Source: Dakarella massiliensis (lineage in GTDB: Bacteria > Pseudomonadota > Gammaproteobacteria > Burkholderiales > Burkholderiaceae_F). Taken from it: a stretch of DNA of 64,000 nucleotides. The stretch is taken from positions 434,001-498,000 of the forward strand of contig NZ_CVTY01000005.1 of the NCBI RefSeq assembly GCF_001182045.1. The letters are read 5' to 3'. The notes beneath the pieces are model-generated. The model did not search any database and was not told the DNA's origin. It saw only the letters and a program-made list of their open reading frames with translations. Numbering within the stretch: the first letter of the stretch is position 1; each line of letters opens with the position of its first letter. The position numbers and the translations under genes are program-made. Below are positions 1-64,000 of the stretch, piece by piece.

Positions 1-2
1 AA

Positions 3-2705
3 CCGACGGTGCTGCCCGCCCGCTTCCCGCAGCTGCTGGTGAATGGCAGCCAGGGTATCGCGGTCGGCATGGCGACGAACATCCCGACGCATAACCTCGG
101 AGAAACAATTGATGCGTGCCTCTACGCGCTGCATCACCCTGAGGCGAGCGTGGATGACCTGATCCGTTTCCTCCCGGCTCCTGATTTCCCGACTGGCGGC
201 ATCATTTTCGGTCTCAGCGGTGTCCGTCAGGCGTACCGCACCGGCCGCGGCTCCATGCTGATCCGCGCCAAGATGCACGACGAAACCGATGACAAGGGAC
301 ATACGTCTATCGTTGTGGACGAACTCCCCTACATGGTGAACAAGGCCGAACTGATCAAGAAGATCGCGGCCCTCCGGAGCGAGAAGAAGATCGACGGCAT
401 TGTGGATCTCCGGGATGAGTCCTCTAAGGAAATCCGTATCGTGATCGAGCTCCGGCGCGACGCTCACACGGAAGCGGTCCGCAATAATCTCTTCAAGCTG
501 ACCGAGCTTCAGACGACCTTCGGTATCAATATGGTGGCGCTGCTTGACGGCCGCCCGCAGCTGCTGAACCTGAAGCAGCTCGTGAATGCCTTTATTGGCC
601 TTCGCCGCGAAGTGGTGGTGCGCCGTACCCGCTTCCTGCTTCGGAAAGCCCGCGCTGACGGCCATCTGCAGGAAGGCCTTGCCATCGCACTGGCGAACAT
701 TGATGAATTCATCGAGATCATCAAGTCATCCTCCGACCGCGCCGAGGCCTGTGACCGCCTGATGGGCAAGGGCTGGAACGCGAAGATCGTGAACGAGATG
801 ATCGGCTCCGTGGCAGGCAACTACCGTGACTACCGGCCGCAGGATGTGGAACCGAACAGCGGTTTCCGCTCGGATGGCCTCTACTGGCTCTCCCGCGTGC
901 AGACGGAACGCATTCTCGATATGCGTCTCCAGACTCTCACCGCGACGCAGCAGGAAAGCATCATTGCCGCCTATAAGGAACTCTGCGCCCAGATTGCTGA
1001 CTACCTCGACATTCTCGCGAAGGATGAGCGTGTGGTGAAGATCATCGCCGATGATCTTCTCTACATCAAGGAAAAGTACGGCGATGCCCGCCGCTCGGAG
1101 ATCGATCCTTCCGGCGATCCGGATTTTGATGAGCTTGATCTGATTCCGAGAAAGGATGTTGTGGTCACGCTCAGCCGCGACGGTTACATCAAGAGCCAGG
1201 ATCTTTCTGATTACCAGGCCCAGCACCGCGGCGGCATGGGACGCAACTCCGGCAAACTCCGTGACGAGGATGCCGGCGATCAGCTGATTGTCGCGAGCAC
1301 GCATGACCAGATTATGTGCTTCACGAATCTCGGCAGGCTTTACCTGATCAACCACGCCTATATGGTGCCGGCCGGCAGCGCGGGCTCCAAGGGACGCCCG
1401 ATCCAGAATCTGATTTCGCTCCAGCAGTATGAGCAGGATGACGGCAACGGCGGCAAGGAAATGGTGTTCGAACGCGTAACGAACATCCTTTCGATCCCGA
1501 CCCCGGACGACAACCACTGTGTCTTCTTCGCGACAGCCCGTCTGCCGGTGCGAAACCAGCTCCTGAGGCTGAACCGTGATGAAGTGAAGCTTGAGGAACT
1601 GCCCGAGGATGTGCGTGAATCAATCCGAGCGGATGTGTGCTCTGATCGGGACGAAATGCCGGGACTTCCGGATGAGAAGTGGCGCCAGCTTTCACTCACG
1701 GATCTTCCGATCTCTGTGCAGACTGAGCTGAAGAATCTGACCGGATGGGATACGCCAGCGAAGGAAGAGGAGCGCCGCGCGAAGAAGAACAGCAAGACCT
1801 GGAGCATGATGAATATTCAGGATCTGCCGGAAGATATTCAGAGCCAGGCCCGTACGATCTGCGACAAGACGCTGAACGATCTCGCTGCAAAACACGGCGC
1901 TGAATGGGATGCTGTTACGCTCGGCGACCTCCCCGCTAAGGCCAGAAACGCGGCCCGCGAAGCCTTCCGTCTCACGCTTCTCAGTGACTTTGCCCGCGAG
2001 CACTTCGTCTTCTTCGCTACCGCCCGCGGTGTTGTGAAGAAGGTGCCGCTCAGCGAATTCTCTAAGGTTCAGAACGGCGGTACCTCGGCGATCACTCTGG
2101 ATGAAGGTGACGTGCTGATCGGCGCGGATCTGACAGACGGCGCTCACAGCGTGATGCTCTTCTCTGACGCTGGCAAGGCGCTTCGCTTCGATGAAAACGA
2201 AGTGCGCCCGATGGGTCGCACGGCCCGCGGTGTCGGCGGTATGAAGATCCGTCCTGAAGACAGGATCATCGCGATGATCGTTGCCAACGACGAAGGTCAG
2301 ATGGTGCTCACCGCGACAGAAAACGGTTACGGCAAGCGCACTCCGATCGCGGAGTACACGATGCATGGCCGCAATACGATGGGCATGATCGCCATCGCAA
2401 CCACGGAGCGCAATGGCAAGGTTGTGGCAGCCTGTCTGGTTGATGAGAATGATGAAGTCATTCTTCTCACGAAGAAGGGCAAGCTGGTCCGTATTCCGGT
2501 CTGCGATATCCGCATCTGCTCCCGCGCGACGCAGGGTGTGAAGCTCGTCAATCTGAAGGATGATGATCTGGTGAGCGTGACCCCGGTGAAGGATCAGGGG
2601 GGAGACGATGCCGAGCCTGCGCCTGAGGGCGGTGAGGGCGAGGGATCGGAAGACGGTCCCGCGGATCCGTCCCCGGAAGAGACCCCGTCACTTGACGATC
2701 TTTGA
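3..2705 (+). CDS. gyrA: DNA gyrase subunit A, 5'-truncated by window edge
   Basis: DNA gyrase A cuts and rejoins DNA and wraps it for negative supercoiling, working in the cytoplasm as A2B2 with GyrB. The frame is open from the first bases, and the first residues ([18 protein letters not shown]) correspond to about residue 155 of E. coli GyrA, so the catalytic tyrosine and the quinolone region lie outside. The rest of the tower, coiled coil and C-terminal pinwheel are present. Three oddities are visible. The GyrA box at 1221-1241 reads QHRGGMG instead of the usual QRRGGKG. A 162-codon insertion interrupts the pinwheel. The last 35 or so residues form a strongly acidic tail. From the alignment position I infer a full protein near 1,055 residues, against 875 in E. 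coli. The gene ends 95 bp before serC. Confidence 0.97.
1521..2006 (+). other. 162-codon insertion in the GyrA C-terminal domain
   Basis: The motif VFFATAR occurs twice in the same frame, at 1521-1541 and 2007-2027, exactly 486 nt apart. The second copy continues with the normal pinwheel sequence ([11 protein letters not shown]), and the first does not. The 162 codons between the two starts are absent from the GyrA proteins I know. They contain four spaced copies of a helix-like pattern LxxLPxxVxxxxR, beginning near 1584, 1689, 1812 and 1914, three of them preceded by a tryptophan. The frame is intact and codon use looks like the rest of gyrA, so this is an in-frame protein insertion and not a mobile element. 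Confidence 0.85.
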
Positions 2706-2728
2706 TCCGGTTCAGGTATAAAAGAGAA

Positions 2729-2759
2729 GGAAGGGAATGCTCCTGCGGCATTCCCTTCC
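2729..2759 (+). terminator. 12-bp perfect hairpin between gyrA and serC
   Basis: Arms GGAAGGGAATGC (2729-2740) and GCATTCCCTTCC (2748-2759) pair perfectly around a 7-nt loop. No long T-tract follows (only CTTTAAG), so this may be a weak terminator or an RNA-stabilising hairpin at the gyrA 3' end. Confidence 0.5.
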
Positions 2760-2800
2760 GGCACTTTAAGCAGGAAAAATTCAGTTTTAGGAGTCAGAGA

Positions 2801-3898
2801 ATGAGCCGTTGCTTTAATTTTTCGGCAGGTCCCTCGGAGTTGCCCCTCGAAGTTTTGGAACAGGTCCGGGACGAACTGCTGGATTTCAGAGGCACTGGCT
2901 GCTCCATTATGGAGATCAGCCATCGCAGCAAGGCCTTTACCGAGGTGCATAACGAGACCCAGCAGATGCTTCGCTCTCTGCTCGACATTCCTGAGGAGTA
3001 CGACATTCTCTTCATGCAGGGCGGCGGCCATATGCAGTTCTCCATGGTGCCGCTTAATCTGATAGCTCCGGTTTCCGCGTCTGATCCTTCCCGCAGAGGC
3101 GGCTGCTACATCGTGAATGGAACCTGGTCCCGCAAGGCGGCGCATGAGGCAGGGCGGCTTGGCGGCATTTCGATCGCGGCTGAGGGGGATGAAACCAACG
3201 TGCCTCAGCAGCAGGACCTCCGGATCCCGGATGACGCCTCATACGTTTACTACTGTGATAATGAGACAGTCCACGGGATTGAGTTCAACTATGTTCCCGA
3301 CACCGGGAGCGTGCCGCTCGTTGCCGATATGTCGAGCAACATCCTGACCCGGCCGTTTGATATCCGGAAATTCGGTGCCATCTGGTTCGGCGCCCAGAAG
3401 AACTTTGGCATTGCGGGACTCACTATTGCCGCTGTCCGCCATGATCTGATTGGCCGCGCCCCCGAAAACTGCCCGGTAATGCTGGACTGGAAAAACTACT
3501 CAAGCAAGAACTCGATGCTGAATACGCCTCCGACTTTCGCGATCTATATCGCGAACCTCGTCTGTCACTGGCTTGAGAAGCAGGGCGGCGTGCCTGAAAT
3601 GGCAAGAAGAGCCGCCGAAGAATCCGGCGCGCTCTACAGCGTGATTGATGCATCAGACGGCTTCTATACGGGGAAGGTGAAGCCCGCTTTCCGCAGCCGC
3701 ATGAATGTGACATTCTGGCTGAAGGACGAGTCCCTGAATGACCTCTTTGTTGAGGAGGCCGCGGCGCTCGGGCTTAAGAATATCCGCGGCCACCGCAGTA
3801 TCGGCGGCATGCGGGCCTCGGTCTACAACGCTGTGCCGACAGAAGGCGCAAAGCAGCTTGCGGACTTCATGCAGGATTTCGAGCGCCGCCATGGATAA
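2801..3898 (+). CDS. serC: phosphoserine aminotransferase
   Basis: SerC is a PLP enzyme that converts 3-phosphohydroxypyruvate to 3-phosphoserine in serine synthesis and acts again in pyridoxine synthesis. The 365-residue product starts MSRCFNFSAGPSELP, the family N-terminus. It carries FMQGGGHMQF for phosphate/PLP binding and the Schiff-base lysine in GAQKNFG at about residue 200. The start at 2801 is chosen because AGGAG lies just upstream and the protein then matches the family; longer in-frame extensions run back to the gyrA end. The stop overlaps the start of pheA by 8 nt, so the two are translationally coupled in the serine/aromatic operon. Confidence 0.97.
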   Translation: MSRCFNFSAGPSELPLEVLEQVRDELLDFRGTGCSIMEISHRSKAFTEVHNETQQMLRSLLDIPEEYDILFMQGGGHMQFSMVPLNLIAPVSASDPSRRGGCYIVNGTWSRKAAHEAGRLGGISIAAEGDETNVPQQQDLRIPDDASYVYYCDNETVHGIEFNYVPDTGSVPLVADMSSNILTRPFDIRKFGAIWFGAQKNFGIAGLTIAAVRHDLIGRAPENCPVMLDWKNYSSKNSMLNTPPTFAIYIANLVCHWLEKQGGVPEMARRAAEESGALYSVIDASDGFYTGKVKPAFRSRMNVTFWLKDESLNDLFVEEAAALGLKNIRGHRSIGGMRASVYNAVPTEGAKQLADFMQDFERRHG

Positions 3899-4976
3899 AG
3901 AAACCCAGCTTGCAGAACTCCGTCATGAAATCGACGGAATCGATGCGAAGATCGTTGAACTCGTCGATCAGCGTGCGGATGTCGTGCGCCGGGTCGGCGA
4001 GCTGAAGGGGGCGAGCGGCACCGCGGTTTTCCGCCCGGAGCGTGAGAACCTGATTCTCGATCGCGCGGCGTCTCTAAGCCGGAATTTTGATGGCCCCGCG
4101 GTCAAGGCGATTTTCCGGGAGATTATCTCTTCCTGCCGGGCTCTGGAACGGACCACCACGGTGGCGTATCTCGGCCCTGCGGGAACTTTCAGCGAAATGG
4201 CGGTGCTACGTCAGTTCGGCTCGAGTGTGGATGCCAGGCCCTGCGCAACCATCGCGGATGTCTTCCGGACGACGGAAAACAGCCGCACGGATTTCGGAGT
4301 GGTGCCGGTAGAGAACAGCACTCAGGGAACCGTGGCGGTTACGCTGGATCTGCTTCTGGATACGTCGCTCACGATTGTGGGCGAGGTGTCGATCCCGATC
4401 ATCCATAACCTTCTTACCCGTAGCGGAGACCTGTCGAAAGTGAAGACCGTGATGGCTCACCCACAGGCCCTCGCGCAGTGTAGGGACTGGCTAGCGACAC
4501 ACCTTCCCGGGGTGAGACAGGTGAGCTGCTCAAGCAACGCGGAGGGAGCAAGAATGGCTTCCGAGGATGACACGGTCGGAGCTATTGCGTCACATCGGGC
4601 TGCGGAACTTTATCAGCTTGGAATCGCCGGTGAAGGAATTCAGGATTGGGCGGGAAACCGCACGCGTTTCCTTGTTCTCGGACACCATCCGACGCATCGC
4701 AGTCCGGAACCCGGAAAGGATAAAACGACCTTTGAATTCTCCATGGTGAATAAAGCAGGCGCGCTTTTCGAAGGACTTGAGCCTCTGGCACGCCACGGTG
4801 TGTCCATGACGCACCTGGAGAGCCGGCCTGCCCGGAATGGCGCCTGGGAATACAATTTTTTTGTTGATGTAGAAAGTCATATCGAAGATGAGGCGGTGAA
4901 GAAGGCCCTGACCGAAATCAAGGCGGGAACGGCAGTCTTCAAATTCCTCGGCTCCTACCCCAAGGCGCTGGATTAA
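3891..4976 (+). CDS. pheA: bifunctional chorismate mutase/prephenate dehydratase (P-protein)
   Basis: This cytoplasmic enzyme rearranges chorismate to prephenate and then dehydrates it to phenylpyruvate for phenylalanine. The 361-residue product has an AroQ-type chorismate mutase helix bundle at about 1-85 (LRHEIDGIDAKIVELVDQRADVV shape). The prephenate dehydratase domain covers about 90-270 (YLGPAGTFSE, then VVPVENSTQGTV), and an ACT domain covers about 285-350 with GALFEGLEPLARHGVSMTHLESRP-type sequence for phenylalanine feedback. The ATG sits inside the serC 3' end, which sets the start. Its order after serC and before hisC is the betaproteobacterial aromatic operon. Confidence 0.97.
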   Translation: MDKETQLAELRHEIDGIDAKIVELVDQRADVVRRVGELKGASGTAVFRPERENLILDRAASLSRNFDGPAVKAIFREIISSCRALERTTTVAYLGPAGTFSEMAVLRQFGSSVDARPCATIADVFRTTENSRTDFGVVPVENSTQGTVAVTLDLLLDTSLTIVGEVSIPIIHNLLTRSGDLSKVKTVMAHPQALAQCRDWLATHLPGVRQVSCSSNAEGARMASEDDTVGAIASHRAAELYQLGIAGEGIQDWAGNRTRFLVLGHHPTHRSPEPGKDKTTFEFSMVNKAGALFEGLEPLARHGVSMTHLESRPARNGAWEYNFFVDVESHIEDEAVKKALTEIKAGTAVFKFLGSYPKALD

Positions 4977-5023
4977 CCCCGCATCAGCTTCTCAGTCAGA
5001 ATAAAAATATTGGGAGTAACAGC

Positions 5024-6145
5024 ATGTCAGATAATCTTTCAGCTCCGTCCTATATCCGCGGAATTGAGCCGTATAAGGCCGGTAAGCCGATCAGTGAGCT
5101 CGCCCGTGAAAAGGGACTGAAGCCTGAGAATATTCTCAAGCTCGCCAGCAATGAGAATCCTCTCGGGGCGCCGGAATCCGCCCTGCAGGCAGTCCGGGAG
5201 GCCGCGACCGCGCATAACGTGGCCCTTTACCCCGATGGAAACGCCTACAACCTGAAGCACGCGATCGCCAAGCGGCTGGGGGTTCCGGCTGAGTGGATCA
5301 TTGTCGGCAACGGCAGTGATGAGCTGATGGGGCTCACCTGCGAAGCGCTTCTCGAACCGGGCTCGAAGTCGGTTTACTCCCAGTTCTATTTCTCGGTTTA
5401 CCGCATTGATACGCTCGCCTGCGGCGGCACGCCGGTTGAAGTTCCGGCGAAGGGTTTTGCGATTGATCTGGACGCCATCGCGAAGGCTGTAACGCCTGAA
5501 GTCCGCGTGGTGTTTCTGACAACCCCGAATAACCCTACCGGCCTCACAATTTCCCAGGCTGATTTCGAAGCGTTCCTCGGAAAGATTCCCCCGAGCGTGA
5601 CGGTGGTGCTCGATGAGGCCTATCGCGAGTTTGTACCGGAGGAAGACCGGATTGATTCCATCGCGCTCGTGAAGAAGTACCCGAATCTCTTTGTGACGCG
5701 CACTTTCTCCAAGGCCTACGGTCTTGCGGGTCTCCGCGTCGGGTTCGGTGTGAATTCCGGCGAACTGCCTGAACTCGTGAACCGTATCCGTCCGCCCTTC
5801 AACTGCAACACGCTCGCTCAGGCGGCAGCTGCCGGCTGTGTGGACGATCAGGCTTTCCTTGATCGTGTTTATGAGATGAACCGCAGCGGCGTGAAGCAGC
5901 TGGAAGACGGATTCTCGTCTCTTAACCTTGAATTTGTGCCGACGAAGAGCAACTTTGTTCTCGTTCACATTGGACCGAAGGCTGCCGAACTCAATCAGGC
6001 ACTCCTTGACCGCGGCATTATCATCCGCCCCTGCGCGAGCTTCGGACTTCCGGAGTGGATCCGCGTTTCCGTCGGTACGGCCGAGCAGAATGAACGGTTC
6101 CTTGCCGCTCTGAAGGAGCTTCTCGCGAAGCTCTCCGCCGCATAA
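5024..6145 (+). CDS. hisC: histidinol-phosphate/aromatic aminotransferase
   Basis: HisC is a class I/II PLP aminotransferase that converts imidazole acetol phosphate to histidinol phosphate and often also transaminates aromatic keto acids. The 373-residue product shows the ASNENPLGAP substrate loop, the TTPNNPTG motif and the PLP lysine in TFSKAYGLAGLR at about residue 230. A GGGAG site precedes the ATG. It lies 47 nt after pheA and 10 nt before tyrA and far from any his operon, so a role in phenylalanine/tyrosine synthesis as well as histidine is likely. The precise substrate preference cannot be read from sequence. Confidence 0.94.
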   Translation: MSDNLSAPSYIRGIEPYKAGKPISELAREKGLKPENILKLASNENPLGAPESALQAVREAATAHNVALYPDGNAYNLKHAIAKRLGVPAEWIIVGNGSDELMGLTCEALLEPGSKSVYSQFYFSVYRIDTLACGGTPVEVPAKGFAIDLDAIAKAVTPEVRVVFLTTPNNPTGLTISQADFEAFLGKIPPSVTVVLDEAYREFVPEEDRIDSIALVKKYPNLFVTRTFSKAYGLAGLRVGFGVNSGELPELVNRIRPPFNCNTLAQAAAAGCVDDQAFLDRVYEMNRSGVKQLEDGFSSLNLEFVPTKSNFVLVHIGPKAAELNQALLDRGIIIRPCASFGLPEWIRVSVGTAEQNERFLAALKELLAKLSAA

Positions 6146-6155
6146 GGAGCCGGGG

Positions 6156-7040
6156 TTGAAGCTTGCCGTAATCGGAATGGGTTTGATGGGCGGATCCGCC
6201 GCGCTCGCCATGAAGCGGGCCGGCACGATCCACTCGGTGTACGCCTGCGACATGAGCCCGGAGGCAATTTCGGATGCGATCAGCATGGGAATCGCGGAGG
6301 AGGGGGGATCGGATCCCGCCGAGGCCGCGCGCACCGCTGATGTCATCATGGTCGCGACACCGGTGATGACGATGGAGTCGATTTTCCGGCAGATCGCTCC
6401 GGTGATGAAACCGGATGCTGTTGTGACGGATATCGGTTCAGTCCGGGGTATGGTCCAGGAAGGGGCCCGCCGGGCGCTTGGGGAAAAATTTTCCCAGTAT
6501 GCCCCCTGTCATCCGATAGCCGGGGGTGAGAAGCCCGGTGTCCGCTATGCTTTTGCCGATATGTTTGTCGGGAAAAAGATCATCAGCACCGCGGAGGAGG
6601 GCATGAGCGCCCGTTCGGTCGATATCATCGAGTCGCTCTGGAAGTCCTGCGGCGGGCAGATTATCCGCATGTCGCCTGAACGTCATGACGAAGTGTTTGC
6701 TCTGATGAGCCATCTGCCGCATGTACTCGCCTACGCGCTCGTCGCGATGATCACGGAGAGCCGGGACCCTGATACGCTGCTCTCCATGGGCGGCACAGGA
6801 TTCCTTGACTTCAGCCGTATCGCGGCGTCGAGTCCTGTTATGTGGCGGGATATCTGCCTCGCGAACCGGAAAGCGATTTCCGAGGGGCTGCGCCGATATC
6901 GTGCCGAGCTCGAACTCTTCCAGAAAGCGATTGATGACGGGAACGCCGATCAGCTGGTGGCTGGTTTCGCCCGCGCCGCGCAGGCAAGGCGGAAGCTTGG
7001 CCAGGGTGACAGCCTTAAGACTCAGGTGAAGAAGCCATGA
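6156..7040 (+). CDS. tyrA: prephenate dehydrogenase
   Basis: TyrA oxidatively decarboxylates prephenate (or arogenate) with NAD(P) on the way to tyrosine. The 294-residue product begins with a Rossmann fold motif (GMGLMGGS, residues 7-14). It contains the family's PCHPIAGGEKPG block near residue 125 and the SHLPHVLAYAL block near residue 187. The start is TTG at 6156, the first codon giving a full Rossmann fold, with AAGGAG about 7 nt upstream overlapping the hisC stop. Its stop overlaps the aroA ATG (ATGA), which indicates coupling. Confidence 0.95.
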   Translation: MKLAVIGMGLMGGSAALAMKRAGTIHSVYACDMSPEAISDAISMGIAEEGGSDPAEAARTADVIMVATPVMTMESIFRQIAPVMKPDAVVTDIGSVRGMVQEGARRALGEKFSQYAPCHPIAGGEKPGVRYAFADMFVGKKIISTAEEGMSARSVDIIESLWKSCGGQIIRMSPERHDEVFALMSHLPHVLAYALVAMITESRDPDTLLSMGGTGFLDFSRIAASSPVMWRDICLANRKAISEGLRRYRAELELFQKAIDDGNADQLVAGFARAAQARRKLGQGDSLKTQVKKP

Positions 7041-8380
7041 AGACTTTTCCAGAAGTGCTGACCGTGCGCCCGATTCTCAGCGCCGCGGGTGAAGTCCCGA
7101 TGCCGGGCTCAAAATCGATTTCGAACCGCGCGCTGCTGCTTGCGGCGCTTTCCTCCGGACGAACTGAACTTAAGGGAGTCCTCAGAGCTGACGATACAGA
7201 GCGCATGATGGAATCGCTCCGGGCACTCGGTGTTTCAGTGGAAATTGATGAAACCAATCCCGAGTCGGTGACGGTAGAAGGCTGCGGCGGCAGTTTTCCG
7301 GTTCGCAGCGCGGAGCTTTTCCTCGGCAACGCCGGAACAGCGGCACGGCCGCTCACGGCGGCGCTGGCGCTTGCCGGCGGCAGTTACCTTCTGGATGGCG
7401 TTGAGCGGATGCGGGAGCGTCCGATCGGAGACCTTCTCGTGGCACTCCGGTCGCTCGGGGCTGAAATCGAGTGTCTTGGCCGGGAAGGATTCTTTCCGCT
7501 TCGGATTGGCGAACGCCGTTCCGTTTCCGGGAAAGCCGCCTGTCACATCAGCGGCGAAGTGTCGAGCCAGTTCATCACCGCGCTTCTCCTGTCCTCGCCG
7601 GTTTACTCCGGTCCTGAGGGGCTCGAGATTATCGTGGACGGGCATCTGATTTCGCGCCCCTACGTGCTCATGACGCTGAAGCTGATGGAGCAGTTTGGGG
7701 TTCATGCGGAAGATCAGGGAGACCGGTTCTTTGTTCCGCACGCAGAGTACCGCCGCGGCACCCCCTACCTGGTTGAGGGTGACGCGTCCGGAGCGTCATA
7801 CTTTCTCGCGCTTGGAGCGCTCTCCGGCACAGCTGACGGGGCCGGAGTCCGCGTTACCGGAGTGGGACGCGATTCCATTCAGGGGGATGTGCAGTTCGCG
7901 GCATTCCTCGAACGCATGGGGGCGAGAATTGCCTGGGGAGATAACTGGATCGAGGCGAAGCCTCCTGTGTCCGGGAAACTCCACGGTATTCACGCGGACT
8001 GCACGGAGATTCCGGATGCCGCGATGACGCTTGCCGCGATCGGGCTGATGGCCGAGGGGGAAACGGTGCTCACCGGCATCGGTTCCTGGCGTGTCAAAGA
8101 AACCGACCGGATAGCGGCCATGCAGGCAGAACTTTCCAAATTCGGCGCCGATGTGAAAACCGGCGATGATTGGTTAAGCGTAACATCTCCTCAAAAGCTT
8201 CTTCCAGCAGAGGTCTGCACATATAAGGACCACCGCATGGCGATGAGCCTTTCGCTCGCAGCCTGCGGCGGGGTTTCTGTACGCATTCTTGATCCCGGGT
8301 GCGTTTCCAAGACTTTCCCGGACTATTTTGAGCGGCTGGCAGGACTGGTGAAAACAGCCCCTCTGACGGATAAAGACTAG
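7037..8380 (+). CDS. aroA: 3-phosphoshikimate 1-carboxyvinyltransferase (EPSP synthase)
   Basis: AroA joins phosphoenolpyruvate to shikimate-3-phosphate, the penultimate step to chorismate. The 447-residue product has the PGSKSISNRALLLAAL motif near the N-terminus, the LGNAGTAARPL phosphoenolpyruvate loop and the KETDRI catalytic block. The conserved Gly, Thr and Pro of that loop are present, as in class I enzymes; the usual Met of NAGTAMRPL is Ala here. It overlaps tyrA by 4 nt and precedes cmk by 33 nt. Confidence 0.97.
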   Translation: MKTFPEVLTVRPILSAAGEVPMPGSKSISNRALLLAALSSGRTELKGVLRADDTERMMESLRALGVSVEIDETNPESVTVEGCGGSFPVRSAELFLGNAGTAARPLTAALALAGGSYLLDGVERMRERPIGDLLVALRSLGAEIECLGREGFFPLRIGERRSVSGKAACHISGEVSSQFITALLLSSPVYSGPEGLEIIVDGHLISRPYVLMTLKLMEQFGVHAEDQGDRFFVPHAEYRRGTPYLVEGDASGASYFLALGALSGTADGAGVRVTGVGRDSIQGDVQFAAFLERMGARIAWGDNWIEAKPPVSGKLHGIHADCTEIPDAAMTLAAIGLMAEGETVLTGIGSWRVKETDRIAAMQAELSKFGADVKTGDDWLSVTSPQKLLPAEVCTYKDHRMAMSLSLAACGGVSVRILDPGCVSKTFPDYFERLAGLVKTAPLTDKD

Positions 8381-8413
8381 GCGCATTCATTCTTTAATTG
8401 ACGAGGTTTTCTG

Positions 8414-9088
8414 ATGACAGAAATGAAGGGACAGGTTCCTGTAATTACGATTGACGGCCCGACCGCTAGCGGTAAGGGCACGGTCGCGTCGAAAGTGGCG
8501 GAGGCTCTTGGGTTCCACTACCTCGATTCCGGCGCGCTTTATCGCATCGTGGGACTTGTCTGTCTGAGGGCCAACGTTGATCTGAAGGACATCGCGGCCG
8601 TCACGGCCCACGCGATGGGTATCTCTCCCGTGTTTGCGGGAGGGAGGATTTCTCTCGGCAGCGAAGACATCACGAACGCCATCCGCACGGAGGATGTCGG
8701 TCAGGCGGCCTCCTGCATCGCTGTTATCCCCTCGGTTCGCAACGCTCTTTTTGAGCTGCAGCGCGAAGCGCGCCGCGAGCCGGGACTCGTGGCAGACGGC
8801 CGCGACATGGGGTCGATCATCTTCCCGGATGCCGAACTGAAGATTTTCCTTACGGCCTCCGCGGAAGCACGCGCACATCGCCGCTATAAACAGTTGATCG
8901 AAAAAGGGATTGACGTTACACTAGATGACCTCGTTAAAGAAATGAAGGAACGGGATCTCCGCGATATGCGCCGGGCCCATGCTCCGCTTGCGCCCGCTGA
9001 AGGCGCGAAGATACTGGATTCTTCATTCCTCACGATTCAGGAAACAGTTGATAAGATACTGTTTTGGTGGGTTTCACGTTCTCACTGA
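8414..9088 (+). CDS. cmk: cytidylate kinase
   Basis: Cmk phosphorylates CMP and dCMP with ATP. The 224-residue protein has the P-loop GPTASGKGT at about residues 16-24, a YLDSGALYR motif in the NMP-binding region and the DGRDMGSIIFPDAELKIFLTAS block typical of bacterial CMP kinases. An upstream GAGG supports the ATG. It sits between aroA and rpsA as in most proteobacteria, probably contributing read-through transcription to rpsA. Confidence 0.96.
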   Translation: MTEMKGQVPVITIDGPTASGKGTVASKVAEALGFHYLDSGALYRIVGLVCLRANVDLKDIAAVTAHAMGISPVFAGGRISLGSEDITNAIRTEDVGQAASCIAVIPSVRNALFELQREARREPGLVADGRDMGSIIFPDAELKIFLTASAEARAHRRYKQLIEKGIDVTLDDLVKEMKERDLRDMRRAHAPLAPAEGAKILDSSFLTIQETVDKILFWWVSRSH

Positions 9089-9216
9089 TCCCATCCGCAG
9101 ATCTTTGATTCCATTTGCAGTACCGGTCGCAGAGGCCGTCAGGTGACGGTCCCCTGCTTTTATTTGTTTAACTCCACCCTGTGCACTTTGCATCTGGGTG
9201 TGCTGATTTTTTTTTC

Positions 9217-10914
<1,698 letters not shown>

Positions 10915-11031
10915 TCAATAGCGGAGGGATCCGCGGTTTCCGCTGCGGATTCCATTCAGGGCTTTATCCCTGATAAACGCTTCACCCGCTGCCCTCGTTT
11001 CCTCTGAGGCACGGAGAAGCAAAAAATGGAG

Positions 11032-11057
11032 AGAGAAGGTTTCGCTGCCTTCTCTTT
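11032..11057 (+). terminator. possible rpsA terminator
   Basis: Arms AGAGAAGG (11032-11039) and CCTTCTCT (11048-11055) pair around an 8-nt loop, followed only by TTCC. It is the best hairpin in the 257-bp rpsA-lapB gap. A possible -10 (TACAAT, 11134-11139) for lapB lies downstream without a convincing -35. Confidence 0.35.
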
Positions 11058-11171
11058 CCGACTTAAGGATCACCGGCGGAATTTCTGCCCGTGGTCCTTT
11101 TCTTTTCTGTGTGGTACGGAAACGCTGAACCGCTACAATTCTGACCACTCAATACTCGCGGAGAGCACTTC

Positions 11172-12350
11172 ATGGAATTTGAACTTTGGTATCTGATCGC
11201 GGTCCCGCTGCTGTTTGCGGCCGGATGGTATCTGCGAGGCTATGACGCGAGACAGCGGAATGAGGAAAACAAGGATCTTCCGGACAATTATTTCCGGGGC
11301 CTGTCTCTCCTCCTCTCCAATGAACCCGATAAGGCAATTGACGCCTTTATTGAAGTGGTGAAGATCGATCCTGAAACGATCGAGTTGCATCACGCGCTTG
11401 GCAACCTCTTCTGCAAGAGAGGTGAATTTGACCGGGCAATCCGAATTCATACGCATCTCATCAACCGCGCGGATCTTCCGGATCAGGATCGGCTGAGGGC
11501 GCTCTCAGAGCTCGCGAATGACTACCTGAAGGCTGGCATCTATGACAAGGCGATTGATTGCCTTGAGCGGCTTTCAAAGAATGACGAGTATCGGCTGGAC
11601 GCCCTGCGCTCGCTTCTCAGAATCCGCTGCACCGAGCATGACTGGGAGGCCGCCATTGAGTCAGCAAGGCGCCTTGAGAAAGAAGCTTCTGAAGACCACA
11701 GCGCCGATATCGCTCACTTTCACTGCGAGCTTGCCGAGCTGGCTGTGAAGCAGAAGAATCCGGAAGCCGCGGAACGCGAGGTGTCGCTCGCGCTGCTAGA
11801 AAAACCGTATTCTCCGCGAGCTCTGATGCTGGCGGGGGACTTCGCCTTCCAGAAGAATCAGGTGAAGGAAGCCGTGGAAGACTGGGAGAAACTGCGCCAG
11901 CATTCCGAGGATCACTTTCCGCTGGTTTTCGGGCGCCTTGTGAAGGGGTACGACGCTCTGGGTGACGCAGCCGGCGCTCAGGCTGTGATTGATTACGCCC
12001 TGAACCGCTTCCCGACCTCTGAAGTCGTGGAGCAGGCAATGAAACGGGCGTTCAAGGATAAGGGTCAGCATGCTGCCGCTGAAATTGTGAGCAAGGGTCT
12101 TTCCGGTCATCCGACGCTCGGCACGCTTTCCGTCGCGATGGAATTCCGCAAAATGATCGCCCCGGATGATGAACAGCTGCAGGGACTCTCTGAAATGCTG
12201 AAGAAGGAATCTGACCGTCAGGGCCGCTATCAGTGCCGTCACTGCGGATTCCTCTCGCACAGCTACCTCTGGCAGTGCCCGGGCTGCGGCGGATGGGATA
12301 CCTATCCGACGCTTCGGGTGCAGGATCAGTCACTCAGGCGGGATAAGTAG
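11172..12350 (+). CDS. lapB: LPS assembly protein LapB (YciM)
   Basis: LapB is an inner-membrane-anchored TPR scaffold. In E. coli it adjusts lipopolysaccharide synthesis by guiding FtsH to LpxC. The 392-residue product begins with one membrane segment (about residues 5-20), followed by many TPR-like helices and ends in a rubredoxin-like zinc/iron knuckle (CRHCG then CPGCGGW, about residues 355-375). All three parts match the family. In related bacteria ihfB and lapA usually precede it; here neither is present, and lapB follows rpsA after 257 bp. ftsH, its known partner, lies 17 kb further on. Confidence 0.94.
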   Translation: MEFELWYLIAVPLLFAAGWYLRGYDARQRNEENKDLPDNYFRGLSLLLSNEPDKAIDAFIEVVKIDPETIELHHALGNLFCKRGEFDRAIRIHTHLINRADLPDQDRLRALSELANDYLKAGIYDKAIDCLERLSKNDEYRLDALRSLLRIRCTEHDWEAAIESARRLEKEASEDHSADIAHFHCELAELAVKQKNPEAAEREVSLALLEKPYSPRALMLAGDFAFQKNQVKEAVEDWEKLRQHSEDHFPLVFGRLVKGYDALGDAAGAQAVIDYALNRFPTSEVVEQAMKRAFKDKGQHAAAEIVSKGLSGHPTLGTLSVAMEFRKMIAPDDEQLQGLSEMLKKESDRQGRYQCRHCGFLSHSYLWQCPGCGGWDTYPTLRVQDQSLRRDK

Positions 12351-12476
12351 AGTCGTACTATTTCTTACACTTTATTTACCCGGGATACGATCAGTCCCGA
12401 CAGTTCCCATAAAATTAATTCATCCAGACCTGACAGTCTGAGCCCATTCTTAGGTCTTAAAGTAAAAAGGTAAGTA

Positions 12477-13370
12477 ATGCTAAAGCGTATCGGTCTTCTG
12501 ATTTTGACCAACATTGCAATCGTGGTCATGCTCAACGTGATCCTGAGCATTGTTAGCGTCGTTTTTGGAATCAACTGGGGCGGTATGGCGGGCAAGTCCA
12601 TCAACCTGACATCCCTCAGCATCTACGCTCTGATTATTGGCTTTACGGGATCCATCTTCTCGCTGCTCACGTCGAAGATGATCGCAAAGTCGACGATGGG
12701 TCTGCAGATGATTGATATCGACAATCCGTCGACCAATCTCGAAGCCTGGCTCGTCAGCACGGTCCGCGAACTCGCTAACCGCGCGAAGCTCCCGATGCCT
12801 GAAGTGGCCATCTATGAGGGTGATCCGAACGCGTTTGCCACGGGTCCGTCCCGCAGCAGCTCGCTCGTTGCTGTTTCCACCGGTCTTCTTCAGCTGATGA
12901 ACAAGAAGGAAGTGGAAGCGGTTCTGGGGCACGAAATGACCCACGTTGCCAATGGCGACATGGTCACGATGACCCTGGTGCAGGGCGTGATGAATACCTT
13001 CGTCGTGTTCCTCTCCCGTGTGATCGGGTGGGCCGTTGACCGCCAGGTGATGCGTAACGACAGCGACGCTCCGGGTGCGGCCTATTATGTGACGAGCCTG
13101 ATTCTCGATATCGTGCTTGGGTTCCTTGCCGGTATGGTGGTGGCAGCCTTCTCGCGCTGGCGTGAGTACCACGCTGACGCAGGTTCCGCGATGCTCACCG
13201 GTTCTCCCGAGAACATGATCGCCGCGCTCCAGAGGCTGGGTTCCATCACTCCGGAAGAGCTTCCCGGCCCGGTGAAGGGCTTCGGTGTAAGCGGTGGTAT
13301 TGGCTCGCTCTTCGCCACGCATCCTTCCATCGAAGACCGCATCGCGGCGCTCCGGGCTCTGCAGAAGTAA
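12477..13370 (+). CDS. htpX: membrane-bound zinc metalloprotease HtpX
   Basis: HtpX is an M48 protease of the inner membrane that degrades misfolded membrane proteins alongside FtsH. The 297-residue product has two N-terminal membrane segments, the zinc motif HEMTH at about residues 152-156, a further hydrophobic pair, and the third zinc ligand in EYHAD near residue 224. It is monocistronic: a 126-bp gap lies upstream and a strong bidirectional terminator follows. In enterobacteria the gene is under the Cpx and heat-shock systems; I could not find a convincing heat-shock promoter here. Confidence 0.96.
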   Translation: MLKRIGLLILTNIAIVVMLNVILSIVSVVFGINWGGMAGKSINLTSLSIYALIIGFTGSIFSLLTSKMIAKSTMGLQMIDIDNPSTNLEAWLVSTVRELANRAKLPMPEVAIYEGDPNAFATGPSRSSSLVAVSTGLLQLMNKKEVEAVLGHEMTHVANGDMVTMTLVQGVMNTFVVFLSRVIGWAVDRQVMRNDSDAPGAAYYVTSLILDIVLGFLAGMVVAAFSRWREYHADAGSAMLTGSPENMIAALQRLGSITPEELPGPVKGFGVSGGIGSLFATHPSIEDRIAALRALQK

Positions 13371-13433
13371 TCAGCTCCGAAGTGCGGTTGAAATGAGGAG
13401 GCGCCTCCCAGAAAGACGCTTCCCTGAAGGAAT

Positions 13434-13466
13434 AAAAAACCTCGTCCTGACAGGACGAGGTTTTTT
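13434..13466. terminator. bidirectional terminator between htpX and the MATE gene
   Basis: CCTCGTCC (13440-13447) and GGACGAGG (13453-13460) pair around TGACA, with six A before and six T after, so it can stop transcription from both convergent genes. Confidence 0.95.
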
Positions 13467-13490
13467 GCTGGCCGGAAGTTTTTTCCGGGA

Positions 13491-14882
13491 TCAGGCCTTC
13501 TGAGCCGCGAGCTTCACAGACCGTGCGTGATAGAGAGCGAAGGAAACCAGCGTGATGCCTGAAAGGATCAGGCCGCAGGCGCAGGCAATCCAGAACCCGA
13601 GCGGACCGAGCGGAGCGCCGAGGAAGGATTCCCGGAAAGCAAGGTTATAGCCTCCGAAAAGACCCACGCCCCAGAGCGCGATGCCGGAAACGATCATCGG
13701 CACCCAGGCGATCTTGTAGCCCCGGAGAATGAAGCTGCTCACGGACTGCGCCGCGTCAAACGTGTGATAAATCACGCCGCAGAGAATCAGCGTACCGGCG
13801 ATCTTCATCACAGCCATATCGGTCGTATAGATACTGATGATGAAGTGGCTGAAGATGAAGAGCAGGCAGCAGGCCGTGGCCGCGATGGCAACGGTCACCG
13901 TAAGAGACCGGCGCGTGATCCGTTCAGCCGCATCCGGAAAACCGGCGCCGAGACACTGAGAAACGAGAACGCTCGCCGCGATACCGATGGAGAGCGGCAC
14001 CATGTAGAGGGTCGACGTGATGTTGCTCACGATCTGATGAGCGGATACCGCGACAGCACCCATGCGGGAAATAAAGATCGCCATCAGAGTGAAGGAGCTC
14101 ACCTCAAAGAACACAGAGAGCCCGATCGGGAGACCGATCCGAAGCTGTTCCTTCAGCGCGGCGAAGCTCGGTCCGAACCAGCGCTTCGCGTGCATCGGCT
14201 TATAGTGAGCGCCTTTGAAGAAGTATCCGGCATAGAAAATAAGACCGAACCAGGCGAGAACCGCATTGCCGACCCCGGCTCCAGCGCCTCCGAGCTCCGG
14301 CAGACCGAAGAGTCCATACATGAAGAGAGCGTTCACAGGAGCCTTCAGCGCAAGCATCAGAAGCGAAATCCACATCGTAATCCGCGGCTGATTGACGGCA
14401 GCGTTGACCGAGATGAAGACCCGATTGAGAAGCGCGGCGGGAACAGCTACCGCGGACGCGATCAGGTAAAGCGAAGCAAGCGACGCGATGCGCCCCGTAA
14501 CGCCGCCGAGATCCGTCCAGAAGGACGTCCAGCTGAGGATCCCGATACCAAAGATCGAGAGCAGCAGCACGAGGTAAAGCGACTGATTGATTTCAAAACC
14601 GATCTGTTCAAACTTCCGGGCACCGAAATGATGACCGCAGATCGGAGAGAGCCCCTGCACGATGCCGACGAGCAGCATGAAAATGCAGCCCGTTGAAGCG
14701 CTGGCAAGCGCTACCGCAGCAAGGTCCTCAGCGCCGAGACGGCCGGCCATGATGGTGTCGATCGTTGCGTTGCCCATGACGGCAAGGTTCGCCACGAATA
14801 TAGGACTGGCGAGCTTCGCAAGGCCTCCGACCGAAATGTCTGGGGGGGTGAGGCGGTGCGCCGCATTGATGTTTCCTGCCAT
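13491..14882 (-). CDS. MATE family multidrug/cation antiporter
   Basis: This 463-residue protein is a multidrug and toxin extrusion exporter of the NorM/DinF superfamily, using Na+ or H+ gradients to expel cationic compounds across the inner membrane. About twelve hydrophobic segments are visible, with the family's N-terminal pattern (ASPIFVANLAVMGNATIDTIMAG and later GIVQGLSPICGHHFGA) and its repeat in the second half (IGIAASVLVSQCLGAG). The ATG lies 1 nt after the stop of the upstream glycosyltransferase gene and has GAGAAG before it, so the two are co-transcribed. The substrate cannot be assigned. Confidence 0.93.
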   Translation of the reverse strand: MAGNINAAHRLTPPDISVGGLAKLASPIFVANLAVMGNATIDTIMAGRLGAEDLAAVALASASTGCIFMLLVGIVQGLSPICGHHFGARKFEQIGFEINQSLYLVLLLSIFGIGILSWTSFWTDLGGVTGRIASLASLYLIASAVAVPAALLNRVFISVNAAVNQPRITMWISLLMLALKAPVNALFMYGLFGLPELGGAGAGVGNAVLAWFGLIFYAGYFFKGAHYKPMHAKRWFGPSFAALKEQLRIGLPIGLSVFFEVSSFTLMAIFISRMGAVAVSAHQIVSNITSTLYMVPLSIGIAASVLVSQCLGAGFPDAAERITRRSLTVTVAIAATACCLLFIFSHFIISIYTTDMAVMKIAGTLILCGVIYHTFDAAQSVSSFILRGYKIAWVPMIVSGIALWGVGLFGGYNLAFRESFLGAPLGPLGFWIACACGLILSGITLVSFALYHARSVKLAAQKA

Positions 14883-14883
14883 A

Positions 14884-16653
14884 TTACTTCTCAGATTTCC
14901 TGTTGTTATTGCTGTTGAGTTCAGTGCCGCTGTTGATAGGGGAGGCGTCGCCCGGGCGGATCACATAGAACTCAGAGCCGCGGTGGTATGACGTCGGGAT
15001 GCCGATCTTGTCAGCCGGAATCGGTTCACCGGGTCCAATGCGGGAGACGGTGTAGCGGCAGTCCGTGCTGTCAGAGAAGCGGATGCCGGAATACGCGACA
15101 AGCCCTTTGAGGCTGAGCGGCAGTCCGTCGCTCCGGACGCAGTCGCCGGGGAGGTAACCAAAGATACGCAGTTTTCCGGCAACCTCGCGGGCGGCTGTGG
15201 TGTGGGATCGGTCTTCATCCAGCATCTGGCTGAAGAGCGCGGTGCCGACGGTCCAGATCAGCGTGATGCCGAGAGCGGCAAGCCAGGGGCCGCGCCAGAG
15301 AGCTTTCGGACGGCGGCGGAGACGCCAGATCACAATGGCGAACCAGATTGCGGTGATGAGAGCCGTGCAGACAAGGAGCGACGGCTCAACCCAGGGCACC
15401 GTATTCGGAGCAAGCCTGTGAAGGCTGGCGGCCATCTTCGGAGGGAATCCGGTTGTCCAGGCAATGAAGTAGCTCCAGAGACCGATTGTCGCAAGCGAGA
15501 AGATCGTGGCGGAGAACCAGTCGAGGATATTCTTCAGGGAATGTGTTTTGAGGCTTGCAATGCCGAAGGAGGCGAGAATCGCGGTCGGCACCACCATGGC
15601 GGTGAGCGTGTATTCCGGAGCGGTTCCGGAAATAAAGAGGAAGAGCAGCGGGAAGATGAGGGCGATGATGGTCAGGAGAATATGCGTACGGTGAATCACG
15701 CGGTGCCAGGCGTAGATCGCGTAAAGCGCGAAGGGCCAGATCGGGCAGAGATACCAGACGATATTGCGGGCCATCCAGAGCCAGGATCCGGCGCGCGGGA
15801 GCGCAAAGCCGGCAGCCTGAATCCGGGCGAATGACTGATACCACGCGTCAAACGACGCTCCGGAGAGGATCGCTCCGACAGGCCACACGAGGAACGTGGC
15901 GACGGCGGTGACGGCGATAATCAGGAGGCGGCGGGTTCTGAACGGGGCAAACGCGTGTACACAGCAGAGGATCGCGAGAATCGTGCAGGATTCCACAAGG
16001 AACCAGTACAGATTGGTACAGAGGGCCAGAGCGCCGAGAGAAAGGCCGGTCACGAAAGAACCGGCCTTAAGGTGCACGAGTGACCAGATGACGCCGAGAA
16101 GCGTCGCTCCGGTCAGCGCAAGCAGCACGATCGGGAGACCGATCTCATGAAGCCGCGATACGATGCCAAAGGTAGCGATGAAGAGGAGCGTCGCCGAGTC
16201 TGCGACTGTACGGCCGTAATCCCGGGGGCTCGCTTCCTGACCGAATACCATCGAGATCGGAAGGGCTTCTTCACGCCTGGCGAGATGCCATGTGGCGTAC
16301 CAGACGGAGCCTGTCGCAAGGGCAAACCAGAGCAGGCTCGGGACCCGCGCGAGGATCATTGGTTTGGCGAACAGCCCAAGGAATTTGATAAGTGCCGCGC
16401 CGAGCCAGGCAATACCGGGACCGGTCGCTGTGTAGGGAGTTCCCGCGATGGTGGGAAGGAACCAGGCGCTTGCGCTTCCTGTCGCCATATTCCACATAAG
16501 GCCGAAAATCTGTTCGTCCCGGCTGTTCCAGAACGGGTGCCCTGAAAAGCATGCCAGAGCGAAGGTAGCAAGAACTATCAGCAATGCCCAGCGGGGGAGC
16601 TTGGCCGCAGCGGCTGCAGAAACAATAAGAGGCGACTGTCGGTTGCTAATCAT
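14884..16653 (-). CDS. ArnT/PMT-like membrane glycosyltransferase (GT39 superfamily)
   Basis: The 589-residue protein has an N-terminal membrane segment, then the luminal catalytic signature FWNSRDEQ that places an acidic residue in the first periplasmic loop, as in ArnT and other polyprenyl-phosphate-sugar transferases. About ten to twelve further membrane segments follow, then a soluble C-terminal domain. Such enzymes transfer a sugar from a lipid carrier to lipid A or another acceptor on the outer face of the inner membrane. ATG 16653 is chosen over a TTG six codons upstream; neither has a good ribosome site. It is co-transcribed with the MATE gene. No arn operon is in view, so lipid A modification is only a possibility. 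Confidence 0.82.
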   Translation of the reverse strand: MISNRQSPLIVSAAAAAKLPRWALLIVLATFALACFSGHPFWNSRDEQIFGLMWNMATGSASAWFLPTIAGTPYTATGPGIAWLGAALIKFLGLFAKPMILARVPSLLWFALATGSVWYATWHLARREEALPISMVFGQEASPRDYGRTVADSATLLFIATFGIVSRLHEIGLPIVLLALTGATLLGVIWSLVHLKAGSFVTGLSLGALALCTNLYWFLVESCTILAILCCVHAFAPFRTRRLLIIAVTAVATFLVWPVGAILSGASFDAWYQSFARIQAAGFALPRAGSWLWMARNIVWYLCPIWPFALYAIYAWHRVIHRTHILLTIIALIFPLLFLFISGTAPEYTLTAMVVPTAILASFGIASLKTHSLKNILDWFSATIFSLATIGLWSYFIAWTTGFPPKMAASLHRLAPNTVPWVEPSLLVCTALITAIWFAIVIWRLRRRPKALWRGPWLAALGITLIWTVGTALFSQMLDEDRSHTTAAREVAGKLRIFGYLPGDCVRSDGLPLSLKGLVAYSGIRFSDSTDCRYTVSRIGPGEPIPADKIGIPTSYHRGSEFYVIRPGDASPINSGTELNSNNNRKSEK

Positions 16654-16675
16654 TTGGCATTTTCTAAACAAATTA

Positions 16676-16703
16676 AAAGGGGCAGTTGAAAACTGCCCCT
16701 TGG
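16676..16703 (-). terminator. terminator after rpmE2
   Basis: AAGGGGCAGTT (16677-16687) pairs with AACTGCCCCTT (16691-16701) around GAA. On the minus strand it is followed by TTTTAATTTG, and it ends the rpmE2 transcript before the glycosyltransferase gene. Confidence 0.88.
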
Positions 16704-16730
16704 AATACCAGGCTAACTGCGCGGCACCAA

Positions 16731-17021
16731 TTACTTGGCGGCGGCCTTCGCCTTGGCGGCGGCTTCGTTCACAGCCTTGGTCTTGGCGGCGAACTTCGCA
16801 CGGAACTTCTCGACACGGCCCGCTTCAACGATGCGCGTCTGAGCGCCGGTGTAGAAGGGGTGGCTGGCAGAAGAGGTATCGACCTTGAAAAGGGGATAGG
16901 TCTTGCCGTCGATATCAATGGTTTCCTTGGTCTGAACGGCCGAGGAAATGATAAAGGTCTGATTGACGGAAATGTCGAGGAACGCGACCTCGCGGTACTC
17001 CGGGTGAATGCCCTGCTTCAT
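16731..17021 (-). CDS. rpmE2: 50S ribosomal protein L31 type B
   Basis: L31 bridges the two ribosomal subunits. This 96-residue form begins MKQGIHPEYREVAFLDISV and lacks the CxxC zinc ligands of type A L31, which defines the zinc-independent type B (YkgM-like) form. The C-terminus has an Ala/Lys-rich tail beyond the usual length of about 85-90. AGGAA lies upstream of the ATG. It follows trxA and rho on the same strand, the order seen in Burkholderiales, and may be the organism's main L31 instead of a zinc-starvation substitute. Confidence 0.95.
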   Translation of the reverse strand: MKQGIHPEYREVAFLDISVNQTFIISSAVQTKETIDIDGKTYPLFKVDTSSASHPFYTGAQTRIVEAGRVEKFRAKFAAKTKAVNEAAAKAKAAAK

Positions 17022-17193
17022 TTTTTATGAATTCCTAGTTAAATGTCGGTCGCCCTGACTTGCCTTGCAAACCCGCCCGTGCGAAACGGGTCTTACGGCA
17101 GGCATGCAGTCCACGTGCCAGACCGGGAAAGTCTAACATTATGAACGCATTCCCCAGAAAAAGCAACCGTCAGAGCGGACCGCTGAGAATAGA

Positions 17194-18456
17194 TCAGTTG
17201 GCGCGCTTCATCATGTCGAAGAATTCGGCATTGTTCTTCGTCGCGCGGATCTTGTCGAGGAGGAACTCCATCGCCTCAACTTCGTCCATGCTGTAGAGAA
17301 CCTTGCGCAGAATCCACACGCGCTGCAGCACATCGGGCGGGAGCAGAAGCTCCTCGCGGCGGGTGCCGGACCGGTTGACGTTGATAGCCGGATAGACACG
17401 CTTCTCGGCGAGACGGCGTTCCAGGTGGATTTCCATGTTGCCGGTGCCCTTGAACTCTTCATAGATCACGTCATCCATGCGGGAGCCGGTGTCAACGAGG
17501 GTAGTCGCGAGAATCGTGAGAGAGCCGCCTTCTTCAATATTTCGGGCCGCGCCGAAGAAACGCTTCGGGCGCTGCAGGGCGTTCGCGTCAACGCCGCCCG
17601 TGAGCACCTTGCCGGAGGTCGGCACAACGGTGTTGTAGGCGCGGGCGAGTCGGGTGATGGAGTCGAGCAGAATCACCACATCCTTCTTCGATTCGGCGAG
17701 GCGCTTGGCCTTTTCAATCACCATCTCGGCCACCTGGACGTGGCGGGCAGCGGGTTCATCAAACGTGGAGGCGACCACTTCGCCCTTCACGGAGCGCTGC
17801 ATTTCCGTCACTTCTTCCGGACGTTCGTCAATCAGAAGAACGATCAGGATGCATTCGGGGTGGTTTGCCGTGATGGCATGCGCGATGTGCTGCATCAGCA
17901 CTGTCTTTCCGGACTTCGGCGGGGCGACGATCAGACCGCGCTGGCCCTTGCCGATCGGGGCAATGATGTCGATCAGACGGCCGGTCAGGTTCTCGTTGCC
18001 CTTCATGTCGCGCTCGAGCTTCAGGGGCTCGTTCGGGAAGAGCGGCGTCAGGTTCTCAAACAGCATCCGGTGCTTCAGGTTTTCCGGCGACTGGCCGTTC
18101 ACCGTTTCCACCTTGACGAGCGCGAAATAGCGTTCGCTGTCCTTCGGAATGCGGACTTCACCTTCCATGGAGTCGCCGGTATGCAGATTGAAGCGGCGGA
18201 TCTGGGAGGGAGAGATATAGATGTCATCCGTGCTGGCGAGATAGGACGATTCGGGAGAACGAAGGAATCCGAATCCATCGGGGAGCACTTCAAGCGTGCC
18301 GTCGCCAAAAATTTGCTCACCGCTCTTTGCTTTTCTCTTCAGAATCGCAAACATGAGTTCCTGCTTGCGCATTCTCTGGGCGTTTTCGATGCCCAGTTCC
18401 TGTGCTTTTTCAAAAAGCTCAGTGATACGCAGTGATTTCAGTTCAGAAAGATGCAT
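17194..18456 (-). CDS. rho: transcription termination factor Rho
   Basis: Rho is a hexameric RNA-dependent ATPase that ends untranslated transcripts. The 420-residue product starts [20 protein letters not shown], has the cold-shock-like RNA-binding domain with DGFGFLRS, the [14 protein letters not shown] linker, and the P-loop APPKSGKT with [12 protein letters not shown] downstream. An in-frame start 16 codons further upstream is rejected because the family begins at MHLSELK. It lies 105 nt downstream of trxA on the same strand, a conserved pair. Confidence 0.98.
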
Positions 18457-18561
18457 AGGAGTAAAGGGAAATGGCGGACAGACGAGAAGGGCCCGAACGG
18501 GCACCGGTCGTGCGGAAAGCAGTTCCGGTTCGCCGCGCTTTCCCTGAAACGAAGTTAGAAG

Positions 18562-18888
18562 TTAAAGAAGGGACTGGATCCAGTCGGTCAGCTCATTCTT
18601 ATTCATCGCGCCGACCTGAGTCGCGGCGGGTTTTCCGTCCTTATAGACCACAACGGTTGGGATCGAGCGGATCCCTAGGCCGGCGGCCACGGACGTGGAT
18701 TCATCACAGTTGTACTTGCAGACCTTCAGCTTGCCGCTGAATTCCTCTGCGGCGGCTTCGATGAGCGGAGAAAGCAGACGGCAGGGACCGCACCAGGGAG
18801 CCCAGAAATCAACGAGAACGGGAAGCGTGGAGGAAGCCTGCACGACTTCGGCGTCGAAGTTTTGATCAGTAACGTTGGTAAAAGCCAT
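18562..18888 (-). CDS. trxA: thioredoxin
   Basis: This 108-residue cytoplasmic disulfide reductase has the active site WCGPC in the block FWAPWCGPCRLLSPLIE and the cis-proline motif SIPTVVVYKDG. Start MAFTNVTDQNF at 18888 matches thioredoxin length; an in-frame ATG/GTG four codons upstream is less likely. The upstream region carries a pair of 10-bp direct repeats. trxA-rho is a conserved betaproteobacterial pair. Confidence 0.96.
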   Translation of the reverse strand: MAFTNVTDQNFDAEVVQASSTLPVLVDFWAPWCGPCRLLSPLIEAAAEEFSGKLKVCKYNCDESTSVAAGLGIRSIPTVVVYKDGKPAATQVGAMNKNELTDWIQSLL

Positions 18889-18929
18889 AGTCGCACCCAT
18901 AGGAAAATAAACCGAGCGTGCTCAGTTTC

Positions 18930-18969
18930 CTGGAGGATCTGTGAATTTGGAATGTGCTGCTGGAGGATC
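18930..18969. repeat. 10-bp direct repeat upstream of trxA, 30-bp period
   Basis: CTGGAGGATC occurs at 18930-18939 and again at 18960-18969, an exact copy spaced by about three helical turns, 42-81 bp upstream of the trxA start. The second copy abuts a 7-bp hairpin (ATCGGCC/GGCCGAT, 18967-18987). It could be a regulator site, but no known regulator motif was recognised. Confidence 0.4.
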
Positions 18970-19092
18970 GGCCTGGAAACGGCCGATAGTTGGAAATCAA
19001 AAATGCTTATTCCGATTTTCTGGCTCATCGTATCACTTTGGAGAAAAAAAAGGAAAGCTCAGAGCCGGTCTGGATTCTCCGGGGAATTCGTG

Positions 19093-19098
19093 TACAAT
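19093..19098 (+). promoter_or_regulatory. -10 element of the SRP RNA gene
   Basis: TACAAT ends 3 nt before the base of the SRP RNA helix, at a suitable distance for a start near 19102-19105. The -35 region is weak (TGGATT at 19071). Confidence 0.6.
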
Positions 19099-19101
19099 GC
19101 G

Positions 19102-19191
19102 TCCTCGGCGGGTCCCCTCGCATGAGGAAGCCATGAATCTGGTCAGGTCGGGAACGAAGCAGCCATAGTGGATTTTCTTCAGTGCCGAGGA
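19102..19191 (+). ncRNA. ffs: signal recognition particle 4.5S RNA
   Basis: The RNA partner of Ffh that targets membrane and secreted proteins. The ends pair (TCCTCGGC at 19102-19109 with GCCGAGGA at 19184-19191). The apex holds the conserved domain IV sequence GGTCAGGTCGGGAACGAAGC at 19141-19160, with the loop nucleotides that bind Ffh. Length of about 90 nt fits the bacterial small SRP type. Its position just before dnaX is seen in other proteobacteria. Exact ends are inferred from pairing. Confidence 0.93.
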
Positions 19192-19480
19192 TAAGGCTCG
19201 CCACTTTTGTATCTGTACTATCCGTTTCGGGCAGAACATTCGCTTCCGCCGCCGGATATCCGTTTCAGAACTGTTCCCCAGACTGTCTCCCCAAGCGATC
19301 GCCCCTGCGGTCAAATTCTGCTAGAGTCAACGATCATTCAGCTAAGGTTCGGCTGAGACGCCGGAAGACTGTCCGGAGATCCGACTGAAAATCCCGGGGC
19401 AGAAAAGTCTGCGCTCCCGGCCGCACTCCTGCGAACATCCGGCTGCCGGATCCGCGTCTCTTCCCAATAGGAAATGACTA

Positions 19481-21256
19481 ATGTCCTATCAGGTTCTTGC
19501 TCGAAAATGGCGACCACACAACTTTGACAGCGTGGTGGGCCAGGAGCACGTCGTCAAAGCCCTGAGACATGCGCTGCGTGAAAAGAGGATTCATCACGCT
19601 TACCTTTTCACCGGAACCCGGGGCGTTGGCAAGACCACGCTCTCCCGCATCCTAGCGAAATGCCTCAACTGCACGGGTCCTGACGGCAAGGGTGATATTA
19701 CCGATAAGCCCTGCGGCGTCTGTGAAGCATGCCGCGCGATAGATGAGGGGCATTTCGTCGATTACATCGAAATGGACGCGGCGAGCAACCGAGGCGTGGA
19801 TGAGATGACGGCACTGCTTGAGCAGGCTATGTACCCGCCGACGAACGCCCGCTTCAAGGTTTATATGATCGACGAAGTGCATCAGCTGTCCAGCACGGCC
19901 TTCAATGCCATGCTGAAGACGCTGGAAGAGCCGCCCGAGTACGTCAAATTCATTCTTGCGACGACAGATCCGCAGAAGGTGCCGATCACGGTGCTGTCCC
20001 GCTGCCTGCAGTTCAATCTCCGCAATATGACACCGCAGGAAGTGGCGGACCATATGGCGCATATCCTGCAGGTGGAGAAGATCGAAGCCGAACCCGCGGC
20101 GCTGCGGCTCCTCGCTGCCGGTGCCCGGGGATCCATGCGTGACGGTCTGTCGCTTCTTGACCAGGCGATCGCGTTTTCGGATGGTGCGGTGACGCTTGCC
20201 GGCGTTCAGTCAATGCTCGGCGTTGTCGACTCCTCAATCCTCGTGAAACTGCTGGGCTGTCTGCGTGATAACGACGCGGCCGGCATGCTCGCCATCGCGG
20301 ATGAGATGGCGATGCGCAGCTTCTCCTTCCGTCAGGCGCTCCGCGATATCGCGAGCCTCCTTCACAGGACAGCGATTGCCCAGCGGGTACCGGATAGTAT
20401 TTCCGGAGACGCTGAGGCGGATTCCATCCGGGAGCTGGCTGCGGCTTTTACGCCAGACGAAGTGCAGCTTTACTATCAGATCGCGATCAACGGACGGAAT
20501 GACCTTCACCTGGCGCCCGATGAATACGCGGGTTTCACGATGACACTCCTCCGGATGCTCGCCTTCAAGCCGGCCGGAAGCCCGGTGGCGGCCCGTATTG
20601 CGAAGCTGCCTCATGGAGGGAAACCGCTTGAACCCCCGCCAGCGGCTCCGGCTCCCAGAGCGGAACCCGCGGCAGCTGCGGTGCCCGCCAGGACTGAGAG
20701 TCCGTCTCCGGTACCCAAACCCAAGCCCAAGCCTAAGACGCCGCCCGCGCCGCCGGCCCCGGAAGAAAAGTCCTCACCCGAACAAGAGGAGGATCTTCCG
20801 CCCTGGGTGCAGCTTGAGCCAGCCGAGGAATCTATCCCCCCTGAAGAGCGTTCCGCCGATTCAGAGGAGCTCGACTGGCAGAGTCTGATCCGCAGCGCGG
20901 AACTTTCAGGGCTGGAGTGGCAGTCTGCCTCCCGGTCCGAATGGGTTGAATTGAAGAGCACCGGAGTGGTGCTGAAGAACAGTTCGTCCACGCTGACGTC
21001 CGATAACGTGAGAAAGAGCCTTGAACGGGCGCTTTCGAAGCGTCTTGGCCATCCCTTCTCAGTAACCTTCCAGACCGGTGAGGTGAAAGGGGATACCGTC
21101 TGGGCTCAGGTGAACCGGGAGGAAGCTGCCGCGAGGCAGAAACTGATTCAGGATTTCCGCAGCTCCGGTGTTGTGAGCAATATCATTAACCAGTTTGAGG
21201 GCGAGGTGCGCGAGGATTCCGTGGACTGGAATACGAAACCGAAGCCCCTGCACTAA
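19481..21256 (+). CDS. dnaX: DNA polymerase III subunits tau/gamma
   Basis: DnaX is the ATPase of the clamp loader and links the two replicative polymerases to the helicase. The 591-residue product has the P-loop GTRGVGKTT, a four-cysteine zinc module (CLNC then CGVCEAC), the DEVHQLS Walker B and the SRC arginine-finger motif. A proline-rich linker (about 380-445) precedes the C-terminal tau domain. No A-AAA-AAG slippery heptamer is seen, so the short gamma form, if made, is not produced by the E. coli frameshift. The 289-bp gap upstream contains only the SRP RNA tail and unrecognised sequence. ybaB starts 14 nt downstream. Confidence 0.96.
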   Translation: MSYQVLARKWRPHNFDSVVGQEHVVKALRHALREKRIHHAYLFTGTRGVGKTTLSRILAKCLNCTGPDGKGDITDKPCGVCEACRAIDEGHFVDYIEMDAASNRGVDEMTALLEQAMYPPTNARFKVYMIDEVHQLSSTAFNAMLKTLEEPPEYVKFILATTDPQKVPITVLSRCLQFNLRNMTPQEVADHMAHILQVEKIEAEPAALRLLAAGARGSMRDGLSLLDQAIAFSDGAVTLAGVQSMLGVVDSSILVKLLGCLRDNDAAGMLAIADEMAMRSFSFRQALRDIASLLHRTAIAQRVPDSISGDAEADSIRELAAAFTPDEVQLYYQIAINGRNDLHLAPDEYAGFTMTLLRMLAFKPAGSPVAARIAKLPHGGKPLEPPPAAPAPRAEPAAAAVPARTESPSPVPKPKPKPKTPPAPPAPEEKSSPEQEEDLPPWVQLEPAEESIPPEERSADSEELDWQSLIRSAELSGLEWQSASRSEWVELKSTGVVLKNSSSTLTSDNVRKSLERALSKRLGHPFSVTFQTGEVKGDTVWAQVNREEAAARQKLIQDFRSSGVVSNIINQFEGEVREDSVDWNTKPKPLH

Positions 21257-21269
21257 GTAAGAGGAAAAC

Positions 21270-21587
21270 ATGAGAGGAAACATTAATTCGCTGATGGCCC
21301 AGGCCGCCAAGATGCAGCAGAACCTTCAGCATCTTCAGTCTGAACTCGCCAACGTCGAAGTGACGGGAGAAGCGGGCAGCGGCGCGGTGAAGGTCACGAT
21401 GACCTGCAAGTACGTCTGCAAGCAGATTCAGATTGATCCGTCGCTTTACGACGAAGACCGCGACATGATCGAGGATCTCGTGACGGCCGCTGTGAACGCC
21501 GCGCTGAAGGAAGTCGAGCGTACGACCCAGGAACGCATGAAGGTCGCCACGGCCGGCATGCCGCTTCCTCCCGGGATGCGCTTCTGA
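21270..21587 (+). CDS. ybaB: YbaB/EbfC family nucleoid-associated protein
   Basis: YbaB is a small dimeric DNA-binding protein associated with the nucleoid and, by its conserved position between dnaX and recR, with recombination repair. The 105-residue product has the family shape: an N-terminal coiled helix (AAKMQQNLQHLQSELANV), the VTGEAGSGAVKVTMTC strand and a C-terminal helix. AGAGG precedes the ATG. Confidence 0.95.
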   Translation: MRGNINSLMAQAAKMQQNLQHLQSELANVEVTGEAGSGAVKVTMTCKYVCKQIQIDPSLYDEDRDMIEDLVTAAVNAALKEVERTTQERMKVATAGMPLPPGMRF

Positions 21588-21617
21588 TGATCCCGCCCCG
21601 GAATCCGGAGATCGGCT

Positions 21618-22232
21618 ATGGCTCTTAGTCCCAAGCTGAGAAGACTCGCGGAGGCGCTCGCAGAACTGCCGGGCATCGGCCCGCTTTCGGCTCAGCGGAT
21701 CGCGTTTCATCTCCTTTCGGATGACGAGCACGCGGAAGCGCACCGTCTGGCGAAGGAGCTTGAGGATGCCGCGGCATCCGTCAGGCACTGCGCCCGATGC
21801 AATACGCTCTGCGAGTCCGAGATCTGCGACACCTGTTCCGACGAGACCCGCGAGAAAGACAAGCTCTGCATCGTGGAAACGCCGGCGGATCAGCTCGTGA
21901 TCGAGGGGTCGCACTCGTACCGGGGACTCTACTATGTACTCGGCGGACGGCTTTCCCCGGTGGAGAATCGGGGCCCTGAGCAGCTGGGCTTCAGCCGTCT
22001 GATCGAGAGAATCAAGGAGCCGGAGGTAAAGGAAGTGATTCTGGCGACTTCCTTCACAGCCGAAGGCGACGCCACAGCCCACTACATTGCGCTTGCGGTG
22101 TCCCGCCATCGCCCGGATATCCGGCTGACAAGACTTGCCCGGGGCATCCCGACCGGGATTGAGCTCGAGTACACCGATGTGGCAACCGTGGCTCACGCAA
22201 TCCTGGGACGGCGTGACGCGGAATCGCGATAA
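21618..22232 (+). CDS. recR: recombination mediator RecR
   Basis: RecR acts with RecO (and RecF) to load RecA on single-stranded gaps. The 204-residue product has an N-terminal helix-hairpin-helix (LAELPGIGPLSAQRIAFHLL), a four-cysteine zinc finger (CARC...CDTC, about residues 57-72) and a Toprim domain with the VETPADQLVIEGSHSYRGLYYVLGG-type block. GGAG lies upstream of the ATG. It closes the dnaX-ybaB-recR operon. Confidence 0.97.
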   Translation: MALSPKLRRLAEALAELPGIGPLSAQRIAFHLLSDDEHAEAHRLAKELEDAAASVRHCARCNTLCESEICDTCSDETREKDKLCIVETPADQLVIEGSHSYRGLYYVLGGRLSPVENRGPEQLGFSRLIERIKEPEVKEVILATSFTAEGDATAHYIALAVSRHRPDIRLTRLARGIPTGIELEYTDVATVAHAILGRRDAESR

Positions 22233-22255
22233 AAGAGCGATTTTCTTGCTTTTTT
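22233..22255 (+). terminator. likely recR terminator
   Basis: AAGAGCGA (22233-22240) can pair with TTGCTTTT (22246-22253) with two G-U pairs around TTTTC, running into the T-tract. It also overlaps the possible -35 of the next promoter. Confidence 0.5.
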
Positions 22256-22274
22256 CCCTATTCGGGAATAATGT
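22246..22274 (+). promoter_or_regulatory. possible promoter of the ABC importer leader
   Basis: TTGCTT (22246-22251) and TAATGT (22269-22274) are separated by 17 bp. Both match the sigma-70 consensus only in part. A start near 22282 would place the whole structured leader in the transcript. Confidence 0.4.
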
Positions 22275-22307
22275 AATTCTTACGACTTTTATTCAGAGGC
22301 ACCTTAA

Positions 22308-22442
22308 GTGCATTTCACGGCTGACAATCCGAACGCCTGCCAGGGACTTTCCAAGAAAGCCCCCGTTCGTGCTGCCCGTGAATTCCTTCTTGCCCTAGGC
22401 GGACTACTGCTACCCGTTATCCGCCATGGGAGGATTGTTTAG
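22308..22442 (+). CDS. possible 44-residue leader ORF, unconfirmed
   Basis: A GTG at 22308 with AGAGG 8 nt upstream opens a frame that stops with TAG at 22440. The predicted peptide has a polar start (MHFTADNPNACQGLSKKA) and a leucine-rich middle (LLALGGLLLPVI). Its stop lies just past the P4/antiterminator arm, so translation could affect the terminator. It matches no family I know, and the same bases form the RNA helices, so it may be a chance frame. Confidence 0.2.
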   Translation: MHFTADNPNACQGLSKKAPVRAAREFLLALGGLLLPVIRHGRIV

Positions 22443-22483
22443 GGCTGAATAGAGCCGTTTTTTAAACATATTTGTCGCCATAG

Positions 22484-22529
22484 GCGGATACACGGATTCA
22501 TCTGAGTCTGTTGTGTATCCGCTTTTTTT
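22484..22529 (+). terminator. terminator in the leader, upstream of the importer genes
   Basis: GCGGATACAC (22484-22493) and GTGTATCCGC (22513-22522) form a perfect 10-bp stem followed by seven T. It lies 31 nt before the first gene of the operon and has no gene in front that needs it, which makes it a regulatory (attenuating) terminator. Confidence 0.88.
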
Positions 22530-22559
22530 ATTGCCTGAATCGTTTGGAGAGTACCGAAA

Positions 22560-23597
22560 ATGACTATCACCCGTCGTGCATTCATCACCGCTGCTGCCGG
22601 CATGGCTGCGGCTTCCGCCTTCCCGTTCAGCGAGGCCTTTGCTGCCGCTCCTGAGAAGAAGAACATCAAGATTGCGGTCGGCGGTCAGCAGCTTGTGTAC
22701 TACCTTCCCCTCACAATTGCGGACCGTCTCGGTTACTTCCGCGATGAGGGACTGAATGTCAGCGTGATCGATTTCCAGGGCGGCTCCAAGTCGCTTCAGG
22801 CGGTTGTGGGCGGATCGGCTGACATCTGCTCCGGCGCGTTCGAGCACACAGTCATCATGCAGACCCGCGGTCAGCGCATGCAGGCCTTCGTGCTTCAGGG
22901 CCGGGCGCCTCAATGCGTTTTCGCGGCGAATCTCCACACGATGAAGAATTTCCGAAGCGCGAAGGAACTGAAGGGAAAGCGTATCGGCGTGACGGCGCCC
23001 GGATCCTCCTCCCAGATCATGGCGAACTACTGTCTGAAGGCCGCCGGCATCAAGCCGAACGAGGTGTCAATCATTGGCATCGGCTCTTCCTCCGGCGCCA
23101 TTGCCGCGATCCGTTCGGGTCAGGTCGATGCCTTCGTGCAGCTGGATCCGGTGATTTCGATGCTGATGGAAAAGAAGGAAATCGCGATTATTGCTGATAC
23201 CCGCAAGGTGGCGGAGAGCGACCGGCTTTACGGCGGGCCTATGGTGGCAGGCTGCCTCTACGCTCCGGAATCCTTTATCCGCAAGAATCCGAACACGATC
23301 CAGGCAATCACGAACGCCATGGTGCGCGCCGATAAGTGGATCGCCAAGGCGACGCCGGAACAGGTCGTGAAGGTCGTGCCTTCCAGATACTTCATGGGGG
23401 ATAAAAAGCTCTATATCCAGTCGTTCCTCAGCAACCGTCCGGCGCTTTCCCGCGACGGGCTGATCCCCGCGAAGGCTCCTGAAGTCGCGAAGCACGCCCT
23501 GAGCACGGTGAATCCTCAGATTGAGCGCGCGAGGCTTGATCTTGAGGCGACCTATACGAACCGTTTCGCGGCGGAAGCGAATAAGCGCTATCGCTGA
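22560..23597 (+). CDS. ABC transporter substrate-binding protein, NMT1/SsuA family
   Basis: The 345-residue periplasmic protein begins MTITRRAFITAAAGMAAASA, a twin-arginine type export signal (TRRAFI) with cleavage likely after AEAFAAA-like sequence near residue 29. The mature part has the NMT1/THI5 and SsuA/TauA fold pattern: YYLPLTIADRLGYFRDEGLNV, then GGSADICSGAFEH and GKRIGVTAPGSSS. Known relatives bind sulfonates, nitrate, thiamine precursors, riboflavin or aromatic compounds. The CCC cysteine motif of HMP-binding proteins is absent. It is the first gene of an SBP-ATPase-permease operon controlled by the structured leader. The substrate is unknown. Confidence 0.9.
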   Translation: MTITRRAFITAAAGMAAASAFPFSEAFAAAPEKKNIKIAVGGQQLVYYLPLTIADRLGYFRDEGLNVSVIDFQGGSKSLQAVVGGSADICSGAFEHTVIMQTRGQRMQAFVLQGRAPQCVFAANLHTMKNFRSAKELKGKRIGVTAPGSSSQIMANYCLKAAGIKPNEVSIIGIGSSSGAIAAIRSGQVDAFVQLDPVISMLMEKKEIAIIADTRKVAESDRLYGGPMVAGCLYAPESFIRKNPNTIQAITNAMVRADKWIAKATPEQVVKVVPSRYFMGDKKLYIQSFLSNRPALSRDGLIPAKAPEVAKHALSTVNPQIERARLDLEATYTNRFAAEANKRYR

Positions 23598-23607
23598 GCC
23601 CCGCAGG

Positions 23608-23646
23608 AGGATTCCGGGCTGACCCCCTCGGCAGCCCCGGAATCCT
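23608..23646 (+). other. strong intercistronic hairpin
   Basis: AGGATTCCGGGCTG (23608-23621) pairs with CAGCCCCGGAATCCT (23632-23646), 14 bp with one bulged C, and no T-tract. Such hairpins after the binding-protein gene often stabilise its mRNA so that it is made in excess over ATPase and permease. Confidence 0.65.
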
Positions 23647-23685
23647 TCCCCCTGAATTCACGCACAGAAACCCAGGCTATAAGAA

Positions 23686-24516
23686 ATGAATACACCTGAA
23701 ACCAATACGCCCGCGATCGAAATCTCGGATCTCGCCTGCACCTTTATTTCCGGCGACGGAAAGAAGGAGTCGCATTACACCGCGGTCCGGGACGTCAATC
23801 TCTCCATCCGAGCCGGTGAATTTGTGAGCATCGTGGGTCCCACGGGATGCGGAAAATCCACGATTCTCAATATGACTGCGGGGCTCCTGAAGCCGTCTCA
23901 CGGCACGATCCGCATTTTCGGCGAGCCGCTTTCCGGGCTGAACCGACGGGCCGGGTATATGTTCCAGGCGGAGAACCTGATGCCGTGGCGAAGCGCGCTC
24001 GGGAACGTGATCGCCGGACTTGAATTCAAAGGCGTGAAGAAGAGCGAGGCAATTGAGAAGGGCCGTCACTGGCTGCGCCGTGTGGGGCTCGCCGGATTTG
24101 AGGACAGCTATCCGCATCATCTTTCAGGCGGCATGAGAAAGCGTGTCTCGATGGCACAGACACTCATCATGGATCCCGACATCATTCTGATGGATGAAAG
24201 CTTTTCCTCGCTGGATATCCAGACGCGGCAGCTGATGGAAAACCTGCTGCTTGATCTCTGGTCAGGTGAAAAGAAAGCAGTGCTCTTTATCACGCACGAT
24301 CTTGATGAAGCTATCTCCATGAGTGACCGGGTGATCGTGATGTCAGCCGGTCCCGCTTCACACCCAATCGGCGAATTCCTGATTGACCTGCCCCGTCCCC
24401 GGGATGTCACGGAGGTGAGGGGGGACCCGAGATTTGTCTCGCTCCACCGGTCGATCTGGAACGTGCTTCGCGAGGAAGTGTTGAAGGGCTACGAAAATCA
24501 GATGCAGAGGAAGTAA
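23686..24516 (+). CDS. ABC transporter ATP-binding protein, SsuB/TauB type
   Basis: The 276-residue cytoplasmic ATPase has Walker A GPTGCGKST (about residues 52-60), Q-loop MFQAENLMPW, signature LSGGMRKRVSMAQ, Walker B IILMDE and the switch histidine in FITHDLDEA. These are hallmarks of the nitrate/sulfonate/taurine importer ATPases. It starts 88 nt after the binding protein gene and ends 3 nt before the permease gene. Confidence 0.94.
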   Translation: MNTPETNTPAIEISDLACTFISGDGKKESHYTAVRDVNLSIRAGEFVSIVGPTGCGKSTILNMTAGLLKPSHGTIRIFGEPLSGLNRRAGYMFQAENLMPWRSALGNVIAGLEFKGVKKSEAIEKGRHWLRRVGLAGFEDSYPHHLSGGMRKRVSMAQTLIMDPDIILMDESFSSLDIQTRQLMENLLLDLWSGEKKAVLFITHDLDEAISMSDRVIVMSAGPASHPIGEFLIDLPRPRDVTEVRGDPRFVSLHRSIWNVLREEVLKGYENQMQRK

Positions 24517-24519
24517 GTC

Positions 24520-25344
24520 ATGTTTAAAAGCAAATGGATCCTTCACTTCTGGCAGGCGGTGCTTCTCGCCGTCATTTTCGTTGCCTGGTGGGCACTCACG
24601 AAACCTGGGCTCATTCCCCCCTTCATTTTTGAGAATGACACCCAGGCGGCCTTCTTCTTCGGTGAGCCGGTGGAAATTTTCCACCGTATCTGGGACTGGT
24701 TCTTTGTGAACCATGAAATTTATGAGCACCTTGCCGTGACGCTCTGGGAAACGGTGCTCGCGTTTGCGATCGGCACGGTGTCCGGTCTGATTGTGGGGCT
24801 CTGGCTCGGTCTCAGTCCGCGAGCCGCGGCGATCGCTGACCCGTTTATCAAGGGACTCAACTCCTGCCCGCGCGTGATTCTTGCCCCGATCTTTGCTGTG
24901 TGGTTCGGTCTTGGGCCGGCCTCCAAAGTGGCGCTCGGTGTCACGATTGTGTTCTTCATCGTGTTCTTCAACGTTTTCCAGGGTATCCGTGAAGTCAATC
25001 CGAATGTCCTGAATTCCGTTCGGATGCTGGGGGCGAACCGCCGTCAGCTCCTCACCGCAGTGTACCTGCCCTCCGCCATGAGCTGGGTGTTCTCGTCGCT
25101 TCACTCTTCGGTTGGCATGGCGTTCGTCGGCGCGGTGATTGGTGAATACCTTGGATCCGCGAAGGGGGTTGGCTACCTGATTCTCCAGGCAGAAGGCGTT
25201 TTCGATATCAACACGGTGATGGCCGGCATTCTGGTGCTGACGCTTTTCGCAGTGATTCTGGACTGGTTTGTGAGCCTTGCGGAAGCGCGGCTCATGCGCT
25301 GGCAGCCGAAGACCGCGAGTGTCAGGACAGAGCAGGGTATCTGA
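24520..25344 (+). CDS. ABC transporter permease, SsuC/TauC type
   Basis: The 274-residue inner-membrane protein has about six membrane segments. It carries the permease loop that docks on the ATPase, in which VNPNVLNSVRMLGANRRQL precedes the YLPSAMSWVFSSL segment, and the family block FVGAVIGEYLGSAKGVGYLI. A GGAAG site lies before the ATG. It completes the importer. The operon ends at a GC-rich hairpin. Confidence 0.93.
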   Translation: MFKSKWILHFWQAVLLAVIFVAWWALTKPGLIPPFIFENDTQAAFFFGEPVEIFHRIWDWFFVNHEIYEHLAVTLWETVLAFAIGTVSGLIVGLWLGLSPRAAAIADPFIKGLNSCPRVILAPIFAVWFGLGPASKVALGVTIVFFIVFFNVFQGIREVNPNVLNSVRMLGANRRQLLTAVYLPSAMSWVFSSLHSSVGMAFVGAVIGEYLGSAKGVGYLILQAEGVFDINTVMAGILVLTLFAVILDWFVSLAEARLMRWQPKTASVRTEQGI

Positions 25345-25373
25345 TAAAGGCTCTTCTGCAGCCGCTTCTCTCA

Positions 25374-25404
25374 GGGCCCCTCCCGGTGTTGCCGGGCGGG
25401 GCCC
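25374..25404 (+). terminator. GC-rich hairpin at the importer operon end
   Basis: GGGCCCCTCCCGG (25374-25386) pairs with CCGGGCGGGGCCC (25392-25404) with one T-C mismatch. No T-tract follows. Next is TATAAT at 25408-25413, a probable -10 for gmhA. Confidence 0.6.
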
Positions 25405-25442
25405 CGCTATAATTGGGCGAACTGTATAGGAAGGAGTTTTAG

Positions 25443-26051
25443 ATGCCGATGAATGCGCTTGACGTGATTCGTTTTGACCTTCAGGAAGCAGCAGAAGGTC
25501 TTAACCGGCTGATCGGGTCTCCGGAAGTCCTGGAAAACATCAGCCGTGCGGCTGATCTGATCGTGGAAGCCCAGAGGGCGGGCGGCAAGGTGCTCAGCTG
25601 CGGAAACGGCGGCAGCCTCTGCGATGCCATGCATTTTGCTGAAGAAATGACGGGACGGTTCAGAAACGATCGTCAGCCGTATGCGGCAATCGCGATTTCG
25701 GATCCTTCTCACATGGCCTGTGTCGGAAACGATTATGGGTATGAGGCGGTCTTCTCCCGCTATGTGGAAGGCGTGGCTAAGAAGGGAGACGTGCTTCTTG
25801 CGATCAGCACGAGCGGCACGAGCCGGAATATCCTGGCGGCGGTCCGCGCGGCGAAGGCTCAGGGCGTGAAAGTGATCGGCCTCACGGGGCGTCATGACTC
25901 TCCGCTTGAGGAACTGGCGGACGTCGCGGTTGTGACCCCTGCCGGGCGCTATGCGGATCGGGTTCAGGAGCTTCACATCAAAGTGATTCACATTCTGATT
26001 GAGCTCACTGAGCGGCAGCTCAATCCGGAAAATTATCCGGACCCGGAGTAA
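25443..26051 (+). CDS. gmhA: phosphoheptose isomerase (sedoheptulose-7-phosphate isomerase)
   Basis: GmhA makes D-glycero-D-manno-heptose 7-phosphate, the first step to the heptose of the LPS inner core. The 202-residue product has the SIS fold with VLSCGNGGSLCDAMHFAEEMTGR, the SHMACVGNDYGYE block, LAISTSGTSRNIL and the C-terminal ADRVQELHIKVIHILIEL helix, all close to E. coli GmhA. AAGGAG lies before the ATG. A DiaA-type relative is less likely because the metal and substrate blocks match GmhA. Confidence 0.93.
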   Translation: MPMNALDVIRFDLQEAAEGLNRLIGSPEVLENISRAADLIVEAQRAGGKVLSCGNGGSLCDAMHFAEEMTGRFRNDRQPYAAIAISDPSHMACVGNDYGYEAVFSRYVEGVAKKGDVLLAISTSGTSRNILAAVRAAKAQGVKVIGLTGRHDSPLEELADVAVVTPAGRYADRVQELHIKVIHILIELTERQLNPENYPDPE

Positions 26052-26067
26052 CGCCGGACTCTCTTGT

Positions 26068-26087
26068 AAAAAAGCTTGTAAGCTTTT
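26068..26087 (+). terminator. inverted repeat after gmhA
   Basis: AAAAGCTT (26070-26077) and AAGCTTTT (26080-26087) pair around GT. The stem is AT-rich with a very short loop, so termination would be weak. Confidence 0.4.
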
Positions 26088-26336
26088 GCAATTGCAGTTC
26101 AAACCGTGCAGAATTACTAATACACATACTCTCTCCGGGAGAGGCTTCAGCCGTTGCGGCTCGAATCATCCCGGAAGGCCAGCAGAAAAAAGGCGGAGCG
26201 GCACAGCCGGCCCCGCACTCCTGGTCTGAATGCGCCGGGCACAGTTCCGGCGCTTAACTTTTCACTTAACCGCTATTTCTCTGCAGGATGGAAATCCTGC
26301 GGAGGGGCGGCTTTTTATGTTTTCAGGATTGATATC
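26088..26336 (+). promoter_or_regulatory. hairpin-rich leader of greA
   Basis: The gap holds successive hairpins: CTCTC/GAGAG near 26131, GCGCCGG/CCGGCGC (26232-26238, 26247-26253) and GCAGGAT/ATCCTGC (26283-26289, 26294-26300), the last followed 11 nt later by TTTTT (26312-26316). Weak -35/-10 candidates lie at 26086-26114. The arrangement could be an attenuated greA leader; E. coli greA has a comparable leader RNA (GraL). AGGA at 26325 is the ribosome site. Confidence 0.4.
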
Positions 26337-26813
26337 ATGGACCGTATCCCTATTACCGCCGCCGGCGCCCAGAAGCTGAAGCAGGAACTGGATCATCTGC
26401 GCAAGGTTGACCGCCCGGAAGTGGTGGCGGCTATTGAGGAAGCCCGTTCCAAGGGAGACCTTTCAGAGAATGCCGAGTACGATGCTGCTCGCGAGAAGCA
26501 GAGCTTCATCGAAGGCCGTATCGCCGTGCTCGAAAGCCGCATTCCCGCGCTTCAGGTGATCGACCCGAAGACGCTGAACGCCGGTTCCAAGATTGTTTTC
26601 GGCGCCACTGTGACGCTCGCTGACGAGGACTCCGACAAGGAGGTCACCTATCAGATCGTGGGCGTTGACGAAGCCGATATCGAACACAACAAGGTTTCCG
26701 TTTCCAGCCCGATCGCGCGTGCGCTGATCGGCAAATCCGAAGGGGACGAAGTGACCGTGCACGCCCCGAAGGGCGATCTCACCTACGAGGTCGTCGCGGT
26801 GGAATACATCTAA
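26337..26813 (+). CDS. greA: transcription elongation factor GreA
   Basis: GreA enters the RNA polymerase secondary channel and stimulates cleavage of backtracked RNA. The 158-residue product has the N-terminal antiparallel coiled coil with the acidic tip (SKGDLSENAEYDAAREKQ) and the FKBP-like C-terminal domain ending in VVAVEYI. The start MDRIPITAAGAQKLKQEL matches the family; an in-frame extension to 26154 is rejected because it is not GreA-like. A second cleavage factor, greB, lies 11 kb downstream on the other strand. Confidence 0.97.
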   Translation: MDRIPITAAGAQKLKQELDHLRKVDRPEVVAAIEEARSKGDLSENAEYDAAREKQSFIEGRIAVLESRIPALQVIDPKTLNAGSKIVFGATVTLADEDSDKEVTYQIVGVDEADIEHNKVSVSSPIARALIGKSEGDEVTVHAPKGDLTYEVVAVEYI

Positions 26814-26836
26814 GCCACGGCTGAATTTAGGAAAAT

Positions 26837-27292
26837 ATGACTGAACTGAAAATTGACCGTCAGCAGCTGCTCAAGCTGCGCTCTGAGAGCCATGCGCTGA
26901 ATCCGATGGTTCTGCTGGGGCAGAACGGCCTGACGGACGCGGTGCTGAAGGAAATCGGCAAAGCGCTCGATTCCCATGGCCTCGTGAAGATCCGTATCCC
27001 GGGCGATGACCGCGAAGAGCGGGAAGCCGATATTGAACGGATCCTGAACGAAATGGGGGCAGCCCGCATCCAGACGATCGGCAAGACCGTCACGATCTGG
27101 CGCCCGATGCCTGAGAAAGAAAACTCCCGCGCGGTGTCCTCCAAGGATTCGGAGGAAGACCGTCCGAGAAGCCGCGGCGGCAAGATTCTCCGTACCGACA
27201 AGAAGCGGATCGCGAAGCGCAAGACGCCGATCCGCCGCGCTCATCCGAAGCGCAAGCGTACGGTGAAGAAGGCCCAGGGCGCTGCTTCCTGA
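26837..27292 (+). CDS. yhbY: YhbY family RNA-binding (CRM domain) ribosome assembly protein
   Basis: YhbY binds the pre-50S ribosome. The first 95 residues form the CRM domain (LLKLRSESHALNPMVLLGQNGLTD, then KVKIRI-like strand and GKTVTIWRP). The remaining 55 residues are a basic, disordered tail rich in Lys and Arg. The usual protein is about 97 residues, so the tail is an addition seen in some betaproteobacteria. It lies in the greA-yhbY-rlmE order with rlmE, another 50S maturation factor. Confidence 0.93.
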   Translation: MTELKIDRQQLLKLRSESHALNPMVLLGQNGLTDAVLKEIGKALDSHGLVKIRIPGDDREEREADIERILNEMGAARIQTIGKTVTIWRPMPEKENSRAVSSKDSEEDRPRSRGGKILRTDKKRIAKRKTPIRRAHPKRKRTVKKAQGAAS

Positions 27293-27316
27293 CCGCGGAA
27301 TGCTTGAGAAGGTGAA

Positions 27317-27970
27317 ATGCCTGTATCAACGAAGAAACTGAGATCCAACCGGGCCTGGCTTGAGAGACATCTCTCTGACCGCTGGGTGAAGCTCTCCCAG
27401 AAGGAAGGGTATCGGGCGAGATCGGCCTATAAGCTCATTCAGATCAATGAGAAGGAGCATATCTTCCACCCCGGCATGTCCGTGGTCGATCTTGGATCGG
27501 CTCCGGGCAGCTGGTCTCAGGTGGCGAGGAAGCTTCTTTCGAGGAAAGACGGTACGCTCGATGGGCGGATCGTTGCCATGGATATTCTGCCGATGGACCC
27601 TGTTGAAGGGGTCGATTTCCTGCAGGGTGACTTCCGCGAACAGTCCGTCTGCGATCAGCTGGCGGAGATCGTGGGCGATGACCGGGTGGATCTGGTCATG
27701 TCTGATATGGCACCGAACCTCTCCGGCATTGCGGCAAGCGATGCCTCGCGCTCCATGCTGCTCTGCGAGCTGGCGCTGGAATTCGCGCTCGATCATCTGA
27801 AGCCGAGGGGCGTCTTCATCGCGAAGGCGTTCCAGGGCAGCGGCTACTCGCAGTTTGTCGAAACCGTCAAGCGCTCGTTCGTAAAGGTCCAGGCCCTGAA
27901 GCCTGAGGCGAGCCGCGACACCTCTCCCGAACAGTACATCGTTGCGCGGGATCTTAAAAAGAGCCGTTGA
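27317..27970 (+). CDS. rlmE: 23S rRNA 2'-O-methyltransferase RlmE (FtsJ/RrmJ)
   Basis: RlmE methylates the ribose of U2552 of 23S rRNA late in 50S assembly. The 217-residue product has the SAM motif LGSAPGSWSQ, the catalytic lysine early (YRARSAYKL), the aspartate in MSDMAPNLSG, the second lysine in FIAKAFQGSG and the closing glutamate in RDTSPEQYIVARD-like sequence. AAGG precedes the ATG. ftsH follows after 152 bp, as in E. coli. Confidence 0.97.
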   Translation: MPVSTKKLRSNRAWLERHLSDRWVKLSQKEGYRARSAYKLIQINEKEHIFHPGMSVVDLGSAPGSWSQVARKLLSRKDGTLDGRIVAMDILPMDPVEGVDFLQGDFREQSVCDQLAEIVGDDRVDLVMSDMAPNLSGIAASDASRSMLLCELALEFALDHLKPRGVFIAKAFQGSGYSQFVETVKRSFVKVQALKPEASRDTSPEQYIVARDLKKSR

Positions 27971-28051
27971 TTCATAAAGAGGAATAAGCATCCCATGCAT
28001 ATTCCTCACGCCGTCTCTTTTTTCCATTAGTCTTATAAACTATGTTTATCC

Positions 28052-28088
28052 GGCACAAAACCGAAAGCGGAACCGCCGTTTTCGTGCC
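28052..28088 (+). promoter_or_regulatory. hairpin in the ftsH leader
   Basis: GGCACAAAAC (28052-28061) pairs with GTTTTCGTGCC (28078-28088) with one bulge, and an inner CCG/CGG extends it. It lies 34 nt before the start codon. Role unknown. Confidence 0.35.
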
Positions 28089-28122
28089 TGCGATACAGTT
28101 TCTCTAGCATTGGAGCTCAGCA

Positions 28123-30153
28123 TTGGACAATAAGATGCTTGGACGCGTGGCCATATGGGTACTGGTGGCTGTCGTCCTCTTTACGGTCTTTAAGCAGTTC
28201 GACAACCGCACCGATGTTGCCGTTGATACCACCAGCTACACCCAGTTTATGGATGATGCCAAGGCTGGCAAGATCAAGCGTGTCGATATTCAGGGCCGGA
28301 AGATTTTCGTGAAGCCGAATTCCGGCTCCGAGTACCAGATTACGTCGCCGGGTGACCTCTGGATGGTGGATGACCTGCGGAAGGATGGCGTTGCCGTGTA
28401 CGGCAAGGCTGAGGAAGAACCTTCTGTCTGGACGACCATCTTCGTCTCCTGGTTCCCGATGCTCCTCTTGATTGGCGTGTGGATTTTCTTCATGCGCCAG
28501 ATGCAGGGCGGCGGCAAGGGCGGCGCTTTCTCCTTTGGAAAGAGCAAGGCCCGTATGCTGGACGGTGTGAGCAATCCGGTCCGCTTCTCTGATGTCGCTG
28601 GCTGCGATGAGGCGAAGCAGGAAGTGCAGGAAGTGGTGGATTTCCTCCGCGATCCTTCCAAGTATCAGAGGCTTGGCGGTCATATTCCGCGCGGCATTCT
28701 GCTGGTGGGTTCTCCTGGTACCGGTAAGACGCTGCTCGCGAAGGCCATTGCCGGTGAGGCCGGTGTTCCGTTCTTCACGATTTCCGGTTCTGACTTCGTT
28801 GAAATGTTTGTCGGCGTGGGCGCGGCCCGTGTCCGCGACATGTTCGAAACCGCTAAGAAGAATGCCCCTTGCATCATCTTTATTGACGAAATCGACGCGG
28901 TCGGCCGTCAGCGCGGCGCCGGTCTAGGCGGCGGAAATGACGAGCGTGAACAGACCCTGAACCAGATGCTCGTTGAGATGGACGGCTTTGATACCGGTAC
29001 GAACGTCATCGTTATCGCCGCGACGAACCGTCCTGACGTGCTTGACCCGGCTCTGCTCCGTCCGGGCCGCTTCGACCGTCAGGTTGTGGTGCCGCTGCCC
29101 GATATCCGCGGCCGTGAACAGATTCTTCGTGTCCATATGCGCAAGGTGCCGATTGGACAGGATGTCCGTGAGGACCTGATTGCCCGCGGTACGCCTGGAT
29201 TCTCCGGTGCTGATCTGGCTAACCTCGTGAATGAGGCCGCTCTTTACGCGGCACGCCGCAACGCGCGCCTCGTCGAGATGATCGACTTTGAGAACGCGAA
29301 GGACAAGATCATGATGGGTGCCGAGCGCCGCGGCATGGTGATGACCGAGGAAGAGCGCAAAAACACCGCTTACCACGAGTCCGGCCACGCTGTTGTTGCC
29401 CGCATGCTTCCGGGAACCGATCCGGTGCATAAGGTCACGATCATTCCGCGCGGCCGCGCGCTGGGTCTCACGATGCAGCTGCCGACCGAGGATCGCTACT
29501 CTTACGACGACAAGTACATCCTGAATCAGATCGCCATCCTGTTCGGCGGCCGAATCGCTGAAGAAGTCTTTATGCATCACGCGACGACCGGTGCCTCGAA
29601 TGACTTCGAACGCGCCACGAGCCTCGCCCGCGACATGGTGACCCGGTATGGCATGAGCGAGAACCTCGGACCGATGGTCTACGCCGAGAAGGAAGGCGAA
29701 GTCTTCCTTGGCAAGAGCGTCACGAAGAGCCAGCAGATTTCTGAGGCCACGATGCAGAAGGTTGATCAGGAAATCCGTCGGATCATTGATCAGCAGTACG
29801 CTCTCGCCCAGAAGATCATCACGGATAACCGTGACAAGATGGAAGCGATGGCTCATGCCCTGCTTGAGTGGGAAACGATCGACAGCGACCAGATTGATGA
29901 CATCATGGCCGGCCGTCCTCCCCGTCCCCCGCATCAGGTGATTACCGGCGATCAGCCGCAGGTGGATCCGGAGCGCGCCCGTCAGAATGAGGTGAAGGAA
30001 GCGAAGGATGAGCCGCAGCAGAACGCGGTTTCTGAAACGCAGGTCTCTCAGCCTCCTGCCCCGGCTCCTGAAGCCAAAGCTCCTGAGGCTGCTCAGCCCG
30101 CTCAGCCTTCCGAAAGGAAGGACCCGGCTGACAGTCCGGACAATCAGAAATAA
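28123..30153 (+). CDS. ftsH: ATP-dependent zinc metalloprotease FtsH
   Basis: FtsH is the membrane-anchored AAA+ protease that degrades LpxC, sigma-32 and unassembled membrane proteins. The 676-residue product has two membrane segments (about 7-24 and 103-123) flanking a periplasmic domain. The AAA module has Walker A GSPGTGKT (196-203) and Walker B FIDEID, and the zinc motif HESGH is at 418-422. The last 60 residues are a Pro/Ala/Glu-rich tail. TTG at 28123 is chosen because GGAG lies 7 nt upstream; an ATG four codons later is the alternative. Its regulator lapB is in this window too. Confidence 0.97.
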
Positions 30154-30165
30154 TTGAATTTCAAT

Positions 30166-30200
30166 CCGGCGTCTGGTAAAACAGGCGCCGGTTCTTTTTT
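30166..30200 (+). terminator. terminator after ftsH
   Basis: CCGGCGTCTG (30166-30175) pairs with CAGGCGCCGG (30182-30191) with one G-U pair, followed by TTCTTTTTT. It separates ftsH from folP 13 nt further on. Confidence 0.93.
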
Positions 30201-30212
30201 GGGGAAAGCTCA

Positions 30213-31055
30213 ATGACTCAAGCACAGTACTGGCCGTGCAGAACGCGGCGCTTCGATCTCTGCAAGCCTCTCATCATGGGGATTCTGAATGTGACACCGG
30301 ATTCGTTTTCGGACGGCGGTCAGCATAATGAACCGAAGCAGGCCATTGCCTGGGCTCTGAGGATGGCGCAGGACGGAGCGGATATTATCGATGTGGGCGG
30401 TGAGTCGACCCGCCCCGGAGCGGCCGCTGTGTCTGAAGAGGAAGAGCAGCGCCGGGTGATCCCTGTCGTTCAGGCGCTTGCGTCCCGCGGTCTCGCGGTA
30501 TCCGTGGATACGAGCCGCGCCCGTGTGATGCGGGAAGCGGTTGCCGCAGGAGCCGAGATCCTGAATGACGTCCGGGCATTCACGCTTCCGGGAGCTGTTG
30601 AGGCTGCCGTTGAAACGGGTGCCGGACTTATTGTGATGCACGGGTGGGACGCTGCGAAGGAAGATGCGGACCGTGGCGAAGCGGACGAAGTGACGGCTGT
30701 CATCCGCTATCTGCGGGAACGCCAGAATGTGCTGGTGGATGCCGGAGCTCAATCAGATAAAATCTGCTGGGATCCGGGGTTTGGTTTCGGAAAGACCGTG
30801 GAACAGAATTTCGAGCTGGTGGCGGAAACGCGCCGGTTTGTTGAGGCGGGACAGCCATTCCTGATGGCGCTCTCCCGGAAGAGGGCGATTGGCGCCGCGT
30901 CGGGCGAAGCTGATGCGGCCCGGCGTGTCTCAGGATCGGTAGCCGGAGCGCTGCTCGCAGTTGAACGCGGCGCGCAGCTTGTCCGGGTGCATGATGTGCC
31001 GGAGACGTTTCAGGCGCTTTCGGTGCTGAAAGCCGTCCTCGCTCAGACTCATTAA
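30213..31055 (+). CDS. folP: dihydropteroate synthase
   Basis: FolP joins p-aminobenzoate to the pterin pyrophosphate in folate synthesis and is the sulfonamide target. The 280-residue product has [15 protein letters not shown], the [11 protein letters not shown] phosphate motif and the [12 protein letters not shown] block, all diagnostic. It is separated from ftsH by a terminator and precedes glmM by 8 nt, the common folP-glmM pair. Confidence 0.97.
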
Positions 31056-31063
31056 GAGGTTTT

Positions 31064-32398
31064 ATGTCTCGTAAATACTTTGGTACGGATGGCGTGCGCG
31101 GTACGGTAGGCACCTTCCCGATTGTTCCTGATTTTGTTGTGCGCCTCGGCTATGCGGCCGGCAAGGTGCTTGCGAAGCACTCCTCGGATGAGCACCCCAC
31201 GGTGCTGATCGGAAAGGACACCCGGATTTCGGGTTACATGCTGGAAGCCTGTCTGCAGGCCGGCTTTTCGAGCGCTGGCGTTGATATCGTGCTCTGCGGC
31301 CCGATTCCCACGCCGGCTGTTGCCTATCTCACTCAGGCCCTGCGTCTGACCGCGGGTGTCGTGATCAGCGCATCGCATAACCCCTACAGTGATAACGGCA
31401 TTAAGTTTTTCTCAAACGAAGGCATGAAGCTGCCGGACGACATTGAGTCTGAAATCGAGCAGGAGCTTGAAAGCGGAGTCGCGAAGTGTGTCGACAGCAG
31501 CCGTCTCGGCAAAGCGGTGCGTCTTGATGACGCGGCTGGCCGCTATATCGAGTTCTGCAAGTCGACGATTTCCGGTAAGGTCGACTTCAAGGGGATGAAG
31601 ATTTATATCGATACCGCGAACGGCGCTGCCTACAAGGTGGCTCCTGCGGTGTTCCACGAACTCGGTGCCGAGGTTACGTGTGAATTCAATCATCCGGATG
31701 GTCTCAACATTAACCAGGGCTGCGGCGCAACGCACACGGAGACACTCTCTGAGCGTGTGGCAAAGGCGGGCTGCGATGTCGGTCTCGCCTTGGACGGTGA
31801 CGCGGACCGTCTGATCATGGCGGATGCAGAAGGCCGTGTTTATAACGGTGATGAGCTGCTTTACATCATCGTCTGTGACCGACTGAGAAAGCATCCGGTG
31901 GCCGGTGTCGCCGGGACGCTGATGACGAATTACGGCCTTGAGAAACGTCTCGGTGAAATGCAGATCCCCTTCGATCGCACGAAGGTGGGTGACCGCTATG
32001 TGCTGGAGCGGCTGCTTGAAAAAGGCTGGCTCTACGGCGGCGAGAGTTCCGGGCACATCCTCTGCCTCGACCGTCAGACGACCGGTGACGGTATCGTGAG
32101 CGCGACGCAGGTGCTTTCTGCGATGCGCAGAACCGGGAGTTCGCTCTCTGAGCTGACGCAGGATCTTCACATGCTGCCTCAGGTCCTCGTGAACTGCCGT
32201 CTTGCCCCGGGCTTTGACTGGACTCGTCAGAAACCTCTGATCGAAGCGCGGGAAGAAGTGGAAAAGATTCTAGAAGGCCGCGGCCGGGTTCTGATCCGTC
32301 CGTCGGGCACTGAACCTCTTCTCCGCATCATGGTGGAGTCAGAAGACCGCGAGGAAGCCCAGACGCTTGCCGAGCGGATTGCTTCGACCATCAAATAA
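31064..32398 (+). CDS. glmM: phosphoglucosamine mutase
   Basis: GlmM interconverts glucosamine-6- and glucosamine-1-phosphate for peptidoglycan and LPS. The 444-residue product begins [11 protein letters not shown] and has the phosphoserine loop ISASHNP (about residues 101-107), the metal loop [10 protein letters not shown] and the phosphate-binding [14 protein letters not shown] at the C-terminus. AAGAGG precedes the ATG. The response-regulator gene starts 28 nt later, so it may be co-transcribed with phoBR. Confidence 0.97.
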
Positions 32399-32426
32399 CC
32401 AATACTGAAGGAGCTGGACGACCGAA

Positions 32427-33137
32427 ATGAATACAGTGCTCATCGTTGAGGATGAACGTGCCATTCTTGAACTTGTCGCTTTCGCCAGTGAGTCAAGCGG
32501 TTTTCACGCGCTGAAGGCCGGAAGCGTCGCAGAGGCAAAGGAAAAGCTTTCGGTCGAAAAGCCGGACATTATTGTGCTCGACTGGATGCTGCCTGACTGC
32601 TCGGGACTAGAGTGGCTGGTGCAGCTCCGGGCCTCGGAGGACTATGCCGAAATTCCGGTGGTTCTCCTGACAGCCCGCGGAACGGAAGAGGACCGGGTGA
32701 GCGGTCTTGAAGCGGGGGCGGATGACTATGTCGTAAAGCCCTTTTCGCCCCGGGAACTCGTGGCGCGGCTTCGTGCCGTGCTTCGCCGCCGGACCGGAAG
32801 CGTCGGGTCTGACACGAAGGAGAGTGTGCTGCAGTGCGGCCCTCTCACCATGGATGAACTGAAGTTCGAAGCGACGGTAAGCGGGCAGCCTGTGAAGCTG
32901 GGAGTGATTGAGTTCAAGCTCCTGCAGCAGATGGCAAAGACTCCTGGCCGGGTCTACAGCCGCGAGCAGCTTCTCAGCCGCGTATGGGATGACGACGCGG
33001 CAACCATTGACGAGCGTACCGTAGATGTGCATATTCTCAGACTAAGGAAACAGCTTTCCGCGACTGACGCGAAAGACATGGTTGAAACGGTCAGAGGTCT
33101 GGGTTATCGGGTGGTTGATCCGAAAAAGAGCCTCTGA
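32427..33137 (+). CDS. phoB: OmpR-family response regulator PhoB
   Basis: This 236-residue regulator has a receiver domain (VEDE acidic pocket, phospho-acceptor Asp at about residue 52 in VLDWMLPDCSG, Lys in VVKPFSP) and a winged-helix DNA-binding domain ending in VDVHILRLRKQL and TVRGLGYR. The match to PhoB, together with a PhoR-like kinase next door, makes phosphate control the likely role. No phoU or pst genes are near and no Pho box was seen here, so the stimulus is inferred from similarity. Confidence 0.88.
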   Translation: MNTVLIVEDERAILELVAFASESSGFHALKAGSVAEAKEKLSVEKPDIIVLDWMLPDCSGLEWLVQLRASEDYAEIPVVLLTARGTEEDRVSGLEAGADDYVVKPFSPRELVARLRAVLRRRTGSVGSDTKESVLQCGPLTMDELKFEATVSGQPVKLGVIEFKLLQQMAKTPGRVYSREQLLSRVWDDDAATIDERTVDVHILRLRKQLSATDAKDMVETVRGLGYRVVDPKKSL

Positions 33138-33153
33138 TCCGAGGAGATTCGAT

Positions 33154-34509
33154 TTGGCTGAGATGAAGCGCTCCAGGCTGGCAGTGCCGCTGGTCTTTGT
33201 GCTCGTCATTATTGCTGTCGTAGCCATAGTGACAGGCTTTACGTTTGGCCCGGTAGAGGCGCTCTGTGTAGCGCTTGCCGGTGTGATCTGGCTGTTTATT
33301 CAGAATCTGTTCTTTCTGTTTCGTCTGATCGGCTGGCTTGAAAACCCGGTCGCGGATGAAATACCTTCAGCCGGGCGTGAGACCCCGTGGCGAATCGTTT
33401 TTGAGATGCTGCGGGATGAACGTCATCAGTTTGAAAAGAACGCGAAGCATCTGCAGACGCGTGAGACCCGCTACCGCAAGACGCTGTCGTCACTCCCTGA
33501 CGGCATCACTCTGGTGAATAGTGACTGGCGGATCGACTGGTGCAACGAATCAGCTGAGGAGCAACTGGGGCTTGACTCCATGAAGGACCGCGGTCAGCCG
33601 GTCTACAAGGTCTACGACTCCAAGGATTTCATTGATTACCTCACGGTTGGCAACTTTGATAAGCCGCTCGTGATCCATAACAGCGATAACTCTCAGACGA
33701 TTGAGCTCCATGTCGTGGTGCTGGGCCGCAAGAACGCCGTGATTGTGACTCACGACGTCACGGACCGCGAGAAGCTCGACTCGATCCGGCGTGACTTTGT
33801 GGCGAACGTGAGTCACGAGCTGAGAACGCCGCTCACGGTGATCAACGGTTTTATTGATCTTGCCATCAGCTCCAAGGATCCGGGGCCGGTCAGGATTGGG
33901 CGCGAGCATCTGGCGCTGATGAAGGAACAGGCTGACCGGATGAGCCGCCTCGTGAATGATCTTCTCACGCTCTCGAAACTTGAGGAAAGCAACCCTGACC
34001 GCGCGCCTGAAACCGTGAATGTTCCGGTGCTGGTCCGTGAGACCGCGAAGGAGGGCCGGGCGATTTCGGGCGGCCGCCACGAGATCACGGAGACCGCGGA
34101 GCCTTTCTGCCTGAAGGGGTATAAGGATGAAATCCTGAGTGCCATCGGGAATCTCGTAGCGAACGCTGTCCGCTATACGCCGCCCGGAGGCCATATCAGT
34201 ATCACCTGGAAGCGATCTCCCGAGTGGCTGGAGCTTGCGGTGAAGGATGACGGTATCGGAATCGCACCGGAATTTTTACCGAGACTCACCGAACGCTTCT
34301 ACCGCGTGGATCAGAGCCGGTCGAGAGACTCGGGCGGCACCGGACTCGGACTCGCCATTGTGAAGCATGTCCTGATCCGGTATGGCGGTCACCTGAAGAT
34401 CGAGTCGGAGCCTGGCAAGGGGTCGACGTTTACGATGCAGTTCCCGCCGGAACTGGAAATGCCGATGCCTGAAGTCATTCAGGACAGTGAATCCGGAATT
34501 GCGTCATAA
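33154..34509 (+). CDS. phoR: phosphate-regulon-type sensor histidine kinase PhoR
   Basis: The kinase partner of PhoB. The 451-residue product has two adjacent membrane segments in the first 60 residues and almost no periplasmic loop, as in PhoR. A linker and PAS domain (about 105-200) follow, then the phospho-acceptor His at about residue 221 in FVANVSHELRTPLTV, the N box (NLVANAVRYTP) and the G boxes (DDGIGI, GGTGLGLAIVK). TTG at 33154 is chosen because GAGGAG lies 7 nt upstream; ATG at 33163 is the alternative. It follows phoB by 16 nt. Confidence 0.88.
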   Translation: MAEMKRSRLAVPLVFVLVIIAVVAIVTGFTFGPVEALCVALAGVIWLFIQNLFFLFRLIGWLENPVADEIPSAGRETPWRIVFEMLRDERHQFEKNAKHLQTRETRYRKTLSSLPDGITLVNSDWRIDWCNESAEEQLGLDSMKDRGQPVYKVYDSKDFIDYLTVGNFDKPLVIHNSDNSQTIELHVVVLGRKNAVIVTHDVTDREKLDSIRRDFVANVSHELRTPLTVINGFIDLAISSKDPGPVRIGREHLALMKEQADRMSRLVNDLLTLSKLEESNPDRAPETVNVPVLVRETAKEGRAISGGRHEITETAEPFCLKGYKDEILSAIGNLVANAVRYTPPGGHISITWKRSPEWLELAVKDDGIGIAPEFLPRLTERFYRVDQSRSRDSGGTGLGLAIVKHVLIRYGGHLKIESEPGKGSTFTMQFPPELEMPMPEVIQDSESGIAS

Positions 34510-34524
34510 GTCATAAAGATGAAG

Positions 34525-34557
34525 ACGGGCAGTTGGAAAAACTGCCCGTTTTATTTT
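34525..34557 (+). terminator. terminator after phoR
   Basis: ACGGGCAGTT (34525-34534) pairs with AACTGCCCGT (34540-34549) around GGAAA, followed by TTTTATTTTG. Confidence 0.92.
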
Positions 34558-34659
34558 GTTAGAATCTTGAAAATTTTTTTCTCGCGGCTCGCGCTTCTCT
34601 CCATAGCTTGATCAAGTTATTTCCAGACAGCGGTTTCGCCCATTGACAGGATTAAACCG

Positions 34660-35292
34660 ATGGATAATTCGAACGCGAAAGGACTTCTTTTCCTCGTTTC
34701 CGCGCCTTCCGGCGCAGGAAAATCCTCTCTTGTGCATGATCTGATCACGAAGGATCCGAACGTGCATCTTTCAATTTCCTATACGACCCGTGAGGTCCGT
34801 CCCGGCGAACAGGATGGTGTGGACTATCACTTCATCTCGCAGGAGGATTTTGAGGAGAGAAAGAAGAACCATGAGTTCCTCGAATGGGCTTTCGTCCATG
34901 GAAATTACTACGGCACCAGCCGTCTCTGGATTGAGCAGGAACTCGCCGCCGGCTACGACGTCATGCTGGAAATTGACTGGCAGGGCGCGTTCCAGGTGAA
35001 AAAGATTTTTCCGGATGTGATTTCCACCTTTATCCTGCCGCCTTCGATCGAAGCACTGAAACAGCGTCTCGTCGGCCGCGGCACGGATGCACCGGAAGTC
35101 ATCGCGCGTCGTCTGAAGGGGGCCGGGGCGGAGATCGTCCATGCCCCGCAATTCGACTACGTTATAATTAACAATGATTTCAATCAGGCTTCCTGCGAGC
35201 TTCAGTCCATCATCCGCGCCGCGCGTCTGCGCTATGAGTGCCAGGCGAGGCGTGAGCAGGCTTTGTTTGCATCTTTGGGTGTTCCCGCCTGA
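34660..35292 (+). CDS. gmk: guanylate kinase
   Basis: Gmk phosphorylates GMP to GDP. The 210-residue product has the P-loop SAPSGAGKSSL, the SISYTTREVRPGEQDGVDYHF GMP-binding block and the EIDWQGA lid region. It precedes rpoZ and spoT, an order conserved in proteobacteria that places GDP supply beside (p)ppGpp metabolism. About 100 bp of leader after the phoR terminator has no feature I can name. Confidence 0.97.
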   Translation: MDNSNAKGLLFLVSAPSGAGKSSLVHDLITKDPNVHLSISYTTREVRPGEQDGVDYHFISQEDFEERKKNHEFLEWAFVHGNYYGTSRLWIEQELAAGYDVMLEIDWQGAFQVKKIFPDVISTFILPPSIEALKQRLVGRGTDAPEVIARRLKGAGAEIVHAPQFDYVIINNDFNQASCELQSIIRAARLRYECQARREQALFASLGVPA

Positions 35293-35330
35293 TCGTTGAA
35301 AGTTCAAAATTTCTGAAAGAGAAAATATAA

Positions 35331-35534
35331 ATGGCTCGTGTTACTGTTGAAGACTGCCTGAAGAAGATTCCGAATCGCTTCGAGCTCGTGCTGTGCGCCG
35401 CTTACCGCGCCCGTCAGATCTCCCAGGGCTATGCCCCGAAGGTCGACGCGAAGGATAAGCCGACGGTGGTCGCCCTGCGCGAAATCGCTGAAGGCAAGAC
35501 CGGAAAAGAGATGCTGGAGAAAGTTCCCCGCTAA
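35331..35534 (+). CDS. rpoZ: RNA polymerase omega subunit
   Basis: Omega is the small subunit that helps beta-prime fold and forms part of a ppGpp site. The 67-residue product [21 protein letters not shown]...QISQGY with [10 protein letters not shown] is typical. It lies between gmk and spoT, followed by a strong terminator. Confidence 0.97.
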
Positions 35535-35556
35535 GACGCCTCTCAATCCGTTTACG

Positions 35557-35589
35557 GGTCCTGTTCCAAGAAAGGGACAGGACCTTTTT
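35557..35589 (+). terminator. terminator after rpoZ
   Basis: GGTCCTGTTCC (35557-35567) pairs with GGGACAGGACC (35574-35584) with one G-U, followed by TTTTT. spoT begins 38 nt later, so it may need read-through or a promoter of its own. Confidence 0.92.
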
Positions 35590-35627
35590 AATTTCTAACC
35601 CGCCGAACCGGAAGCGAGGAACATCCT

Positions 35628-37976
35628 ATGCCTGCAATCAATGCGGACTCGCAAGTGGTCATACCCCACATGGAAAGTCTGACGGACGATAACTCGTCAG
35701 ATGATCTGCCACTCTACATGCAGCCGGCTGACGTCAAGATCGTTTCTGCAAACGAGCTGCTGACCCGGTGCAGGCTTTATCTGTCGGAAAGCGACTGCCA
35801 GACCATTCTCAAGGCCTATCGGTACGCTGACGAACATCATCTGGGACAGTTCCGCAAATCGGGTGAGCCTTACATCACGCATCCTCTCGCGGTGGCTTCG
35901 ATTCTCGCGAGCTGGCATATGGACTGCGTGACCATTCAGGCAGGACTCATGCACGACGTGCTGGAAGACACCGGCGTGTCGAAGATTGAGATGGCGGAAC
36001 GCTTCGGCATCGAAGTGGCAAACGTCGTCGACGGCGTCTCCAAACTCGATAAGCTCAAATTCAAGAGCACTCAGGTTGCCGCGGCAGAATCCTTCAGAAA
36101 GCTGCTGCTCGCCATGGCGAAGGATGTCCGCGTCATCCTCGTGAAGCTTGCTGACCGTGTGCATAACATGCGCACTCTCGGCATCATGCGCTATGAAAAG
36201 CGCTGCCGCATTTCCCGCGAGACGCTCGATATTTATGTGCCGATTGCTCACCGTCTCGGCATGAATCACGTATTCCGCGAACTGCAGGAACTCGCCTTTC
36301 TCAACATGCATCCGATCCGCTATCGGGTGCTGCATGACGCTGTTGTGAGAACGCGTGAAAAGAGAAAGGACATTCTCGAGCGGATTCTGCATGAAACCCG
36401 CCGCATGCTCCCGAAGGCCGGTATCAAGGCCCGCGTGATCGGGCGCGACAAGACGATGTACGGCATCTATAACACGATGCGTGATAAGCACATCCGATTC
36501 CGTGAGGCGCTGGACGTATACGGTTTCCGGGTGATCGTGCGGACGCCTGAGGAGTGCTACCTCACGCTGGGTGCCCTGCACGCCCTTTATAAGCCGGTGC
36601 CGAAACGTTTCAAGGACTTCATCGCAGTGCCAAAGACAAACGGGTATCAGAGTCTTCATACGACTGTGATCGGTCCGAACGGCACGCCGATCGAGTATCA
36701 GATCCGGACTGAGGAAATGAACCGGATCGCGGAGTACGGCATTCTCACGCACTGGCTCTTCAATGATGACGGTGCGAGTGCTACCGAAATTCAGCAGAGA
36801 ACGACCGCTTGGCTGCAGTCGCTGCTTGAAATCCAGCAGCACAGCGCGGATTCTTCTGAGTTTATTGAAAACATCAAGATTGATCTCTTCCCGGATCGCA
36901 TCTACGTCTTCACCCCGAAGTCAAAGATTATTTCTCTTCCGAAACGTTCCACCCCGATTGACTTCGCGTACCAGATTCATACTGACGTCGGCAATCACGC
37001 GCTTTCCTGCCGTGTGAATGGTGAGCCCTGCTCTCTCACCCAGGAACTGAATAACGGCGACATGGTTGAAATCCGTACATCGCCTGACGCGACGCCGAAT
37101 CCTGAATGGGTGCGGTATGTCGGCAGCGGCAAAGCCCGTGCTGAAATCCGTCAGTTCCTCCGCACGATGAAGTTTGATGATTCGGTGAAGCTGGGTCACA
37201 AGCTCCTTAAGCGCGCGGGTGAGGAAGTGAATCTCGATATCGACAGCGTGCCGGAAGCCGTCTGGAAGGCTGTTCTGAAGGATTCCGGTGTCGACTCAAA
37301 GGAATCGTTCTTCGCGGATCTGGGACTTGGAAAGTATCTCGCGGGCGCCATTGTGAACCGCTTTACCGCGCTCACGGCTCCGATCACGGGGATGGCCGGC
37401 CGGACCGAAAACCCCATGATGAAGGCGGTGAAGGTAACGGGGAACGAAGGCGTCGCAGTCAGTCTCGCAACCTGCTGCCATCCGATTCCAGGGGACGATA
37501 TCTGGGGCTTCATGCGCCCAGGCAAGGGACTCTCCATTCACTGTACTTCCTGCGAGCATACGGTGAAGGGGCGTTCCGCCGACCCGGGCCGCTGGATGGC
37601 GGCTGAGTGGCTCCCGCAGCCGCTCTCTGCCCGTTACCCCGTTCCGATCGAGGTCACTGCGGATGAGGATCAGGAGAAAGCTGTGATTGCGGCGAGCGTT
37701 GCGGCTATCGCTGAAGAGCAGTCGGCGATTGTCGGCTTCTCCGTGGATTCGGAAAACAGCAGCACAACCCGTCTCCACATGGTGGTTCAGGTGCGTGATA
37801 AGACCCACCTCTCCCATGTGCTGCGTCATCTCGCGAGAATTCCGGGGGTCCAGCAGGTATGGCGCCGGACTACAGAACAGGATGATGTGCCGAAAGCCTC
37901 TCCTGATGAACCCCGGATGAAGAAGCTGAATTCCGAGGATCTTTACGCGGAGAGCCGGACCGGCAGCGGAGCCTGA
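35628..37976 (+). CDS. spoT: bifunctional (p)ppGpp synthetase/hydrolase SpoT
   Basis: This RelA/SpoT-family enzyme makes and degrades (p)ppGpp for the stringent response. The 782-residue product has an intact HD hydrolase domain (ITHPLAVA, then the His-Asp pair at about 109-110 in LMHDVLEDT), a synthetase domain (about 260-370, YRVIV-type core and TNGYQSLHTTV). TGS (about 420-480), a helical/zinc-finger part with CCHPIPGD and CTSC, and a C-terminal ACT domain follow. Intact HD residues argue for SpoT over RelA. The context gmk-rpoZ-spoT agrees. GAGG lies about 9 nt before the ATG. Confidence 0.95.
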   Translation: MPAINADSQVVIPHMESLTDDNSSDDLPLYMQPADVKIVSANELLTRCRLYLSESDCQTILKAYRYADEHHLGQFRKSGEPYITHPLAVASILASWHMDCVTIQAGLMHDVLEDTGVSKIEMAERFGIEVANVVDGVSKLDKLKFKSTQVAAAESFRKLLLAMAKDVRVILVKLADRVHNMRTLGIMRYEKRCRISRETLDIYVPIAHRLGMNHVFRELQELAFLNMHPIRYRVLHDAVVRTREKRKDILERILHETRRMLPKAGIKARVIGRDKTMYGIYNTMRDKHIRFREALDVYGFRVIVRTPEECYLTLGALHALYKPVPKRFKDFIAVPKTNGYQSLHTTVIGPNGTPIEYQIRTEEMNRIAEYGILTHWLFNDDGASATEIQQRTTAWLQSLLEIQQHSADSSEFIENIKIDLFPDRIYVFTPKSKIISLPKRSTPIDFAYQIHTDVGNHALSCRVNGEPCSLTQELNNGDMVEIRTSPDATPNPEWVRYVGSGKARAEIRQFLRTMKFDDSVKLGHKLLKRAGEEVNLDIDSVPEAVWKAVLKDSGVDSKESFFADLGLGKYLAGAIVNRFTALTAPITGMAGRTENPMMKAVKVTGNEGVAVSLATCCHPIPGDDIWGFMRPGKGLSIHCTSCEHTVKGRSADPGRWMAAEWLPQPLSARYPVPIEVTADEDQEKAVIAASVAAIAEEQSAIVGFSVDSENSSTTRLHMVVQVRDKTHLSHVLRHLARIPGVQQVWRRTTEQDDVPKASPDEPRMKKLNSEDLYAESRTGSGA

Positions 37977-37995
37977 TCTCTCACGCAGGAATCAA

Positions 37996-38032
37996 CAAAG
38001 GAGCGGAAATTTCTTTCCGCTCCTTTGTTTTT
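37996..38032. terminator. bidirectional terminator between spoT and greB
   Basis: CAAAGGAGCGGAAA (37996-38009) and TTTCCGCTCCTTTG (38014-38027) form a perfect 14-bp stem with a 4-nt loop and T-tract. It overlaps the greB stop region. Confidence 0.93.
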
Positions 38033-38603
38033 AATCCTCTTTCGGCGTTTCGTGAGGAATCGGCGGTTCGCCGGTATAGCGGACCTCAAGGATCTCGAGC
38101 GTCTGCACGCCTTTCGGTGTCGGAAGCTTCACTTCATCGCCCTCGTGAGCCTTGATGAGGACACGGGCAACCGGGCTGATCCAGGAAACATCGCCATGCT
38201 CCGGATCCATCTCGTCGATGCCGACGATGCGGACTGTGTGCTCTTCGCCGAGGTTATTGGCATAGGTTACGGTTGCGCCGAAGAAAATCTGATCCGTGTC
38301 TCGTCCCCGGACATCCACTACCTGGGCGGACTCAATCCGCTTATTGAGGAAGCGGATCCGGCGGTCGATAGCCCTCAGACGCTGTTTGCCGTACTGGTAG
38401 TCGCCGTTCTCGGACCGGTCACCGTTCGACGCCGCCCAGGAGACGATACTCACGACTTTCGGACGTTCTGTCCTCACGAGATTTTCCCGTTCGTCGAGCA
38501 TTCTCCGATAGCATTCCGGCGTCATGTAGTTCGGGGCGTTGGCTGGCAGTCCTGGCAGCTTTACGCCTTCTTCGTCGTCATCTTCATCCTGAGCCGTATT
38601 CAT
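38031..38603 (-). CDS. greB: transcription elongation factor GreB
   Basis: GreB is the second transcript-cleavage factor, able to rescue longer backtracks than GreA. The 190-residue product has the Gre N-terminal coiled coil with tip residues SNGDRSENGDYQYGKQRLR and the C-terminal domain with FFGATVTYAN and the LEILEVRY end. ATG 38603 has GGAG upstream; a 17-codon extension is rejected. An acidic stretch (EDDDEEG) precedes the coiled coil. It converges on spoT. Confidence 0.95.
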   Translation of the reverse strand: MNTAQDEDDDEEGVKLPGLPANAPNYMTPECYRRMLDERENLVRTERPKVVSIVSWAASNGDRSENGDYQYGKQRLRAIDRRIRFLNKRIESAQVVDVRGRDTDQIFFGATVTYANNLGEEHTVRIVGIDEMDPEHGDVSWISPVARVLIKAHEGDEVKLPTPKGVQTLEILEVRYTGEPPIPHETPKED

Positions 38604-38631
38604 GCCTTGCTCCTTTTCTGGGAGAGATATG

Positions 38632-38665
38632 AAAAAAGTCCGTGAAGGCATCAACCTTCACGGAC
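38632..38665 (-). terminator. terminator of the tRNA operon
   Basis: GTCCGTGAAGG (38638-38648) and CCTTCACGGAC (38655-38665) pair around a 6-nt loop; on the minus strand the stem is followed by six T. It lies just after the tRNA-His gene. Confidence 0.93.
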
Positions 38666-38673
38666 TCTGAATC

Positions 38674-38750
38674 TGGGGTGGGGGGTCGGACTCGAACCGA
38701 CGACAACCGGAATCACAATCCGGGACTCTACCAACTGAGCTACACCCACC
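38674..38750 (-). tRNA. tRNA-His (anticodon GTG)
   Basis: A 77-nt cloverleaf with the extra 5' G-1 opposite C73 that identifies tRNA-His, anticodon loop TTGTGAT and an encoded CCA end. The acceptor helix GTGGGTG/CCCCCAC has a U6-C67 mismatch, and the D stem has a G-U pair. Confidence 0.95.
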
Positions 38751-38769
38751 ATTACAACTGATTTACTAC

Positions 38770-38846
38770 TGGTCCACCCGGCAGGATTCGAACCAGCGAC
38801 CCTCTGCTTAGAAGGCAGATGCTCTATCCAACTGAGCTACGGGCGG
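38770..38846 (-). tRNA. tRNA-Arg (anticodon TCT)
   Basis: A 77-nt cloverleaf with anticodon loop CTTCTAA, acceptor CCGCCCG/CGGGTGG, discriminator A and encoded CCA. The T stem GCTGG/CCTGC has a central U-U mismatch. Middle gene of the operon. Confidence 0.95.
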
Positions 38847-38872
38847 ATCGATTCTGCTTTGCAGACTCTGTC

Positions 38873-38949
38873 TGGTCGGGGTGAAGAGATTCGAACTCCC
38901 GACATCCTGCTCCCAAAGCAGGCGCGCTACCAGACTGCGCCACACCCCG
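38873..38949 (-). tRNA. tRNA-Pro (anticodon TGG)
   Basis: A 77-nt cloverleaf with anticodon loop TTTGGGA, acceptor CGGGGTG/CACCCCG, discriminator A and encoded CCA. It is first in the minus-strand Pro-Arg-His operon. Confidence 0.96.
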
Positions 38950-38959
38950 AGAGAAGTCA

Positions 38960-38987
38960 ATTATACATAAGGAAAGCTAAAAAGCAA
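38960..38987 (-). promoter_or_regulatory. sigma-70 promoter of the tRNA operon
   Basis: On the minus strand TTGCTT (38987-38982) and a perfect TATAAT (38965-38960) are separated by 16 bp. The start would fall within a few bases of the tRNA-Pro 5' end. A T/A-rich stretch lies upstream of the -35, like an UP element. Confidence 0.85.
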
Positions 38988-39045
38988 AATTTAAATTTCA
39001 GAAGCCCGGAAGCGACTGGAGAACGGTGAAATTTCCGCGTGTCTC

Positions 39046-39465
39046 TTATCGGAAGGTATCCTTCGGCGACGTCTTTTTCATGGAGCCCACATTGCACAGG
39101 ACCTGCGTCAGATGGTGACCGGTTTCTGCGACGAACATGGAGCAGGTGAGGCGGGCCCGGTGTCCCTGATTGCTTTTATAAAACTTCCACTGGCTGTCAT
39201 TGCCCATGACGAGCTGCATGATGAGAACGCCGTTGACCGGACCTTCCTCATCCTGTCTGTCGGCCGGGATCGTGTTGATGGGGTGATCCAGGATAATGGC
39301 GGGGAATTCGACCACCTCTTCTTTCCCCATGTTGCAGCAGTCGACACCCTGACGGCTGCCGAGCGTACCCGTGACAGAAACCGGGGTGCCGTAGCGGTAC
39401 GTGGCGGCTGAGGCGGAAAGCGTGAAAGTGAGACCGAGAAGGCCTGCTAGAAGCCAGCGGTACAT
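39046..39465 (-). CDS. small secreted protein, DUF4431-like
   Basis: The 139-residue product starts with a signal peptide (MYRWLLAGLLGLTFTLSASA, cleavage about residue 20-21). The mature part opens with YRYGTPVSVTGTLGSR and ends with a block HRARLTCSMFVAETGHHLTQVL that resembles DUF4431 (G/H-x-V-x-V-x-G-x-LF with a TGHHxT motif). Function is unknown. Three cysteines (two adjacent in GVDCCNMG) could form disulfides in the periplasm. ATG 39465 has GGAG upstream; a longer frame is rejected because the signal peptide would be internal. It is a single gene with a TATAAT-type promoter and an operator-like repeat upstream. Confidence 0.75.
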   Translation of the reverse strand: MYRWLLAGLLGLTFTLSASAATYRYGTPVSVTGTLGSRQGVDCCNMGKEEVVEFPAIILDHPINTIPADRQDEEGPVNGVLIMQLVMGNDSQWKFYKSNQGHRARLTCSMFVAETGHHLTQVLCNVGSMKKTSPKDTFR

Positions 39466-39521
39466 ATAAAGACTCCTGAAGAAAATTGAGAGAATTATAA
39501 ACTCAAACTTTGTAGAGTAAT

Positions 39522-39543
39522 AACGTTGATAACGATTAACGTT
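39522..39543. promoter_or_regulatory. operator-like repeat upstream of the DUF4431-like gene
   Basis: AACGTT occurs at both ends of a 22-bp element, and the inner GTTAAT/ATCAAC halves are near-complementary. It lies about 30 bp upstream of TATAAT (minus strand, 39492-39498 region). The layout resembles a dimeric repressor or activator site; no known consensus was matched. Confidence 0.35.
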
Positions 39544-39576
39544 TGCAGGGAAACCCTGACCGAAAATGATGTGAAA

Positions 39577-39606
39577 TAAAAAAAGCCCCGCGGAGACGGG
39601 GCTTTT
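39577..39606 (-). terminator. terminator after yicC
   Basis: AAAAGCCCCG (39581-39590) pairs with CGGGGCTTTT (39597-39606) around a 6-nt loop; on the minus strand it runs into a T-rich tract. Confidence 0.92.
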
Positions 39607-39644
39607 ATAAGAGTTGAGAGCGGTGTATGCCACCCTTTCTTCTG

Positions 39645-40547
39645 TTACTCCAGATTCTGGATCTGCTCGCGCATCTTTTCGATATTGAGTTTCAGATCGA
39701 GAGAGGCATTTGTCATCTCGATTGCCACTGCCTTGGAGCCCAGCGTATTCGCTTCGCGGTTCAGTTCCTGCATGAGGAAGTCGAGGCGGCGGCCGACAGG
39801 GCCGCCAGCGGTCAGCACGCGGCGGACTTCATTGACGTGGGTGATGAGCCGGTTGATTTCCTCAGCCACATCCATGCGGAGTGCGTAAAGCGTGAGTTCT
39901 GCGCGGATCCGCTCGTTCACGTCTTCAGGGGTCAGTGAAGACTTATCGGAAAGCGCCTGGGTGAGGGCCTCAGAGAGCCGTTCCTCGAGCTTCGACTTCA
40001 TGGCGGCGAGGATGTCAGGGAGCCGGGACGCGATATCGCGGGCGATTCCCTCGATGTTGTCGCAGTAACCGAGAAGCACCTTGGCAAGGGCGGCACCTTC
40101 GCGTTCGCGGGAGGCGAGGAAGGCATCCAGCGCGCGGTTCAGCGCATCGAGAACATCTTTTGATACCTGCTCCGCGTCGACGGTGTCAGACGTAAGAACG
40201 CCGGGATAAGAGAGAATTTCGCTCACAGAGAGCGCGCGGGCTTCCGGGAAAGCCTTGAGCGCTTCCCCCTGCAGGGACGCGAGCGTCGTGAGAGCAGACG
40301 GGCTCAGGCGGGACGTGGCACCGAGCGTCTCAGACTTAAGGGAGAGCCGGCACTCCATCTTGCCGCGCTTCACGCGGGAACCGATCGTTTCACGGATGGC
40401 TGATTCCAGAGAGTGGAGATCATCAGGAATTCTGAGCGTGAGATCGAGAAAACGGGAATTGACGGAGCGCAGTTCGACAGTGAGCTGGCCGGAGGCGATC
40501 GCAGACTGGATCGTCGCGTAACCTGTCATGCTGAAAACGGATGCCAT
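39645..40547 (-). CDS. yicC: YicC family endoribonuclease
   Basis: YicC proteins are single-strand-specific endoribonucleases; E. coli YicC helps degrade the sRNA RyhB. The 300-residue product starts MASVFSMTGYATIQS, the family signature, and has ELRSVNSRFLDL and the C-terminal LDFLMQELNREANTLGSKA block. An in-frame extension upstream is rejected. AAGG precedes the ATG. It is divergent from rph with 180 bp between, a common arrangement. Confidence 0.94.
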   Translation of the reverse strand: MASVFSMTGYATIQSAIASGQLTVELRSVNSRFLDLTLRIPDDLHSLESAIRETIGSRVKRGKMECRLSLKSETLGATSRLSPSALTTLASLQGEALKAFPEARALSVSEILSYPGVLTSDTVDAEQVSKDVLDALNRALDAFLASREREGAALAKVLLGYCDNIEGIARDIASRLPDILAAMKSKLEERLSEALTQALSDKSSLTPEDVNERIRAELTLYALRMDVAEEINRLITHVNEVRRVLTAGGPVGRRLDFLMQELNREANTLGSKAVAIEMTNASLDLKLNIEKMREQIQNLE

Positions 40548-40727
40548 AAGATATATCCTTGTCCGAGTTTGCTGAATGCCTCTGCCTGCGATGCAAAAGT
40601 CCAGGCGGAAGGCGCATGCAGATTGTAACGGTTTTGGGATCATCAACAGGGAAGCGCGGGCTCATGTCAGCCTCGCGGCTCTGTTTCATCAGATACGCGC
40701 AGCGATGGGCTGCAGGGAGAAAGCGAA

Positions 40728-41447
40728 GTGGAACGTACAAACGGCCGGAAAGCAGATGAAAAACGGAGCGTAAAAATTACGCGCCACTTCACGAAGTACG
40801 CCGAGGGCTCTGTCCTGATTGAAGACGGCGAAACGCAGGTCCTCTGCACGGCCTCTGTGATCACGGGGGTTCCCTCCTGGCTTAAAGGCCGGGGGGAAGG
40901 CTGGGTGACTGCGGAATACGGACTGCTGCCTCGCGCGACCGGTACACGGACGGACCGTGAAGCCGCGAAGGGAAAACAGACCGGCCGTACTCAGGAGATT
41001 CAGCGCCTGATCGGCCGCAGTCTCCGCGCGGTGATCGACCGCAAGGCGCTTGGCGAAAATACGATCAAGATCGACTGTGATGTGCTGCAGGCTGACGGCG
41101 GTTCCCGCTGCGCCTCGATCACGGGTGCCTATGTGGCGCTCGCAGACGCGGTTAACTGGATGATTTCCAAGGGACTCATTGAAAAGAGCCCGCTCAAGGA
41201 CTCGGTGTCCGCGATTTCTGTCGGCATGAGCGAAGGTCAGCCGGTGCTCGACCTCGACTACGTGGAAGATTCTTCGAGCGATACCGATATGAATGTCGTC
41301 ATGACGGGAAGCGGCGCTTTTGTGGAAATCCAGGGCACGGCTGAAGGCGATCCCTTCACGCGCGACGACCTGAACCGCCTGCTTGACCTTGCGGAAAAAG
41401 GCAATAAGGAACTCGCCGCGGCGCAGAACGAAGCGCTCAAGGCCTGA
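40728..41447 (+). CDS. rph: ribonuclease PH
   Basis: RNase PH is a phosphorolytic 3'-5' exonuclease that trims tRNA precursors. The 239-residue product has [20 protein letters not shown], the [14 protein letters not shown] block and the phosphate-site [18 protein letters not shown] at 40728 is the start, with GGGAG 8 nt upstream. It leads the rph-rdgB-hemW operon. Confidence 0.96.
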
Positions 41448-41475
41448 AAGACTGAAACCATTTGGAGATCGACGG

Positions 41476-42072
41476 ATGAAGCGTCTGGTTCTGGCCTCGG
41501 ATAATCCGGGGAAAATTCGTGAATTCAATAAGCTCTTCGCCCCTCTCGGGATTGAAGTGGTGGCTCAGGGATCGCTCGGCGTCATACCGGCTGAGGAGCC
41601 TTTTGAGACATTCCTTGAAAACTGCCTCGCAAAAGCCCGCAATGCTTCCCGTCAGACGGGACTCCCGGCAATCGCCGATGATTCCGGAATCTGCGTGGAC
41701 GCTCTGGGAGGAGCTCCCGGAGTTCATTCCGCCCGCTTTGCCGGTCTCCCGAAAAGCGATGCCCGCAATAACGAGCTTCTCATCAGCCGGCTTCAGGGGG
41801 AAGCAAACCGCAAGGCTCACTATGTCTGTGTGCTGATCGGCGTTAAGTCAGCGGATGATCCCGATCCGCTGGTCGCGACCGGCTACTGGCATGGTGAAAT
41901 TGTGGATACGCCCCGGGGCGAGAATGGGTTTGGCTATGACCCGTACTTTTTCCTTCCGCAGGAAGGGAAGACCGCGGCTGAGCTTTCCGAGGAAGAAAAG
42001 AACAGCGTGAGCCATCGCGGCCAGGCAGTTCAGGGCCTTCTCTCGCTTCTCAGGAACCACTGGGGGTGGTAA
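41476..42072 (+). CDS. rdgB: dITP/XTP pyrophosphatase
   Basis: RdgB removes deaminated purine nucleotides (dITP, dXTP) before they enter DNA. The 198-residue product has the family motif ASDNPGKIREF at the N-terminus, the ADDSGICVDALGGAPGVHSARFAG catalytic block in shortened form, and the SHRGQAV C-terminal signature. GGAG lies upstream of ATG 41476. hemW begins within or just after its stop. Confidence 0.96.
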   Translation: MKRLVLASDNPGKIREFNKLFAPLGIEVVAQGSLGVIPAEEPFETFLENCLAKARNASRQTGLPAIADDSGICVDALGGAPGVHSARFAGLPKSDARNNELLISRLQGEANRKAHYVCVLIGVKSADDPDPLVATGYWHGEIVDTPRGENGFGYDPYFFLPQEGKTAAELSEEEKNSVSHRGQAVQGLLSLLRNHWGW

Positions 42073-42077
42073 GCCGC

Positions 42078-43265
42078 ATGAAGACGCTTCCGGGCACAGG
42101 CGGAGTGCCGGTTCCGGAGAGCAGTCGTATACCGCTCTCCCTCTATATTCATTGGCCCTGGTGCGTCCGTAAGTGTCCTTACTGTGACTTCAATTCCCGC
42201 CCGGTGATGGGAGCTCTGCCGACAGATACCTATGTGTCGCTGCTGCTTCGCGACCTGGAGTCTCAGATCGCGTATCTCAAGCCTGGCAGACGTATCGAGA
42301 CAATTTATATCGGCGGCGGCACTCCCTCCCTCATGGCAGGGAAGGAGATCGGAACGCTGCTGCAGGGTGTCAGGAATCTGATTGAGGTATCCCCCGAGTG
42401 TGAGATCTCGATGGAGGCGAATCCCGGGACGGTCGAATCCGATTCCCTGATCCGCTACCGAGAGGCCGGGGTTAACCGACTGTCGCTGGGAGTTCAGAGT
42501 TTCAATGACCGGGAACTCCGGATTCTCGGCCGCATTCATTCCGCTGACGACGCTCGAGCGGCCATCCGTCAGGCCGCGGCAGCCTTTGATAACTTCAATA
42601 TCGACATTATGTTCGGCCTTCCGGGGGAGACCCTGGAGTCGCTTGCCGATGAGCTGCGGGAAGCGGTCGGATCAGGAAGCACGCATCTCTCTTTCTATCA
42701 GCTCACGATCGAAGAGGGCACGGCCTTCGCCCGGCGGGTGCCGGAAGGAATTCCGGATCCGGACACGCTGGCTGAAATGGGGGATCTGGTGCTGAGCGAA
42801 CTCGCCCGCGCGGGGTTCAGGCGTTACGAAGTGTCGGGATACGCACAGGAAGGGCGCCGCTGTCGCCATAACCTGAACTATTGGGGATACGGCGACTACC
42901 TGGCGATCGGGGCCGGCGCTCACGGAAAGATCAGCGATGAGCGGGGTGTCTTCCGCTACGCTCAGGCGGGGGATCCGAGACGCTATATGGAAAACGTCCG
43001 AACGCTGGAAACGCCGTTCCAGGAATCCCGCTGGGTGGGACGGGATGAGCTGCCGTTTGAATTCATGCTGGACGGACTGAGGCTCACGGATGGGGTCACA
43101 GTCCGATCGTTTGAAGAAAGGACTGGGCTCGGATACAGCGTTATTGAGCCCGCGGTAAACGAGGCGGTGGGGGAGGGGCTTCTCACCGCGGAAGACGGCT
43201 GTCTTGTGCCAACCGCCAGAGGACTCGACTTTCTTTCCGATCTTCAGGAACTCTTCCTGCCCTGA
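42078..43265 (+). CDS. hemW: radical SAM heme chaperone HemW
   Basis: HemW binds heme and inserts it into target proteins; older annotations call it oxygen-independent coproporphyrinogen oxidase. The 395-residue product has the radical SAM motif CVRKCPYC near residue 27 preceded by LYIHWPW, the IGGGTPSLM block and the HemW signature HNLNYWGYGDYLAIGAGAHG. ATG 42078 is preferred, with GGGGTGG upstream; GTG 42066, overlapping rdgB, is possible. It is not a true HemN, which has a longer N-terminus. Confidence 0.94.
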   Translation: MKTLPGTGGVPVPESSRIPLSLYIHWPWCVRKCPYCDFNSRPVMGALPTDTYVSLLLRDLESQIAYLKPGRRIETIYIGGGTPSLMAGKEIGTLLQGVRNLIEVSPECEISMEANPGTVESDSLIRYREAGVNRLSLGVQSFNDRELRILGRIHSADDARAAIRQAAAAFDNFNIDIMFGLPGETLESLADELREAVGSGSTHLSFYQLTIEEGTAFARRVPEGIPDPDTLAEMGDLVLSELARAGFRRYEVSGYAQEGRRCRHNLNYWGYGDYLAIGAGAHGKISDERGVFRYAQAGDPRRYMENVRTLETPFQESRWVGRDELPFEFMLDGLRLTDGVTVRSFEERTGLGYSVIEPAVNEAVGEGLLTAEDGCLVPTARGLDFLSDLQELFLP

Positions 43266-43320
43266 TCCGGTGCCTGGTAAAGTGTTGCGGATTGAAAAAA
43301 TCTCATTTTTGGGGAGCGAA

Positions 43321-43337
43321 TGCACTATCATGGTGCA
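43321..43337. promoter_or_regulatory. NtrC binding site upstream of glnA
   Basis: TGCACTATCATGGTGCA is a dyad (TGCAC-N7-GTGCA) matching the NtrC consensus. It lies about 95 bp upstream of the sigma-54 promoter, an enhancer position from which NtrC reaches the promoter by DNA looping. Confidence 0.9.
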
Positions 43338-43362
43338 TGATTCTGCCTCATTTTGATCCGCT

Positions 43363-43387
43363 CAGACGGTGAAATTCTGACCGTCTG
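43363..43387. repeat. inverted repeat between NtrC site and sigma-54 promoter
   Basis: CAGACGGT (43363-43370) and ACCGTCTG (43380-43387) form perfect 8-bp arms around 9 nt, with no T-tract after. It may be a hemW terminator remnant or a further regulator site; it does not match the NtrC consensus. Confidence 0.5.
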
Positions 43388-43431
43388 TCGGAGAAGGGCT
43401 ATTTGCTGAGGTTTTGCTGAAAAGTAAAAAC

Positions 43432-43447
43432 TGGCACGGTAGTTGCT
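43432..43447 (+). promoter_or_regulatory. sigma-54 promoter of glnA
   Basis: TGGCACGGTAGTTGCT fits the -24/-12 consensus TGGCAC-N5-TTGCW exactly, with the invariant GG and GC ten bases apart. With the upstream NtrC site it shows nitrogen-limitation control of glnA. Confidence 0.96.
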
Positions 43448-43510
43448 TATATATGGGCGAATGCCAGGGAGAAATGCTCTCCCGGCCCAAGATTGATTTA
43501 GGAGAAAAAG

Positions 43511-44923
43511 ATGACGACGGCTAATGACGTCCTCCAGATGGTCACAGACAACGACGTGAAGTTCGTTGGCTTCCGCTTTACTGATACGCTCGGCAAAGAG
43601 CAGAGCGTCACGATCCCCGCAGATCAGCTGACTGAAGACCAGTTCGAAGTGGGCCATGTCTTTGACGGTTCCTCGATCAAGGGCTGGAGAGGCATCGAGG
43701 CCTCCGACATGCTGCTGCTTCCGGATCCGGAGACGGCCCGCATGGACCCCTTCCGTGAACAGAACACGCTGCTGCTCACCTGCGACGTCGTGGAACCGGA
43801 CACCGGCAAGGGTTACGAACGTGATCCCCGCTCCCTCGCGAAGCGCGCTGAAGCCTATCTGAAGTCCACCGGTATCGGTGACACCGCTTACTTCGGTCCG
43901 GAACTTGAATTCTTCATTTTCGACAGCGTCCGCTATCGCAATGATTCCCAGGACTGCTTCTACAAGATCGAAAGCGAAGAAGCTCCCTGGTCCACCGGTC
44001 TCAAGTATGAAGGCGGCAACCTCGCTCACCGTGCCCTGACGAAGGGCGGCTACTTCCCGGTTCCGCCGGTTGATAAGCTGATGGACATCCGTGCTGAAAT
44101 GTGCACGCTGCTCGCTCAGCAGGGCATCCCGGTTGAAGTGCACCACCACGAAGTGGGCGCTGCCGGCCAGTGCGAAATCGGTACCCGTTTCTCCTCTCTC
44201 GTCCAGCGTGCCGACTGGTCCCAGATCCAGAAGTACACGATCTGGAACGTGGCAGCCGCTTATGGCAAGACCGCTACCTTCATGCCGAAGCCCTATCCGG
44301 GTGACAACGGCTCCGGTATGCACTGCAACCAGTCGATCTGGAAGGACGGCAAGAACGTCTTCGCGGGCAACGGCTACGCCGGCCTGTCTGAAACCGCCCT
44401 CTACTACATCGGCGGCATCATCAAGCACGCCCGTGCCCTGAATGCCTTCACGAACCCGTCGACCAACTCCTACAAGCGTCTGGTCCCGGGCTTTGAAGCT
44501 CCGGTGAAGCTCGCCTACTCGGCCTGCAACCGTTCCGCCGCTATCCGTATTCCGAAGGTGTTCAGCGAAAAGGGCCGCCGCGTTGAAGTCCGCTTCCCGG
44601 ATCCCACGGCTAACTCCTACCTCGCCTTCTCGGCTCTGCTGATGGCCGGTCTCGACGGTATCCAGAACAAGATCAACCCGGGCGATCCGGCTGATAAGAA
44701 TCTGTACGATCTGCCGCCGGAAGAGAACGCTAAGATCCCGACGGTCTGCAGCGATCTCTCTGAAGCCCTGGCTCACCTTGATCAGGACCGCGAGTTCCTG
44801 ACCCGCGGCGGCGTCTTCACGAATGACCTGATCGACGCCTACATTGCGGTGAAGCAGGAAGAAGTGACGATGTACCGCGCTGCGGTGCACCCGCTCGAGT
44901 ACGCGCTCTACTTCGCGAGCTAA
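43511..44923 (+). CDS. glnA: type I glutamine synthetase
   Basis: GlnA makes glutamine from glutamate, ammonia and ATP. The 470-residue product has the [16 protein letters not shown]-terminus, the [10 protein letters not shown] loop, the metal-binding EVHHHEVG block, the [19 protein letters not shown] site. The adenylylation tyrosine is at about residue 399 in NLYDLPPEE, so activity should be set by GlnE. Codon use is strongly biased, consistent with high expression. It has a sigma-54 promoter and is followed by a terminator, then glnL-glnG. Confidence 0.98.
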
Positions 44924-44952
44924 TGTGCTTGCGTAGGCAGTAAGCAGCAGAG

Positions 44953-44979
44953 GAGGGGGATTTTTCCCCCTCTTTTTTT
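44953..44979 (+). terminator. terminator after glnA
   Basis: GAGGGGGA (44953-44960) pairs with TCCCCCTC (44965-44972) around TTTT, followed by seven T. Partial read-through would give the usual low glnLG expression from the glnA promoter. Confidence 0.94.
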
Positions 44980-45000
44980 CAATAAACGGCGGAGGGCTGA

Positions 45001-46104
45001 ATGACGAAGAACGCAGCGTGGCCTGAGGGCTCTTTTCTCGATTCCCTCGCGACAGGCGTCCTCGCGACAGATCCGAAGGGAAAGATTGTCTATGCCAACG
45101 CGGCGAGCGAGGTCCTTTCAGGAGCGTCCAAAAACCGCCTGATCGGTATTTCATCCGAAGCTGTTTTTCCCTCCGCCCGCCGCTGGAATGAACGGTTTCT
45201 GTCGGACACCGTCCGGGGGGAACCTACCCTCACAGAGCGGACTGAAATGTTCTGCCCGAGCAACCCGACAGAAAGCCGGAAGGTCCGTGTTACGGTCAGC
45301 CGTTTCCCGGGTACCGGCGGCATTCTGATTGAGGTGTCGGATCTTGGAGCCGTGCTGATTGCGGAGAATGAGGCGCAGAAGGTAGGGCTCTCGGAAACCA
45401 GCCGTCAGGTGCTCCGGAACCTCGCTCACGAAATCAAGAACCCGCTGGGCGGAATCCGGGGCGCGGCGCAGCTTCTCGAAGGAGAGCTCACGAATCCGGA
45501 GCTCCGCGAGTACACCGGGGTTATCATCAGCGAGGCGGACCGGCTGCAGAATCTCGTCGACCGGCTTTTGGCCCCTTACCGTACGGGCCGATCGCTTTCT
45601 GACATCAATATCCACGAAGTGCTGGAGCGCGTCCGGCAGATCATTCTGGCTGAGTTTCCGAAGGGACTCTCCTTCATCCGGGACTATGACGTTTCGGTTC
45701 CGACACTCCGGGGCGACCGTGAGCAGCTGCTGCAGGTGTTTCTCAATATCGAAAAGAATGCCGCCGAGGTGCTTGACGGAAAGATTGCCGAAGGCACGGC
45801 TGAGATCCGGGTGACGACGCGCGTGGCCCAGCAGGTGCAGATCGGTCTCAGGCGTTACCGGCTCGCGCTTTCCATTCATATCCAGGATAACGGTCCGGGG
45901 GTTCCGCCTGAAATCCGGGATCGGATCTTCTATCCGCTCGTAACCGGGAAGGCGAATGGGAGCGGTCTCGGACTCTCACTCGCGCAGAATTTCATCCGTC
46001 AGCATGACGGATCGATTGATGTGGAGAGCGAACCCGGAAAAACCGATTTCCGCATTCTTCTGCCGCTCTCTCCCCCTGAGACCGGCGATATCAGCCCCGC
46101 GTGA
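45001..46104 (+). CDS. glnL: nitrogen regulation sensor kinase NtrB
   Basis: NtrB phosphorylates NtrC under nitrogen limitation and is switched by PII. The 367-residue soluble protein has an N-terminal PAS domain (about 10-115), the phospho-acceptor His at about 143 in NLAHEIKNPLGGIRGAAQLL, and the catalytic domain with GDREQLLQVFLNIEKNA and NGSGLGLSLAQNFI. No membrane segment is seen, as expected. GGAGG precedes the ATG. It follows glnA by 77 nt and precedes glnG by 16 nt. Confidence 0.96.
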   Translation: MTKNAAWPEGSFLDSLATGVLATDPKGKIVYANAASEVLSGASKNRLIGISSEAVFPSARRWNERFLSDTVRGEPTLTERTEMFCPSNPTESRKVRVTVSRFPGTGGILIEVSDLGAVLIAENEAQKVGLSETSRQVLRNLAHEIKNPLGGIRGAAQLLEGELTNPELREYTGVIISEADRLQNLVDRLLAPYRTGRSLSDINIHEVLERVRQIILAEFPKGLSFIRDYDVSVPTLRGDREQLLQVFLNIEKNAAEVLDGKIAEGTAEIRVTTRVAQQVQIGLRRYRLALSIHIQDNGPGVPPEIRDRIFYPLVTGKANGSGLGLSLAQNFIRQHDGSIDVESEPGKTDFRILLPLSPPETGDISPA

Positions 46105-46120
46105 TTAAGGAGAAAAGTTC

Positions 46121-47554
46121 ATGAATGAAGTCTGGATTGTGGATGATGACCGCTCGATCCGCTGGGTTCTGGAAAAGGTGCTGACAAAGGCCGGGTTCAC
46201 CTGCCGGTCTTTTTCTGATGGAAACGCCGCCTGGACCGCCCTTCAGAATGACTGCCCTGGTGTGCTGATCTCCGATATCCGGATGCCGGGACCCAATGGG
46301 ATCGACCTTCTCACGCGCATCAAGGAAAAGTATCCGAAGCTTCCCGTGATCATCACCACGGCGTTTTCCGATCTGGAAAGCGCGGTGTCCGCTTTCCAGA
46401 AGGGGGCCTTTGAATACCTGCCGAAGCCCTTTGATATCAATAAAGCGGTCCAGCTTGTGCAGCGCGCGATGGCGGATCAGGAGCCATCGGCTGCCGCTGA
46501 TGAGGCTGAGGAAAATGAGGAAGAGGGACACGGAACGCTGGAGCTGATCGGGAAAGCTCCGGTGATGCAGGATGTCTTCCGCGCGATTGGCAGACTGTCT
46601 CACTCCAGCATGACGGTCCTTATTACAGGAGAATCCGGCGCCGGCAAGGAAGTCGTGGCCCGGGCTCTGCACCGCAGCAGCCCGAGAAGCAAGGCTCCCT
46701 TTATTGCGCTCAACATGGCGGCAATTCCCCGGGAGCTGATGGAGTCTGAACTCTTCGGCCACGAGCGGGGCGCTTTCACCGGAGCTCTAGCGACCCGAAG
46801 CGGCCGGTTTGAGCAGGCTGACGGCGGCACGCTGTTCCTTGATGAAATCGGCGATATGCCGATGGAGCTTCAGACGAGGCTTCTCCGGGTGCTCTCTGAC
46901 GGAAATTTCTATCGGGTGGGAGGTCATCAGCCGCTTCACGCCGATGTGCGGATCATCGCAGCGACGAATCAGAATCTCGAGCGCCGCGTGGCGGAGGGGA
47001 AGTTCCGTGAGGATCTGTTCCACAGGCTTAATGTGATCCGGATCCGGCTCCCGTCGCTTAAAGAGCGATCTGAGGATATCCCGCTTCTCGCTCACCACTT
47101 TCTGATCCGGACCGCGAAGGAGCTTGGGGTTGAGGTGAAGAGGCTTGAACCAGACGCAATGGAAGCGCTGACCCGCTATCCCTTCCCGGGAAACGTGCGT
47201 CAGCTCGAAAACGTCTGCCGCTGGATTACGGTCATGGCACCCTCTCAGAATGTGAGAGCGGAGGATCTTCCTGAGGAAGTGAGAAACTGGGAAGCCGGGA
47301 AAGACGCGGCGCTTCCGGAAGGACATATGGGGGCGCTTTCTGACTGGAAGGACGCGCTTTCGCAGACCGTGTCCGATATGCTCGACCGCGGCGCTCCTGA
47401 CATCATGGAGTCGCTCCGGAATCAGTTTGAGCGGACGGTGATTGAGGCCGCGCTTGAAAAGACATCCGGCCGCAGAATCGACGCGGCGGCCCGGCTTGGC
47501 ATGGGTCGGAACACCATCACGCGGAAGATCAAAGAACTGCGGATGGAAGAGTAA
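46121..47554 (+). CDS. glnG: nitrogen regulation response regulator NtrC
   Basis: NtrC is the enhancer-binding activator of sigma-54 promoters such as the one upstream of glnA here. The 477-residue product has a receiver domain (Asp at about 52 in ISDIRMPGPNG), an AAA+ domain with Walker A GESGAGKE, the sigma-54 loop GAFTGA, FLDEIGD and the RLNVIRIRLPSLKER arginine region, and a Fis-type helix-turn-helix at the C-terminus (GRRIDAAARLGMGRNTITRKI). AAGGAG precedes the ATG. Confidence 0.97.
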   Translation: MNEVWIVDDDRSIRWVLEKVLTKAGFTCRSFSDGNAAWTALQNDCPGVLISDIRMPGPNGIDLLTRIKEKYPKLPVIITTAFSDLESAVSAFQKGAFEYLPKPFDINKAVQLVQRAMADQEPSAAADEAEENEEEGHGTLELIGKAPVMQDVFRAIGRLSHSSMTVLITGESGAGKEVVARALHRSSPRSKAPFIALNMAAIPRELMESELFGHERGAFTGALATRSGRFEQADGGTLFLDEIGDMPMELQTRLLRVLSDGNFYRVGGHQPLHADVRIIAATNQNLERRVAEGKFREDLFHRLNVIRIRLPSLKERSEDIPLLAHHFLIRTAKELGVEVKRLEPDAMEALTRYPFPGNVRQLENVCRWITVMAPSQNVRAEDLPEEVRNWEAGKDAALPEGHMGALSDWKDALSQTVSDMLDRGAPDIMESLRNQFERTVIEAALEKTSGRRIDAAARLGMGRNTITRKIKELRMEE

Positions 47555-47565
47555 AGATCCTGCAG

Positions 47566-47596
47566 AGCCTGAGAGATTTTCTCAGGCTTATTTTTT
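47566..47596. terminator. terminator after glnG
   Basis: AGCCTGAGA (47566-47574) pairs with TCTCAGGCT (47580-47588), followed by TATTTTTT. It overlaps the stop of the convergent glycosyltransferase gene. Confidence 0.9.
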
Positions 47597-48352
47597 ATCC
47601 GCCGCGGTGCGCTGAAGCTCGTGCAGCTTCAGGTATTTCATCATCGTGTAGGAAAAGTTGAGGAAACAGAGGTAGGTTCCAAGAGCGCCGTCAAGGAACC
47701 CGAGCTTCAGGATCAGCATTTTGAAGAAGCTGCCCGCGCTGTGCCCGAAGATACCGCCAAGCGATGTTCTGCGGCCCTGACGGTAAGCGTTCTCCGCCCA
47801 GAGCGTTGAGTAGAGACTCATCTTCCGCTCCCAGGAGCTCCAGTCGGCATATGTGTAGTGCTCCATGTAGCCGGGAAGGGTTTTTTCCTGAAGGCTGCAC
47901 TCGGGATGCTCATGAACCTGGTTCACCCAGGTCACATCCGTTCTCGGAAAGAGTCTCGTTACCCAGTTGGGGCCGATCACGCCGTGGCGGAATGTTTTTC
48001 CGAAGGCGCAGCAGAGTCTGAGCATGCGATACGCGGCGGGCTGAGCGCCAGGCTCCGTGGCGCGGCGGATCGCGGAGGCGAGTTCCGGTGTCAGATGCTC
48101 ATCCGCGTCGAGGTAAAGCACCCACGTCGCGTCGGTTGCCGAGAGGCCGAAGTTCCGCTGAGCGGAAAAGTCATTTGTCCAGGCCCGGTAGACCACCCGG
48201 GCACCGGCTTTTTCCGCGATTTCCACTGTCCGGTCTGTACTGCCGCTGTCGATCAGAATCACTTCGTCCGTACATTGCCTGGCGCTCTGTATGGTTTCCG
48301 CAATGTTCTTTTCTTCATTCTTTGTGAGGATCAGTACAGCAAGATTATTCAT
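47588..48352 (-). CDS. family 2 glycosyltransferase, WaaE/KdtX-like (LPS core)
   Basis: The 254-residue GT-A enzyme begins NNLAVLILTKNEEKNIAETI, with IDSGSTDRT and the metal-binding VLYLDADEHL. The C-terminal part (WVNQVHEHPE then SLGGIFGHSAGSFFKM) is like WaaE, a beta-1,4-glucosyltransferase that adds glucose to heptose I of the LPS inner core. It probably works on the cytoplasmic face of the inner membrane. ATG 48352 is chosen over a 74-codon upstream extension that has no family similarity. The sugar and linkage are inferred from family only. Confidence 0.85.
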   Translation of the reverse strand: MNNLAVLILTKNEEKNIAETIQSARQCTDEVILIDSGSTDRTVEIAEKAGARVVYRAWTNDFSAQRNFGLSATDATWVLYLDADEHLTPELASAIRRATEPGAQPAAYRMLRLCCAFGKTFRHGVIGPNWVTRLFPRTDVTWVNQVHEHPECSLQEKTLPGYMEHYTYADWSSWERKMSLYSTLWAENAYRQGRRTSLGGIFGHSAGSFFKMLILKLGFLDGALGTYLCFLNFSYTMMKYLKLHELQRTAADKK

Positions 48353-48457
48353 GGAGATACGGCCGGGCCAAATGTTGGATAAGTAGATGCATTTTAATCG
48401 CCGGACGATACCTGTCCATGCGTGAGGATGAGAAACGGAAAGCCGGGAGGCTTTAAA

Positions 48458-49534
48458 ATGACGCCTTTGCCCAATCAGGAAAACTGCTCCATGGAGTTCA
48501 TAGCGAATGACGGCGCCCCGCGCCTGAGTGATGTAACAGAGAAGCTGCGGTCGCTCAGAGCGAAGGAGCAGCATCTGAGAGGCATTGCGCGAGCCTGGCT
48601 TGGGCGGGCCGCGTGGCCGGCGGAGGATGATCTCCGGTTTCCGGAACCCGTGAGGGCAGCGCTGCCGGACCTCAGGCGGTATCTTGACTCGCTTGTAGTG
48701 CCCGCGCGGCGAAGCGGGGGCGGTGACGGCAGATCAGAAAAACTTCTGATGAAGCTTCGGGACGGAGAGACCGTGGAAACGGTCGTTCTCCCGAAGGACG
48801 GTGTCTGCGTGTCGACACAGGTCGGATGCGCGGTGGGCTGTGCGTTCTGCATGACGGGACGCTCGGGACTCATCCGGCAGCTTGGAAGCGCTGAGATCGC
48901 GGCTCAGGTGGCCGCAGCCCGCCGGATCAATCCCGGCATCCGGAAAGTGGATTTTATGGGGATGGGGGAGCCGTCCCACAATCTCCGGGCGGTTCTGGAG
49001 GCGGTCCAGTTTCTCGGCACTTACGGGGACTTCGGGCATAAGAGCCTTGTCATTTCCACAGTTGGAGATCCGAGGATATTTGATGCGCTGCTCAGCCTGA
49101 AGCCAACGGATGTCCGGCCGGGGCTCGCGGTATCGCTTCACTCAGCGATTGATGAGAAGCGCAGGCATCTGATCGCGAAGCCCGGAGCGCTTTCCGTCAC
49201 AGAAATCATCAGCCGCGCCCAGGCGTATTCGGACGCGGTGAAGTACCCGGTTCAGTATGAGTGGGTGCTGATCCGCGGCGTGAATGACGGGAAGGATGAG
49301 ATAGAGAAACTCGCCTCTCTTCTTGAAGGGAAAAACGCGATGCTGAACTTCATCCCGGTGAATCGGGTGGAGGGATCGGACTTTGTCCGGCCCGAGAAGG
49401 AAAGGTGTCTGGAGCTTGCGGAAATCCTCCGGTCCCGGGGGGGTGTTGCCAAAATCCGCGTTTCCGCGGCTCAGGATGTGGAGGGCGGGTGCGGGCAGCT
49501 CCGAGCCCGCACTCTGAAGAATTTTCAGCCCTGA
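48458..49534 (+). CDS. RlmN/Cfr-family radical SAM RNA methyltransferase paralogue
   Basis: Members methylate C2 or C8 of adenine in RNA (A2503 of 23S rRNA and some tRNAs) using a cysteine-bound methyl. The 358-residue product has the radical SAM motif CAVGCAFC (Cys at about 124, 128 and 131) after STQVG, the FMGMGEPSHN block and the C-terminal catalytic cysteine in EGGCGQLRA. The N-terminal 90 residues differ from ordinary RlmN, and the gene is not in the usual ndk-rlmN-pilF-ispG setting. ATG 48458 has GGGAGG upstream. It converges with xthA with only 5 nt between. The RNA target is unknown. Confidence 0.86.
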   Translation: MTPLPNQENCSMEFIANDGAPRLSDVTEKLRSLRAKEQHLRGIARAWLGRAAWPAEDDLRFPEPVRAALPDLRRYLDSLVVPARRSGGGDGRSEKLLMKLRDGETVETVVLPKDGVCVSTQVGCAVGCAFCMTGRSGLIRQLGSAEIAAQVAAARRINPGIRKVDFMGMGEPSHNLRAVLEAVQFLGTYGDFGHKSLVISTVGDPRIFDALLSLKPTDVRPGLAVSLHSAIDEKRRHLIAKPGALSVTEIISRAQAYSDAVKYPVQYEWVLIRGVNDGKDEIEKLASLLEGKNAMLNFIPVNRVEGSDFVRPEKERCLELAEILRSRGGVAKIRVSAAQDVEGGCGQLRARTLKNFQP

Positions 49535-49539
49535 AAGAC

Positions 49540-50331
49540 TCAGAGACTGAGTTCCAGCACCACCGGAGCGTGGTCGGAAGGCTGCGGCAGCTCCCGGTAG
49601 AAGCGCCGGATTTTCACGGATTTGATCTTACCTGCAAGCGCTTCGCTGACGAGCGTATGGTCAATCCGCGCTCCCTGATCACGGAGCAGGGCGTTATTGC
49701 GGTAATCCCACCAGCTCCAGTCCCCTTCCGTGACCGGGGCTTTTCTGAACGCGTCCGTGAGTCCCAGGGCAATGAGGGAGTTGAATGCGTCACGCTCCGC
49801 GTCAGAGACGAGGATGTGCCCCTTCCAGCCTTCCGGATCCCAGATGTCCGCGTCAGTCGGCGCCACATTCATGTCGCCCACCAGGATAAGGTTCGAGTCC
49901 GTGTGGAGGCGCGCCTCAAGCGCGGACCTGAGCGCGCAGAACCACTCAAGCTTATAGAGATACTTCGCCGCGCCCGGTGCCTGACCGTTCGGAAAATAAC
50001 CGCAGACGAACCGGAACGACGCTCCTGACTGTGCCGTAATGGTCGCCGCGGCGAGACGCCTCTGAGGATCCGGATACCCCGGAACTCCAAATGAGACGTC
50101 GGACACCGCAGCTGATCCGTCCCGGGTCAGGATCGCGACGCCGTTATAGCCCTTATGCCCCGAGAAGAGGCAGCTGTAGCCAAGTTCCCGGATTTCAGCT
50201 TCGGGGAACTTGTCGTCATCGAGTTTGGTTTCCTGTAGCCCGATCACGTCGCACTGCTCGTCCTTCAGAAACTGCAGGACGTGCGGCAGCCGGATGCGCA
50301 GGGAGTTGACGTTCCAGGTCGCGATTTTCAT
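49540..50331 (-). CDS. xthA: exodeoxyribonuclease III
   Basis: ExoIII is the main AP endonuclease and 3' repair exonuclease. The 263-residue product has the EEP-fold motifs: MKIATWNVNSLRIR, LQETKLDD, GDMNVAPTDADIWDP, and the catalytic SDHAPVV near the C-terminus. Its start overlaps the prlC stop by 4 nt, so the two are coupled. Confidence 0.96.
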   Translation of the reverse strand: MKIATWNVNSLRIRLPHVLQFLKDEQCDVIGLQETKLDDDKFPEAEIRELGYSCLFSGHKGYNGVAILTRDGSAAVSDVSFGVPGYPDPQRRLAAATITAQSGASFRFVCGYFPNGQAPGAAKYLYKLEWFCALRSALEARLHTDSNLILVGDMNVAPTDADIWDPEGWKGHILVSDAERDAFNSLIALGLTDAFRKAPVTEGDWSWWDYRNNALLRDQGARIDHTLVSEALAGKIKSVKIRRFYRELPQPSDHAPVVLELSL

Positions 50332-52364
50332 TTGTCTTCACTCATGCCGGAGTGGCGAAGCAGGGCATCCACCGTGGGCTTACGTCCGCGGAAGGCAACG
50401 AAGCTTTCCATCGCAGGACGGGAACCGCCGCGGGAAATCACTTCGTCAAGCCACTTCTTGCCGATTTCAGGACTGACAACACCGTTTTCCTCGAAGAGCG
50501 AGAAAGCGTCCGCGGAAAGCACTTCAGCCCACTTGTAGCTGTAGTAGCCAGCCGCGTAGCCGCCTGCAAAGATGTGCGAGAAGCTCATCGGGAAGCGATT
50601 CTCGGGGATCACCGGGATCACGCAGACTTCCTTGCGGACTTCGGTGAGCAGATGCAGCACGCTGTCATGCTCCGGATAAAAGTCCATGTGGAGAAGCATG
50701 TCGAAGAGCGCAAATTCAAGCTGGCGCACCATCGCCATGCCGGATTCGAAGTTCTTCGCGGCCACCATCTTGTCGAAGAGCGCGCGGGGGAGCGGTTCAC
50801 CCGTCACGTCATGCTTCGAAATGGATTCAACGACAGACCAGTCCCAGCAGAAGTTTTCCATGAACTGCGAGGGCATTTCCACCGCATCCCATTCAACACC
50901 GGAGATGCCGGAGACCTCAGCCTCATCGACCCGGGTGAGGAGATGATGGAGACCGTGGCCGAACTCGTGGAAGAGCGTCTGCACCTCGTCATGCGTCATC
51001 GTGGCGGTCTTCCCGGGAGCAGGTTTCGTGAAGTTGCAGACCTGATAGGAAACCGGCGTATCGAGCTTGCCCTTATAGAGGCGGCGGGTTCTGTCGCCGT
51101 CCATCCAGGCACCGCCCCGTTTCGTGGGACGGGCATAGAGATCGAAGTAGAGCTGGGCGATCAGTTTGCCATCCTTATCTTCAATCCGGAAGAACTTCAC
51201 ATCCGGATCCCAGACGCTCGCGTGATCCTCACGGATATGAATGCCGTAGAGCGTTTCGACCAGATGGAAGAGTCCCTTGAAGACCGCGTCCTGCGTGAAG
51301 TAGTGCTTCACTTCCTCATCCGAAAACGCGTAGCGCGCCTGACGGAGTTTCTCCGCGGCAAAGCTGATGTCCCAGGGCTGAAGCGATTCGATACCGAGTT
51401 CCTTGGCGGCAAATTCCCGCAGCTCCTCCATATCCTTCAGCGCATAGGGGCGGCTCTTCTTATTCAGATCGCGCAGGAATCCGACCACCTGTTCGGGGGT
51501 CTCAGCCATCTTTGTCGCGAGAGAATATTCCGCGTAGTTACGGAAGCCGAGGAGAGACGCGAGCTTCTTTCTGAGCTCAAGCGTTTCACGGATCACCGGC
51601 GTGTTATCGAACTTATCGGGGCCGAGTTCGGAAGCGCGGGTAGAGAAAGCCCGATAGGCTTCCTCGCGCAGCGAGCGGTCTTCCGCATACTGCAGAACTG
51701 GGATGTAGGAGGGGAACTGCAGCGTGATCCGATAGCCTTCCTTGCAGGCCTGTTTTGCGGTTTCCCGGAAGAGCAGACGGGCGTCTTCGGGAATGCCCTT
51801 CAGCCGGGAATCATCCGCGAGATCAAGCGTCCAGGCGTTCGTCGCGTCAAGAAGATTTTCAGAGAATTTCTGAGAGAGAGCGGAGAGCCGTTCACTGATC
51901 GCCTTCACTTCCTGGCGATCAGACTCGGGGAGCTCCGCGCCGGAAAGGCGGAAGTCCCGCAGCTCATCATTGATGATCTTCTGGCGGACAGGTGTCAGGG
52001 ACTCAAACCCGGAGGCGTCATGCATCGCCTTGTACTTTCCGTACAGGCTCTCATTCTGGGAGAGTCCGATCCAGAACTGCGTAACCTCGGGGAGCATCTC
52101 GTTAAAGACGTTGCGGAGCGCCTCGCTGTCGTTCACGGACATCAGGTGGCTCACGGCACCCCAGGCGCGGGAGAGACGGAGCGTCGCCGTGGTGAGGGTC
52201 TCGGCGACCGAGTCAAAATCCGCGGGAACCTCAGGCTTTGTCACGGCGTCAAGCGTCTTCTGCGCTTCAGCAATCAGCTCGCGGATAGCCGGCGCGACGT
52301 GTTCAGGGCGGATCGCCGCGAAATCAATAAGACCGTCAAGATTAAGAAGGGGATTCTGCGACAT
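50328..52364 (-). CDS. prlC: oligopeptidase A (M3 metallopeptidase)
   Basis: This cytoplasmic zinc peptidase degrades signal peptides and other short peptides. The 678-residue product has the M3 zinc motif HEFGHGLHH, the downstream glutamate ligand in WDAVEMPSQFMENF, and the conserved HIFAGGYAAGYYSYKWAEV block. ATG 52364 is preferred to a TTG two codons upstream. xthA is translationally coupled downstream. Confidence 0.96.
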   Translation of the reverse strand: MSQNPLLNLDGLIDFAAIRPEHVAPAIRELIAEAQKTLDAVTKPEVPADFDSVAETLTTATLRLSRAWGAVSHLMSVNDSEALRNVFNEMLPEVTQFWIGLSQNESLYGKYKAMHDASGFESLTPVRQKIINDELRDFRLSGAELPESDRQEVKAISERLSALSQKFSENLLDATNAWTLDLADDSRLKGIPEDARLLFRETAKQACKEGYRITLQFPSYIPVLQYAEDRSLREEAYRAFSTRASELGPDKFDNTPVIRETLELRKKLASLLGFRNYAEYSLATKMAETPEQVVGFLRDLNKKSRPYALKDMEELREFAAKELGIESLQPWDISFAAEKLRQARYAFSDEEVKHYFTQDAVFKGLFHLVETLYGIHIREDHASVWDPDVKFFRIEDKDGKLIAQLYFDLYARPTKRGGAWMDGDRTRRLYKGKLDTPVSYQVCNFTKPAPGKTATMTHDEVQTLFHEFGHGLHHLLTRVDEAEVSGISGVEWDAVEMPSQFMENFCWDWSVVESISKHDVTGEPLPRALFDKMVAAKNFESGMAMVRQLEFALFDMLLHMDFYPEHDSVLHLLTEVRKEVCVIPVIPENRFPMSFSHIFAGGYAAGYYSYKWAEVLSADAFSLFEENGVVSPEIGKKWLDEVISRGGSRPAMESFVAFRGRKPTVDALLRHSGMSEDK

Positions 52365-52403
52365 AGGCAAATACTTTTTCCTAAATTGAATAGCTGTAAA
52401 AAG

Positions 52404-52440
52404 AAAAAAGCTTCCGGCAACAGACGCGGGAAGCTTTTTT
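52404..52440 (-). terminator. terminator between folD and prlC
   Basis: AAAAAAGCTTCC (52404-52415) pairs with GGAAGCTTTTTT (52429-52440) around a 13-nt loop; it ends the folD transcript on the minus strand. Confidence 0.9.
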
Positions 52441-52459
52441 CCTCGTGAATGCTTGATGA

Positions 52460-53326
52460 TTAGTTTAGCGACTTCCCGAATTTACCCAAGGCGGCGCTCA
52501 CGGTGTTCGTCAGGAGCATCGCGATCGTCATCGGGCCGACACCGCCCGGAACGGGGGTGACGTAGGAGGCCTTTTCGAGGACGGATTCAGTATTCACATC
52601 GCCGCAGAGCTTGCCGTTTTCGTCGCGGTCCATACCGACGTCGATCACGACAGCGCCTTCCTTCACGTAGTCAGCAGTCACCAGTTTCGCGCGGCCGACA
52701 GCGACAACGAGGAGGTCAGCTTCACGGCATACCGCCGGGAGATCCTTCGTGCGGCTGTGAGCGATTGTCACGGTGGCGTTCCGTTCAAGGAGCATCAGCG
52801 CCATGGGCTTGCCGACGATATTGCTGCGGCCGACCACGACGGCGCGCTTGCCTGTGCAGTCGAAACCGATCGAGTCGAGCATTTCGGCAATGCCGGCCGG
52901 CGTGCAGGGACGGAAACCGGGACGGCCGACGAGAAGGCGTCCGGCGCTGTTCACATGGAAACCGTCGACATCCTTATCGGGGCTGATCGTGTCGATGACC
53001 TTCAGATCCGAGATGTGCTTCGGGAGCGGGAGCTGCACGAGAATGCCGTCGACCGACGGGTCTTCATTCAGGCTGCGCACGAGGTTAAGAAGCTCTTCCT
53101 CGGAGGTGCTTTCCGGAAGACGCTTTTCAATCGAGCGGATGCCGGCTTCTTCACAGGCCTTGATCTTATTGCGGACATAGACCTGGCTCGCCGGATTTTC
53201 GCCCACGAGGACGACTGCGAGCCCCGGGCGGTAGCCGTGCTCAGCTTCGAGCTGGGCAACCTTTACCTTCATATCGGCGCGGATTTTTGCGGCGAGCGCC
53301 TTGCCGTCAATCAGTTTTGCTGTCAT
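52460..53326 (-). CDS. folD: methylenetetrahydrofolate dehydrogenase/cyclohydrolase
   Basis: FolD interconverts methylene-, methenyl- and 10-formyl-tetrahydrofolate with NADP. The 288-residue product has the catalytic [14 protein letters not shown] block (Tyr and Lys), the [13 protein letters not shown] motif, the [14 protein letters not shown] cofactor loop and the [12 protein letters not shown] signature. It lies downstream of the fixJ-like gene on the same strand with a 30-nt gap. Confidence 0.97.
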
Positions 53327-53356
53327 TCGTTCTCTGTCTGTTCGGTAATGTGCGGT

Positions 53357-54028
53357 TTACTTGGCGGCCTGGGATCCATCGAGGAATTTGGCCGGCTGCG
53401 ACGTGTCCATCACGACACGCATAAGATCCGCAACGGTACCAGAATTTGTCTTATCCATGATGCTCGCGCGGTGAGCTTCAACCGTCTTGATTGAAATGCC
53501 AAGGTCATCGGCGATCTGCTTATTGAGACGGCCGGCAACGATGCGTTCCAGCACCTGCTGCTCGCGCGGCGTGAGCTTCGCGAGCAGCGCCTCGTTCAGG
53601 CTCTGACGCTCATTCTTCATCCGGCGTTCGCGCGCTTCATTCAGCATGTGCTCCACCTGAGCCTTCAGGGCTGCCTGCTGGAAGGGCTTCTCAATAAAGT
53701 CGACCGCGCCTTTCTTCAGAGCGCGGACCGCCATCGGGACGTCGCCGTGGCCGGTAATGAAGATGATCGGCAGATCGGCTTTTCTCGCAAGGAGATGCTC
53801 CTGGACCTCAAGGCCGCTCATGCCCGGCATGCGGACGTCAAGCACCAGAACTGCAATCGCGTTCGGATCATACTTCGCGATGAAGGATTCGCCGCTGTCA
53901 TAAAGCTCGACCTTATAATCGTTTGCTTCGAGCAGCCAGCGAAGAGAGTCGCGGATGGCGTCGTCGTCATCCACGACGTAAACGGTACCCTTGGTATCCT
54001 GAGTCGATGTATTAGAAAAAACCGTCAT
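53357..54028 (-). CDS. FixJ/NarL-family response regulator
   Basis: The 223-residue regulator has a receiver domain (VDDDDAIRD, phospho-acceptor Asp at about 64 in VLVLDVRMPGMSG, Lys in FIEKPFQ) and a LuxR-type helix-turn-helix (LTPREQQVLERIVAGRLNKQIADDLGISIKTVEAHR). This is the FixJ architecture. GAGG precedes the ATG. It is paired with the sensor kinase upstream (97 nt) and sits before folD, an arrangement known from other Burkholderiales. Target genes are unknown. Confidence 0.93.
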   Translation of the reverse strand: MTVFSNTSTQDTKGTVYVVDDDDAIRDSLRWLLEANDYKVELYDSGESFIAKYDPNAIAVLVLDVRMPGMSGLEVQEHLLARKADLPIIFITGHGDVPMAVRALKKGAVDFIEKPFQQAALKAQVEHMLNEARERRMKNERQSLNEALLAKLTPREQQVLERIVAGRLNKQIADDLGISIKTVEAHRASIMDKTNSGTVADLMRVVMDTSQPAKFLDGSQAAK

Positions 54029-54125
54029 CTGATGTCCTCACTCCTTGCGGTGTCCCGGGCCTGAATAATCAATAATCGTGCCCATTAAATAACTATAACC
54101 CTAGTTCTGTGGAAAAGCTCCTGAC

Positions 54126-56486
54126 TTACGCCTGGAAGGCGGCGCCTTCCGTATAGGCCGGCAGTGTCAGGATGAAGATTGTGCCGCCGCCCGGATTGTC
54201 CTCGACGCGGAGCCGCCCCTGATGCATTTCTGCGATGGAGCGGCAGATGTTGAGGCCAATGCCCATTCCTTCTGCCTTCGTGGAGAAGAACGGTTCGAAG
54301 AGCTTCGCCTTCACGTCAGCCGGAATGCCCGGGCCGTGGTCAGAAATCTCGAATGCTACCTGATGCTCGGACTCAATTGGCTTCACGGTGAGCGTGATTT
54401 CATGATTCTCGCAGGGTTCCGCGGCTTCCATGGCGTTCTTCAGCAGATTGAGAAGCAGCTGCTCGATCATCACGGCGTCGCACACGACGCTGCTCACTTC
54501 AGGAGAAATATCAAGCTTCACCGTGGCGTCACGCTTTTTCGCCTGAATCAGCGCGAGCTCCATCGTTTCATCAATCAGTTTCTGAACCGGCGTGGGTGTC
54601 ATTTCAGGCGCGGTACGCTTCGCGAATGAACGGATCCGCTTGATAATCGCCGCTGCCCGCTCGGCCTGATTGGACACTTTGTTAAAGGCCTGGGCGCAGT
54701 CGCTTTCGGAAAGTTTCCCCATCTGCATGAGCGTGAGAGCGGCGGACGCGTAGTTCGTGATGGCGCCGAGCGGCTGATTCAGTTCGTGTGCGAGCGAACT
54801 CGCCATTTCGCCCATTGTGATCAGGCGGGACGAGAGTTCAGCCTTCTTTTCCTGCTGTGCGACGAGTTCCTCATTTTTCCGTCGTTCGGTGATATCGGTG
54901 GCAATCTGCAGCTCTGCCGTGAGACCGTCTGTCCAGACGAGTTCACGCTCACGGACATCAAACCACTTGTCTTCAGGAAGATAGTGAATGATGCCGGTGA
55001 GAGTGCCGGATGAGGCATCCTTATTGGGAATTTCGGACACCAGTTTCTGGTGCGGCGACGGATCGTCTCCCCAGAGGTTGTGATACGTCGGATTCGTGTA
55101 GAGAAGAATCGTTTCGCCGTTCCGTTTCCCAAGGACGCTCACAGCGGAGTCAATCGAGTCGAGCACCTTGGTGATGCGTTCGCGGCCGCGCGCGAGCTCG
55201 TCCGCGATCTTCTTCGCCTCCGTGATATCGGAGACCATTTCAAGCCAGCCAATCTGGTTCCCGCTGTCATCGGTGAGCGGGTTGAGTTCGATCGACGCAA
55301 TGAAGGTTGTGCCGTCAGGACGGGTGACCGTGGTCTCAAACTGCCGGCGGAGATTTTCGCCGTCTGTCACATCACGCGCGAGCTTCAGATACTCGTCCCG
55401 TTCGTGCTCTGACCAGTAGCTGTAGGGGGGCATTTCTCCAGCGATCTGCTTATTTCCGAGGCGGAAGAGATCCCGGAAGGCGCGGTTCACATAAACGATC
55501 ATTCCCCGCATGTCGGTAACCCGGAGGCCGGAAGCGATGCTTTCAGACATCGCGCGGCGGATCACGGACTCCGCGAGAAGATGCCGGGATGTCCGGCGCT
55601 GACGGATCTGGAACCCGGCGAGACCCAGAAACGCCACAAGCAGCGCGGTGCCAAGCCCGAGAATGGAGAGCGTTGACAGATCCTTGGTGAAAAGGAAGGG
55701 GCGGTTGAAGGGGGAAACAGAGAGTGTCACCGCGGGCGGAAGCGGCGGGAGGAGAATGTCAAACGACTCCTCAGTCGTCTGAGCGACGGAGGAAGTGGAA
55801 ATGAATTTCTTCCCGTTCACTTTGAGTGACAGAGAAGCCCGGTCAAGGAGCGAGCTCGGTGTTACCTGATGCATGAAGCCCGCGAGCGAAATGCGCGCGA
55901 TGATGGCTTCATTATTGGTCGACGGAACAATGAGATTGATATAGGGGGTTGAGTTCCCCTTATAGAAATAGGGATTCGAGAAGAGCGCGGTCTCACTGTC
56001 GTGGGCGCGCTTCAGGGTTTCCAGTGTGTCCTGCATCGCGAGCTTCTGGCCCGCGGGGAGGCTGAGGGCCTCGAACGCAAATCCTGAAGCGTACGAGGTG
56101 AGAACAGTCTCATCCTTCACGAGACTGATTTCAACAATCTCGGGGCGGGACTCCATCAGGCGTCTGGCCAGCCCCTGGGCACGGGTGGAAAGACGCCAGT
56201 TCGGGTGGTGAAAGATGCTGAAGGAGTAGCGGGAAACCGCCTCGCTCGTCGTCGACAGACGGGCGTCAACGGTTTCCGCGAGCAGCTCCGCGGACTGGGC
56301 AATATCATTCCGCTCATTTGTGCGGTAGATATGCGAGATATAGAGAGCGGAAATAACGAAAACCGAAAGAATCACGGCGAGCGCGATCCATGTCGCGTAG
56401 AAGCCGAAATTGCCCGGTGAAATTTCTTCCGTGCGTGAAAGCCCCTGAAATAGGCTCTCATCTTTTCGCGTTGCGAGGACTTTCAT
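54126..56486 (-). CDS. PAS-domain sensor histidine kinase, FixL/DctB-like
   Basis: The 786-residue inner-membrane kinase has a first membrane segment at about 29-51, a periplasmic sensing domain of some 210 residues (Cache-like), a second segment near 270-290, then two PAS domains (about 305-420 and 430-545). The HisKA helix has His567 in SSLAHELNQPLGAITNYASA, and the ATPase domain has LLNLLKNAMEA, DHGPGIP and GMGIGLNICRSIAEM. It would phosphorylate the adjacent FixJ-like regulator. No heme-binding histidine pattern of FixL could be identified. The ligand is unknown; carboxylates are typical for such periplasmic domains. Confidence 0.92.
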   Translation of the reverse strand: MKVLATRKDESLFQGLSRTEEISPGNFGFYATWIALAVILSVFVISALYISHIYRTNERNDIAQSAELLAETVDARLSTTSEAVSRYSFSIFHHPNWRLSTRAQGLARRLMESRPEIVEISLVKDETVLTSYASGFAFEALSLPAGQKLAMQDTLETLKRAHDSETALFSNPYFYKGNSTPYINLIVPSTNNEAIIARISLAGFMHQVTPSSLLDRASLSLKVNGKKFISTSSVAQTTEESFDILLPPLPPAVTLSVSPFNRPFLFTKDLSTLSILGLGTALLVAFLGLAGFQIRQRRTSRHLLAESVIRRAMSESIASGLRVTDMRGMIVYVNRAFRDLFRLGNKQIAGEMPPYSYWSEHERDEYLKLARDVTDGENLRRQFETTVTRPDGTTFIASIELNPLTDDSGNQIGWLEMVSDITEAKKIADELARGRERITKVLDSIDSAVSVLGKRNGETILLYTNPTYHNLWGDDPSPHQKLVSEIPNKDASSGTLTGIIHYLPEDKWFDVRERELVWTDGLTAELQIATDITERRKNEELVAQQEKKAELSSRLITMGEMASSLAHELNQPLGAITNYASAALTLMQMGKLSESDCAQAFNKVSNQAERAAAIIKRIRSFAKRTAPEMTPTPVQKLIDETMELALIQAKKRDATVKLDISPEVSSVVCDAVMIEQLLLNLLKNAMEAAEPCENHEITLTVKPIESEHQVAFEISDHGPGIPADVKAKLFEPFFSTKAEGMGIGLNICRSIAEMHQGRLRVEDNPGGGTIFILTLPAYTEGAAFQA

Positions 56487-56671
56487 CTGTTCATCTGGGA
56501 TTTCAGGTCCGCCCGATTTCCCTGTCTCCTTATACCTGCGCCGGCACCCAGAGCCGCCGCGTCTTCCGTGCCGGATATCGCTTTAATGCGGGTTCGCCTA
56601 AAAGTTTAAGGCCTTGACTATTAAAATGAGAACCAGCAATACATCCCCCAACAAAAAAAGCGATATTTCCT

Positions 56672-57331
56672 ATGAATCAGAATGAGCTGAAGAAGGCTGC
56701 TGCGGAGCGCGCGGTGTCTTTTGTTCAGGAAGGCCGGATTCTCGGCGTTGGTACAGGTTCTACCGTTGATTTCTTCATCGACGCGCTGGCCGCCTCCGGC
56801 AAGAAGGTTCCGGCCTGTGTCTCGAGCTCGGTCCGTTCGACCGAACACCTGGAGCGCCTCGGCTTCAAGGTGCTTGATCCGAATGAAGTGGATGAGATCG
56901 AGGTCTATGTGGACGGTGCCGACGAGATCGATTCCGGCTTCCACATGGTGAAGGGCGGCGGCGGAGCGCTGACGCGGGAAAAGCTTCTTGCCTCGCTCGC
57001 GCGTACTTACGTCTGCATTGCCGATGAAAGCAAGCTTGTGCCGGTGCTCGGCAGGTTCCCTCTGCCGGTTGAAGTGATTCCGATGGCGGTGGGTGTTGTG
57101 AGCCGTCAGCTGAAAGCGCTGGGCGGCGAGCCGAAGCTTCGTGACTTCACGACGGATAATGGCTGCAAGATTCTGGATGTTTCCGGTCTTCAGATCACGG
57201 ATCCCGTCGCGCTTGAGGAGAAGATCAATCAGATCCCCGGCGTTGTGACGGTTGGTCTCTTCGCGCGGCGGGGGGCTGATGTGCTGCTGCTCGCCACGGC
57301 GGACGGCGTGAAGGAAAGCGCCGCGCTCTGA
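56672..57331 (+). CDS. rpiA: ribose-5-phosphate isomerase A
   Basis: RpiA interconverts ribose-5-phosphate and ribulose-5-phosphate. The 219-residue product has [15 protein letters not shown], the catalytic VDGADEID, and [13 protein letters not shown], all diagnostic. No Shine-Dalgarno is evident upstream. The 185-bp gap to the divergent kinase gene must hold both promoters; no clear elements were recognised. A bidirectional terminator follows. Confidence 0.97.
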
Positions 57332-57361
57332 TTGCCGCGGAGTTCCATGAGCCGGTAACAG

Positions 57362-57391
57362 AAAAGGCGGAAGCAATGCTTCCGCCTTTTT
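57362..57391. terminator. bidirectional terminator between rpiA and yggX
   Basis: AAAAGGCGGAAGC (57362-57374) and GCTTCCGCCTTTT (57378-57390) form a perfect 13-bp stem with a 3-nt loop, serving both convergent genes. Confidence 0.94.
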
Positions 57392-57411
57392 CACTGTGAA
57401 ACCGATCAGGT

Positions 57412-57696
57412 TTACTTTTCCTCAGTCGGAGGCACATAGTTCGGCACAGCCTCGGTGCCGACGCCGTCGCCGAAGAAGTACTTGTCACACTGGTTCAGCA
57501 GGTGCTTGCGGACGTTGGGATCCGACAGATTGAGCTGGTACTCATTTACCATCATGGTCTGGAGCTGCTGCCAGCTCTGCCAGGCTTCTTTGGAAACATT
57601 CAGCCAGATCTTCTTTCCGAGTTCGCCGGGAATCGGAGGGAAGTCAAGTCCTTCGAGTTCCTTGCCGAGTTTGATGCATTTCACCATGCGTGCCAT
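57412..57696 (-). CDS. yggX: probable Fe(2+)-trafficking protein YggX
   Basis: YggX is a small protein linked to iron handling and protection of Fe-S clusters from oxidation. The 94-residue product has the family shape: [24 protein letters not shown] with the conserved cysteine, then [18 protein letters not shown] and the C-terminal [20 protein letters not shown] precedes the ATG. Confidence 0.95.
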
Positions 57697-57841
57697 GAGT
57701 TGGGATCCTTTTCGTTAGGTGCGGCAGAACCGTGAGGCCTTCCTCAACGCTGCCGGCAGACACTTTACTCTTTTTGTTCTGTTCTTCCCGACCGGGTGCC
57801 AGGGCTGAGCCGGCAGAGGCAGAGAAGTGACTCCTATAATT

Positions 57842-57870
57842 TTGACATACTCCGAATTAACGCTTAAGGC
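57842..57870 (+). promoter_or_regulatory. possible hrpA promoter
   Basis: A perfect -35 TTGACA (57842-57847) is followed after 17 bp by a poor -10, TAAGGC (57865-57870). A TATAAT at 57835-57840 is an alternative -10 without a good -35. Confidence 0.35.
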
Positions 57871-57888
57871 TTTCAGAGCCTCTTATTT

Positions 57889-60800
57889 ATGAAACTGGAA
57901 AACACGGGAAAAAGTCTGTCGGATCTCGCCTCTCTCCTTACGGAAAGAAGTAGCAGCGGCAAGGAAAAGGGGAATGAAGCAGCGAAGGCAGATTTCGATC
58001 CGCTGCATCCTTTCAAGGCCAGAAAAAAGCGTTCAGCTTCGGTGCCTGCGGGAGCGAAGCCTTTATTCCCGAAGGAAGGCGCCTCTGGCCTCGGGGCTCT
58101 GGCCAGACTCAGAACAGAGTCCGAAACCGCTGTTACCCCGGTTCCTCAGAAGTCTGAGAAAAAAGCCTCATCTCTCTATAAGACTCCTGTGTCCCGTCCC
58201 ACGGTGAAAGCCGCCCATACAGAGCCGGCAAAACCGGTATTGCCCGACGCGCGTGAAGCAAAACGGGCGCGCGCGGAAGAAAGCCGGGATCAGGCGGTCC
58301 GGTCTGAATGGAAGGCGTCTGGTCCGAAACCGGATCAGGCAGGCCGTGCCGGGGTGTCTCCGGTGCCTCCTCAGAAAGAAGAGCCCAGAGAGGGCATCCG
58401 GTTCCCGAAATTAAAGAACACTCAGGAAAAGTCTCAGACACCGTCCCGGAAGCCGCAGCAGCAGAAGCCTCAGGCGAAATCCCAGACGAAAGATGCCGGG
58501 AAGCCGTCCCATCCGGAGCCGAAGCAGGACGCACATCCCAAAAAACCGAAGCAGCATCACCGCCATGCCGATCGGAGGACGGATGCCGCCAGGCCCGTTC
58601 AGATGCCGGTCAGGAATCCGGTCCCTCCTTTTGAGCTGATGGAGGGGCTTCCGGTTTCCGCCCGCGCGGATGAAATCGTCAAGGCGATCCGGGAGAATCA
58701 GGTGGTGATCGTGGCCGGCGAAACCGGTTCAGGAAAAACCACGCAGCTCCCGAAACTCTGCATGATGGCGGGCCGCGGCACAGCAGGGCTTATTGGCCAC
58801 ACGCAGCCGCGCCGTATCGCGGCAAGCTCTGTTGCGAAGCGCATCGCGGAAGAACTGCATACGGACCTCGGCACGGTCGTGGGCTACAAGGTCCGGTTCT
58901 CTGACCATACGACATCCGGCATCACGGTGAAACTGATGACGGACGGTATTCTGCTCGCTGAGACACAGACCGATCCGCTGCTGCGGGCTTATGACACGCT
59001 GATTATCGATGAAGCCCACGAGCGTTCAATCAATATTGACTTCCTGCTCGGCTATCTGAAGCGGCTTCTCGCGAAGCGCCGCGATCTGAAGGTGATCATT
59101 ACCTCAGCCACGATTGATACGGAGCGGTTCGCGAAGCATTTCGGCCGCGATGAGGATCACCCCGCTCCGATCATTCAGGTGTCTGGCCGCACGTATCCGG
59201 TTGAGGTCCGGTACCGAGCGATTGAGGATGATGACTCAAACGACGATAAAACGCTCATGGGAGCGATCTCGGACGCCGTGGATGAGCTCGAAATGGCAGG
59301 CCGCGGCGACATTCTCGTTTTCCTGCCGGGTGAGCGGGAAATCCGCGAGGCTGCTGAGACGCTGAGGAAAAATGATCCCCAGAGCCGTGTTGATATTCTT
59401 CCGCTTTACGCGAGGCTCCCTGCTGAGCAGCAGGAGCGGGTGTTTAAGAGCGGCGGAAAACGCCGTATTGTTCTCGCGACCAATGTGGCGGAAACCTCGA
59501 TCACGGTGCCCGGAATCCGCTACGTGGTTGATACTGGTCTTGCCCGCGTGAAGCGTTATTCCTACCGCAATAAGGTGGAGCAGCTGCTGATTGAACCGAT
59601 CTCACAAGCGGCAGCCAATCAGCGAAGCGGCCGATGCGGCCGTGTGGCTGACGGTATCTGCATCCGGCTGTACAGCGAAACAGATTTTGCCCGCCGGCCG
59701 GCCTATACCGATCCGGAAATCATGCGTAGCAATCTAGCCGCGGTGATTTTGCGCATGAAGTCACTCGGTCTCGGTGATGTGAAGGATTTCCCCTTTGTGC
59801 AGGCGCCGCCTGCCCGCGCGATTTCAGATGGCTACGCGATTCTCTCCGAACTGAACTGCGTGGATGACAGGGGAGGTCTCACGAAGATTGGCCGGACGCT
59901 GTCCCAGCTTCCGGTGGATCCGAAGCTCTCCCGGATGCTCCTCGCGGCCAGTGAAAATGATGCCCTCGCTGAGGTGCTCATTATCGCGGCAGGGCTTTCG
60001 GTTCAGGATCCGCGTGAGCGTCCGCCGGAACAGGCCGCCGCGGCTGACGAAGCCCACCGGAAACTCTCTGACACGAAGAGTGACTTCCTCTCCTACGTGA
60101 AGCTCTGGAACTATGTCGAGAAGGCGTATCGGGATAAGGAATCAAACCGAAGATTCCAGGATCAGATGAAGCGTCAGTTCCTGTCACCCCGCCGCCTGCA
60201 TGAGTGGCATGACGTCGTGAATCAGCTGCTCGATATGGTGAAGGGTCTGGGGTGGCGGATTAACACTGCTCCGGCAACTTTTGAGCAGGTGCACTGCTCA
60301 CTCCTCACTGGTCTTCTCGGCTCGGTCGGTATGAGGCGGGTTGACGCTGATTTCCGGGCGCCTCCTTATATGGGAGCCCGCGGTATCCGGTTCTGGATCT
60401 GGCCGGGGTCTCCCCGGGCGAAGAAATGCGGTCCCTGGATTGTGGCGGCTGAAATCGTGGAAACGTCCCGGCTGTTTGCCCGCTGTGTCGCGGATGTGAC
60501 GCCTGAGTGGATTGAGCGGATCGGCGCTCACCTTATCAAGAAAAGCTGGACTGAACCGCATTGGGAAAAGAAGCGCGGTGAAGTGGTAGCGCTTGAAAAA
60601 GGCACTCTCTATGGACTCCCGGTCTATGGAGGCCGCACGGTGTCCTATGCGAAGCATGACCCGAAACTGTCCCGCGAGATCTTTATCCGCGAAGCGCTGG
60701 TTGAGGGAGAGTTTGATTCCCAGGCGCCGTTCTTCCAGCATAACCAGACGCTGATTCATGAGATCCGCGATCTCGAGCAGAAGAGCCGTCGGCCCGACGT

Positions 60801-62370
60801 GCTGGTGGATGATGAGGATATCTTCGCTTTCTATGACGGGAAGCTTGGGGATGAAGTGTGTGATGCGGCGTCGCTTGAAGCGTGGAGGAAGGACGCGGAA
60901 GCTGCCAATCCGAAGCTTCTCTGGCTCAGCCGCGATGACCTGATGCGTCACAGCGCACAGGGCATCACGCTTGATATGTACCCGAAGACCATTACGATGG
61001 CCGGCATATCAATGGCGCTGAATTACTATTTCGACCCGGGCAGCCCGAGAGACGGCGTCACACTCGTCGTGCCGCTTTTCGCGCTGAATCAGGTGGACGA
61101 GAGACGCTGCGAGTGGCTCGTTCCCGGCATGCTGAAGGAGAAGATCCGGGCGCTCGTGAAGAGCCTTCCGCCGAGACTCCGCCGCAACTGCATTCCGATT
61201 CCGGAGTATGCCGAAGGATTTTTTGAGCGTTACGGGATCGGCGAGGTGCCGGAGGAACATCTGCTCGATGTTCTGATCCGGGATCTCCGGGAGGAAAAGA
61301 GCACGATCTGCGAGCAGCGCGACTTCAAGCTGGAGCAGCTCGCGCCTCATCTCTTCATGAATTACAAAGTGATCGATGAGCACGGCAGACAGCTTGATAT
61401 GGATCGCAGCCTCGCAAAGCTCCGCTCCAATCTCGGCGCCAAGGCGCGCGAAACCTTCCAGGGCCTCGCCGACCATGACGCCAAAGTGGTGGATGAACTT
61501 GAAGATTCCATTACGACCTGGTCCTTTGATGAATTGCCTGAATTGATGGAAATTCACCGGAAGGGGCAGACCCTGATCGGTATTCCCGCTTTGGTGGATC
61601 ATGGCGACACGGTGTCGCTTGAAGTGTTTGATGATCCTCAGAAAGCGGCTTCCGTTCACAGGGACGGGCTTCGCCGTCTGTTCAGAATTCAGCTGCGCGA
61701 GCAGGTCCGATTTATCGATAAGAATCTCCGCAGTCTGCAGAGCGCTCTGATGCAGAGCGCCGCAGTGCCGCAGATTTCAAGAAGCTTCGATAACTTCGAG
61801 GATCTGAAGACGCAGGTGATTGACGGCGCCCTCGAGCGTACCGCTCTTGCGGATCCTCTGCCGAAGAACCGCCAGGATTTTTACAGCCGGCTTGAGGATA
61901 CCAAGGGACGTCTCTCACTCGTCGCGCAGGATCTGGCACGGACTTTTGAGGATCTGATGCGGGAAGCGGTGAGGATTCCGAAGCTTCTGAATGGCTATAA
62001 GGGGCAAAGGGAACTGCGGGAAGATGTCGAGGAGCAGCTCGGACAGCTTTTCCCGAAACACTTCCTGGTGACCGTGCCTGCAAAAGCGTTTTCGAACTAC
62101 CCGCGCTATATTGCGGCCATTGTGATGAGGCTGGAAAAATTCAGGGATTCGCCCGCCCGGGATGCGGAGAAAACCTCAGAAATTCATCAGCTTGAGGTCC
62201 CATGCTTCCGCCGTATAGCGGAGCTCCGGGGACAGAAGGAACCCCGGCTTGAAGACTTCTTCTGGCAGCTGCAGGAGCTTCGCGTTTCGCTTTTCGCACA
62301 GCAGCTGAGGACTCCGATCCCGGTTTCTGTTAAACGGTTACAAAAAATTTGGAATTCAATTAAATATTGA
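57889..62370 (+). CDS. hrpA: ATP-dependent RNA helicase HrpA with long N-terminal extension
   Basis: HrpA is a DEAH-box helicase; in E. coli it processes fimbrial mRNA and helps resolve stalled ribosomes. The 1,493-residue product has Walker A GETGSGKTT at about 277-285, DEAH at 374-377 followed by ERSINID, the SATIDTERF motif and the QRSGRCGR arginine finger. HA2/OB and the large C-terminal HrpA domain follow. The family is usually about 1,300 residues. The first 245 or so residues here are Lys/Pro/Glu/Gln-rich and look disordered. An internal start near 58605 would give ordinary length, but the extension frame is open and free of stops. No clear ribosome site is seen at 57889. Confidence 0.93.
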   Translation: MKLENTGKSLSDLASLLTERSSSGKEKGNEAAKADFDPLHPFKARKKRSASVPAGAKPLFPKEGASGLGALARLRTESETAVTPVPQKSEKKASSLYKTPVSRPTVKAAHTEPAKPVLPDAREAKRARAEESRDQAVRSEWKASGPKPDQAGRAGVSPVPPQKEEPREGIRFPKLKNTQEKSQTPSRKPQQQKPQAKSQTKDAGKPSHPEPKQDAHPKKPKQHHRHADRRTDAARPVQMPVRNPVPPFELMEGLPVSARADEIVKAIRENQVVIVAGETGSGKTTQLPKLCMMAGRGTAGLIGHTQPRRIAASSVAKRIAEELHTDLGTVVGYKVRFSDHTTSGITVKLMTDGILLAETQTDPLLRAYDTLIIDEAHERSINIDFLLGYLKRLLAKRRDLKVIITSATIDTERFAKHFGRDEDHPAPIIQVSGRTYPVEVRYRAIEDDDSNDDKTLMGAISDAVDELEMAGRGDILVFLPGEREIREAAETLRKNDPQSRVDILPLYARLPAEQQERVFKSGGKRRIVLATNVAETSITVPGIRYVVDTGLARVKRYSYRNKVEQLLIEPISQAAANQRSGRCGRVADGICIRLYSETDFARRPAYTDPEIMRSNLAAVILRMKSLGLGDVKDFPFVQAPPARAISDGYAILSELNCVDDRGGLTKIGRTLSQLPVDPKLSRMLLAASENDALAEVLIIAAGLSVQDPRERPPEQAAAADEAHRKLSDTKSDFLSYVKLWNYVEKAYRDKESNRRFQDQMKRQFLSPRRLHEWHDVVNQLLDMVKGLGWRINTAPATFEQVHCSLLTGLLGSVGMRRVDADFRAPPYMGARGIRFWIWPGSPRAKKCGPWIVAAEIVETSRLFARCVADVTPEWIERIGAHLIKKSWTEPHWEKKRGEVVALEKGTLYGLPVYGGRTVSYAKHDPKLSREIFIREALVEGEFDSQAPFFQHNQTLIHEIRDLEQKSRRPDVLVDDEDIFAFYDGKLGDEVCDAASLEAWRKDAEAANPKLLWLSRDDLMRHSAQGITLDMYPKTITMAGISMALNYYFDPGSPRDGVTLVVPLFALNQVDERRCEWLVPGMLKEKIRALVKSLPPRLRRNCIPIPEYAEGFFERYGIGEVPEEHLLDVLIRDLREEKSTICEQRDFKLEQLAPHLFMNYKVIDEHGRQLDMDRSLAKLRSNLGAKARETFQGLADHDAKVVDELEDSITTWSFDELPELMEIHRKGQTLIGIPALVDHGDTVSLEVFDDPQKAASVHRDGLRRLFRIQLREQVRFIDKNLRSLQSALMQSAAVPQISRSFDNFEDLKTQVIDGALERTALADPLPKNRQDFYSRLEDTKGRLSLVAQDLARTFEDLMREAVRIPKLLNGYKGQRELREDVEEQLGQLFPKHFLVTVPAKAFSNYPRYIAAIVMRLEKFRDSPARDAEKTSEIHQLEVPCFRRIAELRGQKEPRLEDFFWQLQELRVSLFAQQLRTPIPVSVKRLQKIWNSIKY

Positions 62371-62464
62371 GTTTATGCCGCAAACACTTGATTCGGAATA
62401 ACTTTAAAAATTAATTTAGTTACATTTTCGTTTATGCAATTTTGTTCGCATGCGTTCGCACTAA

Positions 62465-62493
62465 TTGCAAGGGGTGCCAATCCCATGTACCAT
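62465..62493 (+). promoter_or_regulatory. possible pbpG promoter
   Basis: TTGCAA (62465-62470) and TACCAT (62488-62493) are separated by 17 bp in the 221-bp hrpA-pbpG gap. A GGCT/AGCC hairpin lies at 62522-62534. Nothing else is recognised in the gap. Confidence 0.45.
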
Positions 62494-62591
62494 CAAAAGG
62501 CGAGGTATGCGTTCTACGCTAGGCTGGATAAGCCTTTGGCGGCATATCGTTATTCTGATCAAGTGGTTTGTATCCTGAAACAGAGGCTCCT

Positions 62592-63692
62592 ATGTCCTTT
62601 GCCCTGAAAATAATCGTTTTTAGCGTGACGATGGCCTGTTTTGTCCTGGCCGGACAAGGCGTGGCTTCCGCAAAAACAGCCGCCAAAGATCCTGTGGTGC
62701 ATGCGATAGCAAAGGCGAAGGGTAAAAAGGTTCAGAAACCGGCTGCCAAAAAGAAGGTGGTATCCAGGGCCAAAGCCACGGGACGCCGTGTTCACCGGCA
62801 GCTTGCGCCATCCGGAGTAGTGAAGGCATCGATCCCGCGTCAGGCCGCTCCGGTCGTCATTCCCGAAGATCAGAAACTCGCTCAGCAGCTTCGCCAGGCA
62901 CCTTCCCCCGCCAATCTGAATCTGACGGCGGCCAGTGCTTTCATGTTCAATCAGGATAACGGCCGGGTTCTTTTCGAGAAGAACGCGGACGCGCAGCTTC
63001 CTGTCGCATCGCTCACGAAACTGATGTCCGCTCTGGTTATCATGCGCGCGAATCTGCCGATGAATGAAGCCTTTACGGTTCAGAGCGAGGACTATCATCT
63101 TCCGTCCTCCTCTTTCTCGCGCCTCCGTATTGGGATGACCTTTACGCGCGACGATCTGCTTCACATCGGTCTTACCGGATCTGATAACCGGGCCATTCAT
63201 CTTCTGGCCCGCTCTTACCCCGGCGGTATTCCGGCATTTGTTGAGAAAATGAACGAAACTGCCCGCGAGCTGGGGCTGAAGCACACGCACTTTGAAGAGC
63301 CGACAGGGCTTTCTGCCAACAACCGGACGACGGCCCGCGAGATTACGCGTATCGCGGCGGAAGCCTATCGTTATCCGAAGATCCGTGAGTATTCCACCTC
63401 TCAGCAGCTGAGGTACTCCACGCGCGGCGGTCTGATCCAGGTCCGCTCGACGAACCGCCTGATCCGTGAGGGGGCCTGGGATATCGGCATGCAGAAGACC
63501 GGGTACACCGGTGCCGCGGGTCACTGCATGATGCTGCAGACCGAGGTCGGCGGCAACCGCGTCCTGATGGTGGTTCTGAATTCGACCAGCAACAATAACC
63601 GCATTACCGATATGAAGCGCATGCGTGACTGGTATGAGCGTCAGCTGGGCGTTAAGGGCGGAGCGGCCAAGCTTTCCTATAACCTCATGTAA
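62592..63692 (+). CDS. pbpG: penicillin-binding protein 7 type D-Ala-D-Ala endopeptidase (S11)
   Basis: PbpG-type enzymes cut peptide crosslinks in periplasmic peptidoglycan. The 366-residue product has a signal peptide (about residues 1-28, MSFALKIIVFSVTMACFVLA), a Lys/Ala-rich basic linker to about residue 85, and the three active-site motifs SLTK (140-143), SDN (197-199) and KTG (302-304). It lacks the C-terminal membrane-anchoring domain of PBP5-type carboxypeptidases, which favours PBP7. ATG 62592 is chosen because it starts the signal peptide; a TTG eight codons upstream is less likely. Confidence 0.92.
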   Translation: MSFALKIIVFSVTMACFVLAGQGVASAKTAAKDPVVHAIAKAKGKKVQKPAAKKKVVSRAKATGRRVHRQLAPSGVVKASIPRQAAPVVIPEDQKLAQQLRQAPSPANLNLTAASAFMFNQDNGRVLFEKNADAQLPVASLTKLMSALVIMRANLPMNEAFTVQSEDYHLPSSSFSRLRIGMTFTRDDLLHIGLTGSDNRAIHLLARSYPGGIPAFVEKMNETARELGLKHTHFEEPTGLSANNRTTAREITRIAAEAYRYPKIREYSTSQQLRYSTRGGLIQVRSTNRLIREGAWDIGMQKTGYTGAAGHCMMLQTEVGGNRVLMVVLNSTSNNNRITDMKRMRDWYERQLGVKGGAAKLSYNLM

Positions 63693-63710
63693 CGCTTTTT
63701 CAGAAGTCAT

Positions 63711-63738
63711 AAAAAAACCGCCCGAAGGCGGTTTTTTT
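63711..63738. terminator. bidirectional terminator between pbpG and the Fe-S gene
   Basis: AAAAAAACCGCC (63711-63722) and GGCGGTTTTTTT (63727-63738) pair around CGAA, a stable tetraloop; it serves both convergent genes. Confidence 0.95.
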
Positions 63739-63758
63739 ATGGGCGGAAGAGGAAGCAA

Positions 63759-64000
63759 TCAGGCGAGGTGCTCCGCCACGATTTCGGCAATGTCCTTCAC
63801 CTGAATCGTCTCATCCTTCTCTTTGGCCTTGGCAGACTCCATCATCGAGAGGCAGAAGGGGCAGGCAGTCGCGAGCTGCTTCGCGCCGGTGTCCTTCAGC
63901 TCATTGAAGCGGATCACATTGACGCGCTGAGTCTTGCTGCCATCCGACCAGAACTGACCGCCGCCGGCGCCGCAGCAATTGGTGTTCTCCTTGCAGAACA
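63759..64000 (-). CDS. (Fe-S)-binding protein with CCG domain, 3' end only
   Basis: Only the last 80 codons lie in the window. They contain NCCGAGGGQFW, RVNVIRFNEL and ATACPFCLSMM, the second cysteine-rich CCG domain of the heterodisulfide-reductase-like (Fe-S)-binding proteins (GlpC/HdrD/LldE superfamily). Such proteins pass electrons between flavoprotein dehydrogenases or EtfQO and the quinone pool. The 5' end, where ferredoxin and membrane domains would lie, is beyond the edge, so the exact member cannot be named. Confidence 0.85.
   Translation of the reverse strand, partial: FCKENTNCCGAGGGQFWSDGSKTQRVNVIRFNELKDTGAKQLATACPFCLSMMESAKAKEKDETIQVKDIAEIVAEHLA

Follow-up and report, generated by a model that had tools for sequence, protein, structure and literature searches.

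The locus and its leader reading frame

The window, by which we mean the whole stretch of DNA that was analysed (64,000 nucleotides), is part of genome G000, contig C5. Within it, the end of recR at 22232 is followed by a leader region and then by the genes of an NMT1/SsuA-type ABC importer, with a predicted terminator beginning 251 nt downstream of recR. The features of this region are as follows.

22246-22274, + strand: weak promoter-like site TTGCTT-N17-TAATGT, a putative by-eye reading
22295-22299, + strand: Shine-Dalgarno-like AGAGG, 8 nt 5' of the leader GTG, read from the sequence
22308-22442, + strand: leader peptide open reading frame (ORF), GTG start at 22308, TAG stop at 22440-22442, 44 codons plus stop, (M)HFTADNPNACQGLSKKAPVRAAREFLLALGGLLLPVIRHGRIV
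22314-22382, + strand: nested rod (P1-P3), in the coding portion of the leader
22386-22412, + strand: leucine codons CTT CTT gcc CTA ggc gga CTA CTG CTA
22398-22425, + strand: helix 1:2 (P4), 22398-22403 pairing with 22420-22425, strand 1 lying within the leucine cluster
22413-22432, + strand: antiterminator strand 2, ending 7 nt 5' of the leader stop codon
22475-22496, + strand: strand 3, common to antiterminator and terminator
22483-22529, + strand: helix 3:4, predicted intrinsic terminator, stem 22483-22523, U-tract 22523-22529
22560-23597, + strand: substrate-binding protein, NMT1/SsuA type, NMT1_2 and NMT1 above the Pfam cut-off
23686-24516, + strand: ABC transporter ATPase
24520-25344, + strand: ABC transporter permease

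The binding protein is 99% identical in Mesosutterella multiformis (NZ_BGZJ01000001.1); its nearest solved structure is 3qsl, a 'putative exported protein' (E 6e-102), and its NCBIfam matches all lie below their cut-offs. Gene neighbours and comparison with the PDB gave no settled cargo. Elsewhere in the window are a small SRP RNA and three tRNA genes (19107-19205 and 38677-38949).

The leader peptide, which is identical in the relative G002 (same genus code), contains the stretch LLALGGLLL, encoded at 22386-22412, and its choice of codons is unusual: three of its seven leucine codons are CTA, against 18 of 1,806 in 42 long window ORFs that do not overlap one another and were chosen by length and not from an annotation (P = 3.4e-5). 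The pattern CTACTNCTA occurs 22 times in the whole genome G000 and its reversed-pattern control 219 times, in keeping with the rarity of CTA. Taken alone, the window leader shows marginal clustering of leucine (P = 0.045 against shuffles), and its leucine content over the whole ORF gives P = 0.14. The case for an attenuator is built on comparison with relatives. A consensus scan returned no promoter before the leader, and the GTG start together with the weak promoter counts against an attenuator.

Competing helices in the window

The segment 22282-22559 folds at -90.8 kcal/mol (z -3.4), a value reached by none of 200 shuffles. The original prediction had described here an orphan riboswitch or attenuator candidate made of a nested rod, the hairpin P4, a perfect terminator and an alternative pairing of the 3' arm of P4, while overlooking the leader ORF that contains both rod and P4. 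The pairings of the rod are present near the places given for them (-22.8 kcal/mol), and the rod is possibly a pause hairpin. P4 likewise forms as described, at -12.7 kcal/mol when 22396-22429 is folded. The terminator is a hairpin with a U-tract, of -23.1 to -23.2 kcal/mol, and falls short of perfect by a 3-nt bulge in its 3' arm. This bulge is probably why a generic terminator scan did not list 22483-22529 and listed a weaker hairpin at 22413-22430 instead. The alternative pairing exists and is larger than had been proposed: it joins approximately 22413-22432 with 22475-22496 at -26.6 kcal/mol, as low as which none of 300 shuffles came, strand 2 containing UUAUCCGCCAUGG and its partner GGCGGAUA. 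The idea of three mutually exclusive pairings thus holds in the window, where they take the form of the helices 1:2, 2:3 and 3:4 of a ribosome-mediated attenuator; helix 1:2 was checked for the window only.

Ribosome position and the choice of helix

To relate these helices to translation we used a model that folds only the RNA already clear of the ribosome, which begins 12 nt downstream of where the A-site codon starts, at a moment when strand 4 has yet to be transcribed. Placing the ribosome on the leucine codons at 22386-22395 gives a pairing of strands 2 and 3 of 0.99, and over the successive leucine codons the pairing runs 0.99, 0.99, 0.99, 0.85, 0.71 and 0.55, falling to 0.00 at the stop codon. 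When strand 4 is added and the ribosome stands at the stop, the terminator forms at 0.82. In this folding model, the control codons lie where a stalled ribosome leaves strand 2 accessible, and one that has reached the stop codon covers it.

The full transcript at equilibrium is less accommodating: the terminator then reaches 0.48-0.82 with the ribosome on the leucine codons, the first codon giving a value as high as the stop, which counts against the scheme. Because the terminator competes at equilibrium, the model needs co-transcriptional timing, and the order of synthesis must decide. A cruder ribosome scan over 17 leaders found more antiterminator on the leucine codons than at the stop in 16 of them (two by at most 0.05), and more on the leucine codons than on other codons in 13 of the 17. 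The window leader itself goes in the wrong direction in the cruder scan, with 0.57 on the leucine codons and 0.78 at the stop, a reversal that the finer folding model traces to a local pairing of -10.8 kcal/mol.

Recurrence in relatives

Relatives are grouped here by genome codes that stand for genera of the family (g1, g5, g10, g13, g15 and g16). Homologues of the binding protein are present in 47 of 67 genomes of the family, and upstream DNA was taken from 46: 19 in g1, g16, g5, g13 and g15, one further g16 genome with 38 nt, nine in g10 and 17 in other genera. G070, in which the importer is in two fragments, and G069, with its 38 nt, were not counted. Statistics on 17 leaders leave out the near-duplicates G002 and G004. 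A search of 61 genomes with the leader DNA gave full-length matches only to G002 (98%) and to the window itself, with matches of about 50 nt around the terminator in G001 and G004; orthologues were found via the protein. The G000 leader shares only 52% identity with the leaders of G003 and G001.

The arrangement nevertheless recurs. In all 19 readable leaders, in five genera, the importer gene is immediately preceded by a terminator hairpin and its U-tract; the hairpin energy is below -9 kcal/mol in 18 and weakest in G016 at -9.0. All 19 also have a short ORF with leucine codons near strand 2. The ORFs of G068 and G074, with three and five leucine codons, and several start codons elsewhere were picked by eye. 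With ORFs picked automatically, the clustering of leucine over 17 leaders reaches z = 12.2, and none of 200 shuffle sets is as high. The next residue after leucine is cysteine at z = 3.9; the hydrophobic residues alanine and valine reach 2.4 and 2.1. Leucine lies outside the top six residues in the 17 importer upstreams of other genera. A mild leucine signal is also present before leuA (z = 2.5, n = 19), which counts against the attenuator. The CTA excess is seen in g1 and most of g16, and TTG, CTG and CTT dominate in g5, g13 and g15.

The antiterminator pairing 2:3 was found in all 17 leaders, at -14.4 to -26.6 kcal/mol, with strand 2 at most 30 nt from the leader stop. At most 5% of shuffles pair as well in 12 of the 17; against this stand G074, G001, G067, G072 and G073, in which 53, 52, 28, 27 and 17 of 300 shuffles do as well. 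The sequences that pair differ from genus to genus: GUGCGUC with GACGCAC in most g16 leaders, and CUGUUUUUG with partners such as AAGAACAG in g5, g13 and g15. These differences between genera imply that strands 2, 3 and 4 changed together, which would be covariation in kind. Conservation of the helices in relatives, by which the original prediction was to be judged, therefore has a divided answer: the rod has no fold in common among relatives, and the antiterminator and terminator pair is present throughout the 17 leaders in different sequences.

Outside the leucine cluster the peptides are hardly conserved between species, and several leaders share GLLRLxL-like endings. Most pairs of leaders lack an excess of changes at third codon positions (28/20/29 in G028/G016; 22/13/18 in G008/G034), with an excess only in G081/G083 (1/1/5), so there is no classical sign of coding selection outside the cluster, and this counts against the attenuator. 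Gapped positions within the ORF sum to 0 in five pairs and to multiples of three in five more (15, 15, 3, 15 and 12); the 22 in G000/G003 belong to a poor alignment at 52% identity. Such free divergence fits a leader in which the peptide itself serves no function, and is no positive proof of translation. None of these traits, that is the codon-position pattern, the restricted occurrence of CTA and the terminator at equilibrium, is unusual for a leader of the leucine-attenuator kind.

Specificity of the arrangement

A uniform scan was defined by at least five leucines in 12 codons, a terminator of at most -9 kcal/mol and a 2:3 pairing of at most -14 kcal/mol. It is positive in 17 of the 19 importer leaders, in five genera, G068 and G074 being the two that fail. 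In the controls it is positive in 0 of 20 upstreams of leuA, 1 of 17 of leuC, 0 of 11 of ilvB, 0 of 22 importers at the level of the order and 0 of 17 importers of other genera. Before leuA and leuC 500 nt were read, before ilvB 450 nt; the leuA upstreams came from 20 genomes, 15 of them among the 19 that bear a leader, and one was only 147 nt long, while the leuC set comprised 14 leuC genes and three second leuC genes. Of the biosynthetic genes the control set covers leuA, leuC and ilvB, and a leader before an earlier gene of the operon would escape it. At the order level, 75 of 399 genomes matched, and 22 loci outside the family were read.

The single positive among the controls is the leuC upstream of G073 (L099), with a TTG start, five leucines in 12 codons and a terminator of -13.3 kcal/mol; the leuC upstreams of G019, G030, G071 and G072 fail the scan. 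Leucine-rich stretches lie before leuA in four g16 genomes. The one in G030 was rejected as a leader, since it forms the C-terminal end of a membrane-protein-like open frame that spans at least 211 residues, and by likeness those in the other three genomes are probably of the same kind.

With a downstream-gene condition added, the scan is positive at one site on the two strands of the 64 kb window, and that site is the leader. Across about 337 kb (the window, 15 other regions and 17 importer loci) it matches only importer leaders, namely the window and 14 of the 17 loci. As the 15 regions include all six that carry a CoA-transferase gene, a leader before the CoA-transferase would have shown. 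Two CTA-rich patterns gave 25 matches at 24 places in the whole genome, among which the leader alone combines a short ORF that has a start codon with a terminator downstream; one of the CTA-rich sites, lacking a start codon, has a hairpin of -11.7 kcal/mol downstream.

The related genus g10 and the history of the leader

In a quick tree of 49 binding proteins, the leader-bearing importers and those of g10 form one clade (SH-aLRT 99). The tree leaves out G070 as well as G024 and G010, which are only 28-29% identical and may be non-orthologues. The presence of the leader on this tree takes one change if g10 is counted as having it and two if not, and the count does not separate gain from loss. 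The g10 loci (L032, L035, L038, L042, L044, L054, L056, L057 and L059) carry a leucine signal of z = 4.7 over eight leaders, G087 with its 233 nt being excluded from the clustering test. Eight of the nine fail the uniform scan and G090 passes, and single folds of all nine revealed no clear common off-switch. It is possible that the g10 leaders act through another output, Rho or translation. In G081, also of g10, a GntR/UTRA regulator gene stands before the importer (L113 1304-2017).

A proposed leucine attenuator and its alternatives

We consider it very likely that transcription of the NMT1/SsuA-type ABC importer operon is controlled here by a classical ribosome-mediated attenuator, with charged tRNA-Leu as the quantity sensed. 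In the proposed scheme, when leucine is scarce the ribosome would stall in the leucine cluster of the 44-codon leader and cover strand 1, which would leave strand 2 free to pair with strand 3 as the antiterminator, and RNA polymerase would continue into the importer genes. With ample leucine, the ribosome would instead reach the stop codon and cover strand 2, so that strand 3 would pair with strand 4 and transcription would end near 22529. The scheme thus supposes that the leader is translated, that transcripts stop near 22529 and that leucine is the signal.

The same reading frame could instead encode either a small membrane protein that has a function of its own or a nascent-chain arrest peptide, leucine being enriched for its hydrophobicity. 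The leucine-rich stretches do resemble membrane segments, and the shared GLLRLxL-like endings could be read in this way. However, the lack of conservation outside the leucine cluster speaks against a peptide with its own function, other hydrophobic residues such as alanine and valine are less enriched, and the excess of the rare CTA in g1 together with the position of strand 2 fits the sensing of codons. On balance this explanation seems very improbable.

An aptamer riboswitch, either a divergent xanthine-I (NMT1 motif) RNA or a member of a new class, would have the rod bind a ligand and choose between P4 with the terminator and the antiterminator. The rod is long and stable and precedes an NMT1-type importer, and the 85 nt from just 5' of the leader start to the leucine cluster fold at z -2.2. 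Yet in the 17 leaders, compared by inspection of single folds, the region before the leucine cluster adopts unrelated folds (z +0.4 to -4.1) with no structure in common, and the rod is itself a coding part of the leader. Nor did covariance models lend support. All 4,227 Rfam families were scanned: 22000-22800 gave, down to E = 10, three sub-threshold matches, none of them a riboswitch, and in 17 loci, the window's own and those of 16 relatives, nothing matched at E <= 1. Xanthine-I in particular has no match at E <= 10 in 22000-22800, and the motif is presumably in the library scanned. Among the weak matches, SR6-antitoxin and L20-leader (22351-22536, including the terminator) were set aside as far below their gathering scores. 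The available text on xanthine-I RNAs adds that these have almost no intrinsic terminators (PMC7373994). With a leucine-codon ORF standing where an attenuator needs one, the riboswitch of the original prediction was abandoned as more improbable still. Least probable of all is an ordinary recR terminator with a chance alternative pairing. In its favour, the hairpin begins 251 nt beyond the end of recR. Against it, each of the 19 readable leaders, from five genera, has the hairpin next to the importer gene and after a leucine-codon ORF, and 39 outgroup importer upstreams lack the combination.

Relation to known leader elements

A leucine attenuator is thus our preferred reading, and its kind is well known. 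In Escherichia coli and Salmonella, the leu attenuator combines the leuL peptide, competing helices and an intrinsic terminator, and controls leuABCD. The element in the window would work, by analogy, like this enteric one, with which it shares leucine control codons including CUA/CTA, competing helices and a terminator; it differs in standing before an ABC importer instead of leuABCD and in its lack of an Rfam match. The Rfam Leu leader (enteric leuL), which we take to be among the families scanned, gave no covariance-model match in the window or the 16 relatives. As far as the accessible part of PMC1183508 goes, the leu leader of Salmonella has CUA as its control codon and TTG is, by theory, a poor control codon in E. 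coli; the prominence of TTG in g5, g13 and g15 therefore counts against the proposal.

Other systems are less close, judged by the portions of the sources at hand. The ilv-leu leader of Staphylococcus aureus likewise has a leucine-rich peptide and alternative terminator and antiterminator folds, but belongs to a Gram-positive organism and to branched-chain amino acid biosynthesis, and its predicted antiterminator captures the U-tract, not the 5' arm of the terminator (PMC5794164). The LEU element before leuA of Actinobacteria, in the excerpts available, relies on a pseudoknot in which the run of leucine codons pairs with the leuA Shine-Dalgarno box. A survey of 2010 in Genome Biol predicted 205 attenuated ABC transporter genes (PMC2965389), and, so far as its main text goes, describes a shared element before a sulfonate ABC transporter operon; that element is among those of bacilli and is given no sensing mechanism, and the word 'leucine' does not occur in that text. 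Xanthine-I RNAs, according to the parts consulted of PMC7373994, also precede genes that include transporters such as tauA, but are aptamers with conserved junctions that act mostly by sequestering the ribosome-binding site, unlike the leader ORF and intrinsic terminator of the window.

The open-access PMC literature, as far as it was accessible, yielded neither a leucine leader peptide described for Sutterellaceae nor one placed ahead of an importer of the NMT1/SsuA type. Mesosutterella, a genus of the Sutterellaceae, was described from human feces, according to the portion of the source available. While this kind of attenuator is already known, its importer target and its lineage look new.

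Cargo and implications

Six of 12 outgroup regions (G014, G021, G009, G015, G005 and G080; loci L111 2672-6334, L112, L114, L116, L117 and L120) carry a gene for a CaiB-type CoA-transferase between recR and the importer. In G014 the genes for the binding protein and the ATPase are separated by one for a LeuC paralogue. These neighbours suggest, though indirectly, a carboxylate cargo in those outgroup genomes and offer a lead to the cargo. G000 itself, like several relatives, encodes a second LeuC-family protein, above the family cut-off, at C5:220012-221406.

The cargo of the importer in the window is perhaps leucine or something from which leucine is made. As a tentative extension, which we regard as plausible but somewhat short of an even chance, the NMT1/SsuA-type transporter may be, in the clade of Mesosutterella and its relatives, a main regulated route to leucine or to an acid from which leucine is formed, such as a branched-chain or isopropylmalate-like one. 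This would be why the attenuator guards the importer there instead of leuA, leuC or ilvB, the genes covered by the controls.

The finding has a practical side: where a region has been called an orphan riboswitch, it seems advisable to check first for a leader peptide. It also assigns a predicted signal, the charging of tRNA with leucine, to an importer for which sequence does not reveal the cargo, and so gives a cheap handle on uptake. A predicted leucine attenuator stands here before a transporter and not a biosynthetic operon, throughout the readable members of five genera, and would have been kept while all three of its pairing strands changed sequence. If the proposal on cargo is true, it would add a new substrate class to the NMT1/SsuA superfamily, and the supply of leucine in these bacteria would be controlled at uptake by a leader peptide.
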